NCBI RefSeq assembly: GCF_003663885.1
Contig: NZ_RCCE01000006.1
Coordinates: forward strand, 62,001-126,000
Source: Litoreibacter meonggei
GTDB lineage: Bacteria; Pseudomonadota; Alphaproteobacteria; Rhodobacterales; Rhodobacteraceae
Direction of reading: 5' to 3'
DNA: 64,000 bases
Position numbers and translations under genes: made by a program
Notes under the pieces: generated by a model
Told to the model about the DNA's origin: nothing
Databases searched by the model: none
The model's input: the letters and a program-made list of their open reading frames with translations, nothing else
Part shown: positions 1-64,000 of the stretch, piece after piece
Layout: each line of letters opens with the position of its first letter
Numbering within the stretch: position 1 is the stretch's first letter

Positions 1-714
1 GGAGCGCATTGCAGAGACTGAGAATATATACCCACCGATGACAAAGAAACTGGCACCGCCCAGCCATAATACAGATGCCGTACTAACCGGTTGCCACGGC
101 TGCGTCAGGCTACCTACCACACCAAATGCCATCACCCCCACAGCCGCTGCCAGAGCTATTGTCATCGACGGCACTGCTACTGAAATACGCCGCGCGCACA
201 AATCTCGTACGGTTACACAGGCCACCGCCAGTAGCACGTAGATCGAGTAGATTGAAAACCCGCTATCCTCGCCGAAAAGCAAAGGAGGACGCAGGATCAA
301 TATCACACCAGAAAAGCCGACCAGAATGGCCAACAGGCGCTTCCATCCAACCGCTTCACCCAGAAAAACTGCGCCGGCAAGCGTCACGGTTAGCGGCAAA
401 GCCTGAAGAATGGCAGTCACATCTGCAATCGGAAGGTGAAACAAGGCGGAAAGAAAGAAAAAGGCCGCCGCAATTTCAACAGCAGTGCGTAGTGCGATTA
501 ACATCTGGTCTTTACGCTCGATGCGGGTTCGAAACGTCCCTGAGCGCCACGCCATATAGCCCAAAAACATGATCACCGCAAAAGATCGAAGCACCAGCGC
601 CTGAAATAGCGGGATCTCCCCGGACAGCGATTTCATACAGGCGTCGTTCAATGTGAAGGCCGTCATAGAGCCCATCATGAAAAGCGCGCCGCGAGTATTG
701 TCAGATAGTGCCAT
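1..714 (-). CDS. EamA/DMT-family permease, 3' end outside window
   Basis: The minus strand is open from an ATG at 714 down to base 1 without a stop, giving 238 residues of a protein that continues beyond the window. The N-terminus reads MALSDNTRGALFMMGSMTAF and is followed by many hydrophobic segments. Two stretches are typical of EamA (drug/metabolite transporter) permeases: a DACMKSLSGEIPLFQALVLR-like first repeat start, and the phrase ADVTAILQALPLTVTLAGA at the end of the first half. A full protein of this family has about 280-300 residues and ten helices, so roughly 50 residues are missing. The substrate cannot be told. It stands alone and divergent from the secreted-protein gene at 887. 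Confidence 0.85.
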   Translation of the reverse strand, partial: MALSDNTRGALFMMGSMTAFTLNDACMKSLSGEIPLFQALVLRSFAVIMFLGYMAWRSGTFRTRIERKDQMLIALRTAVEIAAAFFFLSALFHLPIADVTAILQALPLTVTLAGAVFLGEAVGWKRLLAILVGFSGVILILRPPLLFGEDSGFSIYSIYVLLAVACVTVRDLCARRISVAVPSMTIALAAAVGVMAFGVVGSLTQPWQPVSTASVLWLGGASFFVIGGYIFSVSAMRS

Positions 715-886
715 GGAATCGCAGCTATCACCAACCTGCCCCCCTGAACAGGGTCAGTTTTCGGGGAAAGGTCACGTTCAGGACGCGATCGACAACACGA
801 TCAAAAATGGAACCACACGGACGCAGAAGCGTTGTCCTCCCATCACAGGCGCCAACTTGCGTCGTAGAAAATGAATGGAGACAACA

Positions 887-1369
887 ATGTTTAAGTCACT
901 CGTGACACCTGCTGCTGCAGCTCTAATGATGAGCTCTTCTGCCTTCGCCGAGACGATGGTCAGCAAAGTGGAGGTTGGCGTTGACCTGACTGCGGTTAAA
1001 AATGAAACTGCTGCAGCTTACTACACCAGTATCGAGAACGATCTTGAAACCGCGATTATCGCCAAGTTGACTCAACAACTTTCAACCAGCGGAGCAAGCG
1101 TACTGGTCGATGTCGACGAATTGTCGCTGGCGAACAGCTTTCAATCCATTTTGGGCATCGCCGAATCTGAACTGGCCGGATCGATCATAGTGAGCAATCT
1201 GGAAGACAATTCTCAGCATCAATCCTATGATCTGAAAGTTTCCTTTGAACCCGCGCCCGTCGTTCTTTCGGCCGACGAAGATGTGGTCATCCTGCGCAGC
1301 AACACCGCAGACTACTACGCACAAATGGTAGATGCGTTTGCAGAGAACGTCGCAGATAAACTGAAATAA
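887..1369 (+). CDS. Exported protein of unknown function
   Basis: I do not recognise the family. The start at 887 is preferred because GGAG at 877-880 lies six bases upstream; an in-frame ATG at 875 would overlap that site. The 160-residue product starts with a short basic segment, a hydrophobic stretch and an S-A-F-A cleavage-like motif, so it is probably secreted to the periplasm (cleavage after about residue 21). The mature part is acidic and looks alternating beta/alpha, without Cys and without obvious catalytic motifs. It is a single gene ended by the hairpin terminator at 1395-1430. Confidence 0.7.
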   Translation: MFKSLVTPAAAALMMSSSAFAETMVSKVEVGVDLTAVKNETAAAYYTSIENDLETAIIAKLTQQLSTSGASVLVDVDELSLANSFQSILGIAESELAGSIIVSNLEDNSQHQSYDLKVSFEPAPVVLSADEDVVILRSNTADYYAQMVDAFAENVADKLK

Positions 1370-1394
1370 ACGAGTTCTCATCTTAGAAAACGAG

Positions 1395-1430
1395 AAGGCC
1401 CCCGCCAATTTCTTGGCGGGGGCCTTTTTG
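1395..1430. terminator. Bidirectional intrinsic terminator
   Basis: A 14-bp stem AAGGCCCCCGCCAA / TTGGCGGGGGCCTT closes a four-base loop. On the plus strand it is followed by TTTTTG (end of the exported-protein gene at 887-1369). Read on the minus strand it lies just downstream of the rpoC stop and carries a weaker T tract, so it probably also ends the rpoBC transcript. Confidence 0.85.
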
Positions 1431-1451
1431 TTTCAGTAGAAGTGAGCTTCG

Positions 1452-4400
1452 CTACTCGTCGCGGCTCTCTGGCGTGTCCACCATGATCGTTTCCATCGGA
1501 TCTTCCATTGCGGATTCCTCTGGAGCGGCCAGTGCAAGTGCTGCTTCCGCCTCGGCCTTACGAGCTTCGATAACCACGTTGTCCCTGTCAGCAGCAATGC
1601 GACGCATTTTCTGCGTTGCACCACCGGTACCGGCTGGGATCAGACGGCCCACGATGACGTTCTCCTTGAGACCGATCAGCTTGTCACGTTTGCCCATAGT
1701 AGAGGCTTCGGTGAGCACGCGGGTCGTTTCCTGGAAGGACGCGGCAGAGATGAACGAACGCGTTTGCAGCGACGCTTTGGTGATCCCGAGCAGGATTGGC
1801 TCGCCAGTTGCAGGCTCGCCACCTTTCGCAATCGCCTTCTCGTTGGCGGCATCAAACTCGGCCTTGTCGACATGCTCGCCTTTCAGCAGCGTGGTCATAC
1901 CAGAGCTCTGGACTTCCCACTTCTGCAGCATCTGACGAACGATAACCTCGATGTGCTTATCGTTAATCTTCACGCCTTGCAGACGATACACGTCTTGGAC
2001 TTCGTCGATCATGTAGTCGGCCAGAGCCTCCACACCCATAATGGCGAGAATGTCATGCGGCGCAGGGTTGCCATCCATGATGTAATCGCCCTTTTGGACG
2101 AAGTCGCCTTCGGCCACAGGGATGTGTTTGCCCTTCGGCACCATGTATTCGACTTTGACATCCGCATCATCCGAGGACTCAATCGCAATGCGACGCTTGT
2201 TCTTGTAGTCCTTGCCGAAGCGAACATAGCCGTCGATTTCCGCGATGATGGCGTGATCTTTGGGGCGACGTGCCTCAAAGAGTTCGGCCACACGTGGCAG
2301 ACCACCGGTAATGTCCTTGGTTTTGGCACCTTCGCGCGGAATACGTGCAACCACGTCACCGGCTTTGATGTCTTGACCGTCTTCAATGGACAGAATGGCG
2401 TCCACGGACATTGGGTAGGTGGCTGGGTTGCCATTCTCGAGGCGCACGGGCTCGCCGTCCGCACCTTCGATGATCACCTCGGGCTTAAGCTCGTTGCCTT
2501 TTGGCGCTGCGCGCCAATCGACCACGATCTTCTGCGTCATGCCGGTCGCGTCATCGGTCTCGTCTTTGACGGCAATACCGCTGACAAGGTCGACAAAACG
2601 GGCCTTACCGTCTTTTTCAGCGATGATCGGCAGGGTGTACGGATCCCATTCAAACAGTTTGTCGCCACGCGCAACTTTAGCGCCATCTTTGACGTGCAGC
2701 TTCGAGCCGTAGGTGATTTTGTGCTTGGCACGCTCCACCCCGTTGGCGTCGATGATCTGCAACGACATGTTCCGACCCATAACAACCAGATCGCCAGACT
2801 CGTTGCCCAGCAAGGAAGAGTTCGTGAACTCCACGGTGCCTTCTTGGCTGGCTTCGAGGAACGATTGCTGGCCACCTTGAGCAACACCACCAATGTGGAA
2901 CGTCCGCATTGTCAGCTGTGTACCTGGCTCACCGATCGACTGTGCGGCGATGATGCCGACAGCTTCACCGGTGTTCACCAGTGTACCACGCGCCAAGTCG
3001 CGACCGTAGCACATGGCGCAGACACCTTCTTCAGCTTCACATGTCAGCGGCGAACGCATCTTGGCTGTCGGAATATCCGCAGCGTCGATTGCATCCGCTT
3101 TGCGCTCGTCAATCAGCTCGTCACGGGCGACGATGATTTCGTCTGTACCGGGCATCAAGATGTCTTCCGCGGCCGTACGACCCAAAAGACGCTCGCCAAT
3201 GGAGGCTACAACTTCACCGTCATTCACAGCCGAAGACGCGTTGATGAAGTTCTCGGTACCACAATCATGCATACGCACGATGCAGTCCTGAGCAACATCC
3301 ACAAGACGACGTGTCAGGTAACCGGAGTTAGCCGTTTTCAAAGCCGTATCCGACAGACCCTTACGGGCACCGTGGGTGGAGTTGAAGTACTCCAGCACCG
3401 ACAAGCCTTCTTTAAAGTTCGAGATGATCGGCGTCTCGATGATCTCGCCGTTCGGCTTGGCCATAAGACCACGCATACCGCCCAGCTGTTTCATCTGAGT
3501 AACCGAGCCACGCGCGCCGGAGTGAGCCATCATGTAAACCGAATTCGGTTCATTTTCAGCACCAGCCTCGTTCCGACCGGAGTCGGAGATGTTGGCCATC
3601 ATGGCATCGGTGACTTGGTCGTTACATTTCGACCAGGCATCGATCACTTTGTTGTACTTCTCGCCCTGAGTAATCAGGCCGTCCATGTACTGCTGCTCGA
3701 ACTCTTTGACCTGACCGCGTGTGCCGTCAACGATTGGCCATTTGCTATCAGGGATGATCATGTCGTCCTTACCGAACGAGATGCCAGCCTTGAACGCTTC
3801 GCGGAAACCCATCGTCATGATCTGATCACAGAAAATCACAGACTCTTTCTGACCACAGTAGCGGTAGACGGTGTCGATGACCTGCTGAACTTCCTTCTTA
3901 CGCAGAAGACGGTTCACGAGCGAGAAAGGTGCTTTGGCGTTAACCGGCAGCAAGGCGCCCAAACGGATACGACCAGGAGTAGTCTCGAAGCGCGTTAGCA
4001 CTTCGTTACCTTCGGCATCAATCTGTGGCAGGCGGGCTTGGATTTTGGCGTGCAAGTGCACCTCGCCGGAATCCAACGCATGCTGCACCTCGTCCACGTT
4101 CGAGAAGATCTTGCCTTCGCCGTGCATGCCTTCGCGTTCCATGGTGATGTAGTAGAGACCAAGGATCATATCCTGCGATGGCACGATGATTGGTGCACCG
4201 TTCGCAGGGGACAGGACGTTGTTCGTCGACATCATCAGAACACGTGCTTCCAACTGGGCCTCAAGGCTCAGTGGAACGTGAACAGCCATTTGGTCGCCGT
4301 CGAAGTCAGCGTTAAAGGCCGAACAGACCAGCGGGTGCAGCTGGATGGCTTTGCCCTCGATCAAAACCGGCTCAAACGCTTGGATGCCAAGACGGTGCAA

Positions 4401-5693
4401 GGTCGGCGCACGGTTAAGCATCACTGGGTGTTCGCGAATAACCTCGTCGAGGATATCCCACACTTCGGGACGCTCTTTTTCGACCAGCTTTTTCGCCTGC
4501 TTCACGGTGCTGGACAGACCTTTGGCCTCCAGACGCGAATAGATGAACGGCTTGAACAGCTCCAACGCCATCTTCTTGGGAAGACCACATTGATGCAGTT
4601 TCAGTTCCGGACCGGTCACAATCACTGAGCGGCCAGAAAAGTCGACGCGCTTACCCAAAAGGTTCTGACGGAAGCGACCTTGCTTGCCTTTCAGCATGTC
4701 GGACAGGGACTTCAGCGGGCGCTTGTTGGCGCCAGTGATAGTCCGGCCACGACGGCCGTTGTCGAACAATGCGTCCACAGATTCTTGAAGCATACGCTTC
4801 TCGTTGCGTACGATGATGTCCGGCGCGCGAAGCTCGATCAGGCGCTTCAGGCGGTTGTTCCGGTTAATCACGCGGCGGTACAGGTCGTTCAGGTCGGAGG
4901 TCGCAAAGCGGCCACCGTCCAGCGGCACCAGCGGGCGCAGCTCTGGCGGGATCACAGGAACCACGGTCAGAACCATCCATTCAGGACGGTTGCCGGACTC
5001 GAGGAAGTTCTCGACCAGTTTCAGACGCTTGATGATCTTCTTCGGCTTCAGCTCGCCAGTTGCGACGGCCAATTCCTCGCGAAGCGTGTCAGCTTCGGCT
5101 TCCAGATCAATCGCGGCCAGCATTTCGCGGATAGCTTCAGCACCGATGTTGGCGGTGAAGGCGTCCATGCCATAGGCGTCTTGCGCGTCGAGGAATTCTT
5201 CCTCGTTCATCAATTGGCCGTAAGTCAGGTCGGTCAGACCGGGCTCGATCACAACGTAGTTCTCGAAGTAGAGAATGCGTTCCAGATCGCGCAGAGTCAT
5301 ATCCAGCATCAGGCCGATCCGGGATGGAAGCGACTTGAGGAACCAGATGTGAGCGACCGGAGCTGCCAGCTCGATGTGGCCCATACGCTCGCGGCGTACT
5401 TTTTGAAGCGTAACTTCAACACCACATTTCTCGCAGACAACGCCGCGATACTTCATGCGTTTATATTTACCGCACAGGCATTCGTAGTCTTTGACCGGGC
5501 CAAAGATGCGTGCACAGAACAAGCCGTCGCGCTCTGGTTTGAACGTACGGTAGTTGATGGTTTCCGGCTTTTTGATCTCGCCGTAAGACCAGCTCAAGAT
5601 CCGCTCGGGCGACGCCAAGGAGACTTTGATTTCGTCAAAGCTTTTCGGCGGCGCGATCGGGTTGAACGGGTTGGTTGTCAGTTCCTGGTTCAT
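1452..5693 (-). CDS. rpoC: RNA polymerase beta' subunit
   Basis: DNA-directed RNA polymerase subunit beta', 1413 residues, the usual alphaproteobacterial length. It forms the catalytic clamp with RpoB. Visible landmarks are the N-terminal zinc-binding cysteines C72, C74, C87 and C90; the absolutely conserved NADFDGDQM loop near residue 460, whose three aspartates hold the catalytic magnesium; and the second cysteine cluster [11 protein letters not shown] in the clamp region near residue 880-890. It follows rpoB after 48 bases and is followed by the terminator at 1395-1430. The protein looks complete and undamaged. Confidence 0.99.
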
Positions 5694-5741
5694 TTTGCGT
5701 CCTTACAAATTAGGGGATGGGTTGAGTGGGGCGCGAGCGCC

Positions 5742-8700
5742 CTACTCCTCCTCCGCATCCAGGAGTTCCATGTTGAGGCCGAGGCCCCGCACTTCTTTCA
5801 CGAGCACGTTGAACGATTCCGGAATACCGGCCTCGAAGTTGTCCTCGCCCTTGACGATCGACTCGTAGACTTTCGTCCGGCCTGCCACGTCGTCCGATTT
5901 CACCGTCAGCATTTCCTGCAAGGTGTAAGCGGCGCCGTAGGCTTCCAGAGCCCAGACTTCCATCTCCCCGAAACGCTGACCACCGAACTGGGCTTTACCA
6001 CCCAGCGGCTGTTGCGTGACGAGCGAGTATGGCCCGGTAGAACGTGCGTGGATTTTATCGTCCACAAGGTGGTGCAGTTTCAGCAGGTATTTCACACCCA
6101 CGGTCACTTTGCGCGAGAATTGCTCGCCCGTGCGACCGTCAAACAGGACCGATTGGCCTGAAGTGTCAAAGCCCGCTTTGGTCAGCGCCTCGTTGATGTC
6201 CGCTTCCTTGGCACCATCGAAAACCGGCGTTGCGATCGGAACACCGCGGCGCACGGCCTCGGCGGATTCGATCATGTCGGTTTCGATCATGTTGCCGAAC
6301 GCGTCATTGTAGGTCTCGGAACCATACGCATGCTCCAGAGCTTCGCGCACCGGCTGGCTATCGCCAGAGCGTTTGAACTCGTCCAGAGCATCGTCAATTT
6401 TCAGACCCAAGCCACGCGCGGCCCAACCCATGTGAGTTTCCAATATCTGACCGACGTTCATACGCGAAGGCACACCCAGCGGGTTCAGACAGAAATCAAC
6501 CGGGGTACCGTCAGCGAGGAACGGCATGTCCTCCATTGGTACAACCTTGGAGATAACACCTTTGTTGCCGTGACGACCGGCCATCTTGTCACCCGGTTGC
6601 AGCTTACGCTTCACCGCCACGAACACTTTGACCATCTTCATCACGCCTGGTGGCAAGTCATCACCACGGCGAACCTTCTCGACCTTGTCTTCAAAACGAG
6701 CCTGAAGTGCATCTTTTTGCAGTTCATACTGGCCGTTCAGAGCCTCAACGGCTGCGGCTTCGGTCTCTTCAGCCAAAGCCAGCTGCCACCATTGGCCACG
6801 CGACAGGGTTTCCAGCAACTCTGGGGTGATTTCCGAATTTGGCTTAACGCCCTTCGGACCCTTCACGGCTTTCTTACCAAGGATCATACCTTGCAAACGC
6901 GAGTAGATGTTGCGGTCAAGGATGCCCATTTCGTCGTCGCGGTCACGGGCAAGACGCTCGATTTCCTCACGCTCGATTTGCAACGAGCGCTCGTCTTTCT
7001 CAACGCCGTGACGGTTAAAGAGGCGAACCTCGACAACAGTCCCGAAGTCACCCGGCTTCACACGCAGCGAGGTGTCGCGCACGTCGGACGCCTTCTCACC
7101 AAAGATGGCGCGCAGAAGCTTTTCTTCCGGCGTCATCGGGCTTTCGCCCTTCGGTGTGATCTTACCAACCAGAATGTCGCCCGGCTCCACGTCGGCGCCG
7201 ATATACACGATGCCGGCCTCGTCGAGGTTACGCAGAGCTTCTTCACCCACGTTTGGAATATCACGCGTGATTTCTTCTGGGCCAAGCTTCGTGTCACGGG
7301 CGGCAACTTCGAATTCCTCGATATGGATCGAGGTGAAGACGTCGTCACGTGCAATACGCTCGGAGATCAGGATGGAGTCCTCATAGTTGTAGCCGTTCCA
7401 AGGCATAAACGCGACGAGCACGTTTTTACCAAGGGCCAGCTCCCCCATGTCGGTGGACGGACCATCAGCGATGACCTCGCCTTTGGACACCACACCACCC
7501 ACTTTCACCAGCGGACGCTGGTTGATGCAGGTGTTTTGGTTGGAGCGTTGGAACTTACGAAGGCTGTAGATGTCTACGCCCGGATCGCCGGGTTCCAGAT
7601 CATCGGTGACCCGCACCACAATACGCTGCGCATCGACTTGGTCGATGATGCCGCCACGTTTGGCTTGGATTGCCGCTCCAGAGTCAGTGGCGACAACGCC
7701 CTCGATCCCCGTGCCAACAAACGGAGCATCCGCTTGCAGCAGTGGAACAGCCTGACGTTGCATGTTCGAGCCCATCAGCGCCCGGTTAGCATCGTCGTTT
7801 TCCAGGAACGGGATCAGCGAGGCCGCAACCGAGACCAACTGCTTTGGCGACACGTCAATCAGATCGACGTTATCGCGCGATTGCAGCATGTAGTCGCCGG
7901 ATTGGCGGGTCGACACCAGATCGTTGGAGAAGCTGCCCTCGTCGGTCAATTGCGCGTTGGCCTGCGCAACGGTGTGACGCATCTCTTCAGTGGCGGACAT
8001 GTATTGCACGTCATCCGTCACCTTGCCGTCCACGACCTTGCGGTATGGTGTTTCGATGAAGCCATATTTGTTCACGCGGGCAAAAGTAGCCAGCGAGTTG
8101 ATAAGACCAATGTTCGGCCCTTCCGGTGTCTCAATCGGACACATACGACCGTAGTGGGTCGGGTGAACGTCCCGAACCTCAAAGCCTGCGCGTTCACGCG
8201 TTAGACCACCTGGCCCAAGCGCGGACAAGCGACGCTTGTGCGTCACTTCCGACAGTGGGTTGGTTTGGTCCATGAATTGCGACAGCTGCGAAGAGCCGAA
8301 GAATTCACGTACAGCAGCAGCGGCTGGCTTGGCGTTGATCAGATCCTGAGGCATGACCGTGTCGATCTCGACAGAGGACATACGCTCTTTGATCGCGCGC
8401 TCCATGCGGAGCAGGCCAACGCGGTATTGGTTTTCCATCAACTCGCCAACAGAACGCACACGACGGTTGCCCAAGTGGTCGATGTCATCGATGTCACCAC
8501 GGCCATCACGCAAATCAACCAGAGCCTTGATGCAAGATACGATGTCTTCCTTGCGCAGGGTGCGCACGGTGTCTTCTGCATCCAGATCAAGACGCATGTT
8601 CATCTTCACCCGGCCAACAGCAGAAAGGTCATAGCGTTCGCTATCGAAGAACAGTGTTTCGAACAGTGCGGATGCGGATTCAACGGTGGGTGGCTCACCC

Positions 8701-9878
8701 GGACGCATAACGCGGTAGATGTCCATCAGCGCAGTTTCACGGCTGAAGTTTTTGTCCACAGCCACGGTGTTGCGGATGTATGGACCCACATTGATGTTGT
8801 CGATATCCAGCGTTGGGATAGTGGTCACGCCGTTATCAACTAGGGTCTTCAGCGTGCCGCCGATGACCTCTTCACCTTTTTTGTCGAATTCCCAAGTCAG
8901 CTCGTCGCCGGCTTCGATCCAAATCTCGCCAGTTTCTTCGTTGATAATGTCACGTGCAACGAAACGGCCAATGATGCCCTCAAACGGCAGCAGGATGTTT
9001 TCGACGTCGCCGTCTTCGATCAATTTCTTAACCGCGCGTGGCGTGACTTTCTTGCCCGCTTCGGCAATAACTTCACCTGTCTTGGCGTTGATGATATCGG
9101 ATGTCGGCTTGGTGCCTTTGATCCGTTCCGGGAAGAACTTGGTGGACCAGCCACCTTTCTTCACTGCTTTGAAATCAACGGTGTCGTAATAGGCATCCAT
9201 GATGCCTTCCTGATCCAGCCCCAATGCGTAGAGCAGGGTCGTCACCGGCAGCTTGCGGCGACGGTCGATGCGCGCAAAGACAACGTCTTTGGCATCGAAT
9301 TCGAAGTCGAGCCACGAGCCGCGATATGGGATGATACGGCAAGCGAACAGCAGTTTACCCGAAGAATGGGTTTTACCTTTGTCGTGGTCAAAGAACACGC
9401 CCGGGGAGCGGTGCATCTGGGAAACGATAACACGCTCGGTACCGTTCACAACGAACGTCCCGTTCGGGGTCATCAGGGGCATGTCACCCATGAAGACGTC
9501 TTGTTCTTTGATGTCTTTAACCGATTTCGCGCCGGTATCCTCGTCGATATCGAACACGATCAGACGCAAGGTCACCTTCAGCGGGGCGCTGTAGGTCATG
9601 TCGCGTTGCTGACATTCCTCGACGTCGTATTTCGGTTTTTCCAATTCGTACTTCACGAATTCCAGAATGGCAGTCTCGTTGAAGTCCTTAATCGGGAAGA
9701 CCGACTGGAAGACGCCTTTGATACCTTCACCATCCATCGGAGCCAGCTGGTCGCCGGACTTCAGGAACAGATCATAGGAGGATTTCTGCACTTCAATGAG
9801 GTTCGGCATCGCCAGAACTTCATTAATTTTGCCGAAATATTTGCGGATGCGTTTTTGACCAACGTATGTTTGAGCCAT
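5742..9878 (-). CDS. rpoB: RNA polymerase beta subunit
   Basis: DNA-directed RNA polymerase subunit beta, 1378 residues from the ATG at 9878 ([20 protein letters not shown]). A TTG three codons upstream is open, but AAAGG lies about 11 bases before the ATG, and the ATG matches the family start. The rifampicin region is recognisable ([20 protein letters not shown], followed by [18 protein letters not shown]), as are the catalytic-region motifs [18 protein letters not shown] and [13 protein letters not shown]. The rifampicin region carries the usual sensitive-type residues, by eye. It forms an operon with rpoC and is separated from rplL by 239 bases that hold a hairpin. Confidence 0.99.
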
Positions 9879-10052
9879 GCTCGTCAAAGCCTTTCAATTT
9901 CCTCGGATATGTCACCCCGGGGCCGGGTGGCATGCCACTTGGATCAAGGGAGGTGAGGTTCAATACTTGCGCGCCGTCCCAAGGGCGTGCTCCCGAACCT
10001 TTACCGCTCCTTAGAAAACGCTTTGAATCAAAGCCCTGTCTGAGACGCGGAA

Positions 10053-10083
10053 AGCTGGACCCGGAATTGACCCGGATCCAGCT
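10053..10083 (-). promoter_or_regulatory. Hairpin in the rplL-rpoB intergenic region
   Basis: AGCTGGA and TCCAGCT form a 7-bp stem, extended inside by CCGG/CCGG, in the 239-base gap between rplL and rpoB. In other bacteria this gap holds a partial attenuator and an RNase III site that set the L7/L12 to RpoB ratio; a similar role here is inference. On the minus strand no T run follows, so it is more likely a processing site or weak attenuator than a full terminator. On the plus strand ATTTTTG follows, but nothing is transcribed from that side. Confidence 0.4.
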
Positions 10084-10117
10084 ATTTTTGTGCGTACGCA
10101 GCTAAGCTGCGCTGCAA

Positions 10118-10495
10118 TTACTTGAGTTCGACTTCGGCGCCAGCTGCTTCCAGCTTGCCCTTGATCTCGTCTGCTTCGGCTTTGTCGACGCCTTCTTTGA
10201 CAGCTTTGCCGCCAGCTTCGACCAAGTCTTTTGCTTCTTTGAGGCCCAAACCTGTGATGGCGCGGACTTCTTTGATGACGTTGATTTTTGCTGCACCAGC
10301 AGAAACCAGAATCACGTTGAATTCGGTCTGCTCTTCAGCAGCCGCACCGCCAGCGTCGCCGCCAGCAGCCATCATCACTGCGCCACCGGCTGCAGGTTCG
10401 ATGCCATACTCGTCTTTGAGGATGGTTTTCAGTTCTTGTGCTTCGAGAAGGGTCAGACCAACAATCTCTTCAGCAAGTTTTTTCAGATCAGCCAT
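10118..10495 (-). CDS. rplL: Ribosomal protein bL12 (L7/L12)
   Basis: Stalk protein of the 50S subunit, 125 residues, which binds L10 as dimers and recruits translation factors. The N-terminal dimerisation helices ([20 protein letters not shown]) are followed by an Ala/Gly-rich flexible hinge at about residues 35-53 and the conserved globular domain from TEFNVIL to the C-terminal GAEVELK. It follows rplJ after 72 bases. The very alanine-rich hinge is normal for the family. Confidence 0.98.
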
Positions 10496-10567
10496 TATAC
10501 TGTTTCCGTTCTATTAAGTTGTGTTCCAACGTGCAGGTTTCAACCCCACGAAGGTATCTGTCGAAGA

Positions 10568-11083
10568 TCAAGCGGCTGCTTTTTCCTCGATGGTGCTGAG
10601 AATGCTTGCCACGTTCGAAGCAGGTGCGCCAATCGCGCCGGCGATGTTCGAAGCAGGGGCAGCGATGCAACCCACGATGGAAGCAATAAGCTCCTCGCGG
10701 CTTGGCATGGCGGCCACGGCTTTAACACCAGCGACATCCAACGCGTTATCGCCCATAGCACCCCCAAGAATAACGAGCTTGTCGTTGTCCTTGGAATAGT
10801 CGTTCACCACTTTCGCGGCGGCAACTGGGTCCTCTGAGTAGGCGAGAACGGTCATCCCTTCGAGGAATTCAGCAATGCTTGCGCATGGCTGACCTTCGAG
10901 GGCGATTTTGGCGAGCCTGTTCTTGGCGACGCGCACAGACCCACCGGCTTCGCGCATACGCGCCCGCAGGTCTTGCATCTCAGCAACCGTGATACCCTCG
11001 TAGTGGCTAACCACTACGACGCCAGAGCTTTCAAAGATCTGACCGAGTTCTTCGACCAGTTTTTCTTTTTGTGCTCTATCCAC
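10568..11083 (-). CDS. rplJ: Ribosomal protein uL10
   Basis: 50S stalk base protein L10, 171 residues. The start [20 protein letters not shown] and the motif [20 protein letters not shown] are typical. The C-terminal helix ending STIEEKAAA is the platform that binds L7/L12 dimers. It is the first gene of the rplJL-rpoBC unit; the leader in front of it (11101-11176) is likely the autoregulatory target of the L10-L12 complex. Confidence 0.98.
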
Positions 11084-11100
11084 AGTTTCACTCCAATTGT

Positions 11101-11176
11101 GGGGATTGCTCCCCGGCTCAGTCTACCGGATTACTCCGGCGGTTGGGTCCATCGTGCACGGGACGCCCGAACCGCC
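11101..11176 (-). promoter_or_regulatory. Probable L10 leader of rplJ
   Basis: The leader just upstream of rplJ can form three hairpins on the minus strand: GGCGGTT...AACCGCC (11138-11144 with 11170-11176), CCGGAGTAATCCGG (11126-11139) and GGGGAGCAATCCCC (11101-11114). The first two share bases 11138-11139, so full versions of both exclude each other. L10-L12 is known to repress its own mRNA through such leaders in many bacteria; that this is one is inferred from position and folding. A covariance search with the Rfam L10_leader model would decide it. Confidence 0.5.
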
Positions 11177-11270
11177 TGGAGTTTGCACCCACAGTCAATC
11201 TGGTCTGATCCCGTCTCAGGCAGGAATTAAAGGGGTTTGAGGCCCCAACCCGCCATCTCGGACGAAACGC

Positions 11271-11300
11271 AAAAGAGCGCGTGACGAATCGCGCGCTCTA
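11271..11300 (-). terminator. Intrinsic terminator after the Hint-domain gene
   Basis: On the minus strand AGAGCGC...GCGCTCT forms a stem followed directly by TTTTGCG. It lies about 90 bases downstream of the Hint-domain gene and upstream of the rplJ leader. It therefore isolates that gene from the ribosomal operon, implying that rplJ has a promoter between here and its start. Confidence 0.65.
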
Positions 11301-11387
11301 AAGCATGTGGTCAAGTAGTCCCCTGAGGCCCAAAAGCCAAGGCCGATCTTGCCATTTATTTCAATTTTTTAAAAGTTTTTGGACAGA

Positions 11388-12395
11388 TCAGGCTTGCAGC
11401 AATGGCTGTGCATTTTTCCGATGCCGTGAGACCAACTCTCGCATCTGCTTTCCTCTCGGAATAACCCGCGCGGGGTCGCCCGCCGAATACAGCAGCTCAG
11501 GAAACAGGGACTGGATCTCCGCCAGTGCGTTTGCGCCCATAGCCTGCCGTGCCATAGGGCCAGTTAACAGTGACTCCGTAGGCGCACCCTCGGCAAAGAT
11601 AATTTCATGATGATCCAACAATAGATGATAATAAGTGACTGTGATCATATCATCAGCGTGGTCGATACCCGGCAACCCCAGAAGCTTCTTAGCGGGGATC
11701 AACACTTCCTGAGCACCTGCAACCCGCCGTGCGATAGCTGAACTGACAAGCATCCGGTGTTGCTGCGAAACGATAAGGTCGCGTGTCGGCAACCCCATAC
11801 CCAACGCCCCCAAACAAATGCGGATTGGAGTGTTTTCCCCAAGAGCAGCTCGTTTAGCCTTACCTATCCAGCGAATCCGTTGAGGTCCGTGGTCGCGAGT
11901 TAGCAGTAGATCATTCGGTTTGAGGTCTTCGACTGCCGTGCTACCCGCCGGCGTTGAAAGTTGAGCACCCGTGGTGAAGCAGGGAACCAAACTGGAATAC
12001 GGGGCCGCGCCGTCCGTATTGAACGTGCCGAACGTATAGGTGACTCCCGGATCAAGCTGGAAATCCGATACGAACAACGGCCCGTAATTCGCCGCGCCGT
12101 TGGTCGCAATGAAGTAAATCGTACCACTGGACCCATCAGAGCCGGTGATCGTGTATTTGTAACGAAGATCGACCGTATCCCCGAGGTTGATCCCCGCCAC
12201 CGTCGACGATGTGACATCTTGATCGGGCGTGTCCGCACCACCGGTGTGGGTGACGTCACCAAAGATTGCATCGTCGGTTCCATTAGAATCGTCGATCGTT
12301 ATTTTTCCGGCGACGCCAACGGTAAAATTTCCCGAATGCGGATATGTATTGTCACCAGAGGTAAAGTTGTAGACGAGCGCATTCTCTAGAGCCAT
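11388..12395 (-). CDS. Hint-domain (Hedgehog/intein) protein
   Basis: This 335-residue protein has an N-terminal beta-rich part of about 138 residues without a classical signal peptide, then a Hint domain. The Hint block starts at Cys139 in VPCFTTGAQLSTPAGSTAVE, continues with EDLKPNDLLLTRDHG, has the block SQQHRMLVS (His213), and ends around LLLDHHEIIFAEGAPTES (residues 258-275). Hint domains in inteins, hedgehog and bacterial relatives cut the peptide bond before the Cys; whether this stand-alone bacterial type does so is unknown. GGAAGGA eight bases before the ATG gives a strong start. It sits between rplA and rplJ, flanked by terminators on both sides, so it is an insertion with its own transcription. 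The absence of a signal peptide suggests type I export or a cytoplasmic role. Confidence 0.85.
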   Translation of the reverse strand: MALENALVYNFTSGDNTYPHSGNFTVGVAGKITIDDSNGTDDAIFGDVTHTGGADTPDQDVTSSTVAGINLGDTVDLRYKYTITGSDGSSGTIYFIATNGAANYGPLFVSDFQLDPGVTYTFGTFNTDGAAPYSSLVPCFTTGAQLSTPAGSTAVEDLKPNDLLLTRDHGPQRIRWIGKAKRAALGENTPIRICLGALGMGLPTRDLIVSQQHRMLVSSAIARRVAGAQEVLIPAKKLLGLPGIDHADDMITVTYYHLLLDHHEIIFAEGAPTESLLTGPMARQAMGANALAEIQSLFPELLYSAGDPARVIPRGKQMRELVSRHRKNAQPLLQA

Positions 12396-12723
12396 GACTG
12401 GCGTCCTTCCGCATTTGAGGTTCGCGAACGTACAGCCTCATGGATTAGCGTATTTCGACCCTTGTAGCTTTCGGCAAGGAAGTCCTTGCAGAGTTCAGCA
12501 GGATTACGAAGTGATGTTACATCAAATGTCGTTGCCATAGCTACTTTTTGCGCATCCGCCTATTCACGGCAGAGCTACTATCCTTACTGCGTGCGTGCAC
12601 GAATTTTATGCACCTCAATCAAGTTCTGGGCGCTTAGAGATAAAAATGGCAGGGGAAAAAGGCGCACGTTCGCCTCAGATTAGGAGATTTCGAGGCGTTA
12701 CACAGTTCATCTGTCTCAAAATT
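12396..12723. other. Intergenic region upstream of the Hint-domain gene
   Basis: About 330 bases lie between the Hint-domain gene and the rplA terminator. They are visibly richer in A/T than the ribosomal genes around them. I see no further gene and no clear -35/-10 pair. The region should hold the promoter of the Hint-domain gene, since the terminator at 12724-12757 blocks read-through from rplKA. Confidence 0.5.
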
Positions 12724-12757
12724 GAAAAAGGGCGGGCCATTCAGGTCCGCCCTTTTC
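12724..12757 (-). terminator. Intrinsic terminator of rplKA
   Basis: AAAAGGGCGG and CCGCCCTTTT form a 10-bp stem with an 11-base loop; on the minus strand the stem is followed by a T tract (TTTTTC). It begins 33 bases after the rplA stop and ends the rplK-rplA transcript before the inserted Hint-domain gene. Confidence 0.85.
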
Positions 12758-12790
12758 TTAATCATACCAGGTGCTTATCGCACTGACTGG

Positions 12791-13489
12791 TCAATTTCCG
12801 GTCGCATTATCGACAGAGATCGTAACGCTTGGGCCCATAGTGGAAGACACAACGATCTTCTGCATGTAGCTACCTTTGGCACCGGATGGGCGCGCCTTGG
12901 CTACCGCATCGATAAAGGCGCGAACGTTCTCAGCCAGCTTGGCTTCGCTGAACGAAGCTTTGCCGATGCCTGCGTGAACCACGCCAGCTTTTTCAACTTT
13001 GAACTGCACTTCGCCGCCTTTGGCAGCTTCAACAGCCGCTTTGACGTCCATGGTCACCGTGCCAACTTTAGGGTTTGGCATCAGGTTACGTGGGCCAAGC
13101 ACCTTACCCAGACGGCCAACGATTGGCATCATGTCAGGGGTTGCAATGCAGCGATCAAACTCGATCTTGCCGGATTGCACGACTTCCATCAGGTCCTCGG
13201 CACCCACGATATCTGCGCCAGCCGCTTTGGCTTCTTCAGCTTTCGCGTCGCGTGCGAACACAGCAACACGCATGGTTTTGCCGGTGCCGTTTGGCAGGGC
13301 CACAACACCACGAACCATTTGGTCCGCGTGACGCGGGTCAACCCCGAGGTTCATTGCGATTTCGACAGTTTCATCGAACTTGGCTTTAGCGTTGTTCTTT
13401 ACCAGAGCAACAGCCTCATCGACAGTGACGTTGCGCTTGCCAGCGAATTGCTCACGAGCAGCAGTAGTGCGTTTTCCGTACTTAGCCAT
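12791..13489 (-). CDS. rplA: Ribosomal protein uL1
   Basis: 50S protein L1, 232 residues, the L1-stalk protein that helps release deacylated tRNA and represses its own operon. Recognisable are [15 protein letters not shown] at the start, the segment [15 protein letters not shown] and the motif [15 protein letters not shown]. The start codon shares one base with the rplK stop (TAATG), so the two genes are translationally coupled. Confidence 0.98.
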
Positions 13490-13914
13490 TACTTCACCTC
13501 GATGCCCATAGAACGGGCAGAACCCAGGATGATCAGCATCGCGGACTCGATGTCGTTCGCGTTCAGATCTTTCATTTTCGCTTCGGCAATCTCGCGCACT
13601 TGCTTCGTGGTCACGTGACCAACAACTTCACGCGAAGGTGTTTTGGCGCCAGACTTCAGCTTGGCCGCTTTCTTCAGGAAGTAGGACGCTGGTGGCGTCT
13701 TGATGTCCATCGAGAACGACTTGTCCTGATAGTAGGTGATCACGGTCGGGCAAGGCGCACCTGGCTCCAGATCCTGTGTCTTGGCGTTGAACGCCTTACA
13801 GAATTCCATGATGTTAATCCCGCGCTGACCCAATGCTGGGCCTACGGGTGGGGATGGGTTGGCTTGACCTGCAGGAACCTGCAGCTTCATCGTGCCAGCG
13901 ATCTTCTTGGCCAT
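13489..13914 (-). CDS. rplK: Ribosomal protein uL11
   Basis: 50S protein L11, 141 residues. It binds the GTPase-associated region of 23S rRNA and is needed for ribosome-dependent activation of RelA-type stringent response. The proline-rich loop [20 protein letters not shown] and the C-terminal [11 protein letters not shown] are typical. It is preceded by an AGGAGAAGG ribosome site and lies 104 bases after nusG. Confidence 0.98.
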
Positions 13915-14018
13915 TGGCCTTCTCCTTTATCAACACCCTCGGGTCGCGACCGTCGGGCTGGTGGTTGCCGTGGTCCGGGTCGCAGCACGCGTGCCGCTCG
14001 CCTCCCACGTGATGCACA

Positions 14019-14552
14019 TCAGGACGTCTTGGTGACCTGTGTGAATTCCAATTCGACCGGCGTCGCGCGGCCAAAGATCGAGACCGTCACCTTCAGGCGC
14101 TGGTTCTCGTCGTCTACTTCTTCAACCATACCCGAGAAGCCCTCGAACGGGCCGTCGGTCACGCTCACGTTCTCGCCAATGTCGAACACGATGGTCGAGC
14201 GTGGTGCTTCTGCACCCTCTTCAACGCGGCCCAGGATGGCCTGAACTTCAGCGTCGCGCATCGGCATCGGTTTGCCTTGCGGACCCAGAAAGCCCGTGAC
14301 GCGGTTGATCGAGTTAATCAGGTGATAGCCGCGATCCGACATCTCCATGCGCACCAGCACATAGCCAGGCATGAAGCGGCGCTCTGCGGTCACTTTCTTG
14401 TTGCGGCGAATCTCGATCACTTCTTCGGTCGGAACCAGGACTTCGTCGATTTCGTCCTGCAGGCCATTTTCTTCAACAGCCGCGCGAATTTGCTCCGCGA
14501 TCCGCTTCTCGAAGTTGGACAGCACTGATACCGAATACCATCGTTTTGCCAT
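14019..14552 (-). CDS. nusG: Transcription antitermination factor NusG
   Basis: Elongation factor of 177 residues that binds the beta' clamp and suppresses pausing. I place the start at 14552 (MAKRWYSVSVLSNFEKRI), which is the family start; the frame is open for 15 more codons upstream but without family similarity. The NGN domain runs to about residue 115 and contains FMPGYVLVRM and the loop VTGFLG; the C-terminal KOW motif reads VTDGPFEGFSGMVEEVD. The usual upstream neighbour secE is separated from it here by an unrelated PLP enzyme. Confidence 0.97.
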   Translation of the reverse strand: MAKRWYSVSVLSNFEKRIAEQIRAAVEENGLQDEIDEVLVPTEEVIEIRRNKKVTAERRFMPGYVLVRMEMSDRGYHLINSINRVTGFLGPQGKPMPMRDAEVQAILGRVEEGAEAPRSTIVFDIGENVSVTDGPFEGFSGMVEEVDDENQRLKVTVSIFGRATPVELEFTQVTKTS

Positions 14553-14771
14553 CTTGCCTGCGCCTCTATCTGTTCCGGCATCGCCGGTAATTTCCAATAC
14601 TTTCAGCTAGTTACACCTAAACTATCGGTGAGGTTTGCCGAAACGAAAACAGCGCGCATCTCGAATCGATACGCGCCAAGTGTTCGTGTTGAGCGCTGAA
14701 CTACGCCGCAAGCGCCCAAGATTCAAGGGGTTGTGCAGCGATTTAACCGCCCCGAACCATTCGCGCACGTC

Positions 14772-15932
14772 TTAGCTATTGGCCCGCGTCAGGGCCTGCT
14801 CAAGGTCATAAATCAGATCATCCGCATCTTCGATACCGATCGACAGGCGCAACAGACGCGGGTGCACCGGGAAGCCATCCCCGGAGACCGTTTTCCTGTG
14901 CTCGATCAAACTCTCGACTCCACCTAGCGACGTCGCGGGATAAAACACCTCGCAAAAGCGAGTGACATCAATCGCCGTCTGCTCTGAACCCTTGATGATA
15001 AACGACATCATACCGCCGAACTGGCCGTTGGTCTGCCGCTTAGCAACTTCATGGCCCGGATCGGATGGCAGGCCGGGATACAATACTTTCTCGATATGTG
15101 GATGGCTTTCGAAATGCTTGGCCACTGCCATGGCATTTTTACAAGACCGCTCCACCCGCAAAAACAGCGTGCGCATGCCGCGGATCAATAGCCACGCATC
15201 AAAGGAATGCAGCACCGTGCCTTGCAGTTTGCGCACCATGCAGATGTCTTCCCAATACTGCGTCGTCTCGCGCACCGACAACACTCCGGCGGTCACATCG
15301 GAATGGCCATTTAAATACTTGGTGGCCGAGTGGAACGATATATCGGCCCCCAGGTCCAACGCCCGTGTCAGGTTTGGTGGCGTGCCAGTACAATCTGTCA
15401 GCAGCTTGGCCCCTGCCCCATGCGCAATCTCGGCGGCAGCGGCAATATCTGTGACCTCCCAATCCGGATTGTTGGGCGTTTCCACCCAAACCAAATGGGT
15501 TTTTCCCGGGCGCACGGCGGCGGCCAGCTCTCCTAGATTGCCAGCAGAGTACGAAGACAGCTCAATACGCCCATTAGCCTCGTAGGTCTGAAGCTGTGCC
15601 AGAACACCGTGATACATCACCTTCGGTGCAACCACATGTGCGCCTGTTGGAAGGTGTTCGATCACAGCCGTGCAAGCCGACATGCCCGACGCAAACAGTA
15701 ATGAGTCCGTGGCGCCTTCCAGTTCTGCAATCACCGCCTCTGCCTGTGCGGTGGTTTGACTGCCATCACGGCGGTACCAATATGGTTTACGGACTTCGTA
15801 GTTTTCATCCCGCGCATAGGTCGCGGCGGGCTGAATCGAAGGGATAACAGCACCAGTCTCGGACTCGACGAAATGCAGGGCCTGCGTCACGCGGGTCACA
15901 AGAGAGGGCGTGCGGTTGCTTTTGTTGGTCAT
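14772..15932 (-). CDS. Cys/Met-metabolism PLP enzyme (cystathionine beta-lyase type)
   Basis: This 386-residue protein belongs to the trans-sulfuration family of fold-type I PLP enzymes. The PLP lysine is K205 in SFHSATKYLNGHSDVTAG; D180 (LLTDCTGTPP) should bind the pyridine nitrogen, and SGMSACTAVIEHL near residue 82 binds the cofactor phosphate. Family members act as cystathionine beta-lyase, cystathionine gamma-synthase or methionine gamma-lyase; the sequence alone does not separate these, but the context-free alphaproteobacterial copies are mostly annotated as cystathionine beta-lyases. It lies alone between nusG and secE, in the same direction, with 219 and 101 bases of gap on either side. 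Confidence 0.85.
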   Translation of the reverse strand: MTNKSNRTPSLVTRVTQALHFVESETGAVIPSIQPAATYARDENYEVRKPYWYRRDGSQTTAQAEAVIAELEGATDSLLFASGMSACTAVIEHLPTGAHVVAPKVMYHGVLAQLQTYEANGRIELSSYSAGNLGELAAAVRPGKTHLVWVETPNNPDWEVTDIAAAAEIAHGAGAKLLTDCTGTPPNLTRALDLGADISFHSATKYLNGHSDVTAGVLSVRETTQYWEDICMVRKLQGTVLHSFDAWLLIRGMRTLFLRVERSCKNAMAVAKHFESHPHIEKVLYPGLPSDPGHEVAKRQTNGQFGGMMSFIIKGSEQTAIDVTRFCEVFYPATSLGGVESLIEHRKTVSGDGFPVHPRLLRLSIGIEDADDLIYDLEQALTRANS

Positions 15933-16033
15933 GACATTGTCGCCTCTGGTAAAAACGTTGGGGCGATCTGACGCGAAAAAGCAAAGCGCTGCCAGCGCTT
16001 TTTCACAAATGGCTTAGGGGCAGTGAGGCTGGT

Positions 16034-16228
16034 TTAGAACAATCCGAAGATGCTGTTCAGACCAGTGCGGATACCGATATCAACAAACGAAAAGAAGATC
16101 GCAGTGATTGTGGCCATAATAAACACCATGACAGTAGTCAGCATGACTTCGCGTCGGGTCGGCCAAACAATCTTCGAGACCTCGCCGCGGACCTGCTGGA
16201 TAAACTGTGCTGGATTCGTGCGTGCCAT
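16034..16228 (-). CDS. secE: Preprotein translocase subunit SecE
   Basis: Essential small subunit of the SecYEG channel, 64 residues in the single-helix form. I start it at the ATG at 16228 (MARTNPAQFIQQVRGEVSKI) because AAGGGT lies six bases upstream and the frame upstream has no family similarity. The conserved amphipathic helix VSKIVWPTRREV is followed by one transmembrane segment (about residues 29-55). It is normally directly upstream of nusG; here a PLP-enzyme gene intervenes. Confidence 0.95.
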   Translation of the reverse strand: MARTNPAQFIQQVRGEVSKIVWPTRREVMLTTVMVFIMATITAIFFSFVDIGIRTGLNSIFGLF

Positions 16229-16384
16229 AGTCAGACCCTTGGTTGTGTTCAGTGGGTCAGTTACGTCCCCTTGGCCTACTTTGCAAGAGGCAGTGGTTAG
16301 GAAACCTGCTTTCACAAAAGGGTGCATTGGCGAAAGGCAAGGCCCTGCCCTAACATGAGATGACGTCTAGGAAGGCCGCAACCC

Positions 16385-16918
16385 ATGAAAACACTCGCCC
16401 GCGTGATCCCACTGATAATAGCACTCTGTGCGCCTTTGGCCGCCCAAGAGGTGCCCGTAGCGGAGCCGCCTATGACGCTACCACGTCTCGCCCAGATCAT
16501 CACGGCGCTAGACTCGGAGGTCGAAAGAGCCGGCACCGCATTCCGTCTCAGCATCTCGGACATACCGGTGGTGATCATCACTGATCCGCGCGCCGACCGG
16601 ATGCGCGCTATGATCCCGATCCGCAGCACCGAAGGGATGGAGCCCGAAGAAGTTCTACGTGTGATGCAAGCCAACTTCGACACTGCGCTGGACGCGCGTT
16701 ATGCCATCGCCCAAGGCCAGCTTTGGGCCGTTTTCATTCACCCGCTGTCGCCACTTGAGAAGGATCAACTCATCTCCGGGTTGGGGCAGGCAGTAAATCT
16801 AGCGCTGACATATGGAACGTTATTTACTGGCGGGGCAATGCAGTTCGGGGGTGGCGACAGCACTCGATTGCACCGCGATTTAATCGACAAGCTTCTGAAG
16901 AAAGGCGAGGAAATCTAA
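16385..16918 (+). CDS. Exported protein, YbjN-like fold suspected
   Basis: A 177-residue protein with a signal peptide (MKTLARVIPLIIALCAPLAA followed by QE). The remainder is about 155 residues with the segment LRVMQANFDTALDARYAIAQ and then LWAVFIHPLSPL, a pattern seen in YbjN / type-III-chaperone-like folds. This is my guess from the pattern, not a firm family assignment. It is the only plus-strand gene in the secE - tRNA interval and overlaps the end of the convergent hydrolase gene by four bases. Confidence 0.65.
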   Translation: MKTLARVIPLIIALCAPLAAQEVPVAEPPMTLPRLAQIITALDSEVERAGTAFRLSISDIPVVIITDPRADRMRAMIPIRSTEGMEPEEVLRVMQANFDTALDARYAIAQGQLWAVFIHPLSPLEKDQLISGLGQAVNLALTYGTLFTGGAMQFGGGDSTRLHRDLIDKLLKKGEEI

Positions 16919-17700
16919 GCGTCTTCGCGAAGCCTTGCAAAATGGTCGACTATCATCTGCATGTAAGTAGTTCCATCGGGGTGCGTGCCGTCCAACACTT
17001 CGTCGATCTGCGACTCGTGCCCCTCAATTTTGGTGTCAATCAGAGTCACAGGCGCCCCTACCTGTTGCGCCCGCGCGGCACCCAACTGGGCGTTACCAAT
17101 ATCTATAGACCGGTCATTCGGGGCATTGAGCATCAAACAGGGCGGTCCATCCGTTTCCAATCGCCACGGATGCACCAACGCAGAACTGATTGCCACCACC
17201 GCATCAGGGCTGGACACCCGCTGCATCCAGGGCATCGGTGGGTAGGCCAAAGCCAAGCCCGCTATTCCACCAGCGGAAAGGCCCAATATCCCTAGCTTGC
17301 GGGACGTGATCCCGAGACGATCACCCTCGACCCAGAGGTAGTCAATTGCGTTGGACATATCCTCCATCGCAGCGATGAAGGATGCTCCGTAGAGATCGGA
17401 GGGCAGGTTCAAACCTACCTTTTCTGATCTTGCCATGTGGGTTCGAATTTGCTCGGCGTCCTCATCCGAAAACGCATCTAGTGTGGCGCCAAGTCGATAG
17501 CTGATAGACGCCATGGCAAAGCCTGCATCCGTCAGGTTTTGCGCGAAGTGCCCCGTTTCGACATCGGCGCGAGTCCCACGACGAAATTCGCCACCATGTG
17601 CATAGATTATACAGGCCCCGGCGGTCAGGTTGTCTGGAAGGTAGAGGTCAAGCTCAAGCCCGTGGCGCGGATCGTACTCTATGTCGGATACACATTTCAT
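16915..17700 (-). CDS. Alpha/beta hydrolase
   Basis: A 261-residue hydrolase, starting at the ATG at 17700 (MKCVSDIEYDPRHGLELDLY). The open frame runs further upstream only because it passes through the tRNA-Trp gene. Features are the oxyanion-hole motif YAHGGEFRRG (HGG type, as in hormone-sensitive-lipase and kynurenine formamidase relatives), the nucleophile elbow LGLSAGGIAG (G-x-S-x-G), an acid region LMLNAPNDRSID and the catalytic His in KIEGHESQID. No signal peptide is seen, so it should be cytoplasmic. Substrate unknown. No good ribosome site is visible before the ATG. Confidence 0.8.
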   Translation of the reverse strand: MKCVSDIEYDPRHGLELDLYLPDNLTAGACIIYAHGGEFRRGTRADVETGHFAQNLTDAGFAMASISYRLGATLDAFSDEDAEQIRTHMARSEKVGLNLPSDLYGASFIAAMEDMSNAIDYLWVEGDRLGITSRKLGILGLSAGGIAGLALAYPPMPWMQRVSSPDAVVAISSALVHPWRLETDGPPCLMLNAPNDRSIDIGNAQLGAARAQQVGAPVTLIDTKIEGHESQIDEVLDGTHPDGTTYMQMIVDHFARLREDA

Positions 17701-17735
17701 GGTGGCCGACGTGACCCTATGCTTCAAAGTTTTAG

Positions 17736-17811
17736 TGGCAGGGGATGAGAGACTCGAACTCACGACCCTCGGTTTTGGAGACCGATGCTCTACCAACTGA
17801 GCTAATCCCCT
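17736..17811 (-). tRNA. tRNA-Trp (anticodon CCA)
   Basis: A complete 76-base cloverleaf is visible on the minus strand: acceptor stem AGGGGAT / ATCCCCT, D-arm TAGCTCAGTTGGTAGAGCA, anticodon arm TCGGT-CTCCAAA-ACCGA with anticodon CCA, T-arm GTTCGAGTC, discriminator G and an encoded CCA end. Its place between tuf and secE matches the classical tufB - trpT - secE order. Confidence 0.97.
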
Positions 17812-17827
17812 GCACTTAATGAAGAGG

Positions 17828-17855
17828 TGTTAATAAAGCGAGGGTGGCTTTGCAA
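17828..17855 (-). promoter_or_regulatory. Candidate promoter of tRNA-Trp
   Basis: On the minus strand TTGCAA (17850-17855) and TTAACA (17828-17833) are 16 bases apart and lie 16 bases upstream of the tRNA 5' end. The position suits a sigma-70 type promoter of a short-leader tRNA; the -10 element is only a partial match. Confidence 0.4.
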
Positions 17856-17890
17856 GGGATCATCTGCACCGCAAGGCCAGAATTGCACAT

Positions 17891-17921
17891 CTGCCTGCCT
17901 GCGACGGGTGCAGGCAGGCAG
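17891..17921. repeat. Perfect 12-bp hairpin downstream of the small peptide gene
   Basis: CTGCCTGCCTGC and GCAGGCAGGCAG form a perfect 12-bp stem around a seven-base loop. It lies 12 bases after the stop of the small exported-peptide gene at 17934-18095. No T run follows on either strand, so it is not a classical intrinsic terminator; it may stabilise the 3' end of the mRNA or act with Rho. The stem is itself built of the tetramer CTGC/CCTG repeated. Confidence 0.7.
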
Positions 17922-17933
17922 AAAAGCCACGGC

Positions 17934-18095
17934 CTATTGGCGTGGCAAGCCAGACAGGATTGATACAAGAGCATCTAGTTGTGCGTCGGACAGCGTTTCA
18001 AGATCAGTCGGATTTGAACCCCCCGAGGAATCAGCAAGAACTGGACCTGCTAGTAAGCCCAACGCCACGCCCAATGTCAGAATAAGATTTTTCAT
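17934..18095 (-). CDS. Small exported peptide, 53 residues
   Basis: This short gene encodes a peptide beginning MKNLILTLGVALGLLAGPVL and ending SILSGLPRQ. Residues 1-21 form a clear signal peptide with A-x-A-like cleavage before DSSGG; the mature peptide of about 32 residues is acidic and ends in an amphipathic helix (DLETLSDAQLDALVSILSGL). The start is backed by AAAGGAA eight bases before the ATG, one of the best ribosome sites in the window. It lies between the tRNA-Trp gene and its neighbours, followed by the hairpin at 17891-17921. I know no family for it. Amphipathic helix, small size and export would fit a peptide that interacts with a membrane or an envelope protein, but this is inference. 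Confidence 0.65.
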   Translation of the reverse strand: MKNLILTLGVALGLLAGPVLADSSGGSNPTDLETLSDAQLDALVSILSGLPRQ

Positions 18096-18361
18096 CGTAT
18101 GTGTTCCTTTCAATGAACACTCGCTAACCTTCGAGTTCAGGACGAACCACGCTGGCTCGGCTTCGCCTTATGTGGCCTTCTGAAACGGCATTAAAAGACG
18201 CGAAGCAGGCCACGCGCTGTCACACCGACGTGAGCGACTCAAAAAATACCTTATCGTTCTGTTTTTAAATACTATTATTAGCTTCTCCCGGAGCGCACAG
18301 TCTCTGTGCAAAATGGCCCACCCCGTCACGCCGGCATGAGGGCTGTCAGCTTGTCCTTCAC
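18096..18361. other. Intergenic region between two small-peptide genes
   Basis: The stretch separates two divergent small-gene candidates and has a low-G+C patch around 18240-18285 (runs of A and T) that could hold promoters for either side. No other reading frame there has a ribosome site or a recognisable product. Confidence 0.4.
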
Positions 18362-18380
18362 ACAACCTTGGTTAGGTTGT
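18362..18380. promoter_or_regulatory. Palindrome ACAACCT-N5-AGGTTGT
   Basis: A perfect 7-bp inverted repeat with a five-base spacer lies 42 bases upstream of the Tat-type small-peptide gene at 18423. Its size fits a binding site for a dimeric repressor, or a small hairpin in the leader RNA. No regulator gene is nearby, so the protein that would bind is unknown. Confidence 0.4.
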
Positions 18381-18422
18381 ATGCGGCAATTGTGCGTAAA
18401 CTTCTTCGGAAAAGAACGCGCC

Positions 18423-18602
18423 ATGCCCGACGCTTCGACAGATAGCGAACTCGTCCTCTCTCGGCGCAGCCTTATGGTCGCCAGTGCGATTTCCGCTCTT
18501 GCTGCGACATCTACAGCGGTCAACGCCAGCCCACAGTGTAATGAAACGAGTGACCATTATAAGGGCGGGGGCTGGCACCCTATGATGGACGCTGGAAAGT
18601 AG
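18423..18602 (+). CDS. Small protein with twin-arginine signal (candidate)
   Basis: The frame from 18423 encodes 59 residues beginning MPDASTDSELVLSRRSLMVA. The segment LSRRSLMVASAISALAA resembles a Tat signal (two arginines, then a moderately hydrophobic stretch and Ala-rich cleavage region), leaving a mature part of about 25 residues with one Cys, two His and a GGGWHP motif. Only a weak GGAAAAG ribosome site is seen. It could be a real small Tat substrate that travels with a partner, or the 5' remnant of a longer Tat protein that has been lost; nothing downstream continues it. Confidence 0.4.
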   Translation: MPDASTDSELVLSRRSLMVASAISALAATSTAVNASPQCNETSDHYKGGGWHPMMDAGK

Positions 18603-18790
18603 TCCTCAATAGAGGCTGGGCGTTTTTCCAAAGTCAGATACACTGCCGCCGATGAAACAGGTCACAATTTATCGTTTCCGTTGGCATCTGGGTCTCTGGC
18701 ATTCAACAGCCACGCTGACGCCAAGTAGCACAAATCACAGCTAACTTGATGTCGATATGTCAGACGACAGAAATGGGCCTTGAATCAATG

Positions 18791-19447
18791 TTATGACTGC
18801 GGCGCGGCGCGCTTCATAGCCCTGAGATCCGCGCCACAAATAGCGGCTTCGCTTTGAGCAATCACATCAATAGGCCAGTCCCACCATGCAAGCCCAAGCA
18901 AGGCTGCGACCGTCGCCGCGTCAAACCGCATCCGAACTAAACGAGCAGGATTGCCAGCATAGATCGCATATTCTGGAACCTCACCCGCGACGACGCTGCC
19001 TGCCCCAATGATCGCACCGGACCCTATTCTAGCCCCAGGCAATATGCGAGCGCCCTGCCCGATCCAAACATCGTGACCTACAATAGTGTCGGGACCGGTT
19101 TCGGGCATTGACGGCCTGCCGTCGCGCGCACCTCCGAACACCATAAACGGAAAGCTGGAAAAGCCATCGTAGCGGTGGTTGGCAGATGCGGTGATAAACT
19201 GCACTCCATCGGCGAACTGACAGAATTTTCCGATCTCCAGCCGCTCAGGTGAAAAGTCATAAAGATAGGGTGCCAAGCGGGCAGCCCAGTCGTCAGGAGG
19301 CTCATGTGCACTTGCGTAACTGTACTCCCCAACACTTATGCGAGGATGATCAAGCATGGGCTTCAAGAACACGGTGCCAGTATGCACAGTGCCATCGGGC
19401 AAAGTAATCGGGAAGCGCGTGGACGAAGAGGGGAAGTCGATAAACAT
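18791..19447 (-). CDS. CatB-related hexapeptide-repeat acetyltransferase
   Basis: A 218-residue protein of the left-handed beta-helix acetyltransferase group. Hexapeptide repeats are visible in IGKFCQFADGVQFITASANH (about residues 72-91), with the catalytic-type histidine at NH, and again in IVGHDVWIGQGARILPGARI followed by IGAGSVVAGEVPEYAIYAGN. This matches the Vat/CatB xenobiotic acetyltransferase family, whose members acetylate streptogramin or chloramphenicol, but chromosomal relatives mostly have unknown sugar or small-molecule acceptors. A drug-resistance role cannot be claimed. The gene stands alone, downstream of the tuf terminator. Confidence 0.85.
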   Translation of the reverse strand: MFIDFPSSSTRFPITLPDGTVHTGTVFLKPMLDHPRISVGEYSYASAHEPPDDWAARLAPYLYDFSPERLEIGKFCQFADGVQFITASANHRYDGFSSFPFMVFGGARDGRPSMPETGPDTIVGHDVWIGQGARILPGARIGSGAIIGAGSVVAGEVPEYAIYAGNPARLVRMRFDAATVAALLGLAWWDWPIDVIAQSEAAICGADLRAMKRAAPQS

Positions 19448-19554
19448 GAAAGAAGCCTCTAAGGGATCTGGGAATATGATTTGATCAGATCACAGCTTTG
19501 GTCATGTCACCCTCCAGCGGTAGTTGACGCACGCTATCACAAATTTTGGAAACG

Positions 19555-19586
19555 AAAAAGGCCGCCTCCATTTGGAAGCGGCCTTC
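19555..19586 (-). terminator. Intrinsic terminator of tuf
   Basis: On the minus strand AAGGCCGCTTCC ... GGAGGCGGCCTT forms a stem (GGCCGC/GCGGCC core with one mismatch) followed by TTTTTCG. It lies about 90 bases after the tuf stop. Confidence 0.8.
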
Positions 19587-19673
19587 TATTATTCAGTAGC
19601 AACCGAGTGGGTTCTCATTGCTCTTGCGAGCAACTGCCACCCACGTGGTGCGCGGGCCTAGGCCCGCACCCCA

Positions 19674-20849
19674 TTACTCAGTGATTTTGGATACCACGCC
19701 AGCACCAACAGTACGGCCACCCTCACGGATAGCAAAACGCAGGCCTTGCTCCATGGCGATCGGCGCGATCAGCTCGACGTCGAACTTCAGGTTGTCGCCC
19801 GGCATAACCATTTCCGTGCCTGCTGGCAGGTTCACGGTGCCGGTGACGTCGGTTGTCCGGAAGTAGAACTGTGGACGGTAGTTCGCGAAGAACGGCGTGT
19901 GACGGCCACCCTCTTCTTTGGTGAGGATATAGGCCTCGGCTTCGAACTTGGTGTGTGGGTTAACCGAACCTGGCTTACACAGAACCTGACCACGCTCAAC
20001 GCCGTCACGGTCGATGCCGCGCAGAAGGACGCCCACGTTGTCGCCAGCTTCACCGCGATCCAGCAGTTTGCGGAACATCTCAACGCCGGTACAAGTTGTT
20101 TTGCCGGTGTCACGGATGCCCACGATGGACAGCTCGTCGCCTACGTTAACCACACCGCGCTCGATACGGCCGGTCACAACCGTGCCGCGACCAGAGATCG
20201 AGAACACGTCCTCGATTGGCAGCAAGAACGGCTGGTCAACAGCACGTGCAGGGGTCGGGATGTACTCGTCGACAGCGGCCATCAGCTTGCGGATCGACTC
20301 TTCACCAATCTCTGGTGTTTTGCCTTCCATAGCGGCCAGAGCCGAGCCAGGGATCACAGGAATGTCGTCGCCAGGGTACTCGTAGGAGGACAGCAGCTCA
20401 CGGATTTCCATTTCAACCAGCTCAAGCAGCTCGTCATCGTCAACCTGGTCAACTTTGTTCATGTAGACGACCATGTACGGGATGCCAACTTGGCGGCCCA
20501 GCAGGATGTGCTCGCGGGTTTGTGGCATTGGGCCGTCAGCCGCGTTCACAACCAGGATCGCGCCGTCCATTTGGGCAGCACCGGTGATCATGTTTTTGAC
20601 GTAGTCGGCGTGGCCGGGGCAGTCAACGTGGGCGTAGTGGCGGGATTCGGTCTCATACTCGACGTGAGCCGTGGAGATCGTGATGCCGCGTGCTTTTTCT
20701 TCGGGCGCACCGTCGATTTGGTCATACGCCTGAAAGTCGCCAAAATACTTCGTGATGGCTGCTGTCAGCGTGGTTTTGCCGTGGTCAACGTGGCCGATTG
20801 TGCCGATGTTGACGTGTGGTTTAGAGCGTTCAAACTTTTCCTTAGCCAT
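19674..20849 (-). CDS. tuf: Translation elongation factor Tu
   Basis: EF-Tu, 391 residues, which brings aminoacyl-tRNA to the ribosome. I start it at 20849 ([20 protein letters not shown]); the frame is open 11 codons further upstream but those are not part of the family. The G motifs are all present: GHVDHGKTT, the switch segment [23 protein letters not shown] and NKVDQVDDD. The C-terminus is the normal [10 protein letters not shown]. Its place before tRNA-Trp marks it as the tufB-type copy; a second copy next to fusA is usual but is outside this window. Confidence 0.98.
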
Positions 20850-20905
20850 GACTTTAGGCGCCTCAGAATTAGGGGGTCGCACAAGACCCGTTTCACTTCG
20901 CGCGC

Positions 20906-20934
20906 TACCTATGCAGGATCGGCAGAAAAATCAA
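20906..20934 (-). promoter_or_regulatory. Candidate promoter of tuf
   Basis: On the minus strand TTGATT (20929-20934) and TAGGTA (20906-20911) are 17 bases apart, about 57 bases before the tuf start. Spacing and -35 element are good; the -10 element is a partial match. The gap to the preceding gene is only 88 bases, so a promoter must lie here if tuf is transcribed alone. Confidence 0.35.
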
Positions 20935-20937
20935 GCG

Positions 20938-21597
20938 TCAGTTGGCAACAGGCGCGACTACCGGTGGAGTTGACGCATCTGCGTCAACAGTTGCCCCCGC
21001 CTTCGCTTTCTCGGCGAGTGCTTGTAGGTCATCTTTTGCCGCCGCTTCTTTGGCCTCGGCATCCACATCTTGCCCAAACAGGTCACCATTGGAGACCAAC
21101 CACCGCTCTACCGCTTTGGCAAACTGAGCAGCAAGGTTTTGCATCTGCTGCTCTTTGGAATTAAAGAAGCCAGACCCGATGAATGTCTCCCCATCCAGTT
21201 GCTCCAAAACGAGAATTTGCTTGGAACGCTCCTCCAATCGTGTCTTGGTCTCGCTGTCCCACACATGAACCGTCACACTCATCGCCGAACGGGGTGCGAG
21301 CGCCAATCGACCTCCCTTGGTCGCAAGAATATATCCATCAAGGCTGTAGCTGAGGTGGTAAAGCTTTTCGCCCTCGTAGCGGCGGAACCGCTTGTCGATG
21401 GCAGCCTCCAAAACCTGTTCCCACTCCTCAGCAGTAGCTGCGCGCGTAACACCCATTTTTCTTGCGTTATCCGTGACCGCAACATTGAGGTCGAGCTTGA
21501 AGTCGCCGAGAGGCACCTGCTCCTCGGTATCGGGGTTGGCAACCGCACACGCAGAAAGGACAGTTGCAACGGATAAAGCAGCAAGAATGGCGCGCAT
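20938..21597 (-). CDS. Lipoprotein of unknown function
   Basis: A 219-residue lipoprotein. The start at 21597 (MRAILAALSVATVLSACAVA) gives a signal peptide with the lipobox L-S-A-C, Cys17 being the lipidation site; GGGGGGATC precedes the ATG. The middle part (about residues 30-175) has the phrases VAVTDNARKMGVTRAATAEE and SMSVTVHVWDSETKTRLEER and reads like a beta-sheet domain, and the C-terminus is an Ala-rich helical tail ending PPVVAPVAN. I do not recognise a named family. Convergent with nothing; it lies upstream of tuf, same strand. Confidence 0.7.
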   Translation of the reverse strand: MRAILAALSVATVLSACAVANPDTEEQVPLGDFKLDLNVAVTDNARKMGVTRAATAEEWEQVLEAAIDKRFRRYEGEKLYHLSYSLDGYILATKGGRLALAPRSAMSVTVHVWDSETKTRLEERSKQILVLEQLDGETFIGSGFFNSKEQQMQNLAAQFAKAVERWLVSNGDLFGQDVDAEAKEAAAKDDLQALAEKAKAGATVDADASTPPVVAPVAN

Positions 21598-21704
21598 AGA
21601 TCGGATCCCCCCAAGGTTTCGTCTAATCTGGATAACCGAGCGGATCACAGGGTGCAATCATACGCCACGTTGCCGTGGCGCAAAGGCCGCATATATTGAA
21701 GGGT

Positions 21705-23066
21705 ATGAAGGACAACGTCACAGAATACCCGCCTCGCGTGAAGCTCGTCACTGAAAAGTGGGGAATCCTACAATCCCTACGCGCAGCGCAACGCAACCTG
21801 CTCGAAATCATCCCAGAAATTGCGTTGCACCAGCCAATCGTGACAGGGAAAATGGGGAAGCCATGGCATATGGTGATGGATCCGGACGCCATCCGGCGCA
21901 TCTTGCGGGATCGGCTCGACGACTACCCCAAATCCGACGTCACCAAAAACATCCTGCGTCCCGCAATTGGCGATAGCCTCTTTGTCGCAGAGGGCGCGCA
22001 TTGGCGTTGGCAGCGGCGCGCGGCGGCTCCCGTTTTTTCTCACCGTAATGTCGCCAATCTGGCGCCCATCATGAGTGCAGCCGCCGACCGTTCCTGCGCA
22101 CGCATCGACGCCCATGTAGGCCGGGCCGCAGACATGTATGCGGAAATGGTAACCTCAACATTCGAGGTCATATCCGACGTAACCTTCTCTGGCGACGAGG
22201 GCTTTGATCGGGCCGCAATCCATAAAGCCATCGACGGTTATATCGACAGCACCGCGAAGGTTTCACTATTTGACGTGTTGGGCCTGCCCACATGGATTCC
22301 CCGCCCCGGTCGCATGATGTCCTCAGGTGGCATGAAAGCGATGAAATCCATGGCAGATGGGGTCATTGGCAACCGCAAGATCAAGGGCGACGATGAAGTG
22401 CCAGACCTGCTGGATCTGTTGATGGCGGGCGAAGATCCTGAAACCAAACGGTCAATGAACACCTCAGAATTACGTGACAACTTGCTGACATTCATCGTGG
22501 CGGGGCATGAGACAACGGCCCTGACACTGGCTTGGGCCTTGTACTTGTGTGCTTTCGATCAGGACGTCCAAGATAGTGCGCGAGATGAGGCGCAGTCGGT
22601 GTTGCAAGGGCGCACGGCGACCGCGATGGACCTCGCGAAATTGCCCTACATACGGAAAATCATTGATGAAACTCTGCGCCTCTACCCGCCGGCAGCGTTC
22701 CTGTCGCGCACCGCGCAGGTGCAGGACGAGTTATGCGGTCGACCCATCGCGCCGGGGGATACAGTGATGCTGCCAGTCTACGCGCTGCATCGGTCGCGGT
22801 TGCTGTGGGATGATCCCGATAGTTTTGATCCTGACCGCTTTGCAGAGGATAAGAAGGTTGACCGCTTCGCTTATCTACCTTTCGGTGACGGGCCGCGTAT
22901 CTGTATCGGGATGAGTTTTGCGGTGCAGGAAGCGGTGATCATATTGGCCACGCTCCTGTCGCGGTTCAAATTTACACGGGTAGAGGGCAAAGACCCCTAC
23001 CCTGTTTTGATCCTGACACTGAGGCCTGAAGGTGGAGTCTGGCTGAACGTCGAACGGGCTGACTAA
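21705..23066 (+). CDS. Cytochrome P450
   Basis: A soluble bacterial P450 of about 453 residues. The I-helix motif FIVAGHETTALTLAWAL (oxygen activation), the E-x-x-R motif in IDETLRLYPPAAFLSRTAQ and the haem-binding loop LPFGDGPRICIG, whose Cys is the axial ligand, are all intact. The long PPAAFL-SRTA region and C-terminus resemble the fatty-acid/alkane and CYP102-like branch rather than camphor-type P450s, by eye. The start is uncertain: ATG 21705 has GAAGGG almost touching it, TTG 21696 has AAAGG at seven bases, and GTG 21675 is open too. No ferredoxin or reductase gene is adjacent, so it must borrow an electron donor encoded elsewhere. Confidence 0.9.
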   Translation: MKDNVTEYPPRVKLVTEKWGILQSLRAAQRNLLEIIPEIALHQPIVTGKMGKPWHMVMDPDAIRRILRDRLDDYPKSDVTKNILRPAIGDSLFVAEGAHWRWQRRAAAPVFSHRNVANLAPIMSAAADRSCARIDAHVGRAADMYAEMVTSTFEVISDVTFSGDEGFDRAAIHKAIDGYIDSTAKVSLFDVLGLPTWIPRPGRMMSSGGMKAMKSMADGVIGNRKIKGDDEVPDLLDLLMAGEDPETKRSMNTSELRDNLLTFIVAGHETTALTLAWALYLCAFDQDVQDSARDEAQSVLQGRTATAMDLAKLPYIRKIIDETLRLYPPAAFLSRTAQVQDELCGRPIAPGDTVMLPVYALHRSRLLWDDPDSFDPDRFAEDKKVDRFAYLPFGDGPRICIGMSFAVQEAVIILATLLSRFKFTRVEGKDPYPVLILTLRPEGGVWLNVERAD

Positions 23067-23231
23067 CTGGCCAAAATTTGCACCGAATGTTTGGCAGCGA
23101 CCACTACTCCGGGAGAGCATACCCAGCATCGTCCCTAACGGCACCCCTCGTTGAATAGGCGGCCACCCATATATCAACGTCTTAGCGATTCCTCGAGAGT
23201 CAGTTTGGGCGAAAAGCGTGTGGCAATTGGA

Positions 23232-25571
23232 TCAGTCGAACTTGTAGTTCTTCGGGAATCCATATGGCGGGCGCTTCCCGACACCTGCGCGTTTGCCGAG
23301 CCATTCGGTCAGGTCGGGCTCGTGGCGGGTTTTGCCGCCTCCCATGCCCCATGTCAGCCCTTCGTCCCACGCAAAAGTCGTCAGGTCGGACAGGCCGCCG
23401 TCAAGTTCCAGCGAACCCTGCTTGCCGCGCGCCATATTGTATTTCTGGAGCCGCACGCCTTTGCCGCGCCCCATTTCGGGAAGCTCCGACGCGGGGAAGA
23501 CCAGAAACTTGCCGTTCTCGCTAACGATGGCGACGTGGTCGCCGGTCACCGGGCGGCAGACGACGGCGCGGGCGTCTTTGACGTTCAAGACCTGTTTGCC
23601 GCTGCGGGTTTGGGCGACAACCTCGTCTTCGGGGACGACGAAGCCGTTGCCCTCTGACGACGCGACCAGAAGTTTGCGGCCGGGCGTGTGGATAAACATG
23701 TCGACAATGTCGGCTTCGTTGGGCAGATCGACCATCAAGCGCAACGGCTCTCCCATGCCGCGACCGCCGGGCAGATTGGCGGCAAGCACAGTGTAGAAGC
23801 GTCCGTTGGAGCCGAACACCAGCAGCTTGTCGGTGGTCTCGGCGTGGAAGACGAAGCGGCCCTCGTCTCCGTCTTTGAACTTGAGCTCGCGGGCAAGGTC
23901 GATATGGCCGGTCATGGCGCGGACCCAGCCCATTTTGGAGCACACGATAGTGACCGGCTCGCGGTCGATCATGGCCTCCATCGGGACTTCAGCAATCTCG
24001 GTGGCCTCGGCGAACTGGGTGCGGCGGGCGCCGCCTACGCTGTCCTTGCCGAACTGCTTGCGCACGTCGCGCAGCTGTTCAGTGATCTTCTTCCACTGCA
24101 AATCTTCGCTGTCGAGCAGGTCTTCAAGACCGGCGCGCTCTTCCATCAACTCGTCCCGTTCGCGCTTCAACTCCATCTCTTCGAGGCGGCGCAAACTGCG
24201 CAGGCGCATGTTGAGGATGGCGTCGGCCTGCACCTCGGTCAGCGACGGCTCGCCCTCGCGCGGTGACGGGCCGACATAATCCTTCTCGTCCATCGCGCGG
24301 GGGTGGGTCTTGCCCCAGTCCTCGAACATCAGGCCGGATTTGGGGTCGTCGTCGTAGCGGATGATGTCGATCACACGGTCGAGGTTGAGGAAGGCGAGAA
24401 TGAAACCTTCCAACACTTCCAAACGGTGGTCGATCTTTTCCAGACGGTGTTGCGAGCGGCGCTGCAACACTTCGCGGCGGTGGTCGATGAAGGCGCGGAG
24501 CACCTCCTTGAGCGAGCAGACCTTGGGCGTGCGCCCGTCGATCAACACGTTCATGTTCAGCGAGAACCGTACCTCCAGATCGGAGTTGCGGAACATCATG
24601 CCCATCAGCACCTCGGGGTCGACATTTTTCGAGCGCGGCTCCAACACGATGCGGAGGTCTTCGGCACTTTCGTCGCGGATATCGGCGAGGATGGGGACTT
24701 TCTTGGTCTGGATCACTTCCGCGATCTTCTCGATCAGCTTGGACTTCTGGACCTGATACGGGATCTCGGTGACGACGACCTGCCAGACGCCACGGCCCAG
24801 ATCCTCGACCTCCCATTTGGAGCGCAGCCGGAACGAGCCGCGCCCGGTGCGGTAGGCCTCAAGGATGTTTTCGCGCGGCTCGACGATGGTGCCGCCGGTC
24901 GGGAAGTCGGGACCGGGGACGTGGTCGAGCAGCGTTTCATCGCGGGCGTTCGGGGCCTTGATCAGGTGGATGCAGGCGTTGATCAGCTCGTCGATATTGT
25001 GGGGCGGGATGTTAGTAGCCATCCCCACCGCGATTCCGGTCGAGCCGTTGGCGAGCAGGTTCGGGAAGGTCGCGGGCAGCACGGCGGGCTCTTCGAGCGT
25101 GCCGTCATAGTTGGGGCGAAAATCGACCGCGTTTTCGTTCAGACCTTCAAGCAGCGCCTCGGCCGCGGCGGTCATTCGGGCTTCGGTGTAGCGGGCGGCG
25201 GCGGGGTTGTCGCCGTCGATATTGCCAAAGTTTCCCTGCCCGTCCACCAGCGGATAGCGGACGTTGAAATCCTGCGCCAGCCGCGCCATCGCATCGTAGA
25301 TCGCGGCGTCGCCGTGAGGGTGGTAGTTGCCCATCACGTCGCCGGAAATCTTGGCCGACTTACGGAAACCACCGTTGGAGGCCAGCTTGAGTTCGCGCAT
25401 CGCATAGAGGATTCGGCGGTGGACCGGCTTCAGCCCGTCACGGGCGTCGGGCAGCGCACGGTGCATGATCGTCGACAACGCATAGGTCAGATAGCGCTCG
25501 CCGATTGCGCGGCGCAGCGGTTCGAGCAGCTCAGGTGGCTCCATCTGGGGGGTATCGGCATTGTCTGACAT
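23232..25571 (-). CDS. parC: DNA topoisomerase IV subunit A
   Basis: ParC, 779 residues, which with ParE decatenates daughter chromosomes. The DNA-cleaving tyrosine is Y128 in [12 protein letters not shown]; the helix-turn region [20 protein letters not shown] holds the quinolone-determining positions; [20 protein letters not shown] is the invariant segment before the tower. The C-terminal domain shows the degenerate beta-pinwheel blades (for example VVEGNGF-type [16 protein letters not shown] and the blade [12 protein letters not shown]). The QRDR position equal to E. coli ParC Ser80 is Ala89. parE is not next to it. The gene has clearly higher G+C at third positions than the P450 gene beside it. 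Confidence 0.96.
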
Positions 25572-25707
25572 AGATGCTGTGTAGCGCCACAGAACGGGAG
25601 CGTAAAGCGGCGAGATATAACGTCAGGGGAGTAATTCTGTCGGTTTCCCCGTGGTCGTTCCGTGATAGGATGGCACAAGGGCTATTAAACGCTTCTGGGG
25701 ATGTAGG

Positions 25708-26235
25708 ATGTTTAAATGGGTCGTCGGTTTGTGCGCCACAATGTACTTGATCTTGATCACCGTAGGGGAACCGACGGGTGAGGAACTTGCGTTACGCAAA
25801 ATTATTTCAGAGCAAGAGGTTACTCGAGCGACTTCCACCAAGCTGGACACGCCCGTCATACAAGTTTCCGCTGATATCGACCCTCCCGAAATGCCTGTCA
25901 GCGCCGCCGTAACGCCTGCAATCATTGAAATCGAATCCGCCGCTTTGGTTTCTACTCCCCCAGATGCGACGGCCCCTGCAGCGGTGGAGCTGGTCACTAC
26001 CCAAGAAATCACCTCCGTCACGCCAGAGGTCAAAACCGTTATCCGTCGCGTCACCGGAAAAAGGGTGAACCTACGTACCCGCCCGTCAACTACCGCGGAA
26101 ATCCTTGGCCGTACCGTGCGAGGTGACAGCGCCGAGATCATCGAGATGCTGCCAAGCGGCTGGGCAAAGGTCTATATTCTGGAAGCAGGTATCGAGGCCT
26201 ACATGTCCGCAAAGTTTCTTTCCGACGCGGGCTAG
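25708..26235 (+). CDS. SH3-domain protein, membrane-anchored or exported
   Basis: A 175-residue protein with an N-terminal hydrophobic segment (KWVVGLCATMYLILITVGEP), a long low-complexity Pro/Ala/Thr/Val linker (about residues 45-110) and a C-terminal bacterial SH3 domain: VTGKRVNLRTRPSTTAEILG followed by SAEIIEMLPSGWAKVYI and the closing EAYMSAKFLSDAG. Such domains often bind cell-wall peptides, so a periplasmic role at the envelope is likely. It is a single gene divergent from parC. Confidence 0.85.
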   Translation: MFKWVVGLCATMYLILITVGEPTGEELALRKIISEQEVTRATSTKLDTPVIQVSADIDPPEMPVSAAVTPAIIEIESAALVSTPPDATAPAAVELVTTQEITSVTPEVKTVIRRVTGKRVNLRTRPSTTAEILGRTVRGDSAEIIEMLPSGWAKVYILEAGIEAYMSAKFLSDAG

Positions 26236-26268
26236 TGTCCGAACGACGCTTGCGATAGCCATATCCAC

Positions 26269-27099
26269 ATGACACGCAAATCCATTCTGATCACCGGCTG
26301 TTCCTCAGGCATCGGCTATGACGCGGCCCACACGCTGCACAATCGTGGCTGGAGAGTCTTTGCCACCTGCCGAAAGCAGGAGGACTGCGATCGGCTTTCG
26401 CGCGAAGGTCTAGAAAGTTTTGTTCTAGACCAAAGTGATACGGCCTCTATGTCCGCTGCCATCGAGGAAACGCTGACGCGCACTGGCGGCACACTGGACG
26501 CACTATTCAACAATGCCGCGTTTGGCTTTCCGGCGGCGGTGGAGGACGTGCCGACGGACGCACTGCGCTCGATCTTCGAAACCAACCTGTTCGGCTACCA
26601 CGAACTGACGCGGCAGGTGATCCCCGTGATGCGGGCGCAGGGGCACGGGCGAATCCTGAACTGCTCGTCGGTTCTGGGGTTCGTCGCGCTGAAGTTTCGC
26701 GGGGCTTATAACAGCACCAAATTCGCCATGGAGGGACTAACCGATACTCTTCGCGTCGAGATGCGCGGCAGCGGTATCAATGTGATCCTGATCCAGCCGG
26801 GGCCGATTACGTCCAAGCTGCGCCAGAACTCGATCCCGCATTTCGAGAAATGGATCGACTGGCGTTCCTCTGCCCGCAAGGCCGAGTATGAGGAGAAGGT
26901 GCTAACACGACTCTATGAAGATCGCGGCCCAGATACGTTCGAATTGCCTGCCTCCGCGGTGAGTGACAAAGTGTGGCGCGCGCTTACAGATGCCAATCCC
27001 AAGGCCCGCTACAAAATTACGACGCCGACATATCTGATGGCCGTGCTCAAACGCATTCTTCCGACCCGTCTGGTCGATTGGCTAATTGACCGCATGTAA
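26269..27099 (+). CDS. Short-chain dehydrogenase/reductase (SDR)
   Basis: A classical SDR of 276 residues. The cofactor motif TGCSSGIG is at residues 9-16, the NNAA motif at 81-84, and the catalytic residues are S133/S134, Y147 and K151 (YNSTK). An Arg in the loop after the second strand (CRKQEDC) suggests NADP(H) preference. The C-terminal part with YKITTPTYLMAVLKRILPTR resembles the group of SDRs that includes retinol/17-beta-hydroxysteroid-dehydrogenase-like enzymes, but the substrate is unknown. It starts 33 bases after the SH3 gene in the same direction. Confidence 0.9.
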   Translation: MTRKSILITGCSSGIGYDAAHTLHNRGWRVFATCRKQEDCDRLSREGLESFVLDQSDTASMSAAIEETLTRTGGTLDALFNNAAFGFPAAVEDVPTDALRSIFETNLFGYHELTRQVIPVMRAQGHGRILNCSSVLGFVALKFRGAYNSTKFAMEGLTDTLRVEMRGSGINVILIQPGPITSKLRQNSIPHFEKWIDWRSSARKAEYEEKVLTRLYEDRGPDTFELPASAVSDKVWRALTDANPKARYKITTPTYLMAVLKRILPTRLVDWLIDRM

Positions 27100-27169
27100 T
27101 TCCGGTTCGCTTTTTGCCTATGCTCCGCTAGATGCAACTTAAACACATGCAACCTACGGGGGCTGACTT

Positions 27170-27379
27170 ATGGCCGACGATCCACTTTTCATTGTAGTCG
27201 CAGTCGCGTGTATCGCGGTACTCATCATTCTGCTGATCGGCATTGGCGGCTTTGCCAAGGGCGGCGATTTCAACCGCAAACACGCCAACCGCATCATGCG
27301 CTACCGCATCGCGGCGCAGTTTGTCGCGGTGATCCTTATCCTGATCTTTGTCTTTTTCCGGCGCATGGGAGGCGCGTAA
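27170..27379 (+). CDS. HIG1-type twin-transmembrane protein
   Basis: A 69-residue protein with two transmembrane helices (about residues 6-28 and 47-64) joined by a basic loop. The loop and second helix start contain the pattern H-A-N-R-I-M-R-Y-R-I-A-A-Q, which fits the HIG1 signature with R-x3-Q. HIG1 proteins in mitochondria associate with respiratory complexes III and IV; a similar role with a bacterial oxidase or bc1 complex is inferred. It is followed after four bases by the adenosyltransferase gene, and a GGGGG stretch precedes its ATG. Confidence 0.75.
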   Translation: MADDPLFIVVAVACIAVLIILLIGIGGFAKGGDFNRKHANRIMRYRIAAQFVAVILILIFVFFRRMGGA

Positions 27380-27383
27380 ATTC

Positions 27384-27956
27384 ATGGTCGTTCTGAATAA
27401 AATCTATACCAAAACCGGTGACGCGGGCGAGACAGCTTTGGGCAATGGCACACGGGTGGCGAAGCATTCGTCACGGGTAAATGCCTACGGCACAGTGGAT
27501 GAAGCAAACGCAACGGTTGGACTCGCCCGCCAGCACGCGGGTAGCGAGATGGACGCGCAATTAGCGATGATCCAGAACGACTTGTTCGACCTTGGTGCGG
27601 ATCTCTGCCGCCCCGACATGGAAAAAGATGCAGATGCCGAATACCAGCCGTTGCGCATGGCGGCAGCACAGGTTTCGCGGCTGGAATCCGAGATCGACAC
27701 GATGAATGCGGCGCTGACACCGTTGCGGTCGTTTATCCTGCCCGGCGGCTCGGCACTGGCCGCACAACTGCACCTGTGCCGCACCGTGTCACGCCGCGCG
27801 GAGCGATTGACGGTGGAACTGGCCACGATGGAATCAGTCAATCCAGACGCAGTAAAATACCTCAACCGTCTATCGGATTGGTTCTTCGTGGCGTCGCGCA
27901 TCGCCAATAATGACGGCAAAGACGACGTGCTTTGGGTTCCAGGGGCAAATCGCTAG
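27384..27956 (+). CDS. Cob(I)alamin adenosyltransferase, PduO type
   Basis: A 190-residue ATP:corrinoid adenosyltransferase that makes adenosylcobalamin. The start at 27384 (MVVLNKIYTKTGDAGETALG) is chosen because the family begins there and GGGAGG lies upstream. The ATP-binding stretch YTKTGDAGET, the helix VDEANATVGLAR and the signature SRRAERLTVEL with the conserved Arg/Glu are present. Adenosylcobalamin is needed by methylmalonyl- and ethylmalonyl-CoA mutases, which links this gene functionally to the mcd and etf genes in the window. Confidence 0.93.
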   Translation: MVVLNKIYTKTGDAGETALGNGTRVAKHSSRVNAYGTVDEANATVGLARQHAGSEMDAQLAMIQNDLFDLGADLCRPDMEKDADAEYQPLRMAAAQVSRLESEIDTMNAALTPLRSFILPGGSALAAQLHLCRTVSRRAERLTVELATMESVNPDAVKYLNRLSDWFFVASRIANNDGKDDVLWVPGANR

Positions 27957-27985
27957 CGCAAACATCTTGCGTTTGTGAAATTTTT
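27957..27985 (+). terminator. Probable terminator after the adenosyltransferase gene
   Basis: CGCAAAC and GTTTGTG (one G-T pair) form a 7-bp stem with a seven-base loop, followed by AAATTTTT. It begins right after the stop codon. The stem is short, so confidence is moderate. Confidence 0.5.
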
Positions 27986-28124
27986 ACGCCCTTTTTCACC
28001 AACGCGGCGTCACAGATGGCGCTCGTGTCGATTTTAGCCTGTTTTCCGAGGGCTGGCTCCGGTATCTCGGAAAGTGGAATTACAACGTGCCTATGTCGGG
28101 CACTGATCTAGGGAGATACCGCTG

Positions 28125-28886
28125 ATGAAGGTCCTCGTACCCGTCAAACGCGTGATCGACTATAACGTGAAAGTTCGTGTGAAAGCGGACGGGAGCGGCG
28201 TCGATCTTGCAAACGTCAAAATGTCCATGAACCCGTTCGACGAAATCGCCGTCGAACAGGCGATCCGCCTGAAAGAGGCCGGAAAGGCCGAAGAGGTCGT
28301 GGCGGTTTCCATTGGCGTGAAGCAAAGTCAGGAAACGCTGCGCACGGCGCTGGCGATGGGCGCCGACCGCGCGATCCTGATCGTGGCCGCCGATGACGTA
28401 CACAACGACATAGAGCCGCTGGCAGTTGCCAAACTACTTAAAGCGGTTGTCGACGAAGAGCAGCCCGGCATCGTACTATGCGGCAAACAGGCGATCGACA
28501 ACGACATGAACGCCACCGGCCAGATGCTGTCGGCGCTTCTGGGCTGGAGCCAGGCGACCTTCGCGTCCGAGTTGGACATTGATGGCGACAAGGCCGTGGT
28601 GACCCGCGAGGTCGATGGCGGCTTGCAAACCATCAAGGTGAACATGCCAACGGTCGTCACCGTGGATCTGCGCCTGAATGAGCCGCGTTATGCCTCCCTT
28701 CCCAACATCATGAAGGCGAAAAAGAAGCCTTTGGATGAAAAGACACCTGCCGATTACGGCGTGGACGTGGGCAACCGGCTTGAAATCGTCAAGACCGCAG
28801 AGCCCGAGACCCGCAAGGCGGGCATCAAGGTCGGATCGGTCGAGGAACTGGTCACGAAACTCAAAGACGAAGCGGGGGTCCTCTGA
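28125..28886 (+). CDS. etfB: Electron transfer flavoprotein beta subunit
   Basis: EtfB, 253 residues. Together with EtfA it accepts electrons from acyl-CoA dehydrogenases and passes them to ETF:ubiquinone oxidoreductase. The start [20 protein letters not shown], the [16 protein letters not shown] segment and the AMP-binding stretch [20 protein letters not shown] are typical, as is [15 protein letters not shown] (the docking-loop region). GGGAG lies 10 bases before the ATG. Its stop overlaps the etfA start (TGATG). Confidence 0.97.
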
Positions 28887-29812
28887 TGGCTGTTCTACTT
28901 CTTGCAGAGATCACCGACGGCCAACTGGCCATGGACGCCACTGCGAAAACCGTGACAGCGGCAAAGCCGTTGGGCGACATCACCGTGCTGTGCGTCGGCG
29001 CCACCTGCGCCGCCGCTGCCAAAGAAGCGGCGACGATCGAAGGAGTGTCCAAAGTGCTGTGCGCAGAGCATGACCTCTATGGTCACCGCCTTGCAGAGCC
29101 TGCCGCCGATCTGGTGGTAAGCCTTGCCGGCGACTATTCGCATATCGTCGCCCCTGCGACGACCGATGCGAAGAACCTGATGCCCCGCATCGCGGCGCTT
29201 CTTGACGTGATGGTGATTTCCGACATCACCGCCGTGATCGACGCCGACACGTTCGAGCGCCCGATTTATGCGGGCAACGCGTTGCAGACGGTCAAGTCGG
29301 CCGACACGACCAAGGTCATTTCGGTCCGCGGGTCGGTTTTCGACGCAGCGGCCACTGGCGGCTCCGCTTCGGTCGAAAACATCGGCGCGGCCTCTGACCC
29401 CGGCCTCTCGTCTTGGGTCGAGGACAAGGTTGCCGAGTCCGACCGTCCGGAACTGACCTCCGCAGGCATCGTCGTGTCCGGTGGACGTGGCGTTGGTTCG
29501 GAAGACGACTTCGCAATGATCGAAAAACTGGCCGACAAACTCGGTGCCGCCGTTGGCGCGTCCCGTGCAGCCGTCGACAGTGGCTACGCCCCCAACGACT
29601 GGCAGGTAGGCCAGACCGGTAAGGTTGTGGCGCCCGATCTATATATCGCTATCGGTATCTCCGGCGCGATCCAGCATCTGGCAGGTATGAAAGACTCCAA
29701 GATCATCGTGGCTATCAACAAAGACGAGGAAGCGCCTATCTTCCAAGTCGCCGATTACGGCTTGGTTGCTGACCTGTTCGACGCCGTGCCGAAACTGATC
29801 GACGCGCTTTAA
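28886..29812 (+). CDS. etfA: Electron transfer flavoprotein alpha subunit
   Basis: EtfA, 308 residues, the FAD-binding partner of EtfB. The C-terminal FAD domain shows [34 protein letters not shown] and [20 protein letters not shown] in order, ending with the [16 protein letters not shown] segment. Translation is coupled to etfB by a one-base overlap. The terminator at 29830 closes the two-gene unit. A likely electron source encoded in this window is the methylsuccinyl-CoA dehydrogenase at 40514. Confidence 0.97.
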
Positions 29813-29829
29813 GCCTTCAGTAGAGAATG

Positions 29830-29860
29830 AAAAGGGCTCGCTACTGGCGGGCCCTTTTTT
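29830..29860 (+). terminator. Intrinsic terminator of etfBA
   Basis: AAAAGGGCTCGC and GCGGGCCCTTTT form a stem (one mismatch) around TACTG, followed by TTTTTTG. It begins 18 bases after the etfA stop and also faces the end of the convergent gene at 29865. Confidence 0.85.
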
Positions 29861-29864
29861 GTGG

Positions 29865-30671
29865 CTACAGCACGTTGAGTAGCCGGTCCGCGATCTTGCG
29901 ATGCGTCGCAGGACCAATCATCTCCCGCGCGACAGGTGCTTCCATCGCGCTGTAGATCATTCCGTCAAGCATGCCCCGCTCATGTGCGATGTCGACCTCT
30001 ACGATCTCGTCCACCATGCCCACCAAACGGCTAACCAGCGGCGCATCGAGGAATAAGGGCTCCGGCCCCAAATCCGCAGAAGAGAACAGGTCCGACTGTG
30101 GTTCGCGAAGCCACAGCAGGACGCAGCGCCCGTTAATTTGACGCAGCATTAGTTCCATTCGTGCAAACCAGGCCGCCCGCAATTCCATCTCGATAGCCGC
30201 GAAGCGCTGCGGCGATACCGCCTTGAGCGTTGTGAGCATGTGCCGCGTGAAAGAAAATTCACTAAAATCAACTTCCCGGTAGATCGATTTGAGTATGGTC
30301 GACGCCTTCAGAAAGCGGTCATTACGACGTGCGTGAACCGAATAGTACCGGTTTGACATGTTCTGCGCGCCCATTACTTGAATGATGGTAACCTTTGATC
30401 TGGTGCAAAGGTTCAACAATGAAGGATCAAGAACAAACGCGTCCACACCTGCGTTCATCGCACTGAAGTTTGCGCAGGGAATGCCTTTTGCATCCTCCAC
30501 CAAATCAACGAACGGCCTCTCAACAAACTTGCCGTAAGTTTCGCTGCCGCCAATGAACGAGATGTAGTCTTTCTTGAGACTCCGCCTCGGGCCTCGGAAC
30601 AATAACTTTGACTGACCATACCGGCATTGATTGTAGTTTAAAGGACTCGCGTCCACTCTTTCATAGGCCAT
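29865..30671 (-). CDS. DUF6473-type protein
   Basis: A 268-residue protein starting at 30671 (MAYERVDASPLNYNQCRYGQ), with GAGGTGGGG directly upstream. The order YPCRYG-like NYNQCRYGQSKLLFRGPRRS, YISFIGGSETYGKFVERPF, then VEDAKGIPCANFSAMNAGVD is what I remember of the DUF6473 family common in Rhodobacteraceae; the GGSETYG and N-A-G-V-D blocks resemble an SGNH-hydrolase or sulfotransferase-like core, but the catalytic function is unknown. No signal peptide. It is convergent with etfA and divergent from the dehydrogenase at 30832. Confidence 0.7.
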   Translation of the reverse strand: MAYERVDASPLNYNQCRYGQSKLLFRGPRRSLKKDYISFIGGSETYGKFVERPFVDLVEDAKGIPCANFSAMNAGVDAFVLDPSLLNLCTRSKVTIIQVMGAQNMSNRYYSVHARRNDRFLKASTILKSIYREVDFSEFSFTRHMLTTLKAVSPQRFAAIEMELRAAWFARMELMLRQINGRCVLLWLREPQSDLFSSADLGPEPLFLDAPLVSRLVGMVDEIVEVDIAHERGMLDGMIYSAMEAPVAREMIGPATHRKIADRLLNVL

Positions 30672-30831
30672 TGCCCCACCTCTATCTCGACTCACCCAAG
30701 CCCAGTTTTGCAGCAGCAGATTGCCAAAGTGCTAAAGTGTTAATTTTTGGCGAATTTTAGGTTTCTCGGCACTCTTGCACGCCCCCCTCTCAGCAGCCTA
30801 TCTTGGCGGCGACCCGATGGAGTACGCGGCT

Positions 30832-31707
30832 ATGGAAATCTCGAAAATTGGTGTGGTTGGCGCAGGCCAGATGGGCAATGGTATTGCTCACGTGCTGGCG
30901 CTTGCTGGCTACAAAGTGCTGATCAACGACATTGCACAAGAGAGCCTCGACAAGGCGATTGAGATTATCCAAGGCAACCTAGACCGTCAGGTCAGCCGCG
31001 AAAAGATCACTGCTGCGGAAAGCAAGGCAGCGATGAACAACATCTCGACCACGTTGAACCTGCCTGATCTTGGCCCATCCGATCTGATAATCGAGGCCGC
31101 AACCGAGCGTGAGACTGTCAAAACGGCTATCTTCGAGGACCTTCTTCCGCATCTGTTGCCCCATACGATCCTGACGTCTAACACATCGTCAATTTCCATC
31201 ACGCGATTGGCGTCACGCACCGACCGGCCCGAGAAATTCATGGGGTTCCACTTCATGAACCCGGTGCCAATCATGCAATTGGTCGAGTTGATCCGCGGCA
31301 TTGCAACAGACAAGGAAACCTATAACGCCTGCTTGTCCGTCGTTGAGAAGCTTGGCAAAACCGCCGCCAGCGCCGAGGACTTTCCAGCCTTTATCGTCAA
31401 CCGCATCCTAATGCCGATGATCAACGAGGCCGTGTACACACTGTACGAGGGCGTGGGGTCGGTCAAATCTATCGACGAGTCGTTGAAATTGGGTGCAAAC
31501 CATCCGATGGGGCCGCTTGAACTAGCAGACTTCATCGGGCTCGACACCTGCCTTGCGATTATGAATGTACTGCATGACGGGTTGGCGGATACCAAATATC
31601 GTCCCTGCCCGTTGCTGACCAAATATGTAGAAGCGGGTTGGCTTGGCCGCAAATCGGATCGCGGGTTCTATGACTACCGCCAAGACCCGCCAGTGCCGAC
31701 CCGCTAG
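30832..31707 (+). CDS. 3-hydroxybutyryl-CoA dehydrogenase
   Basis: A 291-residue dehydrogenase that oxidises 3-hydroxybutyryl-CoA to acetoacetyl-CoA with NAD(P). I start it at 30832 (MEISKIGVVGAGQMGNGIAH); GGAG lies nine bases upstream, while an ATG at 30817 is a less likely start. The dinucleotide motif GAGQMGNG is at residues 10-17; the catalytic His is in GFHFMNPVPIMQLVEL and the second domain carries FIVNRILMPMINEA and GANHPMGPLELADFIGLD. Its place near etfBA suggests short-chain acyl-CoA or polyhydroxybutyrate metabolism. Confidence 0.95.
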   Translation: MEISKIGVVGAGQMGNGIAHVLALAGYKVLINDIAQESLDKAIEIIQGNLDRQVSREKITAAESKAAMNNISTTLNLPDLGPSDLIIEAATERETVKTAIFEDLLPHLLPHTILTSNTSSISITRLASRTDRPEKFMGFHFMNPVPIMQLVELIRGIATDKETYNACLSVVEKLGKTAASAEDFPAFIVNRILMPMINEAVYTLYEGVGSVKSIDESLKLGANHPMGPLELADFIGLDTCLAIMNVLHDGLADTKYRPCPLLTKYVEAGWLGRKSDRGFYDYRQDPPVPTR

Positions 31708-31710
31708 CGC

Positions 31711-32604
31711 CTATTTCTTAGGCTGAGGCTTTAGCGCCAATGTTTTCTCACGCAACCATGCGACGAAGCCGCGTGGGTTGCTGGCCCATTTCTTGATCTC
31801 TTCGGGATCGACAGGTTTTCCAACAACGGGCGCTTGGGGCTTGTACAGCGCGTGGCGAACTTCGTAGATCAGCAGACCTTGACGCAGAGTCGCAGAAAGC
31901 CTGTTGGCGATCTGGTAGGCGCGGGAATTCTGGCCTTGGAAATAGATCGGCACCACCTGAGCACCAGAGCGGTGGATCATCTTGGCAGTGAACGGGTTCC
32001 ACTCGGCTTCAACCGCAGGGCCAAAGGCCGTCTCGGACGTGGCCACAACGCCAGACGGAAACAACACGATTGCCCCGCCATCATTGAGGTGCTCCATCGC
32101 CTTACGTCGCATCTCCAGATTTTTCTGGAGGGCGTCTTCTTCATGCGGGAACGGCACTGGGATCATGAACATGTCAATGGCATTTACACCCGTCAGCAAG
32201 GAGCGCGTCAGGATCTTGTAGTCCGTGCGCACCCTCCCGATCAACTCGGCCAGTACCATGCCATCCACCAGCCCGTGCGGATGATTTGCCACAAAGATAA
32301 CGGGGCCGTCTTTGGGGATATTGTTGATCTGCTCTTGCGGGGTCTGAAGCTCTATCCCCATAACATCTAAGGCATCCCGCCAGAAGCCTTGCCCGAACTT
32401 CACGCCGCCACGCTCGAATTTGCGGATCAGGAAAAGCAAATGGAGCTTGCCGGTAAACAGCTCCATGATGCGAATAGTCCAAGACTTCCACGGATTGGTA
32501 AAGGTATTGGCATAGGACAGGTTGCGTTTGTCGTAGGCCACATATTCAGGATGATCGTAGGGAAGATCCTCGATTGGCGGGGTGTCCGGCGGTGCGTCGT
32601 TCAT
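31711..32604 (-). CDS. PlsC-like acyltransferase
   Basis: A 297-residue protein of the lysophospholipid acyltransferase superfamily. The ATG at 32604 is preferred over a GTG at 32622 because GGAG lies six bases before it. The acyltransferase motif appears as FVANHPHGLVDG (residues about 97-108), and the acceptor-binding block as AIVLFPSGVVATSE. One hydrophobic segment (WTIRIMELFTGKLHLLFLI) could anchor it to the membrane. The substrate (lysophosphatidate, ornithine lipid or other) is unknown. It begins 14 bases after ptsH in the same direction and may be the last gene of that operon. Confidence 0.8.
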   Translation of the reverse strand: MNDAPPDTPPIEDLPYDHPEYVAYDKRNLSYANTFTNPWKSWTIRIMELFTGKLHLLFLIRKFERGGVKFGQGFWRDALDVMGIELQTPQEQINNIPKDGPVIFVANHPHGLVDGMVLAELIGRVRTDYKILTRSLLTGVNAIDMFMIPVPFPHEEDALQKNLEMRRKAMEHLNDGGAIVLFPSGVVATSETAFGPAVEAEWNPFTAKMIHRSGAQVVPIYFQGQNSRAYQIANRLSATLRQGLLIYEVRHALYKPQAPVVGKPVDPEEIKKWASNPRGFVAWLREKTLALKPQPKK

Positions 32605-32618
32605 ATCTCGCTCCGCGT

Positions 32619-32888
32619 TCACTTATCTTCGCCGAACTTATCCGCCACTAAAGCAGCCAAAGCGTCCATCGCGGCATCGGCGTCTGCGCCATCTGTCCGC
32701 ACATTAATTGACGTCCCGTGCGATGCTGCGAGCATAAGCAAGCCCATGATACTATCGCCAGAGGCGTCCATACCATCTTTGCACACGGTAACGCGCGCTA
32801 CAAACTGCTCGGCCACTTCCACAAATTTAGCGCTGGCCCGGGCATGCAAGCCCTTCTCGTTAATGATACTAAGCGTGCGTTCCGCCAT
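32619..32888 (-). CDS. ptsH: HPr phosphocarrier protein
   Basis: An 89-residue HPr. His15, the phosphate acceptor from enzyme I, lies in NEKGLHARASAKFVE, and Ser46, the site for HPr kinase, in ASGDSIMGLLMLAAS. In alphaproteobacteria without sugar-PTS permeases it works in the regulatory PTS (enzyme I-Ntr, HPr, EIIA proteins, HprK), linking carbon and nitrogen state to gene control. The start is one base after the stop of the EIIA gene (TAATATG), so the two are coupled. The matching kinase gene hprK is three genes upstream. Confidence 0.95.
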   Translation of the reverse strand: MAERTLSIINEKGLHARASAKFVEVAEQFVARVTVCKDGMDASGDSIMGLLMLAASHGTSINVRTDGADADAAMDALAALVADKFGEDK

Positions 32889-32889
32889 A

Positions 32890-33279
32890 TTATACTGGCC
32901 CATCAAAACTGTTAATGTACTTGCGTCCTGCTTCCTTCGCGATCTCCACTGCGTCACTGACGCTTTGACCGCGTGACTTGGCCAACTTGACGAGCATGGG
33001 CAAGTTGGCTCCATACAGGATACGTCTATTGTCAGGGCTACACGCCAACAGCGAAAGATTGGAGGGCGATCCGCCGAACATATCGGTGACGACCACGACA
33101 CCGTCACCAGTGTCCACGCTGTCCGCTGCCGCGCAAATTTCGGTTTGCTTATCGTTCCGGTCGTGGTTTTCTTCGATAGTGATCGCGCGGATTCCGGTTT
33201 GCTTGCCCACCACATGCTCAACCGCTGACAGGTACTCCCTTGCCAGTCCGCCATGTGCGACGATGACTATTCCGATCAC
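32890..33279 (-). CDS. PTS EIIA component, mannose-type
   Basis: A 129-residue EIIA domain of the mannose/fructose type, with the active-site His9 in GIVIVAHGGLAREYL and the DMFGGSPSNLSL segment typical of the fold. I start it at GTG 33279 because that codon aligns with the usual M-I-G-I-V start; the open frame runs 11 codons further. There are no IIB/IIC/IID membrane components around it, so it is a regulatory EIIA receiving phosphate from HPr, not a sugar uptake protein. It lies between rapZ and ptsH. Confidence 0.9.
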   Translation of the reverse strand: MIGIVIVAHGGLAREYLSAVEHVVGKQTGIRAITIEENHDRNDKQTEICAAADSVDTGDGVVVVTDMFGGSPSNLSLLACSPDNRRILYGANLPMLVKLAKSRGQSVSDAVEIAKEAGRKYINSFDGPV

Positions 33280-33295
33280 CCGACAAACATCCCGT

Positions 33296-34198
33296 TTACG
33301 TATCCCTAGCACCAGGTTTAGCCCGACGCTCCAATTCCCGATGCCTTATAGACACCTGCCACCCCTTGTTTGCAAGGGCCTTGCCCATCATTTCCGCAAC
33401 GGCAACTGACCGATGCTTCCCACCTGTACAGCCCAGCCCGATAGTAAGGTAGGATTTCCCCTCATCGTGGAAAGCCGGAAGTAGCAGGTCGGTCAAATCA
33501 TTGATCTTCTCAAAGAACGCCGAAAATCGGTCGTCGGCCATCACATAGCTCACCACACGAGGGTCTTGACCGGTCAGATCTCGAAGAGCCGGGTCCCAAT
33601 GGGGATTGCGCAAGAAACGACAGTCAAACGCCATATCGACGCCATGCGGAACACCGCGTTTGTACGAAAACGAATTGAGTAAAACCGACAGTCCGGCCTC
33701 GCCTTGCGCCGCAAACAACGTCGTTAGTTCATCGCGCAAATCATGCGGAGACATATCCGAGGTCTCGATGACAATATCGCTGCGTGACTGAATGGCGCCA
33801 AGCAGTTCTCGTTCCCGACGAATGCCTTCTTGCAGACTCTCGTTCGGCGCCATCGGGTGCGGCCGTCGCGTCTCGGAATATCTGCGGATCAGCACATCTT
33901 CGCGCGCATTCAGATAGAGCAGGCTGACATCCGCGTTGGTCTGCGCGGGAAGTGCATCCACAAGCTGCATCAACGCCTTAGTGGTGAAATCACGATTGCG
34001 CACATCGACCCCCAAAGCAACGGACCGAGACAAGGGCCGGCCGTCCAATAACCTTGGGATTAGCGAGAGTGGCAGGTTGTCGATGGCCTCGAAGCCCAAG
34101 TCCTCTAACGCGTTGATGGCTGTGCTGCGTCCTGCACCAGACGGGCCGGTGACGATAACGATCCGATGCGGGTTGGATTGCGCGCTGTCTATACTCAT
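33296..34198 (-). CDS. rapZ: RNase adaptor RapZ (YvcJ family nucleotide-binding protein)
   Basis: A 300-residue member of the RapZ/YvcJ family. The P-loop reads VTGPSGAGRSTAINALEDLG, with Arg24 where most P-loops have Lys; the second conserved block is ALGVDVRNRDF, and the C-terminal domain has LTIGLGCTGGKHRSVAVAE. In E. coli RapZ controls glucosamine-6-phosphate synthase via small RNAs; in alphaproteobacteria its job is less well known but its place between hprK and the PTS genes is conserved. It overlaps hprK by four bases. Confidence 0.95.
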   Translation of the reverse strand: MSIDSAQSNPHRIVIVTGPSGAGRSTAINALEDLGFEAIDNLPLSLIPRLLDGRPLSRSVALGVDVRNRDFTTKALMQLVDALPAQTNADVSLLYLNAREDVLIRRYSETRRPHPMAPNESLQEGIRRERELLGAIQSRSDIVIETSDMSPHDLRDELTTLFAAQGEAGLSVLLNSFSYKRGVPHGVDMAFDCRFLRNPHWDPALRDLTGQDPRVVSYVMADDRFSAFFEKINDLTDLLLPAFHDEGKSYLTIGLGCTGGKHRSVAVAEMMGKALANKGWQVSIRHRELERRAKPGARDT

Positions 34199-34656
34199 AC
34201 GTCCATAGAACCGTGAAACCCGTACTTTAGAAAGTGGAAAAGGGCCGCCGGCAGGTGCGGCGCATCAAAGTTATCAAACAGAGGCACCTGATGAGCGCCG
34301 AAGTTAGCGTGGCGCTGATCTGGCATACGGTCTTGCGTCATGGTTTCAAGATCAACCACTGCTGCAAGTATAGTCGGCCCCACGCAGGGAGAGGTCAGCA
34401 CTCCGACACCTCGGGCCTCAATGGCTTCGGGCAGGCCGTCCGGTTTACTTGCAAGTACGCCCTGCAAGCTTTCCGAGAGGTCACACCTATCATCGGCGAC
34501 CAACTGCGCCCCGAACGCCATTAGTTGAAGGGCCAATGACGATTTACCTGCGCCGGAGCGCCCAACAATTAGCAGTCCCCGCGCATCAACGACTACACAA
34601 GTTGCGTGAATCTGGCAGGGTATGGAAGGGCATTCAAAAGGCATAGAGGAAGACAT
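34195..34656 (-). CDS. hprK: HPr kinase/phosphorylase, short form
   Basis: A 153-residue catalytic-domain-only HprK. The Walker A motif GRSGAGKSSLALQLM is at residues 32-46 and is followed by LVADDRCDL, which carries the acidic catalytic pair; the C-terminal loop has ARGVGVL and the KPDGLPEAIEARGVG region. The roughly 130-residue N-terminal domain of Firmicute HprK is absent, as is usual in alphaproteobacteria. It phosphorylates Ser46 of HPr. It follows chvG after 43 bases, coupling two-component and PTS signalling in one operon. Confidence 0.92.
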   Translation of the reverse strand: MSSSMPFECPSIPCQIHATCVVVDARGLLIVGRSGAGKSSLALQLMAFGAQLVADDRCDLSESLQGVLASKPDGLPEAIEARGVGVLTSPCVGPTILAAVVDLETMTQDRMPDQRHANFGAHQVPLFDNFDAPHLPAALFHFLKYGFHGSMDV

Positions 34657-34699
34657 AGGGCGGAAGAGCTGCGTCGCCCAGTCAAATCACACAAAACGA

Positions 34700-36418
34700 T
34701 CAGGTAGGAAGGCCAACAACAAAGCGAGCACCCAAAGGTTCGGAAGTGATATCAGCGTCGGTAGGGCGGATATTCTCGGCCCAGATAACGCCACCGTGGG
34801 CCTCGATAATCTGTTTGGATATCGCCAGACCAAGGCCCGAATGGTTGCCAAACTGGCGCTCGGGACGCTCGGAATAGAACCGGTTGAACACTTTGTTTAG
34901 CGCTTGTTCGGGTATGCCGGGGCCTGTGTCTTCAACCACCACCAGAACGCGATTATCCCGTCGGCGGGCCCAAATCCGCACTGCATCGCCCTCTTCACAG
35001 AACGACGTCGCATTGGTGATCAGGTTCACAAAAACCTGAGCCAAGCGTGCTTCCAAGCCGTGAATGACGATCGGCTCGTTGGGGACGTCTTTGATGAACT
35101 CCACACCGTTTTCTGCGGCTTGTTGGCCCAGATATTCGGTCAGATTGTTCAGCATCCGCATCAAATCGAACGGCTCTTCGTCTTCTTTCACCAGTTCACT
35201 GTCAAGGCGCGAGGCGTTGGATATATCGCTGACGAGTCGGTCCAATCGGCGCACATCATGTTCAATCACATCCAAAAGGCGGGTACGCTGATCGTCCGTT
35301 TTGGCGACATGGAGCGTGCCGACAGCTGATCGCAGAGATGCAAGAGGGTTCTTAATTTCGTGGGCCACGTCAGCTGCGAATTGTTCGTTCGCGTCGATAC
35401 GCTCATACAGCGCTGACACCATGCCACGCATCGCGCCAGACAGGCGTCCGATTTCATCGGGGCGGGCTGTAAGATCGGGAATACGGACACGGCTTGGACT
35501 GACTTTGCGTGCGTTTTTATCCTGCCCCAGCTCGGCTGCCGCCGCGAGGTCCGATAACGGGTTCGCAATGGTCGAGGCTAGTACAAGGCTAAGGCCAATC
35601 GAGACAAGAATTGCGATTACAAACATCTGCAACACCTGCTCGCGCTCGCTCCGAACCAACTGATCGATTTGTCCTGCAACCGTAGATAGGCCAACAACAC
35701 CAATAACTTGACCGTTGCGTTCGATCGGAGTTGCGACGGAAAAGATGCTGCCGCCGGCGCCGTCTTGGCCGGTGCGGCTTTGCGTTTCGCCAATAGACGC
35801 CTGTGCAAGCAGCGCGCGCGCTTTGTCTTCGCCTGTCACATTCGGTATTGGCTTTCGGTTGGATCCAAAGGCCCCCGAAATAGTCTCCCAAACGCTGTTG
35901 AGAAAGCCCGTGATGATTGTCCCGTTTCGGTCGTTCTGCAAATCTTCAGTTCCGGCAAGCTCGGGGCGTTCCGCCCCCACAGTGCTGGCCAACAAGACCT
36001 CACTGGGAGCGAACACGAACACCTCCACACCCGGCGCAATATCCAACGCACTGAGCGTCGCTGACGGGTTTGTCAGAACAGCATCTTCACCCGAAACGGC
36101 AAGTTGTGCCTCAAAGACATCCGCAATCAACTGAGCCTCAGATACCAGCGCGACTTCACGTTGGGCAACCAGGCTGTCACGGAAAGGATTGAGGAACAAA
36201 ACACCCGCAACCAGAAGGACCAATGCCAACAGGTTGAAGGTAATAATCTTGCGCGCCAAAGGTGAGCGGTTAAGCGAAATCAGGTTTCGCTTTTCACGTT
36301 TGGTTCGAAGCTCTTGCTCGACGCCGTCTCCCGACTGCGTCCAATCCTCGCCCATGACCAATTCTGCATTTTTAGCTGGCTTGGAGTCCGCCACAGAAAA
36401 CCTCGACACTAAAGACAT
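34700..36418 (-). CDS. chvG: Sensor histidine kinase ChvG
   Basis: A 572-residue membrane sensor kinase. Two transmembrane helices (about 58-78 and 263-285) enclose a periplasmic sensor domain; a HAMP-type segment leads to the dimerisation box FAADVAHEIKNPLASLRSA with His353. The ATPase domain has a conserved N box (FVNLITNATSF), G1 (DTGPGIP) and G2 (NHSGLGLAISKQI). ChvG senses acidity or envelope state in rhizobia and relatives. It starts two bases after the chvI stop. Confidence 0.95.
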   Translation of the reverse strand: MSLVSRFSVADSKPAKNAELVMGEDWTQSGDGVEQELRTKREKRNLISLNRSPLARKIITFNLLALVLLVAGVLFLNPFRDSLVAQREVALVSEAQLIADVFEAQLAVSGEDAVLTNPSATLSALDIAPGVEVFVFAPSEVLLASTVGAERPELAGTEDLQNDRNGTIITGFLNSVWETISGAFGSNRKPIPNVTGEDKARALLAQASIGETQSRTGQDGAGGSIFSVATPIERNGQVIGVVGLSTVAGQIDQLVRSEREQVLQMFVIAILVSIGLSLVLASTIANPLSDLAAAAELGQDKNARKVSPSRVRIPDLTARPDEIGRLSGAMRGMVSALYERIDANEQFAADVAHEIKNPLASLRSAVGTLHVAKTDDQRTRLLDVIEHDVRRLDRLVSDISNASRLDSELVKEDEEPFDLMRMLNNLTEYLGQQAAENGVEFIKDVPNEPIVIHGLEARLAQVFVNLITNATSFCEEGDAVRIWARRRDNRVLVVVEDTGPGIPEQALNKVFNRFYSERPERQFGNHSGLGLAISKQIIEAHGGVIWAENIRPTDADITSEPLGARFVVGLPT

Positions 36419-36420
36419 CG

Positions 36421-37122
36421 TTACTCTTCGTTATATCTGTACCCGATCCCGTAGAGCGTCTCAATCGCGGAAAATTCGTCGTCTGCAGTGCGCATTTTTT
36501 TGCGCAGGCGTTTGATGTGGCTGTCGATCGTCCGGTCATCTACATAGACCTGATCGTCATAGGCCACGTCCATCAATTGATCGCGGGACTTCACGAAGCC
36601 CGGACGTTGCGCCAGAGCTTGCAAAAGCAAGAACTCGGTCACAGTCAGGGACACATCGTTGCCTTTCCAAATCACGGTGTGGCGCAGCGGATCCATCGTC
36701 AGATCACCGCGCACCATGGATTGGGCAACTTCACCCTCGCCAGCATCATCCTTAGCGATCGCTTCATTGCGCCGCAGAATGGCGCGGATGCGTTCCACAA
36801 GAAGGCGTTGCGAAAAAGGCTTACGCACATAATCATCAGCCCCCATACGCAGGCCAAGAACTTCATCAATCTCATCATCTTTGGACGTCAGAAAAATCAC
36901 TGGAATTTCTGACTTCTGACGCAAACGCTGCAACAAATCCATGCCATCCATTCGCGGCATCTTGATGTCAAGAACTGCCATGTCAGGCATTTTGCGGGTA
37001 AACGCTTCTAGTGCGCTTTGACCATCATTGTAGGTTTCGACCTCAAAGCCTTCTGCCTCAAGTGTCATTTGAACGGACGTCAGAATGTTCCTGTCGTCGT
37101 CCACCAACGCGATTTTAGACAT
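36421..37122 (-). CDS. chvI: Response regulator ChvI
   Basis: A 233-residue OmpR/PhoB-type regulator. The receiver has the acidic pocket DDD (residues 8-10), the phosphorylation site D52 in [14 protein letters not shown]-type switch in [10 protein letters not shown] and Lys in VRKPFSQR; the winged-helix domain ends with [15 protein letters not shown] and [10 protein letters not shown]. With ChvG it forms a well-known alphaproteobacterial system that responds to pH and envelope stress. It is the first gene of the chvIG-hprK-rapZ-EIIA-ptsH run and is divergent from pckA. Confidence 0.97.
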
Positions 37123-37436
37123 TAGGTGGCCCCTTATTTTTTACTGCTTGTTGCTCTTATTTTTTTCTTATCATCGGCCCTTGATCGCGTAGAATCAATT
37201 GAATTGTGGCGAATCAAGCCTGTTCAAGCCTCATTGGGACATTTCCGCCCTAATGTTTGACTAATATGCCGCACCTGACTGCAATGATAACGCTATCACG
37301 CCGTCCCCGACCGGTTTCCTCCCAAAATCGACGTGGTATATGAGGACTAGTCGCCTCGTCGGGGCGAAACTGGCGGATATCAGGACTCGCTGGAACAAAA
37401 TGCACGCGGGACAACTCTCGCAACAGGAGCAAGCTC
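37123..37436. promoter_or_regulatory. Shared chvI/pckA upstream region
   Basis: The 314-base divergent region must hold promoters for chvI (minus) and pckA (plus). An A/T-rich patch lies at 37135-37175 near chvI. Apart from the palindrome listed at 37285-37298 I see a repeated GAATCAA (37193-37199 and 37211-37217) but no strong -35/-10 pair. Divergent placement would allow common control of the gluconeogenic gene and the two-component system. Confidence 0.5.
37285..37298. promoter_or_regulatory. LacI-type operator upstream of pckA
   Basis: TGATAACGCTATCA is a near-perfect palindrome (TGATA-N4-TATCA) with a central C-G, the form typical of LacI-family operators. It lies 138 bases before the pckA start. 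In Sinorhizobium a LacI-family regulator (PckR) controls pckA; that a similar protein binds here is inferred from the operator shape and position only. Confidence 0.55.
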
Positions 37437-39035
37437 ATGAACACAGGACGCGTTAATCCAGCTCATATGTTGGACGAACAGGGTATTTCCGGCCTTGGGG
37501 GCGTCTACTATAACTATCTGGAGCCTGCCCTGATCGAAGAAGCGTTGAAGCGCGGCGAAGGTAACCTAGGCAAAGGTGGCTCCTTTTTGGTGACCACTGG
37601 CAAGCATACAGGCCGGTCCCCGAAAGATAAGTTTGTCGTTCGCACTCCATCCGTCGAAGACAGCATCTGGTGGGAAAACAACGCCCCGATGGAGCCAGAC
37701 GCCTTCGATGTACTGTACGCCGACATGCTGGAGCACATGAAGGGCCGCGACTATTTCGTTCAGGACCTGTTCGGCGGCGCCGACCCGGAGCACCGCCTCG
37801 ACGTGCGCGTGGTGACCGAGCTTGCGTGGCACGGTCTATTCATCCGCCACCTACTACGCCGTCCAGAGGCCGACGAACTGGCGGGCTTCGTGCCAGAGTT
37901 CACGGTTATCAACTGCCCCAGCTTCCACGCGGATCCGGCCAAACACGGCTGCCGCTCGGAAACCGTCATTGCGATGAACTTCGACAAGAAGCTGATCCTG
38001 ATCGGCGGCACCGCTTATGCGGGTGAGAACAAGAAATCGGTCTTCTCGCTGCTGAACTACCTGCTGCCTGAGAAAAACATCATGCCGATGCACTGCTCGG
38101 CCAACCACGCCCATGACAACCCTGCCGACGCGGCAGTGTTCTTCGGCCTGTCGGGCACCGGCAAAACCACGCTATCGGCTGATCCATCCCGCACGCTGAT
38201 AGGCGATGACGAGCATGGATGGTCCGACCGTGGCATCTTCAACTTCGAGGGTGGCTGCTACGCCAAGACCATTTCCCTGTCTGCCGAGGCCGAGCCGGAA
38301 ATCTTCGCCACCACCGAGAAATTCGGCACGGTGATCGAGAACATGGTCTACGACGGAGATACCAAAGATCTGGACTTCGAGGATGACAGCCTGACCGCCA
38401 ACATGCGCTGCGCCTATCCGCTGCACTATATTTCTAACGCCTCCGATACGGCGCTTGGCGGCAATCCCAAGAACATCATCATGCTGACCTGCGATGCATT
38501 CGGCGTGCTGCCCCCCATCGCCCGCCTGACCCCTGCCCAAGCCATGTACCACTTCCTGTCGGGCTTCACCTCTAAGGTGGCCGGCACCGAGCGCGGCGTG
38601 ACCGAGCCGGAGCCTACATTCTCCACCTGCTTCGGTGCGCCCTTTATGCCCCGCCGCCCCGAAGTCTACGGCAACCTACTGCGCGAAAAGATCGCCACCC
38701 ACGGCGCGTCCTGCTGGCTGGTCAACACCGGCTGGACCGGTGGCGCATATGGCACCGGCTCGCGCATGCCAATCCGCGCAACGCGGGCACTGCTGACGGC
38801 GGCCCTGAACGGCTCCCTGAACGAGGGGGAGTTCCGCAAGGACCCGAACTTCGGCTTCGAGGTTCCGGTCACCTGCGATGGCGTGGACAACCGCTTGCTC
38901 GACCCGCGCAGCACATGGGGCAAGGAAGCCGATTATGACGCGCAGGCCGCCAAGTTGGTGGAAATGTTCGCGGAGAACTTCGGCCAATACGTTCCGTTCA
39001 TCGACGACGACGTGAAAAGCGCCGCCATCGGATGA
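37437..39035 (+). CDS. pckA: Phosphoenolpyruvate carboxykinase (ATP)
   Basis: A 532-residue ATP-dependent PEP carboxykinase, the first step of gluconeogenesis from oxaloacetate. The kinase P-loop is [17 protein letters not shown] (G237-T244), followed by IGDDEHGW with the metal-binding aspartates; the substrate-binding Arg is in [13 protein letters not shown] (near residue 60). The start at 37437 is preceded by CAGGAGCAAGCTC. The first quarter of the gene uses clearly more A/T-ending codons than the rest. Confidence 0.98.
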
Positions 39036-39601
39036 TCCGTACAACGCTCAAAGCCATCATCACGATTGGCCTTCTGAGCCTGACGACACCAACGCAGGCG
39101 CAGTTCTTGAAAGATGCTGCGCCTGATCTGGTTTTCGACGAACGCATTCTGTCCAAGATCAACTACGGGCTGGTCTGCCCGTCTGGCACAGCCAAAAAGC
39201 TGCCCGCGCCTGACACGCATCTGGGCTTCATCACCCAACGCGACCAAAGCCAGCGCATCGAGCACACCACCCAAGTCGTCCCGCTGTCCAAGGGCATCGG
39301 CTTTGGCGTGGACGTGCAACTGCCGGACGGCGTGGAATTGCGGGATGTGGAGATTTCGGTCTTTCATCCGCCCTATACCGGAACAAACGTCACAGAAGAA
39401 AGCTGGCGCAGCGATCTGGTGTCCCGCGCCTCCAACCTAAACTTTTTCCTGTTCGAATTTCCGTTCGAAATGGTCGCAGGCGACTGGGCGCTACAGGCCA
39501 GCCATAATGGCACCCTGCTCTATGCGGTCAATTTCAAAGTCGTCGACCCGTCACGCATCCCGAACCTGTCCAGCTATTGCTCGGGCGCGCTGCTTTCCTA
39601 A
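39032..39601 (+). CDS. Exported DUF3859-like protein
   Basis: A 189-residue protein with a signal peptide ([24 protein letters not shown]). The mature part reads as a beta-sandwich: [39 protein letters not shown] and [20 protein letters not shown] fit the DUF3859 family as I know it. Function unknown. It overlaps the end of pckA by four bases and the end of the convergent permease gene by four, so the region is very compact. Confidence 0.7.
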
Positions 39602-40365
39602 CCCATCAGCCCGCGCCGGATCAGGTTGAGCCCTGCCAGCAGCAGCACCCAGGACGTCACCTTGCGAAAGGTCGCTTGGTCGATCCGGTCCTGCACCTTG
39701 AACCCCAGCCAAATGCCAAAAATGGCGGGAATAATGAGAATGGCCGAGAATGGCAGCGTTTCCATCCGCAAGACGCCCGATTGCAAATGTGCCGCTAGAA
39801 GCATCAGCGCACCAAGTCCGAACACCACGCCTTGAACGCGCATCTGCTCCTTCTTGGGTGTGTTCACCGCCGTGAGATACAAAACCGTCGGCGGCCCCCA
39901 GATCCCCGACAACCCGGCCACGAAACCGGCGAAGGCGCCAACCGCGGCCTCGATCCTGCTATCCCGGCGCGCCAATGTCGGGTTCCAGCCCAAAAGCTGC
40001 ACGGCGGTAAACACCGCCACTGGCAGGCCGATTGCCAGATAAAGGATGTTCGACGGGATCACCGTCACCAACTGGGCGCTGAGCACCAGCACGACCGCGC
40101 CAACACTCAAAAACAGTTTGTAGTGGGTAAGCGAGGTCCATGCCGCGCGCGCACCTTGGCGTAGCGCTTGGATGCCATTGGTCACCACGGTCGGCAGGAT
40201 CAACCCCGCCAAAGCAAGCTCCGGTGACAGGAAACTGCTTAAACCCGATATGAAAATCGTCGGCATGGCAAATCCCACCACGCCCTTCACAAAACCGGAA
40301 ACAACACCGACCACCATTGCCAGCAGCAAAAATTCAGGCGAGATGATCGAGGAGAATAAATCCAT
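39598..40365 (-). CDS. TauE/SafE-family membrane permease
   Basis: A 255-residue integral membrane protein starting at 40365 (MDLFSSIISPEFLLLAMVVG); a GTG 18 bases upstream is also open. About eight hydrophobic helices are arranged as two repeats: VSGFVKGVVGFAMPTIFISG in the first half and FAGFVAGLSGIWGPPTVLYL in the second, the classical TauE/SafE signature. Family members export sulfite, sulfoacetate or other small organic anions. The substrate is not indicated by the neighbours. Confidence 0.88.
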   Translation of the reverse strand: MDLFSSIISPEFLLLAMVVGVVSGFVKGVVGFAMPTIFISGLSSFLSPELALAGLILPTVVTNGIQALRQGARAAWTSLTHYKLFLSVGAVVLVLSAQLVTVIPSNILYLAIGLPVAVFTAVQLLGWNPTLARRDSRIEAAVGAFAGFVAGLSGIWGPPTVLYLTAVNTPKKEQMRVQGVVFGLGALMLLAAHLQSGVLRMETLPFSAILIIPAIFGIWLGFKVQDRIDQATFRKVTSWVLLLAGLNLIRRGLMG

Positions 40366-40513
40366 GCGCCTTTGGTAGCCCACCCGATTTCTGGGCGCAT
40401 CAACTAAAACTTCGCGACATTTTCGTTCACAACCCTACATTTTCACGCATCAAAGTTGCGCTGCACCTGCAAAAGGATTATTTCGGTGCAAAGCTGTATA
40501 AAGGATTCGAGCC

Positions 40514-42205
40514 ATGGCCCATGACGGACAAGATATGACCCTTTCCACACCAACCCCAATTGTCCTGCCGGACCTGCTGACCCTTACCGCCGCCACCATT
40601 GCTCCGCTTGGTGATCTGCTGGCAAAGGCGAAAGACGCTGTTCGCGCTCAAGTTACTGAAAACGGTCGTATTTCCGCAAGCCTAATCGAGCAAAACCAGA
40701 CCGCCGCCCACGGGCTGGCATGGGTGGCGACCTATATTCAGTCCCTCACGCAGATGCAGCACTGGGCCGAAAAATTGACCGAGGCGGGCAAGTTTTCCGA
40801 GGTGGAACAGCTCATTCACCAGATCGCATTTGGCGAATATCTCTGGCAAATCTACGGCGGCATTCCGATGTCACAGGGCGAAATTCTGCGCCTGCAAGAT
40901 ATCGGCCTGACGCAAGACGACCAGCGCGGCCTGATGATGCCTGAAATCATGACGCTTTCGCAAAACGGCAACACCCAAGCCGCTCGCACGCGGCTGGTGG
41001 AGCTGATGCAGGAACGCTCCGCCGAGATCATCACCGGCGCGTCCGGTCTCGATGAAGAGCTGGAAATGATCCGCGAGCAATTCCGCCGCTTCTCCATCGA
41101 AAAGGTGGAGCCGCACGCTCATGACTGGCACCTCAAGGACGAGTTGATCCCGATGGAGATCATCGAAGAGCTTGCCGAAATGGGCGTCTTCGGCCTGACC
41201 ATCCCCGAGGAGTTCGGCGGCTTCGGCCTGTCCAAAGCCTCCATGGTCGTCGTCTCGGAAGAGCTGTCGCGCGGCTATATCGGCGTGGGTTCCCTTGGCA
41301 CCCGCTCCGAAATCGCGGCGGAGCTGATCCTATGCGGCGGCACCGACGCGCAGAAGGAAAAGTGGCTGCCCAAACTGGCCTCCGGCGAGACCCTGCCAAC
41401 GGCGGTGTTCACCGAGCCGAACACCGGCTCCGACCTTGGCGCGTTGCGCACACGGGCCGTGAAGGACGGGGACGACTACAAGGTCACGGGCAACAAGACG
41501 TGGATCACCCACGCCGCCCGCACTCATTTCATGACGCTGATGGCGCGGACCGATCCGAACACGACCGACTACAAAGGCCTGTCCATGTTCATCGCCGAAA
41601 AGACTCCCGGCACCGACGAGGACCCGTTCCCGACCGACGGCATGACCGGCGGCGAGATCGAGGTGCTGGGCTATCGCGGCATGAAAGAATACGAGCTGGC
41701 CTTCGACAATTTTCACGTGAAAGGCGAGAACCTGTTGGGCGGCGCGGAAGGCCAAGGCTTCAAGCAATTGATGCAGACGTTTGAATCCGCCCGCATCCAG
41801 ACCGCCGCCCGCGCCATTGGCGTGGCACAGGCAGCGCTCGATGTGGCGATGCAATACGCCGAGGACCGCAAGCAGTTCGGCAAGTCGCTGATCGACTTCC
41901 CCCGCGTCTCCGGCAAGATCGCCATGATGGCGGTCGAAACCATGGTCGCGCGGCAGTTGACCTACTTCTCGGCAGACGAAAAAGACCACGACCGCCGTTG
42001 TGATCTGGAGGCCGGTATGGCCAAGCTGCTGGGTGCCCGCGTCGCTTGGGCGTCCGCCGACAACGCGCTGCAAATCCACGGTGGCAACGGCTTCGCGCTG
42101 GAATACAAGATCAGCCGCATCCTGTGCGACGCCCGTATCCTCAACATCTTCGAGGGTGCCGCTGAAATTCAGGCGCAGGTTATCGCGCGCCGTCTGCTCG
42201 ATTGA
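40514..42205 (+). CDS. mcd: Methylsuccinyl-CoA dehydrogenase
   Basis: A 563-residue acyl-CoA dehydrogenase with a roughly 150-residue N-terminal extension that ordinary members lack; this architecture and the sequence of the core match (2S)-methylsuccinyl-CoA dehydrogenase of the ethylmalonyl-CoA pathway. Landmarks are FTEPNTGSDLGALRTRAV and GNKTWITHAARTHFMTLMAR (FAD and substrate), the EDRKQFGKSLIDFPRVSGKI helix, QIHGGNGFALEYKISRILCD and the catalytic Glu547 in NIFEGAAEIQ. AAAGGA lies eight bases before the ATG. It oxidises methylsuccinyl-CoA to mesaconyl-CoA and hands electrons to EtfAB (28125-29812). Other pathway genes (ccr, ecm, mch) are not in the window. Confidence 0.88.
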   Translation: MAHDGQDMTLSTPTPIVLPDLLTLTAATIAPLGDLLAKAKDAVRAQVTENGRISASLIEQNQTAAHGLAWVATYIQSLTQMQHWAEKLTEAGKFSEVEQLIHQIAFGEYLWQIYGGIPMSQGEILRLQDIGLTQDDQRGLMMPEIMTLSQNGNTQAARTRLVELMQERSAEIITGASGLDEELEMIREQFRRFSIEKVEPHAHDWHLKDELIPMEIIEELAEMGVFGLTIPEEFGGFGLSKASMVVVSEELSRGYIGVGSLGTRSEIAAELILCGGTDAQKEKWLPKLASGETLPTAVFTEPNTGSDLGALRTRAVKDGDDYKVTGNKTWITHAARTHFMTLMARTDPNTTDYKGLSMFIAEKTPGTDEDPFPTDGMTGGEIEVLGYRGMKEYELAFDNFHVKGENLLGGAEGQGFKQLMQTFESARIQTAARAIGVAQAALDVAMQYAEDRKQFGKSLIDFPRVSGKIAMMAVETMVARQLTYFSADEKDHDRRCDLEAGMAKLLGARVAWASADNALQIHGGNGFALEYKISRILCDARILNIFEGAAEIQAQVIARRLLD

Positions 42206-42588
42206 TCCGGGCAACGGTCATAGCGTTGGCGTTGCTGGCCTCTTGCACCGATGAAACCATCTCGGGTTACGCCGCCGACGGGGCCGTTTGGCAGTTGGAA
42301 ACGCTGAACGGCAAGCCTTTCAATACCAGCGCGACGCTCACCTTTCCGGAAGCGGGCAAGATCGCGGGCCAAGCCCCGTGCAACAGCTATTTCGGCCAGC
42401 AGACCGCGCCTTACCCGTGGTTCTCAGCAGAGGCCATCGGCAGCACCAAACGCGCTTGCCCCGACCTGAAAGCCGAAAACACCTTTTTCGCAGCGCTTGG
42501 GAAAATGACCCTGTCAGAGGCGGCGGGAAACACCCTGATCCTCAGCAATGATGCGGGCGACGAGATGGTGTTCAGGGTTTCGGAATAG
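42202..42588 (+). CDS. META-domain lipoprotein (HslJ-like)
   Basis: A 128-residue lipoprotein starting at a TTG that overlaps the mcd stop (ATTGATC). The lipobox L-A-S-C puts lipidation at Cys15. The META domain is recognised by [20 protein letters not shown], then [20 protein letters not shown] and [20 protein letters not shown]. Such proteins (HslJ in E. coli) are linked to heat or drug stress by genetic data, without a known reaction. Its 3' end overlaps the convergent recO by 17 bases. Confidence 0.85.
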
Positions 42589-43306
42589 TCGAGAGAGTTT
42601 CGACCAAACGATCCCTTGAGGCTGGCAACGGTTTGTTGCCCAGTTGCGGGGCCATCCATGAGGTCAGGAAATGCCCCGTCGTCGCCAGCGCCGCCGGCAC
42701 GTCGTCCAGTCTGCCATCACCGACCCCGCGCAGGCAATCCGGCAAAGCCAACATACGCGACGCCCACTCCCCTGCGCCCTGCCGCGACACCGCCCGACCC
42801 GTGCGGGGCGAGACGTAGATCAGTTCCTGCATCGAGCCGGTAACGGCACAGGACGAGAGATCCAACCCGAAGCCCAACTCTTCCAGCAACGCCAATTCCC
42901 ACTGCACATAAGCCAAGGGCCACGCGTCGCTTTCGCCCAAGAGGTCGAACACCAACAAAGTGCGGTCGTAGAGCTCGGGATGCGGGTCACGCTCGGCCAG
43001 CGCAAATTGCAACAAGCCACACAAAGCGTTCAGCCCTGCCAGCGCTTTGCGATCGCCCATAACGGCCGCCGCGCGGGATTTGACCGGCTCCACGGTGAAC
43101 GCGCCCAGATGCCCTTCCAGCCGCGCCCGCCATGAGACATCCAACTGCGCACCGGGTTGCAGGATCGGGGCCATCTTGCGGCCAGCTCCGCCGCGCACGA
43201 CGCCTGCATGGCGGCCATAGTCGGGAGTGAACACGTCGATGATGGCCGCGTTCTCGCCGTGGCGGCGCGCGGATAACAGAACCCCTTGGCTGCGCCAGTC
43301 CATCAT
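42572..43306 (-). CDS. recO: DNA repair protein RecO
   Basis: RecO, 244 residues, which helps load RecA at gaps with RecR. The N-terminal OB fold ([20 protein letters not shown] then [20 protein letters not shown]) and the helical C-terminal part with [18 protein letters not shown] are typical. It is the last gene of the run that starts at folK, 10 bases after the DUF1491 gene. Confidence 0.95.
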
Positions 43307-43316
43307 TCACTCTCCG

Positions 43317-43649
43317 TCAGGTCAGGCCCTCTTGGTCCAAAAGGTGCCGCCCTGCTTTGTCCTCGACCTCGATCACCCACAGGTCGGGGTCGAAACCGCG
43401 TTGCTTGGCAATTGCGGCGTCCACGTCCCGCTCCGGTCCTTCGCTCAGGACAACCCAAGCCCGCTCGCCGCTCATCAAATCGTAGGAGCGCTGATAGGCC
43501 GCGGCCTGCCCGTCCAGCGTGTTCATCTTGACCATGACCACGCCCGCAGTCGGGTCGCCCTTGCAGGTCACGAAGACCGGAATATTCGCCAACCGCAAGC
43601 GGTTCAAATAGGCCGAGACCCAGAAATCTGTCGTCAGGCGATCACTCAT
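43317..43649 (-). CDS. DUF1491 family protein
   Basis: A 110-residue protein of the DUF1491 family, which is restricted to alphaproteobacteria and usually lies between era and recO, as here. Recognisable are FWVSAYLNRLRLANIPVFVT and GDPTAGVVMVKMNTLDGQAA. It contains no catalytic motif I know. It overlaps era by eight bases, so it is translated together with it. Confidence 0.85.
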   Translation of the reverse strand: MSDRLTTDFWVSAYLNRLRLANIPVFVTCKGDPTAGVVMVKMNTLDGQAAAYQRSYDLMSGERAWVVLSEGPERDVDAAIAKQRGFDPDLWVIEVEDKAGRHLLDQEGLT

Positions 43650-44556
43650 TACCGTCTTTGAAATCGAGACCCATCTCTGAGTAGCGCTCGCTGTCCTCCA
43701 GCCAGCCGGGTCGCACCTTCACCTGCAAAAACAGGTGAACCTTGCGGCCTAGAAACTCAACCAATTCCTCGCGAGCGGCTTTGCCCACTGCTTTGATTGT
43801 CTCGCCCTTGGCTCCCAAAACGATGCCCTTGTGACCGTCGCGGATCACGTAGATCAGCTGTTCAATACGGGCAGAGCCGTCCTTCTGCTCCTCCCAGTTC
43901 TCGGTCTCGACAGTCATCTGATAGGGCAATTCCTGATGCAGACGCAGGGTCAGTTTCTCGCGGGTAATCTCGGCGGCAATCTGGCGCATCGGCGCGTCCG
44001 CCAACTGGTCTTCGGGGTACAGCCACGGACCTTCCGGCACTTTCCCCGCAAGCCACTGCCGCAACGCATCGACCCCATGGCCCTTCTCGGCGGAAATCAT
44101 AAACGTCTCTTCAAACGCGAAACGGTCATTCAATTCCTTGGTCAACCCAAGCAGCACATCTGACTTCACACGGTCAATCTTGTTAATCGCCAGCACAACC
44201 GGCGCGCCGCCGGTGCGCTCAGCCAACCCGTCCAGAATGGCACCCACGCCCTCGGTAATCCCGCGATGTGCTTCGACCAGCAGCACCACAATATCCGCGT
44301 CCGACGCACCGGACCATGCGGCAGCAACCATCGCGCGATCCAAGCGGCGACGCGGGCGAAACAGGCCGGGCGTGTCCACGAACACCAATTGCGCCTGACC
44401 TTCCATCGCCACGCCGCGAATACGCGCCCGCGTCGTTTGCACCTTATGCGTCACGATGGACACCTTGGCCCCGACCATACGATTCAGTAGAGTGGATTTG
44501 CCTGCATTCGGCTCTCCGATCAGCGCGATGAACCCCGCGCGGGTTGCCTCAGTCAT
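43642..44556 (-). CDS. era: GTPase Era
   Basis: Era, 304 residues, which assists maturation of the 30S subunit by binding the 3' end of 16S rRNA. The GTPase motifs are GEPNAGKST (residues 14-22), [10 protein letters not shown] and NKID; the C-terminal KH domain has [17 protein letters not shown] followed by [14 protein letters not shown]. It overlaps rnc by four bases. Confidence 0.97.
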
Positions 44557-45248
44557 GTTTCCAGCCTTTCCAAAAGCGCCTTGGCCGCAGCCTGTTCCGC
44601 TTGCCTCTTGGCCCCTGCTTTCGCTTCCGCTCGTTCGCCCGAGGCGAGTGTCACCGCGATGGTAAATTTCGGCGCGTGGTCGGGGCCTTCGCGCTTGATA
44701 ATCTCATATATTGGCGTGGACTCGCCCCGCGCTTGCACTAGTTCCTGCAGGGCTGTTTTCGGGTCGCGGGCATCTTCTTCGACTTCGTGAACCCGTTGAC
44801 CCCAAAGGCTAAGTATCAGGTCGCGGGCCGCGGCAAACCCACCATCACGGTATACCGCGGCGATCAGCGCCTCCATCCCGTCGCCCAGCAACGCCTCTTT
44901 GCGGCGACCGCCCGATACCATTTCCGACTTGCCCAATTTCAAAACCGCGCCAAGCTCAATGTCCCGCGCAACGGCGGCACAGGTCTCTTTGCGCACTAAC
45001 GCATTGTAGCGCGGGGCTAAAACGCCTTCAGTTGCTTCAACATCTGCATCTAGAAGTGCCTCAGCCATCACAAGGCCAAGCACACGGTCGCCCAAGAATT
45101 CCAAACGTTGATTGTCGGGGCGCGTGGACGACGAAATCGAGCCATGGGTCAGCGCGCGCACCAGAAGCTCGGGCTGCTGAAACCGGTATCCGATCCGGTC
45201 ACAAAAAGCCGAAAGCTCTGCCGACAGTTTCATCACGGGCCTACTCAA
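44553..45248 (-). CDS. rnc: Ribonuclease III
   Basis: RNase III, 231 residues, cutting double-stranded RNA in rRNA precursors and mRNA leaders. The catalytic signature [19 protein letters not shown] with its metal-binding acidic residues lies near residue 43-61; a second acidic site is in [16 protein letters not shown]; the double-stranded RNA-binding domain ends with [20 protein letters not shown]. The start overlaps lepB upstream by eight bases. Confidence 0.97.
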
Positions 45249-46014
45249 TCGCTTTGAAGAACCGGTCGCCGCGCCAGGTCCAGAAATATAGCATGCGGGA
45301 GCCCGCAGACGAGAAGATTACGCGATCTGCACGGCCCAGAAGATTGGCAAACGGCACCATGCCGACACCACCGCCAGCTTGTGCAAAACGGCTGTCGATG
45401 GAGTTGTCGCGGTTGTCCCCCATGAAGAAGAAATGCCCTTCCGGCACATCGAACACAGGTGTGTTATCCGCGCCCAACCCGTCACGAATGTTCAGGATGG
45501 CATGCGTCACACCGCCCTCCAGCGTCTCCATCGCGCGCTCTTTCTCGCATTCGCCACCGATACCTACTGCACCATTGCTGCACGCAGGGAAGCCCCCAAC
45601 CGAGCCCTGAGCGTCATAGGTCTCGACAAACGGATCAGTCGGCACTTGCTCCTGCGCTTGGCCGTTCAAGAACAGAACCCCGTTCTTTACCTGCACCTTG
45701 TCACCCGGCAGGCCGATCAGACGCTTGATGTAATCCTGCCCGCTGACGGGGTGACGGAAAACCACCACGTCGCCACGCTCAGGCTTAGGATCATCGGAGT
45801 GTGGTTGTCTCCAACAGGCTCCTCGAAAGCATCTTAATCCATAAGCCGTCTGGTTAATCACAACGTAGTCGCCAACCAACAATGATGGCTTCATGCTTCC
45901 GGCTGGTATCCAAACGGCGCGAAATAGAATTAACCCGACTATTGCCGTTCCGGCGGCTACCAGAACAAGAGTCGTTGCTAGAAAAATCAGCGTATTTGAC
46001 TGCACTTCCGCCAC
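45241..46014 (-). CDS. lepB: Signal peptidase I, copy 1
   Basis: A 257-residue type I signal peptidase. One N-terminal transmembrane helix (about residues 9-30) is followed by the catalytic Ser40 in [20 protein letters not shown] and the general base Lys97 in [14 protein letters not shown]; the box [12 protein letters not shown] is intact. Compared with copy 2 it has a divergent N-terminus and the unusual loop [15 protein letters not shown] with two extra Cys. It is five bases downstream of copy 2 and shares a nearly identical 155-bp tract with it. It looks functional. Confidence 0.93.
45620..45774. repeat. 155-bp tract shared with the other lepB copy
   Basis: Bases 45620-45774 match 46399-46553 with a single difference (C at 45651, T at 46430). 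It covers the codons around the catalytic Lys and the region before it. Flanking parts of the two genes are clearly more diverged, which points to gene conversion. Confidence 0.9.
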
Positions 46015-46019
46015 TTACT

Positions 46020-46811
46020 CTACTCAATCGCCTTGAAGAATCGGTCGCCGCGCCAGGTCCAGAAATACAGCATACGAGAGCCGGCGGACGAGAAGATCAC
46101 ACGGTCCGCGCGGCCCAGAAGATTGGCAAACGGAACCATACCGACGCCGCCGCCTGTCTGCGCAAACCGCGAGTCGATGGAGTTGTCGCGGTTGTCCCCC
46201 ATGAAGAAGAAGTGCCCCTCGGGGACGTTAAATGCCGCGGTGTTATCCGCACCCATGCCGTCACGGATGTTCAGAATGGCGTGGCTCACCCCGCCGTCCA
46301 GCGTCTCGATTGCTCTTTCTTTTTCACATTTACTGCCAAGACCTACAGCGCCGTTACTACAATTCGGAACGCCCCCGACAGAGCCTTGCGCCTCATAAGT
46401 CTCGACAAACGGATCAGTCGGCACTTGCTTCTGCGCTTGGCCGTTCAAGAACAGAACCCCGTTCTTTACCTGCACCTTGTCACCCGGCAGGCCGATCAGA
46501 CGCTTGATGTAATCCTGCCCGCTGACGGGGTGACGGAAAACCACCACGTCGCCGCGCTCCGGTTCGTCGCCGAACAGGCGGTCAGGGATCGGGCAAACGC
46601 CGAACGGGCAGCTATAGCGCGAATAGCCGTAGGCCATCTTGTTGACGAACAGGAAGTCACCCACCAGCAGCGTGTCCTTCATCGAGCCTGACGGGATCCA
46701 GAATGGTTGGAAAAACAACGTGCGGAACACGGCGGCAATTGCCAACGCGTAAACCACCGTTTTGACGGTTTCCATGATGCCTTCCGGCTCTTTGTCACTG
46801 CTGCGTGCCAT
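46020..46811 (-). CDS. lepB: Signal peptidase I, copy 2
   Basis: A 263-residue type I signal peptidase starting at the ATG at 46811 (a TTG directly before it is also open). The catalytic Ser43 is in WIPSGSMKDTLLVGDFLFVN and Lys103 in [14 protein letters not shown]; the [12 protein letters not shown] box and the C-terminal FFKAIE are the same as in copy 1. The loop CPFGVCPIPDRLFGDEPERG is the form usual in alphaproteobacterial LepB, so this copy is likely the ancestral housekeeping enzyme. Confidence 0.95.
   Translation of the reverse strand: MARSSDKEPEGIMETVKTVVYALAIAAVFRTLFFQPFWIPSGSMKDTLLVGDFLFVNKMAYGYSRYSCPFGVCPIPDRLFGDEPERGDVVVFRHPVSGQDYIKRLIGLPGDKVQVKNGVLFLNGQAQKQVPTDPFVETYEAQGSVGGVPNCSNGAVGLGSKCEKERAIETLDGGVSHAILNIRDGMGADNTAAFNVPEGHFFFMGDNRDNSIDSRFAQTGGGVGMVPFANLLGRADRVIFSSAGSRMLYFWTWRGDRFFKAIE
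46399..46553. repeat. 155-bp tract shared with lepB copy 1
   Basis: Partner of 45620-45774, offset 779 bases, same orientation, one mismatch. Confidence 0.9.
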
Positions 46812-46866
46812 CAATATTCTCTTATTTTATAGGTTGGGTGCTACATGCGACCAGAGGGGATCGGAG

Positions 46867-47283
46867 TCAAGTCGCTGCCGCTGCGATGGGCCGCGCCTCG
46901 ATCACCACAAACGCCTGCGCCCAAGGGTGATCGTCGGTCAAGGTGACGTGGATCACAGCCTCGTGTCCCTCAGGGGTCATCTCGCGCAGACGCTCCGCTG
47001 CCCAGCCGGTGACTTCCATGACAGGCTGGCCAGTGCGAAGATTGCTCACCGCCATGTCCTTCCACGAAATCCCCATACGCAGGCCAGTGCCAAGCGCCTT
47101 GGAGCACGCCTCTTTCGCCGCCCATCGCTTGGCATAGGTTCCCGCCACGTCGCGTCGCCGCTCGGCCTTTTGCTGCTCGACGTCGGTGAACACGCGATTG
47201 CGGAACCGGTCACCGAACCGCGCCAATGTGCCGTCGATCCGCTCGATATTGGCCAGATCGGTTCCGATCCCGAGGATCATCAA
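46867..47283 (-). CDS. acpS: Holo-[acyl carrier protein] synthase
   Basis: AcpS, 138 residues, which transfers 4'-phosphopantetheine to acyl carrier protein. The metal-binding motif [14 protein letters not shown] is at residues 5-18 and the second motif [16 protein letters not shown] near residue 53-68. It overlaps the gene before it by four bases and sits in the classical pdxJ-acpS-lepB-rnc-era-recO order, here with two extra genes after pdxJ. Confidence 0.96.
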
Positions 47284-47723
47284 AAACCCGCCGTGACCGC
47301 GCCCGAGGACTGGTTAAGGGTCACGTTCAATACGCGATCATCGAACCCGCCCGTGACCGCGTTGTAGCTTTTGACCAGAACGCCCCATGTCAGCCCCGTC
47401 GCAGGGTCGTAGCTGCTGGTCATCCCCGCAAGCGTCATGCCGCCGAATCCCAAGCCTTCACCGCTGCCCACCATCATACATTGGCGGGCCCCGATCTCGT
47501 CAAAGGGGGGCGACAGGATCACCAGCTGAAACGCCGCCGCCGCAGGCTCCAGCGTGTCAATGACCACTAGCCGCACGCGGTTGCCCGCAAAGGTCTGCGT
47601 ATTGTCTGCCCATGGCTCCGCCACGGCATCCACGCGGGCCATCTCGTCGCAGGGCCGCACCTGCTGGGCAGCGGCGGGAAGGGCAAGCAGCCCGAAGAAT
47701 AATGCAGTGAGTAGTCGTTTCAT
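47280..47723 (-). CDS. Exported protein of unknown function, 147 residues
   Basis: The start at 47723 ([20 protein letters not shown]) is chosen because GAGG lies five bases before it and it opens a clear signal peptide with A-A-A cleavage after about residue 19. The mature part contains [15 protein letters not shown], a phrase [20 protein letters not shown] and a Gly/Ser-rich middle ([20 protein letters not shown]); two Cys might pair. I do not recognise the family. It overlaps LysE upstream and acpS downstream by four bases each, so it belongs to the operon. Confidence 0.75.
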
Positions 47724-48343
47724 GTCAGCCTCGCCGTTAGAATTTTTAGCCCCGCAAACCCGAACATAAGCCCAAAGCTGATCTCGAACCACCGCCGCAT
47801 CCTTTGATAGCCACGGATGAAGGCCGCGGTCGAGAACAGCAGCGCGTAGCCGAAAAACACCAGATTGGACACGACGAACAGCGCCGCGAAGGTCTCCCAA
47901 ACCACCCACATGTCAGAGCCGGGCGGCACCGCAATCGCAAAAATCGCCCCCCAGCTAAATATGGCCTTCGGGTTGGTTAGATGCAGCAGCAACCCCTTGA
48001 GGTAAATCGACCGCAACCCGCCGCGCTTGGCCTGCACGCTCGCCAGCGGTTTGTTCGACAGGCCCGACCGCAACGCCTTGATCCCCAGATACATCAGATA
48101 GGCCGCGCCCGCATAGCGCAGGATTTCCACCAGCCACGCATTCGCCAACATCAACGCGCTCATGCCCAGCGCTGCGGCCACGCCCCAAGACGCCGACCCG
48201 CACACGATCCCCGCTGCGACCGCCAGCCCCGCCGCGCGCCCCCGTTCCATAGAGGTTCCGGCAATCGCCAAGGTCGCAGGTCCGGGCGAGGCCCCCGCAA
48301 CCGCCCAGGCTACAAGCAGCAGCCCAAGCTCGACGCCGGTCAC
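47720..48343 (-). CDS. LysE-family exporter
   Basis: A 207-residue six-helix membrane protein of the LysE/RhtB family, which exports amino acids and related small molecules. The N-terminal [20 protein letters not shown] segment is the family signature; [13 protein letters not shown] and [20 protein letters not shown] follow. Substrate unknown. It overlaps pdxJ by four bases and is an addition to the usual pdxJ-acpS order. Confidence 0.9.
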
Positions 48344-49083
48344 GCGCGCGCCTCGTCCATCAAGCGGCGCATTTCTTTGATCGCTGGGTCCAGCCCCGTG
48401 AAGATCGCCTCGCCAATCAGGAAATGTCCGATATTCAGCTCGACGATTTCCGGCAGGGCGGCGACCGGCGTCACGCTGTCGAAGGTGAAGCCATGCCCCG
48501 CATGAACCTCCAGCCCCAACGAGTGGGCAAGTGTCGCCATGTCGCGCAGCCGCACAAACTCGGCGTCCCGCTCGTCAAAGCGCCCTTCGGCATGGGCGTC
48601 GCAATAGCCGCCTGCGTGCAATTCAATAATGTCTGCTCCAATGCGTGCCGCCGCGCGAACCTGTCGCTCGTCCGCGCCGATGAACAACGACACGCGCGTA
48701 CCCTCGGCCTTGAACGGCGTGATATATGCCGCCAACCGGTTGTCGTCGCCCGCGACATCCAGACCACCTTCCGTGGTCCTTTCCTCACGCCGTTCCGGCA
48801 CAAGGCAAACGGCATGCGGTTTGGCCGCCAAGGCAATCGCCTGCATCTCATCGGTGGCAGCCATCTCAAAGTTCAAAGGAATGGAAATCGCATCCTTGAG
48901 GGCCGCTATGTCTTCGTCACGAATGTGGCGCCGATCCTCGCGCAGATGCGCTGTGATGCCGTCCGCTCCTGCGTCTTGCGCCAAGAGTGCAGCACGGACC
49001 GGATCAGGGTTATCTCCACCACGGGCATTCCGAACAGTCGCAACGTGATCGATATTGACGCCAAGGCGCAGCTTACTGGTCAT
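48340..49083 (-). CDS. pdxJ: Pyridoxine 5'-phosphate synthase
   Basis: PdxJ, 247 residues, which condenses 1-deoxyxylulose 5-phosphate with 3-amino-2-oxopropyl phosphate in vitamin B6 synthesis. The start at 49083 ([20 protein letters not shown]) has AAAGGA eight bases upstream; the open frame runs further but is not family sequence. The conserved motifs [42 protein letters not shown] and [14 protein letters not shown] are all intact. Confidence 0.97.
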
Positions 49084-49150
49084 GAGGGTCGTCCTTTGGA
49101 TAGCTCTGCTAGCCAGATCATAGGACAACGCACGGCAAGCTCAACAACGC

Positions 49151-49798
49151 TTATTGCACGCGACCATCCTCGGCCTTCTTGGCAGCCTTGCGCTGGCGAA
49201 TTTCTTCCAGCTTAGCTTTTATCCGCCCCTTGCGCCGATTTTGATAGGCGGAAATCAGGGGTGCGCTGACATAATAAGCAATAGTGCCCGCAACCACGCC
49301 AGGAATGAGGCCACCAATCATATACGGAAAGAACACTTCGTCATAAAATCCGGCCAGTCGATCCCAATGGGCCACGTCATCAGTGAACATCGACCAAAAA
49401 TTGTCCTTCAGGTCGCGCCACGCCCCGGCAAAGCGACGCGCGATATTCATGTTCTCTTCAAACTCGGTGCCTAACAGGAAGTGGCCGGTTTTCAACGACA
49501 CCACGCCAATCGGTAGATAGGTCAACGGGTTGCCAAAGAAAGTCGCCATCAGCGCGGCAAGGATGTTGCCCCGCATGACTTTACCAAGCCCCGCAGCGAT
49601 AAAAAAATGGAAGCCGTAGAAGGGCGTAAACGTAGTAAAAACTCCGGCAAAAACACCCCGCGCGATACGGTGAGGATCGTCAGGAAGGCGGCGAACACGG
49701 TGTTTGACATACCCGAACGCTCTGCCCCATCCGCCCTGAGGCCAGATCAGGTGCAGAGCCCACAGGGCCCAACTTTTTGGTGTCCGGCGTTTGAACAC
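49151..49798 (-). CDS. DUF2062 membrane protein
   Basis: A 215-residue protein of the DUF2062 family. Two or three hydrophobic segments (around GVFAGVFTTFTPFYGFHFFI, LMATFFGNPLTYLPIGVVSL and GGLIPGVVAGTIAYYVSAPL) carry the conserved GNPLTYLP-like motif. The C-terminus is a basic, charged tail with coiled-coil tendency (RRKGRIKAKLEEIRQRKAAK). Function unknown. It lies between rsh and pdxJ in the same direction, a common alphaproteobacterial context. Confidence 0.85.
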   Translation of the reverse strand: MFKRRTPKSWALWALHLIWPQGGWGRAFGYVKHRVRRLPDDPHRIARGVFAGVFTTFTPFYGFHFFIAAGLGKVMRGNILAALMATFFGNPLTYLPIGVVSLKTGHFLLGTEFEENMNIARRFAGAWRDLKDNFWSMFTDDVAHWDRLAGFYDEVFFPYMIGGLIPGVVAGTIAYYVSAPLISAYQNRRKGRIKAKLEEIRQRKAAKKAEDGRVQ

Positions 49799-49840
49799 GT
49801 GTGTTTTTACCTCTCCGCCCCGCTCAAACGGGGCAACTCA

Positions 49841-51964
<2,124 letters not shown>

Positions 51965-51994
51965 CCGTTGGTCCGCCGCCAATTTTGTAGAGCC

Positions 51995-52348
51995 TTACTT
52001 TGGCCCTTGTGCTTCCATCAAGGCCCGCAGCAACTTCTCTTCGGACATATCATCGTCGGCAGGCTTGTCCTGCTCAACACCCATGAGAAGCGCCATGGCG
52101 TCTTCTTCAGGCTCGTCCACTTCGATTTGTGTCTGGTTGCTTTCGATCATGCGCTCGCGCAACTCGTCAGCTGTTTGGGTCTCGTCTGCAATCTCGCGCA
52201 GGGATACAACAGGGTTTTTGTCGTTGTCGCGATCAACAGTAAGCGCATCACCGGCCGCAATCTCGCGGGCTCGATGGGACGCCAACATAACCAGCTCAAA
52301 GCGGTTAGGAACCTTGTCTACGCAATCTTCAACCGTCACGCGGGCCAT
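51995..52348 (-). CDS. rpoZ: RNA polymerase omega subunit
   Basis: Omega subunit, 117 residues. The core [20 protein letters not shown] and the helix [15 protein letters not shown] are typical; a longer acidic C-terminal tail ([20 protein letters not shown]) follows. GGAG five bases before the ATG. It stabilises beta' and, in proteobacteria, forms one ppGpp-binding site on RNA polymerase, which fits its place next to rsh. Confidence 0.95.
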
Positions 52349-52439
52349 TGGGGACTCCAGTCATTCACAGGGGATGTCAGACGGCACAACTAGGACCGTT
52401 AAAGGCTGAATACAACCTTAAAACCCCTCAAATCGGCTT

Positions 52440-53027
52440 CTACAGCGGGCAAATCGCGCCTTTTTCTTCCTGAGGAAGCTCGCTGAGCAGCTCGGTCACG
52501 CTTTGACCGGTCAAAGGATGCACCCAACTCGGCGCAATATCAGCCAAGGGAATCAATACAAATGCGCGATCTTGAATCCTCGGATGAGGCAAAATCAGCC
52601 TCTCTGGAGCCTCGTTCATCTGGCGCACAAGCTGCAGGTTGATCCAGCGCTCTACCGTTGCCTGATCCGGCACGATAGTACCACCATAATCAAGCAAATC
52701 CAGATCTAGCGTTCGAGCCGCCCAGCGCTCCTCGCGCACACGGCCGAACTCGGCCTCCACACGGTGCAGGTGCGTCAATAGCGCCTCTGCTGACAGGGCT
52801 GTCTCAAGGGTAATTGCGGCGTTCACATAATCCGGCCCGCTGTCCGCTGGAAAAGCAGGACTGCGGAAAAAACGGCTTTCAGCCAGCACGTTAACTGAGT
52901 CGCTCGAAATCGCCTGCTTAACCTCTCGCAGGGTAAATTCCGGCGATCCAGAACTTGACGTTGCGTTACTACCCAGCGCAACATGAGCTATTATCAGCCC
53001 TTTGTGACCCTCCGTGGGTTGCGGCAT
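52440..53027 (-). CDS. folK: HPPK (folate biosynthesis)
   Basis: 6-hydroxymethyl-7,8-dihydropterin pyrophosphokinase, 195 residues. Start of the fold is HVALGSNATSSSGSPEFTLR, then DYVNAAITLETALSAEALLT, and the signature EERWAARTLDLDLLDYGGTI with the metal-binding aspartates, followed by LILPHPRIQDRAFVLIPLAD. It is the first gene of the minus-strand run; folP and folB are not next to it. Confidence 0.93.
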   Translation of the reverse strand: MPQPTEGHKGLIIAHVALGSNATSSSGSPEFTLREVKQAISSDSVNVLAESRFFRSPAFPADSGPDYVNAAITLETALSAEALLTHLHRVEAEFGRVREERWAARTLDLDLLDYGGTIVPDQATVERWINLQLVRQMNEAPERLILPHPRIQDRAFVLIPLADIAPSWVHPLTGQSVTELLSELPQEEKGAICPL

Positions 53028-53121
53028 AAGCTTTTTTCCTTATGTTTGACGAGGCGTGTACGCCTACGCCCCTCACTCGGGGATTATTAATCGGGCTAAG
53101 CGTTTATCGGAAGGACATTTA

Positions 53122-53700
53122 ATGTTTTATAAAGACGAACGGCTGGCGCTGTTTATAGACGGGTCGAATCTATACGCCGCTGCCAAGTCTTTGGGGTTTG
53201 ATATTGACTACAAACTCCTAAGGCACGAGTTCATGCGTCGTGGCAAAATGCTGCGTGCATTCTACTACACAGCTTTGCTGGAGAATGACGATTATTCGCC
53301 CATTCGCCCGCTTGTCGACTGGCTGCACTACAACGGCTTCACCATGGTCACCAAACCGGCCAAGGAATACACTGACCGGGAAGGTCGGCGTAAGGTCAAA
53401 GGCAACATGGATATCGAATTGGCGGTCGATGCCATGGAACTAGCACCCCATGTGGATCATATCGTGATCTTCTCCGGTGATGGTGACTTCCGCCCGCTGG
53501 TCGAGTCAATCCAGCGCAAAGGCGTTCGCGTATCGGTCGTCTCGACGATCCGGTCCAACCCGCCGATGATCTCGGACGAATTACGCCGTCAAGCCGACAA
53601 CTTCATCGAGTTGGACGAGCTGCGCGACGTGATCGGTCGCCCCCCTCGTGAGGGCGATATGAGCTTTTCGCGAGAGCGAGAGACCGAAACCACCGAATAA
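53122..53700 (+). CDS. NYN-domain protein (LabA/DUF88 type)
   Basis: A 192-residue protein starting at 53122 (MFYKDERLALFIDGSNLYAA), backed by GGAAGGA about eight bases upstream. The NYN (PIN-like nuclease) fold shows the acidic residues in LFIDGSNLY, in KGNMDIELAVDAMELA and in IFSGDGDFRPLVESIQRKG, the expected metal-binding set. Family members are thought to act on RNA; the target is unknown. It is a single gene ended by the terminator at 53707 and divergent from folK. Confidence 0.9.
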   Translation: MFYKDERLALFIDGSNLYAAAKSLGFDIDYKLLRHEFMRRGKMLRAFYYTALLENDDYSPIRPLVDWLHYNGFTMVTKPAKEYTDREGRRKVKGNMDIELAVDAMELAPHVDHIVIFSGDGDFRPLVESIQRKGVRVSVVSTIRSNPPMISDELRRQADNFIELDELRDVIGRPPREGDMSFSRERETETTE

Positions 53701-53706
53701 CAAGTC

Positions 53707-53735
53707 AAACGCCGGGCAACACCCCGGCGTTTTTC
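53707..53735. terminator. Intrinsic terminator
   Basis: ACGCCGGG / CCCGGCGT stem, loop CAACAC, then TTTTTCG on the plus strand after the NYN gene. The reverse strand has AAACG before and TTTGACTTG after the stem, so it may also serve the convergent GNAT gene. Confidence 0.8.
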
Positions 53736-53737
53736 GT

Positions 53738-54196
53738 TCAGATCGTCGCACCGTCAACATCCAGATCATAAGTGACCCAGCCGGTGCGCGTTGCCAGTTG
53801 GTCATACAGCCCCCGCGCGCGGTAATTGTCGTCAGCAGTAATCCACCGCACCACACCCCAACCACGCTTGCGACCTTCTGCCTGCACAGCCGCAATAAGC
53901 GCCTCGCCGGCTTTTAGGCCTCGTGCGTCGGGGCTCACGAACAAATCATCCAGAAATCCACCCGTGCCTGCCGCTAACGGCCGCTCGAACGGTCTGTAAT
54001 GGGTCAATCCCACAAGCGCGCCGTCCACCTCCGCGACAAACCCGTTCACCTCATGGGCAGGGTCTATCAACCACTCCCAAACGCGGTCGCGCATGTCCTC
54101 GGTCTGGGCGACACCATAGAAGGCCGCATACCCCTTAAACAGCCCGCCCCAAGCCGCACGATCAGCCGCCGCCACGGCACGAATATTTAACGTCAC
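53738..54196 (-). CDS. GNAT-family N-acetyltransferase
   Basis: A 152-residue GNAT. The acetyl-CoA region is FLDDLFVSPDARGLKAGEAL (the R/Q-x-x-G-x-A-like loop as ARGLKAGEA), followed by GWGVVRWITADDNYRARGLY and the closing beta strand WVTYDLDV. Acceptor unknown. Stand-alone gene between the terminator at 53707 and the cytochrome gene. Confidence 0.85.
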   Translation of the reverse strand: MTLNIRAVAAADRAAWGGLFKGYAAFYGVAQTEDMRDRVWEWLIDPAHEVNGFVAEVDGALVGLTHYRPFERPLAAGTGGFLDDLFVSPDARGLKAGEALIAAVQAEGRKRGWGVVRWITADDNYRARGLYDQLATRTGWVTYDLDVDGATI

Positions 54197-54252
54197 GATA
54201 GAATCTCCTTTTCAAGAGACCCTATGCGACGCGACGCGCTCTATGCCAGCCC

Positions 54253-54684
54253 CTAACGGGTCATCGCACTATGCCGCTCTTGGACGTCTGCAGGCCAAGT
54301 GCTTTTGATGAAAGCGAGAACCGCCTTGATCTGGGCATCAGTCAACTCATCCTGAAAACCACGCATGTCGCTTTTGTACGTGCCACCAACCAGCGCTTCC
54401 GTACCGAATTTCGTAATCACAAACAGCTGCTCCTCCGCGTGGTGCCAAGTGTGGCCGGAAACATCATGGGGTGGGGCGGGCAGTTTGCCGTCCGGCCCAG
54501 GCTGCCGCCAGTTGGGTTGTCCCTCCAGATCAGCCCCATGACACGAGGCGCAGGCGCCGTCATAGATGAGCTTGCCCTCGGCTACGGTCGCTGGGTCGTT
54601 ATAGGCGTCAATCCGCTGCGCCTGCGCAGCAGGGATGCCCGCCGTCAAAGCCAGCACCACACCCACGAAAATTTGTCGTTTCAT
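54253..54684 (-). CDS. Periplasmic c-type cytochrome
   Basis: A 143-residue class I cytochrome c with a signal peptide ([20 protein letters not shown] followed by QAQ). The haem site is CASCH (C45, C48, H49); the axial Met is likely in [13 protein letters not shown] near residue 106. The fold resembles small soluble monohaem cytochromes that serve dehydrogenases or oxidases. No partner gene is adjacent; it is divergent from ispH by 146 bases. Confidence 0.85.
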
Positions 54685-54830
54685 CTGATCTCAACTCCTC
54701 GATTGAGCCGCCCTTATCCGGCTTCCAGCAGGTGGAGGGTCAAGCGCCAAAAACACACATTTCCGCGAGCCACCACTGGACCCCGCTGGCCCAACCCCCT
54801 ACTTCATGCCTTAAGCAGGAGCGACACATC

Positions 54831-55781
54831 ATGACCAAGCCCCCCCTCACCCTCTATCTCGCCGCCCCGCGCGGGTTCTGCGCAGGCGTGGACCGCGCCA
54901 TCAAGATCGTGGAGATGGCCTTGGAGAAATGGGGCGCGCCCGTCTACGTGCGCCACGAAATCGTGCATAACAAGTATGTGGTCGACGCCCTGCGCGACCA
55001 AGGTGCTGTGTTCGTCGAGGAGCTTGACGAATGCCCCGATGACCGCCCGGTGATCTTCTCGGCCCATGGTGTCCCCAAAGCCGTCCCCGCCGCCGCCGCC
55101 AAGCGAGAGATGATCTACGTTGACGCCACTTGCCCGCTGGTCTCCAAGGTCCATATCGAGGCGGAGCGTCATCACTCCAACGGCTTGCAAATGGTGATGA
55201 TCGGCCATGCCGGCCACCCCGAAACCGTCGGCACCATGGGCCAGTTGCCCGAGGGCGAGGTCATTCTGGTCGAGACCCCCGAAGACGTCGCCACCATCAC
55301 CCCGCGCAATCCTGAAAAGCTGGCCTTCATCACCCAGACCACCCTGTCCGTCGATGATACCGCCGATGTGGTCACGGCCCTGCAAACCCGCTTCCCCGCG
55401 ATCATCGGACCGCACAAAGAAGACATCTGCTACGCCACCACCAACCGGCAAGAGGCGGTAAAAGCGATGGCCACCAAGACCAACGCGATGCTGGTCATCG
55501 GCGCGCCGAACTCCTCCAACTCCAGACGGCTGGTCGAGGTCGGAGCCAAGGCGGGTTGCACCTACGCGCAATTGGTGCAACGCGCCGCCGATATCGACTG
55601 GCGCGCGCTGGACGGTATCGACAGCATCGGCATCACCGCAGGCGCATCGGCCCCTGAAGTGCTGATCAACGAGGTCATCGACGCCTTCAAGGCGCGCTAC
55701 GACGTGACCGAGGAAATCGTGGAGACCGCCGTCGAGAACGTCGAATTCAAAGTCCCTCGCGTGTTGAGAGAACCGACATGA
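54831..55781 (+). CDS. ispH: HMBPP reductase IspH (LytB)
   Basis: 4-hydroxy-3-methylbut-2-enyl diphosphate reductase, 316 residues, last step of the MEP isoprenoid pathway. The start at 54831 ([20 protein letters not shown]) has AGGAG nine bases upstream. The three cysteines of the iron-sulfur cluster are in [10 protein letters not shown] (C17), [12 protein letters not shown] and [10 protein letters not shown]; the substrate-binding [10 protein letters not shown] motif is present. It is the first gene of a seven-gene overlapping run. Confidence 0.97.
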
Positions 55782-56734
55782 GTCTGCGGGCGCTCCTGGT
55801 TGGCGCTTTACTTCTGACCATGCCGGTGGCCGCACAAGACGATCGCCAAGCCGCCATCGTGACCGCGTTCGAGGCATGGATGTCCGACCACGGCATCACC
55901 AAAGCCTCCATCGCGGTGCTCGCAGGCGACGCCCGCGCACCAACGCTGACGAAGGGCTATGGCCGCGATGCCGCCGCGCCTGTCACATTGGCGAGCCTGT
56001 CAAAAGCCATCACCGGGGCTTGCATCGCCGTGTTCCAGCAAGAAGGCGTCTTCGACCTCGACGCGCAGATTTCAACGCTGATTGACGCCCCTGAAGGCGC
56101 AGGCAGTTTGCACGATTTCCTGTCGCAGACCTCCGGCTTTGACGAAGACCTGACCCAAGGCAAGCCGTGGCATCTGGAAGCCGACCGCACGCCGCGCCAT
56201 AAGCTCGCGACCAAACTAGCGCTGGACGCCCCCCGGGCAGACGCGTCCTTCCGCTACAACAACGCCAATTACGCCGTTTTGGGGGCCGTGATCGACGCCC
56301 ATGCGCAACAGGACTACGAAGCCGATTGCCGGTCGCTGGTCCTCGATCCGCTGGGCATCGCCACCGCAGCACTCGACCCTGTCTGGGCCCCGCTGGGTGC
56401 GTGGGGCGGCTGGTCCATGTCGGTCGGCGATTACGCCCGTTTTGCGAAGGAATGGTTCGGCAGTCCCCGCAACATCGGGCGCGCGCCGCTTGACTGGCCC
56501 CATGCCGAGCTTGGGCGCGGTGCGAAGTATGTGATGGGGTCTTTCTATCGTAATCTAAAGGGGCGCAACGTCTTCTGGCACGCGGGATTGCTGTGCTGGG
56601 GCGACGAGGGTGACGGCTCCTATTTTGCCAGCTACGGCGGCGAAATGGTCGTGGTGGTCAGCTACGCGGCCTGCCTGGAGGACGGCGCTCTTGGCGATTT
56701 GGACACAGTCTTGTTCAAAGCCGCGCTGCGCTAG
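55778..56734 (+). CDS. Exported serine hydrolase, beta-lactamase class C fold
   Basis: A 318-residue protein with a signal peptide ([20 protein letters not shown]). The S-x-x-K motif is S73-L-S-K76; the second motif may be Y-N-N in [13 protein letters not shown]; the third motif region could be WHAGLLCWG near the C-terminus (H-A-G in place of K-T-G). This is the pattern of serine hydrolases / D-Ala-D-Ala-type peptidases rather than a proven beta-lactamase. It overlaps the ispH stop by four bases. Confidence 0.85.
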
Positions 56735-56807
56735 AAGGGGCCGCGCGGCGCGTGACATCTTCGCCTGCCATGATATCTCTGTATTACGCAACCGGAGCAC
56801 CCTGCCC

Positions 56808-57422
56808 ATGATCACCACCCAATTCCTGCTCACCGCCCTCGTCGTCGTCCTCGCCCCCGGCACCGGCGTCATCTACACGCTGGCCATGGGCCTCGGCCAA
56901 GGCCGCCGCGCCGCACTCTGGGCGGCGTTAGGCTGTACCTTCGGCATCGTTCCCCACCTCGCCGCCGCCACGCTGGGGCTGGCCGCAGTGCTGCACACCT
57001 CTGCTCTGCTGTTCCAGATCGTCAAATTCGCAGGCGTCGCCTATCTGCTCTATCTCGCGTGGCAGATGCTCAAATCCGGCGGAACGCTCTCCGTAAACAG
57101 TACGCAATCCGCGCAAAACGGCTGGCAAATTGCCCGCCGTGGCGCATTGATCAACATCCTGAACCCCAAGCTGTCGATCTTCTTTCTGGCCCTTCTGCCC
57201 CCCTTCCTGTCCGGCAACCCCGCCTCTGTCACGATTGAGATGACCCTGCTGGGCACGGTCTTCATGGCTCTCACCTTCGCGGTCTTCGTGCTTTATGGCC
57301 TCTTCGCCGCCCGCGCCCGCGATGCGATCCTCGGCTCCGAGCGGGTGCTAAAATGGCTCAACCGCTCCTTCGCCGCAATCTTCGCGGGTCTCGCCGGGAA
57401 GCTGGCCCTAGAGCGCGCGTGA
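56808..57422 (+). CDS. LysE-family exporter
   Basis: A 204-residue LysE/RhtB-type membrane exporter, starting at 56808 (MITTQFLLTALVVVLAPGTG). The APGTGVIYTLAMGLGQGRRA signature, the LLYLAWQMLKSGG segment and the NILNPKLSIFFLALLPPFL block are typical. It is not a close copy of the LysE gene at 47720. It follows the hydrolase after 73 bases and overlaps the next gene. Confidence 0.9.
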   Translation: MITTQFLLTALVVVLAPGTGVIYTLAMGLGQGRRAALWAALGCTFGIVPHLAAATLGLAAVLHTSALLFQIVKFAGVAYLLYLAWQMLKSGGTLSVNSTQSAQNGWQIARRGALINILNPKLSIFFLALLPPFLSGNPASVTIEMTLLGTVFMALTFAVFVLYGLFAARARDAILGSERVLKWLNRSFAAIFAGLAGKLALERA

Positions 57423-57856
57423 TCCCCCGCCCCGCCCTCACCCTTGGCCTTGCGGGGTTGCTACCGTTCCTGTGGGGCGCGCTCGGCGTGCTGGTCCCCG
57501 TCATCGACGACCAGACCACCTCGCTTCTCAGCCAGCGCTTCGGCGCGTCCTACATTCTGATCTCCTACGGCACGGTGATCTTGTGCTTCATGTCCGGAGT
57601 GCTCTGGGGCTTTGCCACCAAAACCAACGCCGCCGCAGCCTATGCGCTGAGCACCTTGCCCGCCCTATGGGCGTTCTTCACCATCGGCGGCGGTGGCGCG
57701 CGCCCGACCACCGCCGTGCTGATCGGCTTCCTTCTGGTCTTCGCCTGCGACGTGCAATTCGCGCGCTGGAACCTCACGCCCGCATGGTGGCTCAAACTCC
57801 GCGCCTTGCTGACGGTGATTGTCTGCGCCTGCCTTCTCATAGGAGTCTACGCATGA
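57419..57856 (+). CDS. DUF3429 membrane protein
   Basis: A 145-residue protein starting at a GTG that overlaps the LysE stop (GTGA). Four or more transmembrane helices: LGLAGLLPFLWGALGVLV, then ASYILISYGTVILCFMSGVL with the motif GVLWGFATKT, AYALSTLPALWAFFTIGGGG and a last helix at LLTVIVCACLLIGVY. This matches the DUF3429 family. Function unknown. It overlaps the methyltransferase start by four bases. Confidence 0.8.
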   Translation: MIPRPALTLGLAGLLPFLWGALGVLVPVIDDQTTSLLSQRFGASYILISYGTVILCFMSGVLWGFATKTNAAAAYALSTLPALWAFFTIGGGGARPTTAVLIGFLLVFACDVQFARWNLTPAWWLKLRALLTVIVCACLLIGVYA

Positions 57857-58443
57857 GCGACAAGGAAACTATCGACGTCTACAACGCCCGTGCAGCCACT
57901 TACGCGGATACGTTCGCGCGCACCAAGCCCGACGCCGACCTGCGGGCCTTCATGGAGGCGGTCACGCCCAACGGCGACATACTCGACCTCGGCTGCGGCC
58001 CGGGCAACTCCGCCGCGATGATGCAGGCGGCGGGCTTCACGGTAGAAGCCACCGACGCCTCCCCCGAGATGATCCGCATCGCCCGCGAGCAGCACGAGGT
58101 CGACGCCCGCCTCGCCACCTTCGACGACATCTCGGGGAGCGACCTCTATGACGGCATCTGGGCGAATTTCTCGCTGCTCCACGCGCCGAAAGCCGATATG
58201 CCCCGCCATCTGTCTGCCCTCCGCAAGGCGTTGAAACCCGGCGGGATATTCCATATCGGTCTCAAGATCGGGGACGACGCCAACCGCGACAAGATCGGGC
58301 GGCTCTACAGCTACTATCAGGAAGACGAATTGAAACACCTTCTCACAAACGCGGGCTTTACCCCGCGCACCACCCGCCTCGGCGCGGAGCCGGGGCTTGA
58401 CGGCACCGTCGCCCCCTTCATCATCGTGCTGTCCGATGGCTGA
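57853..58443 (+). CDS. Class I SAM-dependent methyltransferase
   Basis: A 196-residue methyltransferase. Motif I is [16 protein letters not shown] (residues about 43-58), the acidic residue after strand two is in [15 protein letters not shown], and the later motifs are [10 protein letters not shown] and [15 protein letters not shown]. Preceded by AGGAG and overlapping the DUF3429 stop. Substrate unknown; its 3' end overlaps rnhA by eight bases. Confidence 0.9.
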
Positions 58444-58885
58444 GTTGTTCGCCTACACGGATGGCGCATGTTCCGGCAATCCTGGCCCCGGCGGCTGGGG
58501 CGCGATCCTCATCGCCCGCGAAGGTGGCACCGTGGTCAAAGAACGCGAACTCAAGGGCGGAGAGCCCAACACCACCAACAACCGCATGGAAATGCTGGCC
58601 GCGATCAACGTGCTGGAAACACTCAGCCGCGCGTCGAAGCTGACCATCGTGACCGACAGTTCCTACGTCAAAGACGGTATCACCAAATGGATTCACGGCT
58701 GGAAGGCCAAAGGCTGGAAAAAGAAGGGCGGCGAGATCAAGAATATCGACCTCTGGAAGCGCCTCGACGAAGCGCAAGCCCGACACACCGTCACATGGGA
58801 ATGGGTCAAGGGCCACGCAGGCCACCCCGAGAACGAGCGCGCCGACGAGCTGGCCCGCGCGGGCATGGCCCCGTTCAAGCCATGA
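58436..58885 (+). CDS. rnhA: Ribonuclease HI
   Basis: RNase HI, 149 residues, which removes RNA from RNA-DNA hybrids. The catalytic acidic residues are D9 in [18 protein letters not shown], the Glu in [14 protein letters not shown], the Asp in [12 protein letters not shown] and the Asp in [12 protein letters not shown]; the basic handle region [20 protein letters not shown] is present. The start overlaps the methyltransferase stop by eight bases. Confidence 0.97.
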
Positions 58886-59502
58886 CGTCGCTGGTCTATC
58901 TCGACTACGCGTCGGTCTTCGTCTTCGCCCTCACCGGCGCGCTGGTCGCCAGCCGCGCCCAGCTTGATATCGTGGGCTTCGTCTTCATCGCTTGCCTGAC
59001 TGCCGTGGGCGGTGGCACGGTCCGCGACGTGCTGCTCGACCGCCCCGTGTTCTGGATGGAGGAGCCGACCTTCATCATAGTCGCCTCCGTTGCAGCCTTC
59101 ATCGTGTTCTTCACCGCCCACCTGCTGGAATCCCGCTACCGCTCGATCTTGTGGATCGACGCGCTGGCGCTGGCCGTGGCCGTTCCCGCAGGGGTTGCGG
59201 CGGCGGTCGCAATGGATGCGACATGGCCCATCGTACTGATCATGGGCATCTCGACCGGCTGCTTCGGCGGCCTGATGCGCGACGTGGTCTGCAACGAGGT
59301 GCCGTTGGTCCTCAAACAAGGCGAGCTTTACGTCACCTGCGCCTTCGCAGGCGCGGGCGCTGCCGTGGGCTTGCTGGCCCTTGGCCAGCCCCTGCCCATA
59401 GCGCTCCTCGGCTGCGCCATCGTCACACTGGCCTTGCGCACCGGCTCCCTCGCCTTCGGCTGGAGCCTTCCCGTCTACAAAAGCCGACCGCCCCGCGTTT
59501 AG
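58882..59502 (+). CDS. TRIC-type (UPF0126) membrane channel
   Basis: A 206-residue membrane protein starting at 58882, overlapping the rnhA stop (ATGA). The two similar halves carry the family motif twice: [20 protein letters not shown] in the first repeat and [20 protein letters not shown] in the second, with about seven hydrophobic helices. Bacterial TRIC proteins conduct monovalent cations. Its stop overlaps the convergent fmt stop by four bases. Confidence 0.9.
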
Positions 59503-60407
59503 GAAAAGCGCTCCGGCGGCGTCCAACCTTGCGTCACAATCGCCGCGTCGGCGGCCTTCTTGCCCGCCCGTTGCAGCGTCAGGATCGAAACGGCCCCGTC
59601 GCCGGTGCCAACCAATAGCGCCCCGCCGGTCAGTTGCACCTCGCCCGCAGGAAGATCCTGCGCGACCGCAGCGGCCCGCAGGCATTTGACGCGCTCGCCC
59701 TCCGCCTCGGTCCACGCCCCCGGAAACGGCGACAGCCCATTAATCTGGCGCGCAATCTCGGCCGAGCTACACGTCCAGTCGATCCGCGCCTCTGCCTTGT
59801 CGATCTTGGCGGCGTAGGTCACGCCGTCCTCCGGCTGTGGCTCCGCCGCCAGCTCGTCCAGACGTGAAAGCGCGTCGACAATCATCCGCGCGCCTATGGC
59901 GCTCAGCCGGTCGTGCAATGCGCCCGTGGTCTCTGTAGCGCCGATGCCGGTCGCCTCACGCAGCAACACCGGCCCCGTGTCCAGCCCTGCCTCCATCTGC
60001 ATGATGCAGATGCCCGTCTCAGCATCCCCCGCCATGATGGCGCGATGGATCGGCGCGGCCCCGCGCCAGCGCGGCAACAACGAGGCGTGGATATTCAGGC
60101 ACCCCCGCTTCGGCGCGTCTAGCACGGCTTGCGGCAGGATCAGCCCGTAGGCCACGACCACCGCCACATCCGCGCCCAGCGCGGCGAACTCCTCTTGCTC
60201 GGCCGCGCCCTTCAGCGACACTGGATGGCGCACTACCAAGCCCAAGTCCTCGGCCCGCGCCTGCACAGGCGACGGTCGGTCCTTCTTGCCCCGTCCCGCA
60301 GGGCGCGGCGGTTGGGAATAGACGGCGACGATTTCGTGACCCGCCTCGACCACAGCCTCCAGAACCGGAACAGAAAACTCCGGCGTGCCCATAAAAACAA
60401 TTTTCAT
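59499..60407 (-). CDS. fmt: Methionyl-tRNA formyltransferase
   Basis: Fmt, 302 residues, which formylates initiator Met-tRNA with 10-formyl-tetrahydrofolate. Landmarks are [40 protein letters not shown] with the HASLLP catalytic region, [20 protein letters not shown] and the C-terminal OB-like domain. It is the last gene of the def-def-def-fmt unit, overlapping the deformylase-like gene by four bases. Confidence 0.97.
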
Positions 60408-60898
60408 CGCACCAGCTTCCTTGCCTTTTTCACCAGCATTCCCCGCTTGGTGCGGCTCAGGTGATCGAAGTACATCTTGCCCCGCAGGTGGTCGATCTGG
60501 TGCTGCACCGAGGTCGCCCAGAGCCCGACAAAATCGCGCTCCTCAACCTCACCCACCGCGTTCAAAAACCGAACCGTCACCGCGCGCGGCCGCTCGACCA
60601 CGGCCGAAACACCCGGCAAATTCGGGGACGCCTCGTCATGCTCCCGCATCTGCCCGCTGGCATGCAGCACCTCCGGGTTCGCCATCAACACAGCCTGCCC
60701 CCGCGCTTCCGACGCATCCACGACGGCCAGCCGCTGCATCACGCCGATCTGCACTGCCGCCAGCCCCACGCCGGGCATCGCGTCCATGGTCTCGACCATA
60801 TCGGCCCAGATTGCGCGGGTCTCGTCGGTGACCAACGCCACATCCGCCGCGACACTGCGCAAGCGCTTGTCGGGCCACATCACGAACGGGCGCTTCAT
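60404..60898 (-). CDS. Degenerate peptide deformylase paralogue
   Basis: A 164-residue protein plainly related to peptide deformylase over its full length, but with broken active-site motifs. Motif 1 is GVGLAAVQ (residues 43-50), almost normal. Motif 2, E-G-C-L-S in real enzymes, reads E-A-S-P-N (residues 89-93), so the metal-ligand Cys is Ser91. Motif 3, H-E-x-D-H, reads H-Q-I-D-H (133-137), so the catalytic Glu is Gln134. The two His ligands remain. Such a protein should not deformylate peptides; it may bind the ribosome exit site, nascent chains or another deformylase. The frame is intact and overlaps both neighbours by four bases, so it is under selection to stay open. Confidence 0.85.
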
Positions 60899-61350
60899 GC
60901 TTTATCCTCGTAATCCACGATCAGAACCCCGTCGAGATGGTCAATTTCGTGCAGCACGCAGGCCGCCGCGAAACCTTTGAACCCGCCCCGCCGCTGCGCG
61001 CCTTGCGCGTCGGTCCATGTCACCTCGATACGCTCGGGCCGCTCCACCCACACAGGATGGTCCGCTATCGACAGGCAGCCCTCCTCGTTGCGCTGCGTCT
61101 CGGGCGATCGTGACAGAATTTCGGGGTTGATCATCACAACAGGGCTTCGCTCCCCCTCTTTCCAGGTGCAGTCCATCACGAACAGCCGGATCAGCCGCCC
61201 CACCTGAGGCGCGGCCAGCCCACGCCCGGATGCGGCATACATCGTCTCGAACATCTCGGCGATCAGCCCGCCAAGCTCCGCTACGTCGAAAACCGGCGCG
61301 CATAACTGTCTCAGCCTCGGGTCGGGATGCTGCACAATCGGCAGGATCAT
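60895..61350 (-). CDS. def: Peptide deformylase, second copy
   Basis: A 151-residue deformylase. All three motifs are complete: GRGLAAPQ (residues 42-49), E-E-G-C-L-S with Cys92, and H-E-I-D-H (134-138). It is shorter at the C-terminus than the first copy and more divergent, with Arg43 in place of the usual Ile/Val in motif 1. It may be specialised. It overlaps the gene before and after it by four bases. Confidence 0.9.
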   Translation of the reverse strand: MILPIVQHPDPRLRQLCAPVFDVAELGGLIAEMFETMYAASGRGLAAPQVGRLIRLFVMDCTWKEGERSPVVMINPEILSRSPETQRNEEGCLSIADHPVWVERPERIEVTWTDAQGAQRRGGFKGFAAACVLHEIDHLDGVLIVDYEDKA

Positions 61351-61868
61351 CCGGCGCGGGCCATTTCGCGCTTCAGCTTGACCATCTTGCGGGTAATCAT
61401 CTGGCGTTTCAGCGGGCGCAGGTAGTCGATGAACAGCTTGCCCTCAAGGTGGTCGATCTCGTGCTGTACGCAGGTGGCCCACAGCCCGTCAAAGGTCTCT
61501 TCCTGCAACGCCCCGTCGCGGTCAATCCAGCGCACGGTCACGTCCGCAGGGCGGGTCACGTCGGCATATTGCTCGGGGATCGACAGGCAGCCCTCCTCGT
61601 AGGTGTTCTCTTCCTCCGACGAGGCGATAACCTCGGGGTTGAACATCACCAGCGGGCGGGGGCTTTCGCCCTCTTTCTTGATGCAGTCCAGCACGATCAG
61701 CCGGTCCATCACGCCGACCTGCGGCGCGGCCAGACCGATGCCCGGCGCGTCATACATGGTCTCCAGCATGTCGTCCGCCAGTTCCCGCAGCGCGTCCGAG
61801 ACGTCGACGACAGGTTTGGCCACTTTTTTCAGGCGCGGGTCGGGGTGGATCAGGATCGGGCGTTTCAT
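61347..61868 (-). CDS. def: Peptide deformylase, canonical copy
   Basis: A 173-residue deformylase starting at 61868 (MKRPILIHPDPRLKKVAKPV); the open frame upstream runs into non-coding sequence. The motifs are canonical: GIGLAAPQ (43-50), E-E-G-C-L-S with Cys94 and H-E-I-D-H (136-140), with QYADVTRPADVTVRW between. This is the likely housekeeping enzyme that removes the formyl group from nascent proteins, and the first gene of the def-def-def-fmt operon. Confidence 0.95.
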   Translation of the reverse strand: MKRPILIHPDPRLKKVAKPVVDVSDALRELADDMLETMYDAPGIGLAAPQVGVMDRLIVLDCIKKEGESPRPLVMFNPEVIASSEEENTYEEGCLSIPEQYADVTRPADVTVRWIDRDGALQEETFDGLWATCVQHEIDHLEGKLFIDYLRPLKRQMITRKMVKLKREMARAG

Positions 61869-62021
61869 GCCGCTCAGATAACCGTTCCCGCCCTTCGGAA
61901 CAAGAGCTTCGGGCCGAACTCCGCCCGACCAGAGCACACCATGATGGCATCTCTGATTTTGGCACTTGCAGCGCTTCGGGAATCCCGCGACCTTGCGCCC
62001 GATAACAAGGAGAACTGATCC

Positions 62022-63191
62022 ATGAGTTTCGACACCCCGATCGACCGCCGCGGCACCCATTCCTCCAAATGGGACAAGATGGAGGCGATATACGGCGTCT
62101 CCCCCGATGACGGCCTTGCAATGTGGGTGGCGGACATGGACTTCCGCCCGCCGCAATGTGTGCAGGACGCGGTCAAGGCGATGTACGAACACGGTGTCTA
62201 CGGCTACTACGGTGACGAAACCGCATATCGCGCGGCAATCCAGTGGTGGATGAAAAACCGCCACGGCTGGGCGCTGAACCCCGACCATATCTTCACCACC
62301 CACGGGCTGGTGAATGGCACGGCCATGTGCCTCGATGCGTTCACCAAACCCGGCGACGGTATCGTGCTGTTCACACCCGTCTACCACGCCTTCGCCCGCG
62401 TCATCAAAGCCGCAGGCCGCGACGTGGTGGAGTGTCAGCTGGTCAATTCGGACGGCCGCTACGAGATGGATTTCGACGCCTATGACGCGCAGATGACGGG
62501 CAAGGAGACCATGCTGATCCTGTGTTCGCCGCACAACCCCTGCGGGCGCGTCTGGACCAAAGCGGAACTGCAAGCCGTCGCCGCCTTCGCCAAACGCCAC
62601 GACCTCATTCTGGTGTCCGACGAAATCCACCACGACCTCGTCTACCCCAGCCACACGCATATCCCGATGGCAACCTTGCCGGGCATCGAGGACCGGCTAG
62701 TGATGATGACAGCGGCGACCAAGACCTTCAACATCGCGGGCTCTCACGCTGGCAATGTCATCATCGCGGACCCGGACCTGCGGGCCCGCTTCGCAAGCCG
62801 CATGGCCGCGATGGGCATCAGTGCCAACAGCTTCGGCCTGTTTATGGCCACCGCCGCCTATTCCCCCGAAGGGGCCGCGTGGGTTGACGCGCTGGTCGAC
62901 TATCTCGACACCAATCGCAAAATCTTCGACGCAGGGATCAACGCCATCCCCGGTCTTGCCTCCATGCAGATGGAATCAACCTATCTTGCTTGGGTCGATT
63001 TTTCCGGCACCGGCATGAGCCGCGCCGAGTTTACCAACCGCACGCAGGACACCGCCAAAATCGCCGCAAGCCACGGCCAGACCTTCGGCACGGGTGGCGA
63101 GGAGTTCATGCGCTTCAACATCGGCGCACCACGCGCGGTCATCGAAGATGCCGTCGCGCGCATGCAGACCGCGTTCGCGGACCTGCAATAA
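62022..63191 (+). CDS. MalY/PatB-type aminotransferase-like C-S lyase
   Basis: A 389-residue fold-type I PLP enzyme of the MalY/PatB group. The start MSFDTPIDRRGTHSSKWDKM and MWVADMDFRPPQCV are typical of the group; CSPHNPCGRVWTKAEL and VSDEIHHDLVYPSHTHIPMA follow, and the PLP lysine is in MTAATKTFNIAGSHAG (near residue 233). Enzymes of this group cleave C-S bonds (cystathionine beta-lyase activity), and in Roseobacter-group bacteria such genes are also linked to sulfur metabolism. AAGGAG lies about nine bases before the ATG. It is divergent from the def operon. Confidence 0.88.
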   Translation: MSFDTPIDRRGTHSSKWDKMEAIYGVSPDDGLAMWVADMDFRPPQCVQDAVKAMYEHGVYGYYGDETAYRAAIQWWMKNRHGWALNPDHIFTTHGLVNGTAMCLDAFTKPGDGIVLFTPVYHAFARVIKAAGRDVVECQLVNSDGRYEMDFDAYDAQMTGKETMLILCSPHNPCGRVWTKAELQAVAAFAKRHDLILVSDEIHHDLVYPSHTHIPMATLPGIEDRLVMMTAATKTFNIAGSHAGNVIIADPDLRARFASRMAAMGISANSFGLFMATAAYSPEGAAWVDALVDYLDTNRKIFDAGINAIPGLASMQMESTYLAWVDFSGTGMSRAEFTNRTQDTAKIAASHGQTFGTGGEEFMRFNIGAPRAVIEDAVARMQTAFADLQ

Positions 63192-63196
63192 GCGCA

Positions 63197-64000
63197 TCAC
63201 TCGCGGGCGCGCAAAACCTGTGCTGGCCGCGTGGCAAGGGGGCGCCATGCAAACATCAGCCCGGTTGCCAACGTGGCCAGAATGCCGCCCGTGATGATCG
63301 CTACGGCAGAGCCGACAGCGATCTGGAAATCCGACTCCATGACGAAAACCATAACCCCCCATCCGGCCGCAATACCGGTCACCAGTGCGATCCCACCAGC
63401 CGTCAGGCCCAACAGCGCCGAACGTAGCGCGAAGTTGCCCAGCACCGCAGCGCGTGACGCGCCCAGCGTCTTCAGCACAGCGCCTTCATAAACCCGCGCC
63501 TTTTCTCCAGCGGCAGCCGTGCCGATCAACACGATGCCCCCCGTGACCAACGTCGCCAACGCGCCGTAGGTGATCGCCGCCGCGATGCCTTGCAGAACCT
63601 CGCTGACACGGTCGATTGCGTCACGCACGCGGATCGCGGTGATATTCGGATAGGTCTTCGCCATGTCGCGCAAAATCGCGCCTTCATCGGCTTCCTCGGC
63701 GTAGATCGTGGCGATATGCGTGTGCGGTGCACCCCGAAGCGCCGCCGCATTCATCGACAGCACGAACCCGAGCCCTCCGGTCGAGAAATTAACCTCGCGA
63801 AAGCTGGTAATCGTGGCGGTGATGTCGCGCCCCAGCACGTTGACGGTCAGGGTGTCACCCAGTTTCAAACCAAGCTCCTCCGCTTCCTCGGCGGCAAAGC
63901 TGATCTGTGGGTTGCCCTCGTACCCTTTGCCCCACCATGCGCCTGCCGTAATGTCGGTCCCTGCCGGCAACGCATCCGCATAGGTCACGCCGCGATCACC
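63197..64000 (-). CDS. FtsX-like ABC permease, N-terminal part outside window
   Basis: The frame is open to the right edge (268 residues seen). Near the C-terminus there are three long hydrophobic helices: AAAITYGALATLVTGGIVLI, then ALLGLTAGGIALVTGIAAGW and VAIITGGILATLATGLMFAW, and the final LATRPAQVLRARE is the typical YbbP/FtsX permease end. The soluble stretch before them is the periplasmic MacB-like part. These proteins work with an ATPase in export or envelope remodelling; the ATPase gene is not seen here. Convergent with the lyase, five bases apart. Confidence 0.9.
   Translation of the reverse strand, partial: GDRGVTYADALPAGTDITAGAWWGKGYEGNPQISFAAEEAEELGLKLGDTLTVNVLGRDITATITSFREVNFSTGGLGFVLSMNAAALRGAPHTHIATIYAEEADEGAILRDMAKTYPNITAIRVRDAIDRVSEVLQGIAAAITYGALATLVTGGIVLIGTAAAGEKARVYEGAVLKTLGASRAAVLGNFALRSALLGLTAGGIALVTGIAAGWGVMVFVMESDFQIAVGSAVAIITGGILATLATGLMFAWRPLATRPAQVLRARE

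Follow-up and report, generated by a model that had tools for sequence, protein, structure and literature searches.

The window, a stretch of 64,000 nucleotides from Litoreibacter meonggei, carries on its minus strand the genes def1, def2, def3 and fmt in this order, and the sequence ATGA forms a 4-nt overlap at all three junctions (Table 1). A first-pass annotation of this DNA had described three tandem full-length deformylase genes together with fmt. This is borne out by the open reading frames and by the Pfam family PF01327, which matches Def1, Def2 and Def3 (for Def3 with 130.4 bits at a cut-off of 22.8). The four-base overlaps of def3 with both neighbours, noted at the same time, were found again as ATGA on either side. 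The annotation had further placed def3 between active deformylase genes and fmt. The gene does adjoin fmt, but it is the last of the def genes and lies between def2 and fmt, not between two active deformylase genes. In the genome to which the window belongs (3.95 Mb, 16 contigs) these three are the only peptide deformylase (PDF) matches. A promoter scan found no promoter; terminator-like matches were left out of the analysis. Upstream of def1 the reading frame stays open over a long distance, giving a 437-aa ORF (61347-62660), so that automatic start calling could overextend def1. Divergent from def1 there is an ORF on the plus strand (62022-63191) which we take to be aminotransferase-like.

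Table 1. Genes of the def1-def2-def3-fmt unit and features of Def3 (positions in the window)
Feature	Position	Strand	Description
def1, canonical deformylase	61347-61868	-	173 aa; GIGLAAPQ / EEGCLS / HEIDH; motifs intact, basic C-terminal tail
def2, second deformylase	60895-61350	-	151 aa; GRGLAAPQ / EEGCLS / HEIDH; motifs intact, without basic C-terminal tail
def3, catalytically degenerate PDF paralogue (putative pseudo-deformylase)	60404-60898	-	164 aa; GVGLAAVQ / DEASPN / HQIDH
fmt, methionyl-tRNA formyltransferase	59499-60407	-	TIGR00460 with 280.8 bits (cut-off 201.5); 4-nt overlap with the end of def3
Def3 motif II	60617-60634	-	residues 89-94, E-A-S-P-N-L replacing E-G-C-L-S-I
Def3 motif III	60488-60502	-	residues 133-137, H-Q-I-D-H replacing H-E-x-x-H
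Def3 basic C-terminal helix	60410-60454	-	residues 149-163 (predicted model); corresponds to the helix by which E. coli PDF docks on the ribosome

In PDF, Cys90, His132 and His136 are the metal ligands, Glu133 is the general acid/base, and the oxyanion hole is made up of the backbone NH of Leu91 together with Gln50. Aligned with E. coli PDF (numbered on a reference sequence that is identical to a PDB chain), Def3 carries the substitutions Cys90 to Ser, Leu91 to Pro, Ser92 to Asn, Cys129 to Ser and Glu133 to Gln. Two of these, Cys to Ser in motif II and Glu to Gln in motif III, had already been pointed out in the first-pass annotation, which had overlooked Leu91 to Pro (inside EGCLS) and Cys129 to Ser. 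Given the role of Leu91, its replacement would leave no oxyanion-hole NH at this position, since proline has none.

Except at position 92, these changes are fixed in the proteins collected. Ser90, Pro91, Ser129, Gln133 and Ala58 (E. coli numbering) were each present in 167/167 distinct Def3 proteins, and so were the retained residues Gly43, Gly45, Gln50, Glu88, His132 and His136. All 167 thus deviate from the motifs of active PDFs, with Ser90 and Pro91 in motif II (EGCLS) and with Gln133 in motif III (HQxDH instead of HExxH). Motif I (G-phi-G-phi-A-A-x-Q) is present, with Gly for Ala at position 47 in 14 and at position 48 in 9 of the 167. Position 92 is Asn in 154 proteins and Cys in 13; in these 13 the resulting Ser-Pro-Cys places a cysteine two residues off the lost metal ligand. 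The pocket positions 44, 86 and 97 are variable, and a conserved peptide ligand is therefore not favoured. Cys90, Leu91, Ser92 and Glu133 are retained in 194/194 distinct Def1 proteins. Among 79 distinct Def2 proteins the first three are retained in all and Glu133 in 78. The one Def2 that lacks the catalytic Glu (locus L140, genome G582) has HKLDH replacing HExDH and represents a second, isolated degenerate deformylase. Ser90 of Def3 is encoded by both serine codon families (AGY 122, TCN 45), and Gln133 by CAG (161) or CAA (6), one base from Glu. The mixed Ser90 codon families and the fixed Gln133 one base from Glu suggest that what is conserved is the residue and not just its nucleotide sequence.

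The labels Def1, Def2 and Def3 were assigned by means of the motifs, with identical proteins counted once and with broken or very short ORFs invisible to the caller. As the residue counts are circular on their own for this reason, independent checks were made. Each of the 162 loci L004-L165, found by similarity to Def3 or its profile and in part redundant, contains a labelled, open Def3. Ser90 or Gln133 occurred in 0/194 distinct Def1 and 0/79 distinct Def2 proteins. Three loci gave the order Def1-Def1-Def3, probably through a Def2 labelled as Def1.

The AlphaFold model of Def3 (mean pLDDT 93.2) shows the C-terminal helix at residues 149-163 of the window protein. Its best structure match is E. 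coli PDF 4az4 (Z 26.2, rmsd 1.6 over 163 residues, 39% identity), and the matches listed in the structure searches (50 per search) were all PDFs. Past motif III, the tail of Def3 has a net charge of +5 to +9 (median +7). A tail net charge of at least +4 was found in 167/167 Def3, 191/194 Def1 and 0/79 Def2 proteins. Together with the motifs, these charges indicate that Def1 combines chemistry and tail, that Def2 has the chemistry only and Def3 the tail only. According to the available parts of two papers (PMC8712518, PMC3130931), E. coli PDF docks by its C-terminal helix on L22, at the exit of the tunnel, and is in competition with MAP there. A ribosome-bound role of Def3, as suggested in the first-pass annotation, agrees with the basic tail of all 167 proteins; the docking itself we infer from this tail. 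Def3 passes the cut-off of the equivalog family TIGR00079 (119.9 bits, cut-off 103.95) and would be named as the enzyme by that rule; it stays below the cut-offs of NF001159 (119 vs 125) and NF009484 (131.1 vs 190).

For the estimation of selection, 18 non-overlapping pairs of related genomes were analysed with a home-made pairwise codon likelihood (not PAML), excluding from the medians pairs with dS outside 0.1-2.5 (3/18 for Def3). Median dN/dS was 0.053 for Def3 (15 pairs, maximum 0.087), 0.049 for Def1 (15 pairs), 0.082 for Def2 (5 pairs) and 0.061 for fmt (11 pairs). Between the window and its nearest relative the values were 0.062, 0.027, 0.082 and 0.105, respectively; two further Litoreibacter pairs were left out because of too high dS. 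Columns conserved in at least 95% of the sequences numbered 57 in Def1, 46 in Def3 and 37 in Def2. By these estimates, Def3 is under nearly the same selection as the active Def1. A recent decay of def3 in one strain, with homologues elsewhere keeping Cys and Glu, is excluded by the fixed residues and the selection data: in the genera examined the Def3 orthologues have Ser and Gln throughout. Def3 thus combines lost catalytic residues, purifying selection and orthology across genera, as expected of a pseudoenzyme under selection. The fixed residues and the low dN/dS give good support to the earlier suggestion that the gene is kept for a role without deformylase chemistry, and the same grade applies to the apparent catalytic loss and selection on the protein. 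Def3 is almost certainly maintained for a function.

In a tree calculated without the motif columns, 30 Def3 rows form one clade (SH-aLRT 99), as do 19 Def2 rows (99). The 87 rows that belong to the family are likewise united in one group (98). How Def1, Def2 and Def3 branch relative to one another is not resolved in this tree, which is a quick one of 107/460 rows without bootstrap, with 53/104 inner branches unresolved and Def1 not forming one clade. The simplest reading of these groupings would be a single old duplication inside the family behind Def3, not repeated decay.

Def3 is widespread in this group of bacteria. In a sample of near-complete genomes of the order it was detected in 146/149, with one match each at E <= 1e-50; even the weakest match (6.7e-70) has SPN and HQIDH. 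The three exceptions (G624, G663, G101) have one PDF each. The family was sampled with 198 genomes from 197 genera, not all of them complete, and 164 of these genomes have Def3. This number is obtained from 192 genomes with a PDF match (the other six have none) by subtracting 25 with a single match as well as G118, G136 and G157; G098 and G147, in which Def3 is truncated at the end of a contig, are counted among the 164. At least three PDF matches were counted by hand in 87/198 genomes, the fourth match of G052 being below the cut-off. The 25 genomes with a single PDF, along with G118 and G136, which have Def1 and Def2 without Def3, indicate that the role of Def3 is not indispensable. On a tree of 110 genomes that is weakly resolved, parsimony requires the presence of Def3 to change 17 times. 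Judged by gene content, Def3 is dispensable over evolutionary time.

In G118 (locus L226, genome 84% complete) and G136 (L182, 97% complete) Def1 and Def2 are followed by fmt, directly after Def2 in the former, and Def3 is missing; this is the reverse of the common arrangement with Def1 and Def3. In G157 (L229, 80% complete) Def2, Def3 and fmt were found in broken pieces, probably by assembly error because fmt looks broken, too.

Among 385 genomes of the class, a search at E <= 1e-55 yielded five matches, all in the family of the window and including its own genome, and none outside. In the phylum sample, 28/398 matched at E <= 1e-46, 27 of them in the family; the single match outside (G355) is an ordinary PDF with EGCLS and HEIDH. 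The thresholds of both searches would miss remoter degenerate PDFs. Scores in the phylum search were bimodal, with no match between 3.2e-75 and 4.4e-50. Named carriers of Def3 among the best 80 of 580 relatives belong to Litoreibacter (the nearest, 90% identity), Roseovarius, Gemmobacter, Cereibacter, Tabrizicola, Maritimibacter and Salipiger. Records under the names Cereibacter changlensis and Luteovulum azotoformans are among them. The family name used here rests on these named loci, and NCBI now puts several of the genera in Roseobacteraceae and Paracoccaceae. Only 1/989 matching plasmid records exceeded 60% identity, namely a 1.58-Mb replicon of Pseudorhodobacter turbinis. This plasmid-listed record (NZ_CP039965.1) has three matching places, and the Def3 relative at 1086142-1086612 shows 77% identity. 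For phage records the count was 0/155.

Compared with E. coli Def and with Def1, both type 1 PDFs, Def3 shares the fold, motif I, both metal His and the basic C-terminal tail. It differs, in all 167 proteins, in the substitutions at positions 90, 91, 129 and 133, in Asn or Cys for Ser92, and in Ala for Ile58. Inactive PDFs as such are a known kind. The available sections of Lamberioux et al. (2025, PMC12690207) describe as type 3 the accessory PDFs of S. aureus and S. pneumoniae and those of archaea and protists, which are weakly active or inactive and carry substitutions in motifs I and II; the authors doubt that motif changes always mean inactivity. Def3 resembles these in being an accessory PDF with altered catalytic motifs. 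Going by that description it is set apart from them, as it keeps motif I, alters motifs II and III and retains the basic tail of type 1. In a tree without type 3 sequences, Def3 falls among the PDFs of its own family. V. cholerae Def2 is described in the same sections as an accessory active PDF in which the C-terminal tail tied to ribosome association is diverged. The Def2 of the operon also diverges at its tail; the V. cholerae protein is active and resembles this Def2, not Def3.

Clustered PDF genes are reported there for 98.1% of Rhodobacterales reference species, with three genes in 62.5% of these, and the rationale for the clusters is called elusive (PMC12690207). The def clusters of our study are the same by order and arrangement. 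A uniformly degenerate member of the Rhodobacterales clusters is not mentioned in the available sections of that paper, and the accessible parts of the open-licence PMC papers searched contain no mention of an inactive PDF in these clusters.

The best explanation of these observations, which we consider about evenly balanced between right and wrong, is that Def3 is a family-wide pseudo-deformylase that docks at the ribosome and acts at the N-termini of nascent chains. Its parts differ in strength. Judging from the residues replaced, Def3 is very probably dead as a PDF. Docking on ribosomes is somewhat more probable than its absence, considering the charge of the tail. The mode of action, either competition for the site or non-hydrolytic holding, is a tentative proposal and rather less likely than not. 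The protein would have descended from a deformylase of its own family and would have retained its fold, its basic C-terminal tail and some of the pocket frame (Gly43, Gly45, Gln50, Glu88 and both metal His); its chemistry would have been removed by the replacement of the metal ligand Cys90, of Leu91 and of Glu133. By means of the basic helix Def3 could dock at the same tunnel-exit site as Def1, and would there either occupy the site or hold a formyl-Met N-terminus without hydrolysis. It might thereby time or shield the steps in which Def1, Def2 and Met aminopeptidase process N-termini. The faster evolution of Def3 than of Def1 in the nearest pair (0.062 vs 0.027) counts against this reading, and so do the variable pocket positions 44, 86 and 97, the genomes that manage without Def3, and the doubt of Lamberioux et al. 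(2025) that changed motifs always abolish activity.

Deformylase is an essential enzyme targeted by drugs, and paralogues of it are liable to be annotated as enzymes, as Def3 would be via TIGR00079. A presumably dead member that has become fixed throughout a large family of bacteria, and that has kept the putative docking tail but not the chemistry, bears on why Rhodobacterales cluster their deformylase genes. That such a look-alike is kept with much the same care as the working enzyme suggests a role at the start of protein maturation, and the regulation of N-terminal processing becomes testable through one gene.

Alternatively, Def3 might be an adaptor subunit which pairs with Def2, or with Def1 or Fmt, and provides ribosome anchoring or regulation. 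We regard this as unlikely. It would fit the complementary anatomy of Def2, with intact motifs and no basic tail, and Def3, putatively dead with a basic tail in every case. It would also fit the neighbourhood of the genes: def2 and def3 overlap by 4 nt in 65/76 cases (starts chosen by rule), and fmt starts at most 400 nt from the def3 stop in 150/167, overlapping def3 in 67/167. Among 110 genomes, in which those without Def3 are over-represented, 43 have Def2 and Def3, 41 Def3 alone, 24 neither and 2 Def2 alone (loci L222 and L229 were dropped from this table, and L225 was set as Def3-present by hand). However, about half of the genomes with Def3 are without a third PDF (at least three matches in 87/198, Def3 in 164/198), so Def2 cannot be the only partner of Def3, and G118 and G136 have Def2 without Def3. 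Corrected for kinship, the association of Def2 and Def3 gave median p values of 1 and 0.5, on 11 and 7 supported pairs. A strict dependence of Def2 on Def3 was suggested by the 24 genomes that lack Def3 and have one PDF each, a set that is partly circular as 22 were picked for a single PDF match and G624 and G663 for lacking Def3; it is broken by G118 and G136.

The replacement of HExxH by HQxxH is a classical substrate-trap change. Def3 could accordingly be thought of as a dedicated reader of formyl-methionine nascent chains, a ribosome-anchored substrate-holder that would mark, time or shield formyl-retaining proteins or pass them to an fMet/N-degron pathway. This more specific proposal is in our opinion decidedly improbable.

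It is very unlikely that Def3 is still a deformylase, one that does its work in the absence of the Cys ligand, with a different metal, at a low rate or under stress (for example oxidation). In favour of this are the two His ligands, Gln50 and the fold, all of which are retained, and the proposal in the available sections of Lamberioux et al. (2025, PMC12690207) that type 3 PDFs with deviating motifs could show activity in special circumstances. Nevertheless Cys90, Leu91 and Glu133 are each replaced in 167/167 proteins, while Def1 with intact motifs stays in the same operon.

A different enzyme, in which Ser90 beside the two His serves as a metal-free nucleophile on the old scaffold, is highly improbable as well. 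The invariance of Ser90, Ser129, Gln133 and the two His (167/167) would fit new chemistry at an altered site, but equally binding. But Pro91, given the role of residue 91, would remove an oxyanion-hole NH, and the operon suggests no substrate beyond formyl-Met metabolism.

That Def3 is a neutral duplication remnant in slow decay can practically be dismissed: its absence from some lineages and the broken pieces in G157, where assembly error is likely, would agree with it, but it is contradicted by the selection data, with dN/dS not above 0.087 in any of 15 pairs, by the fixed substitutions with mixed Ser codon families, and by the open Def3 in each of the 162 loci (some redundant) found by similarity to it.
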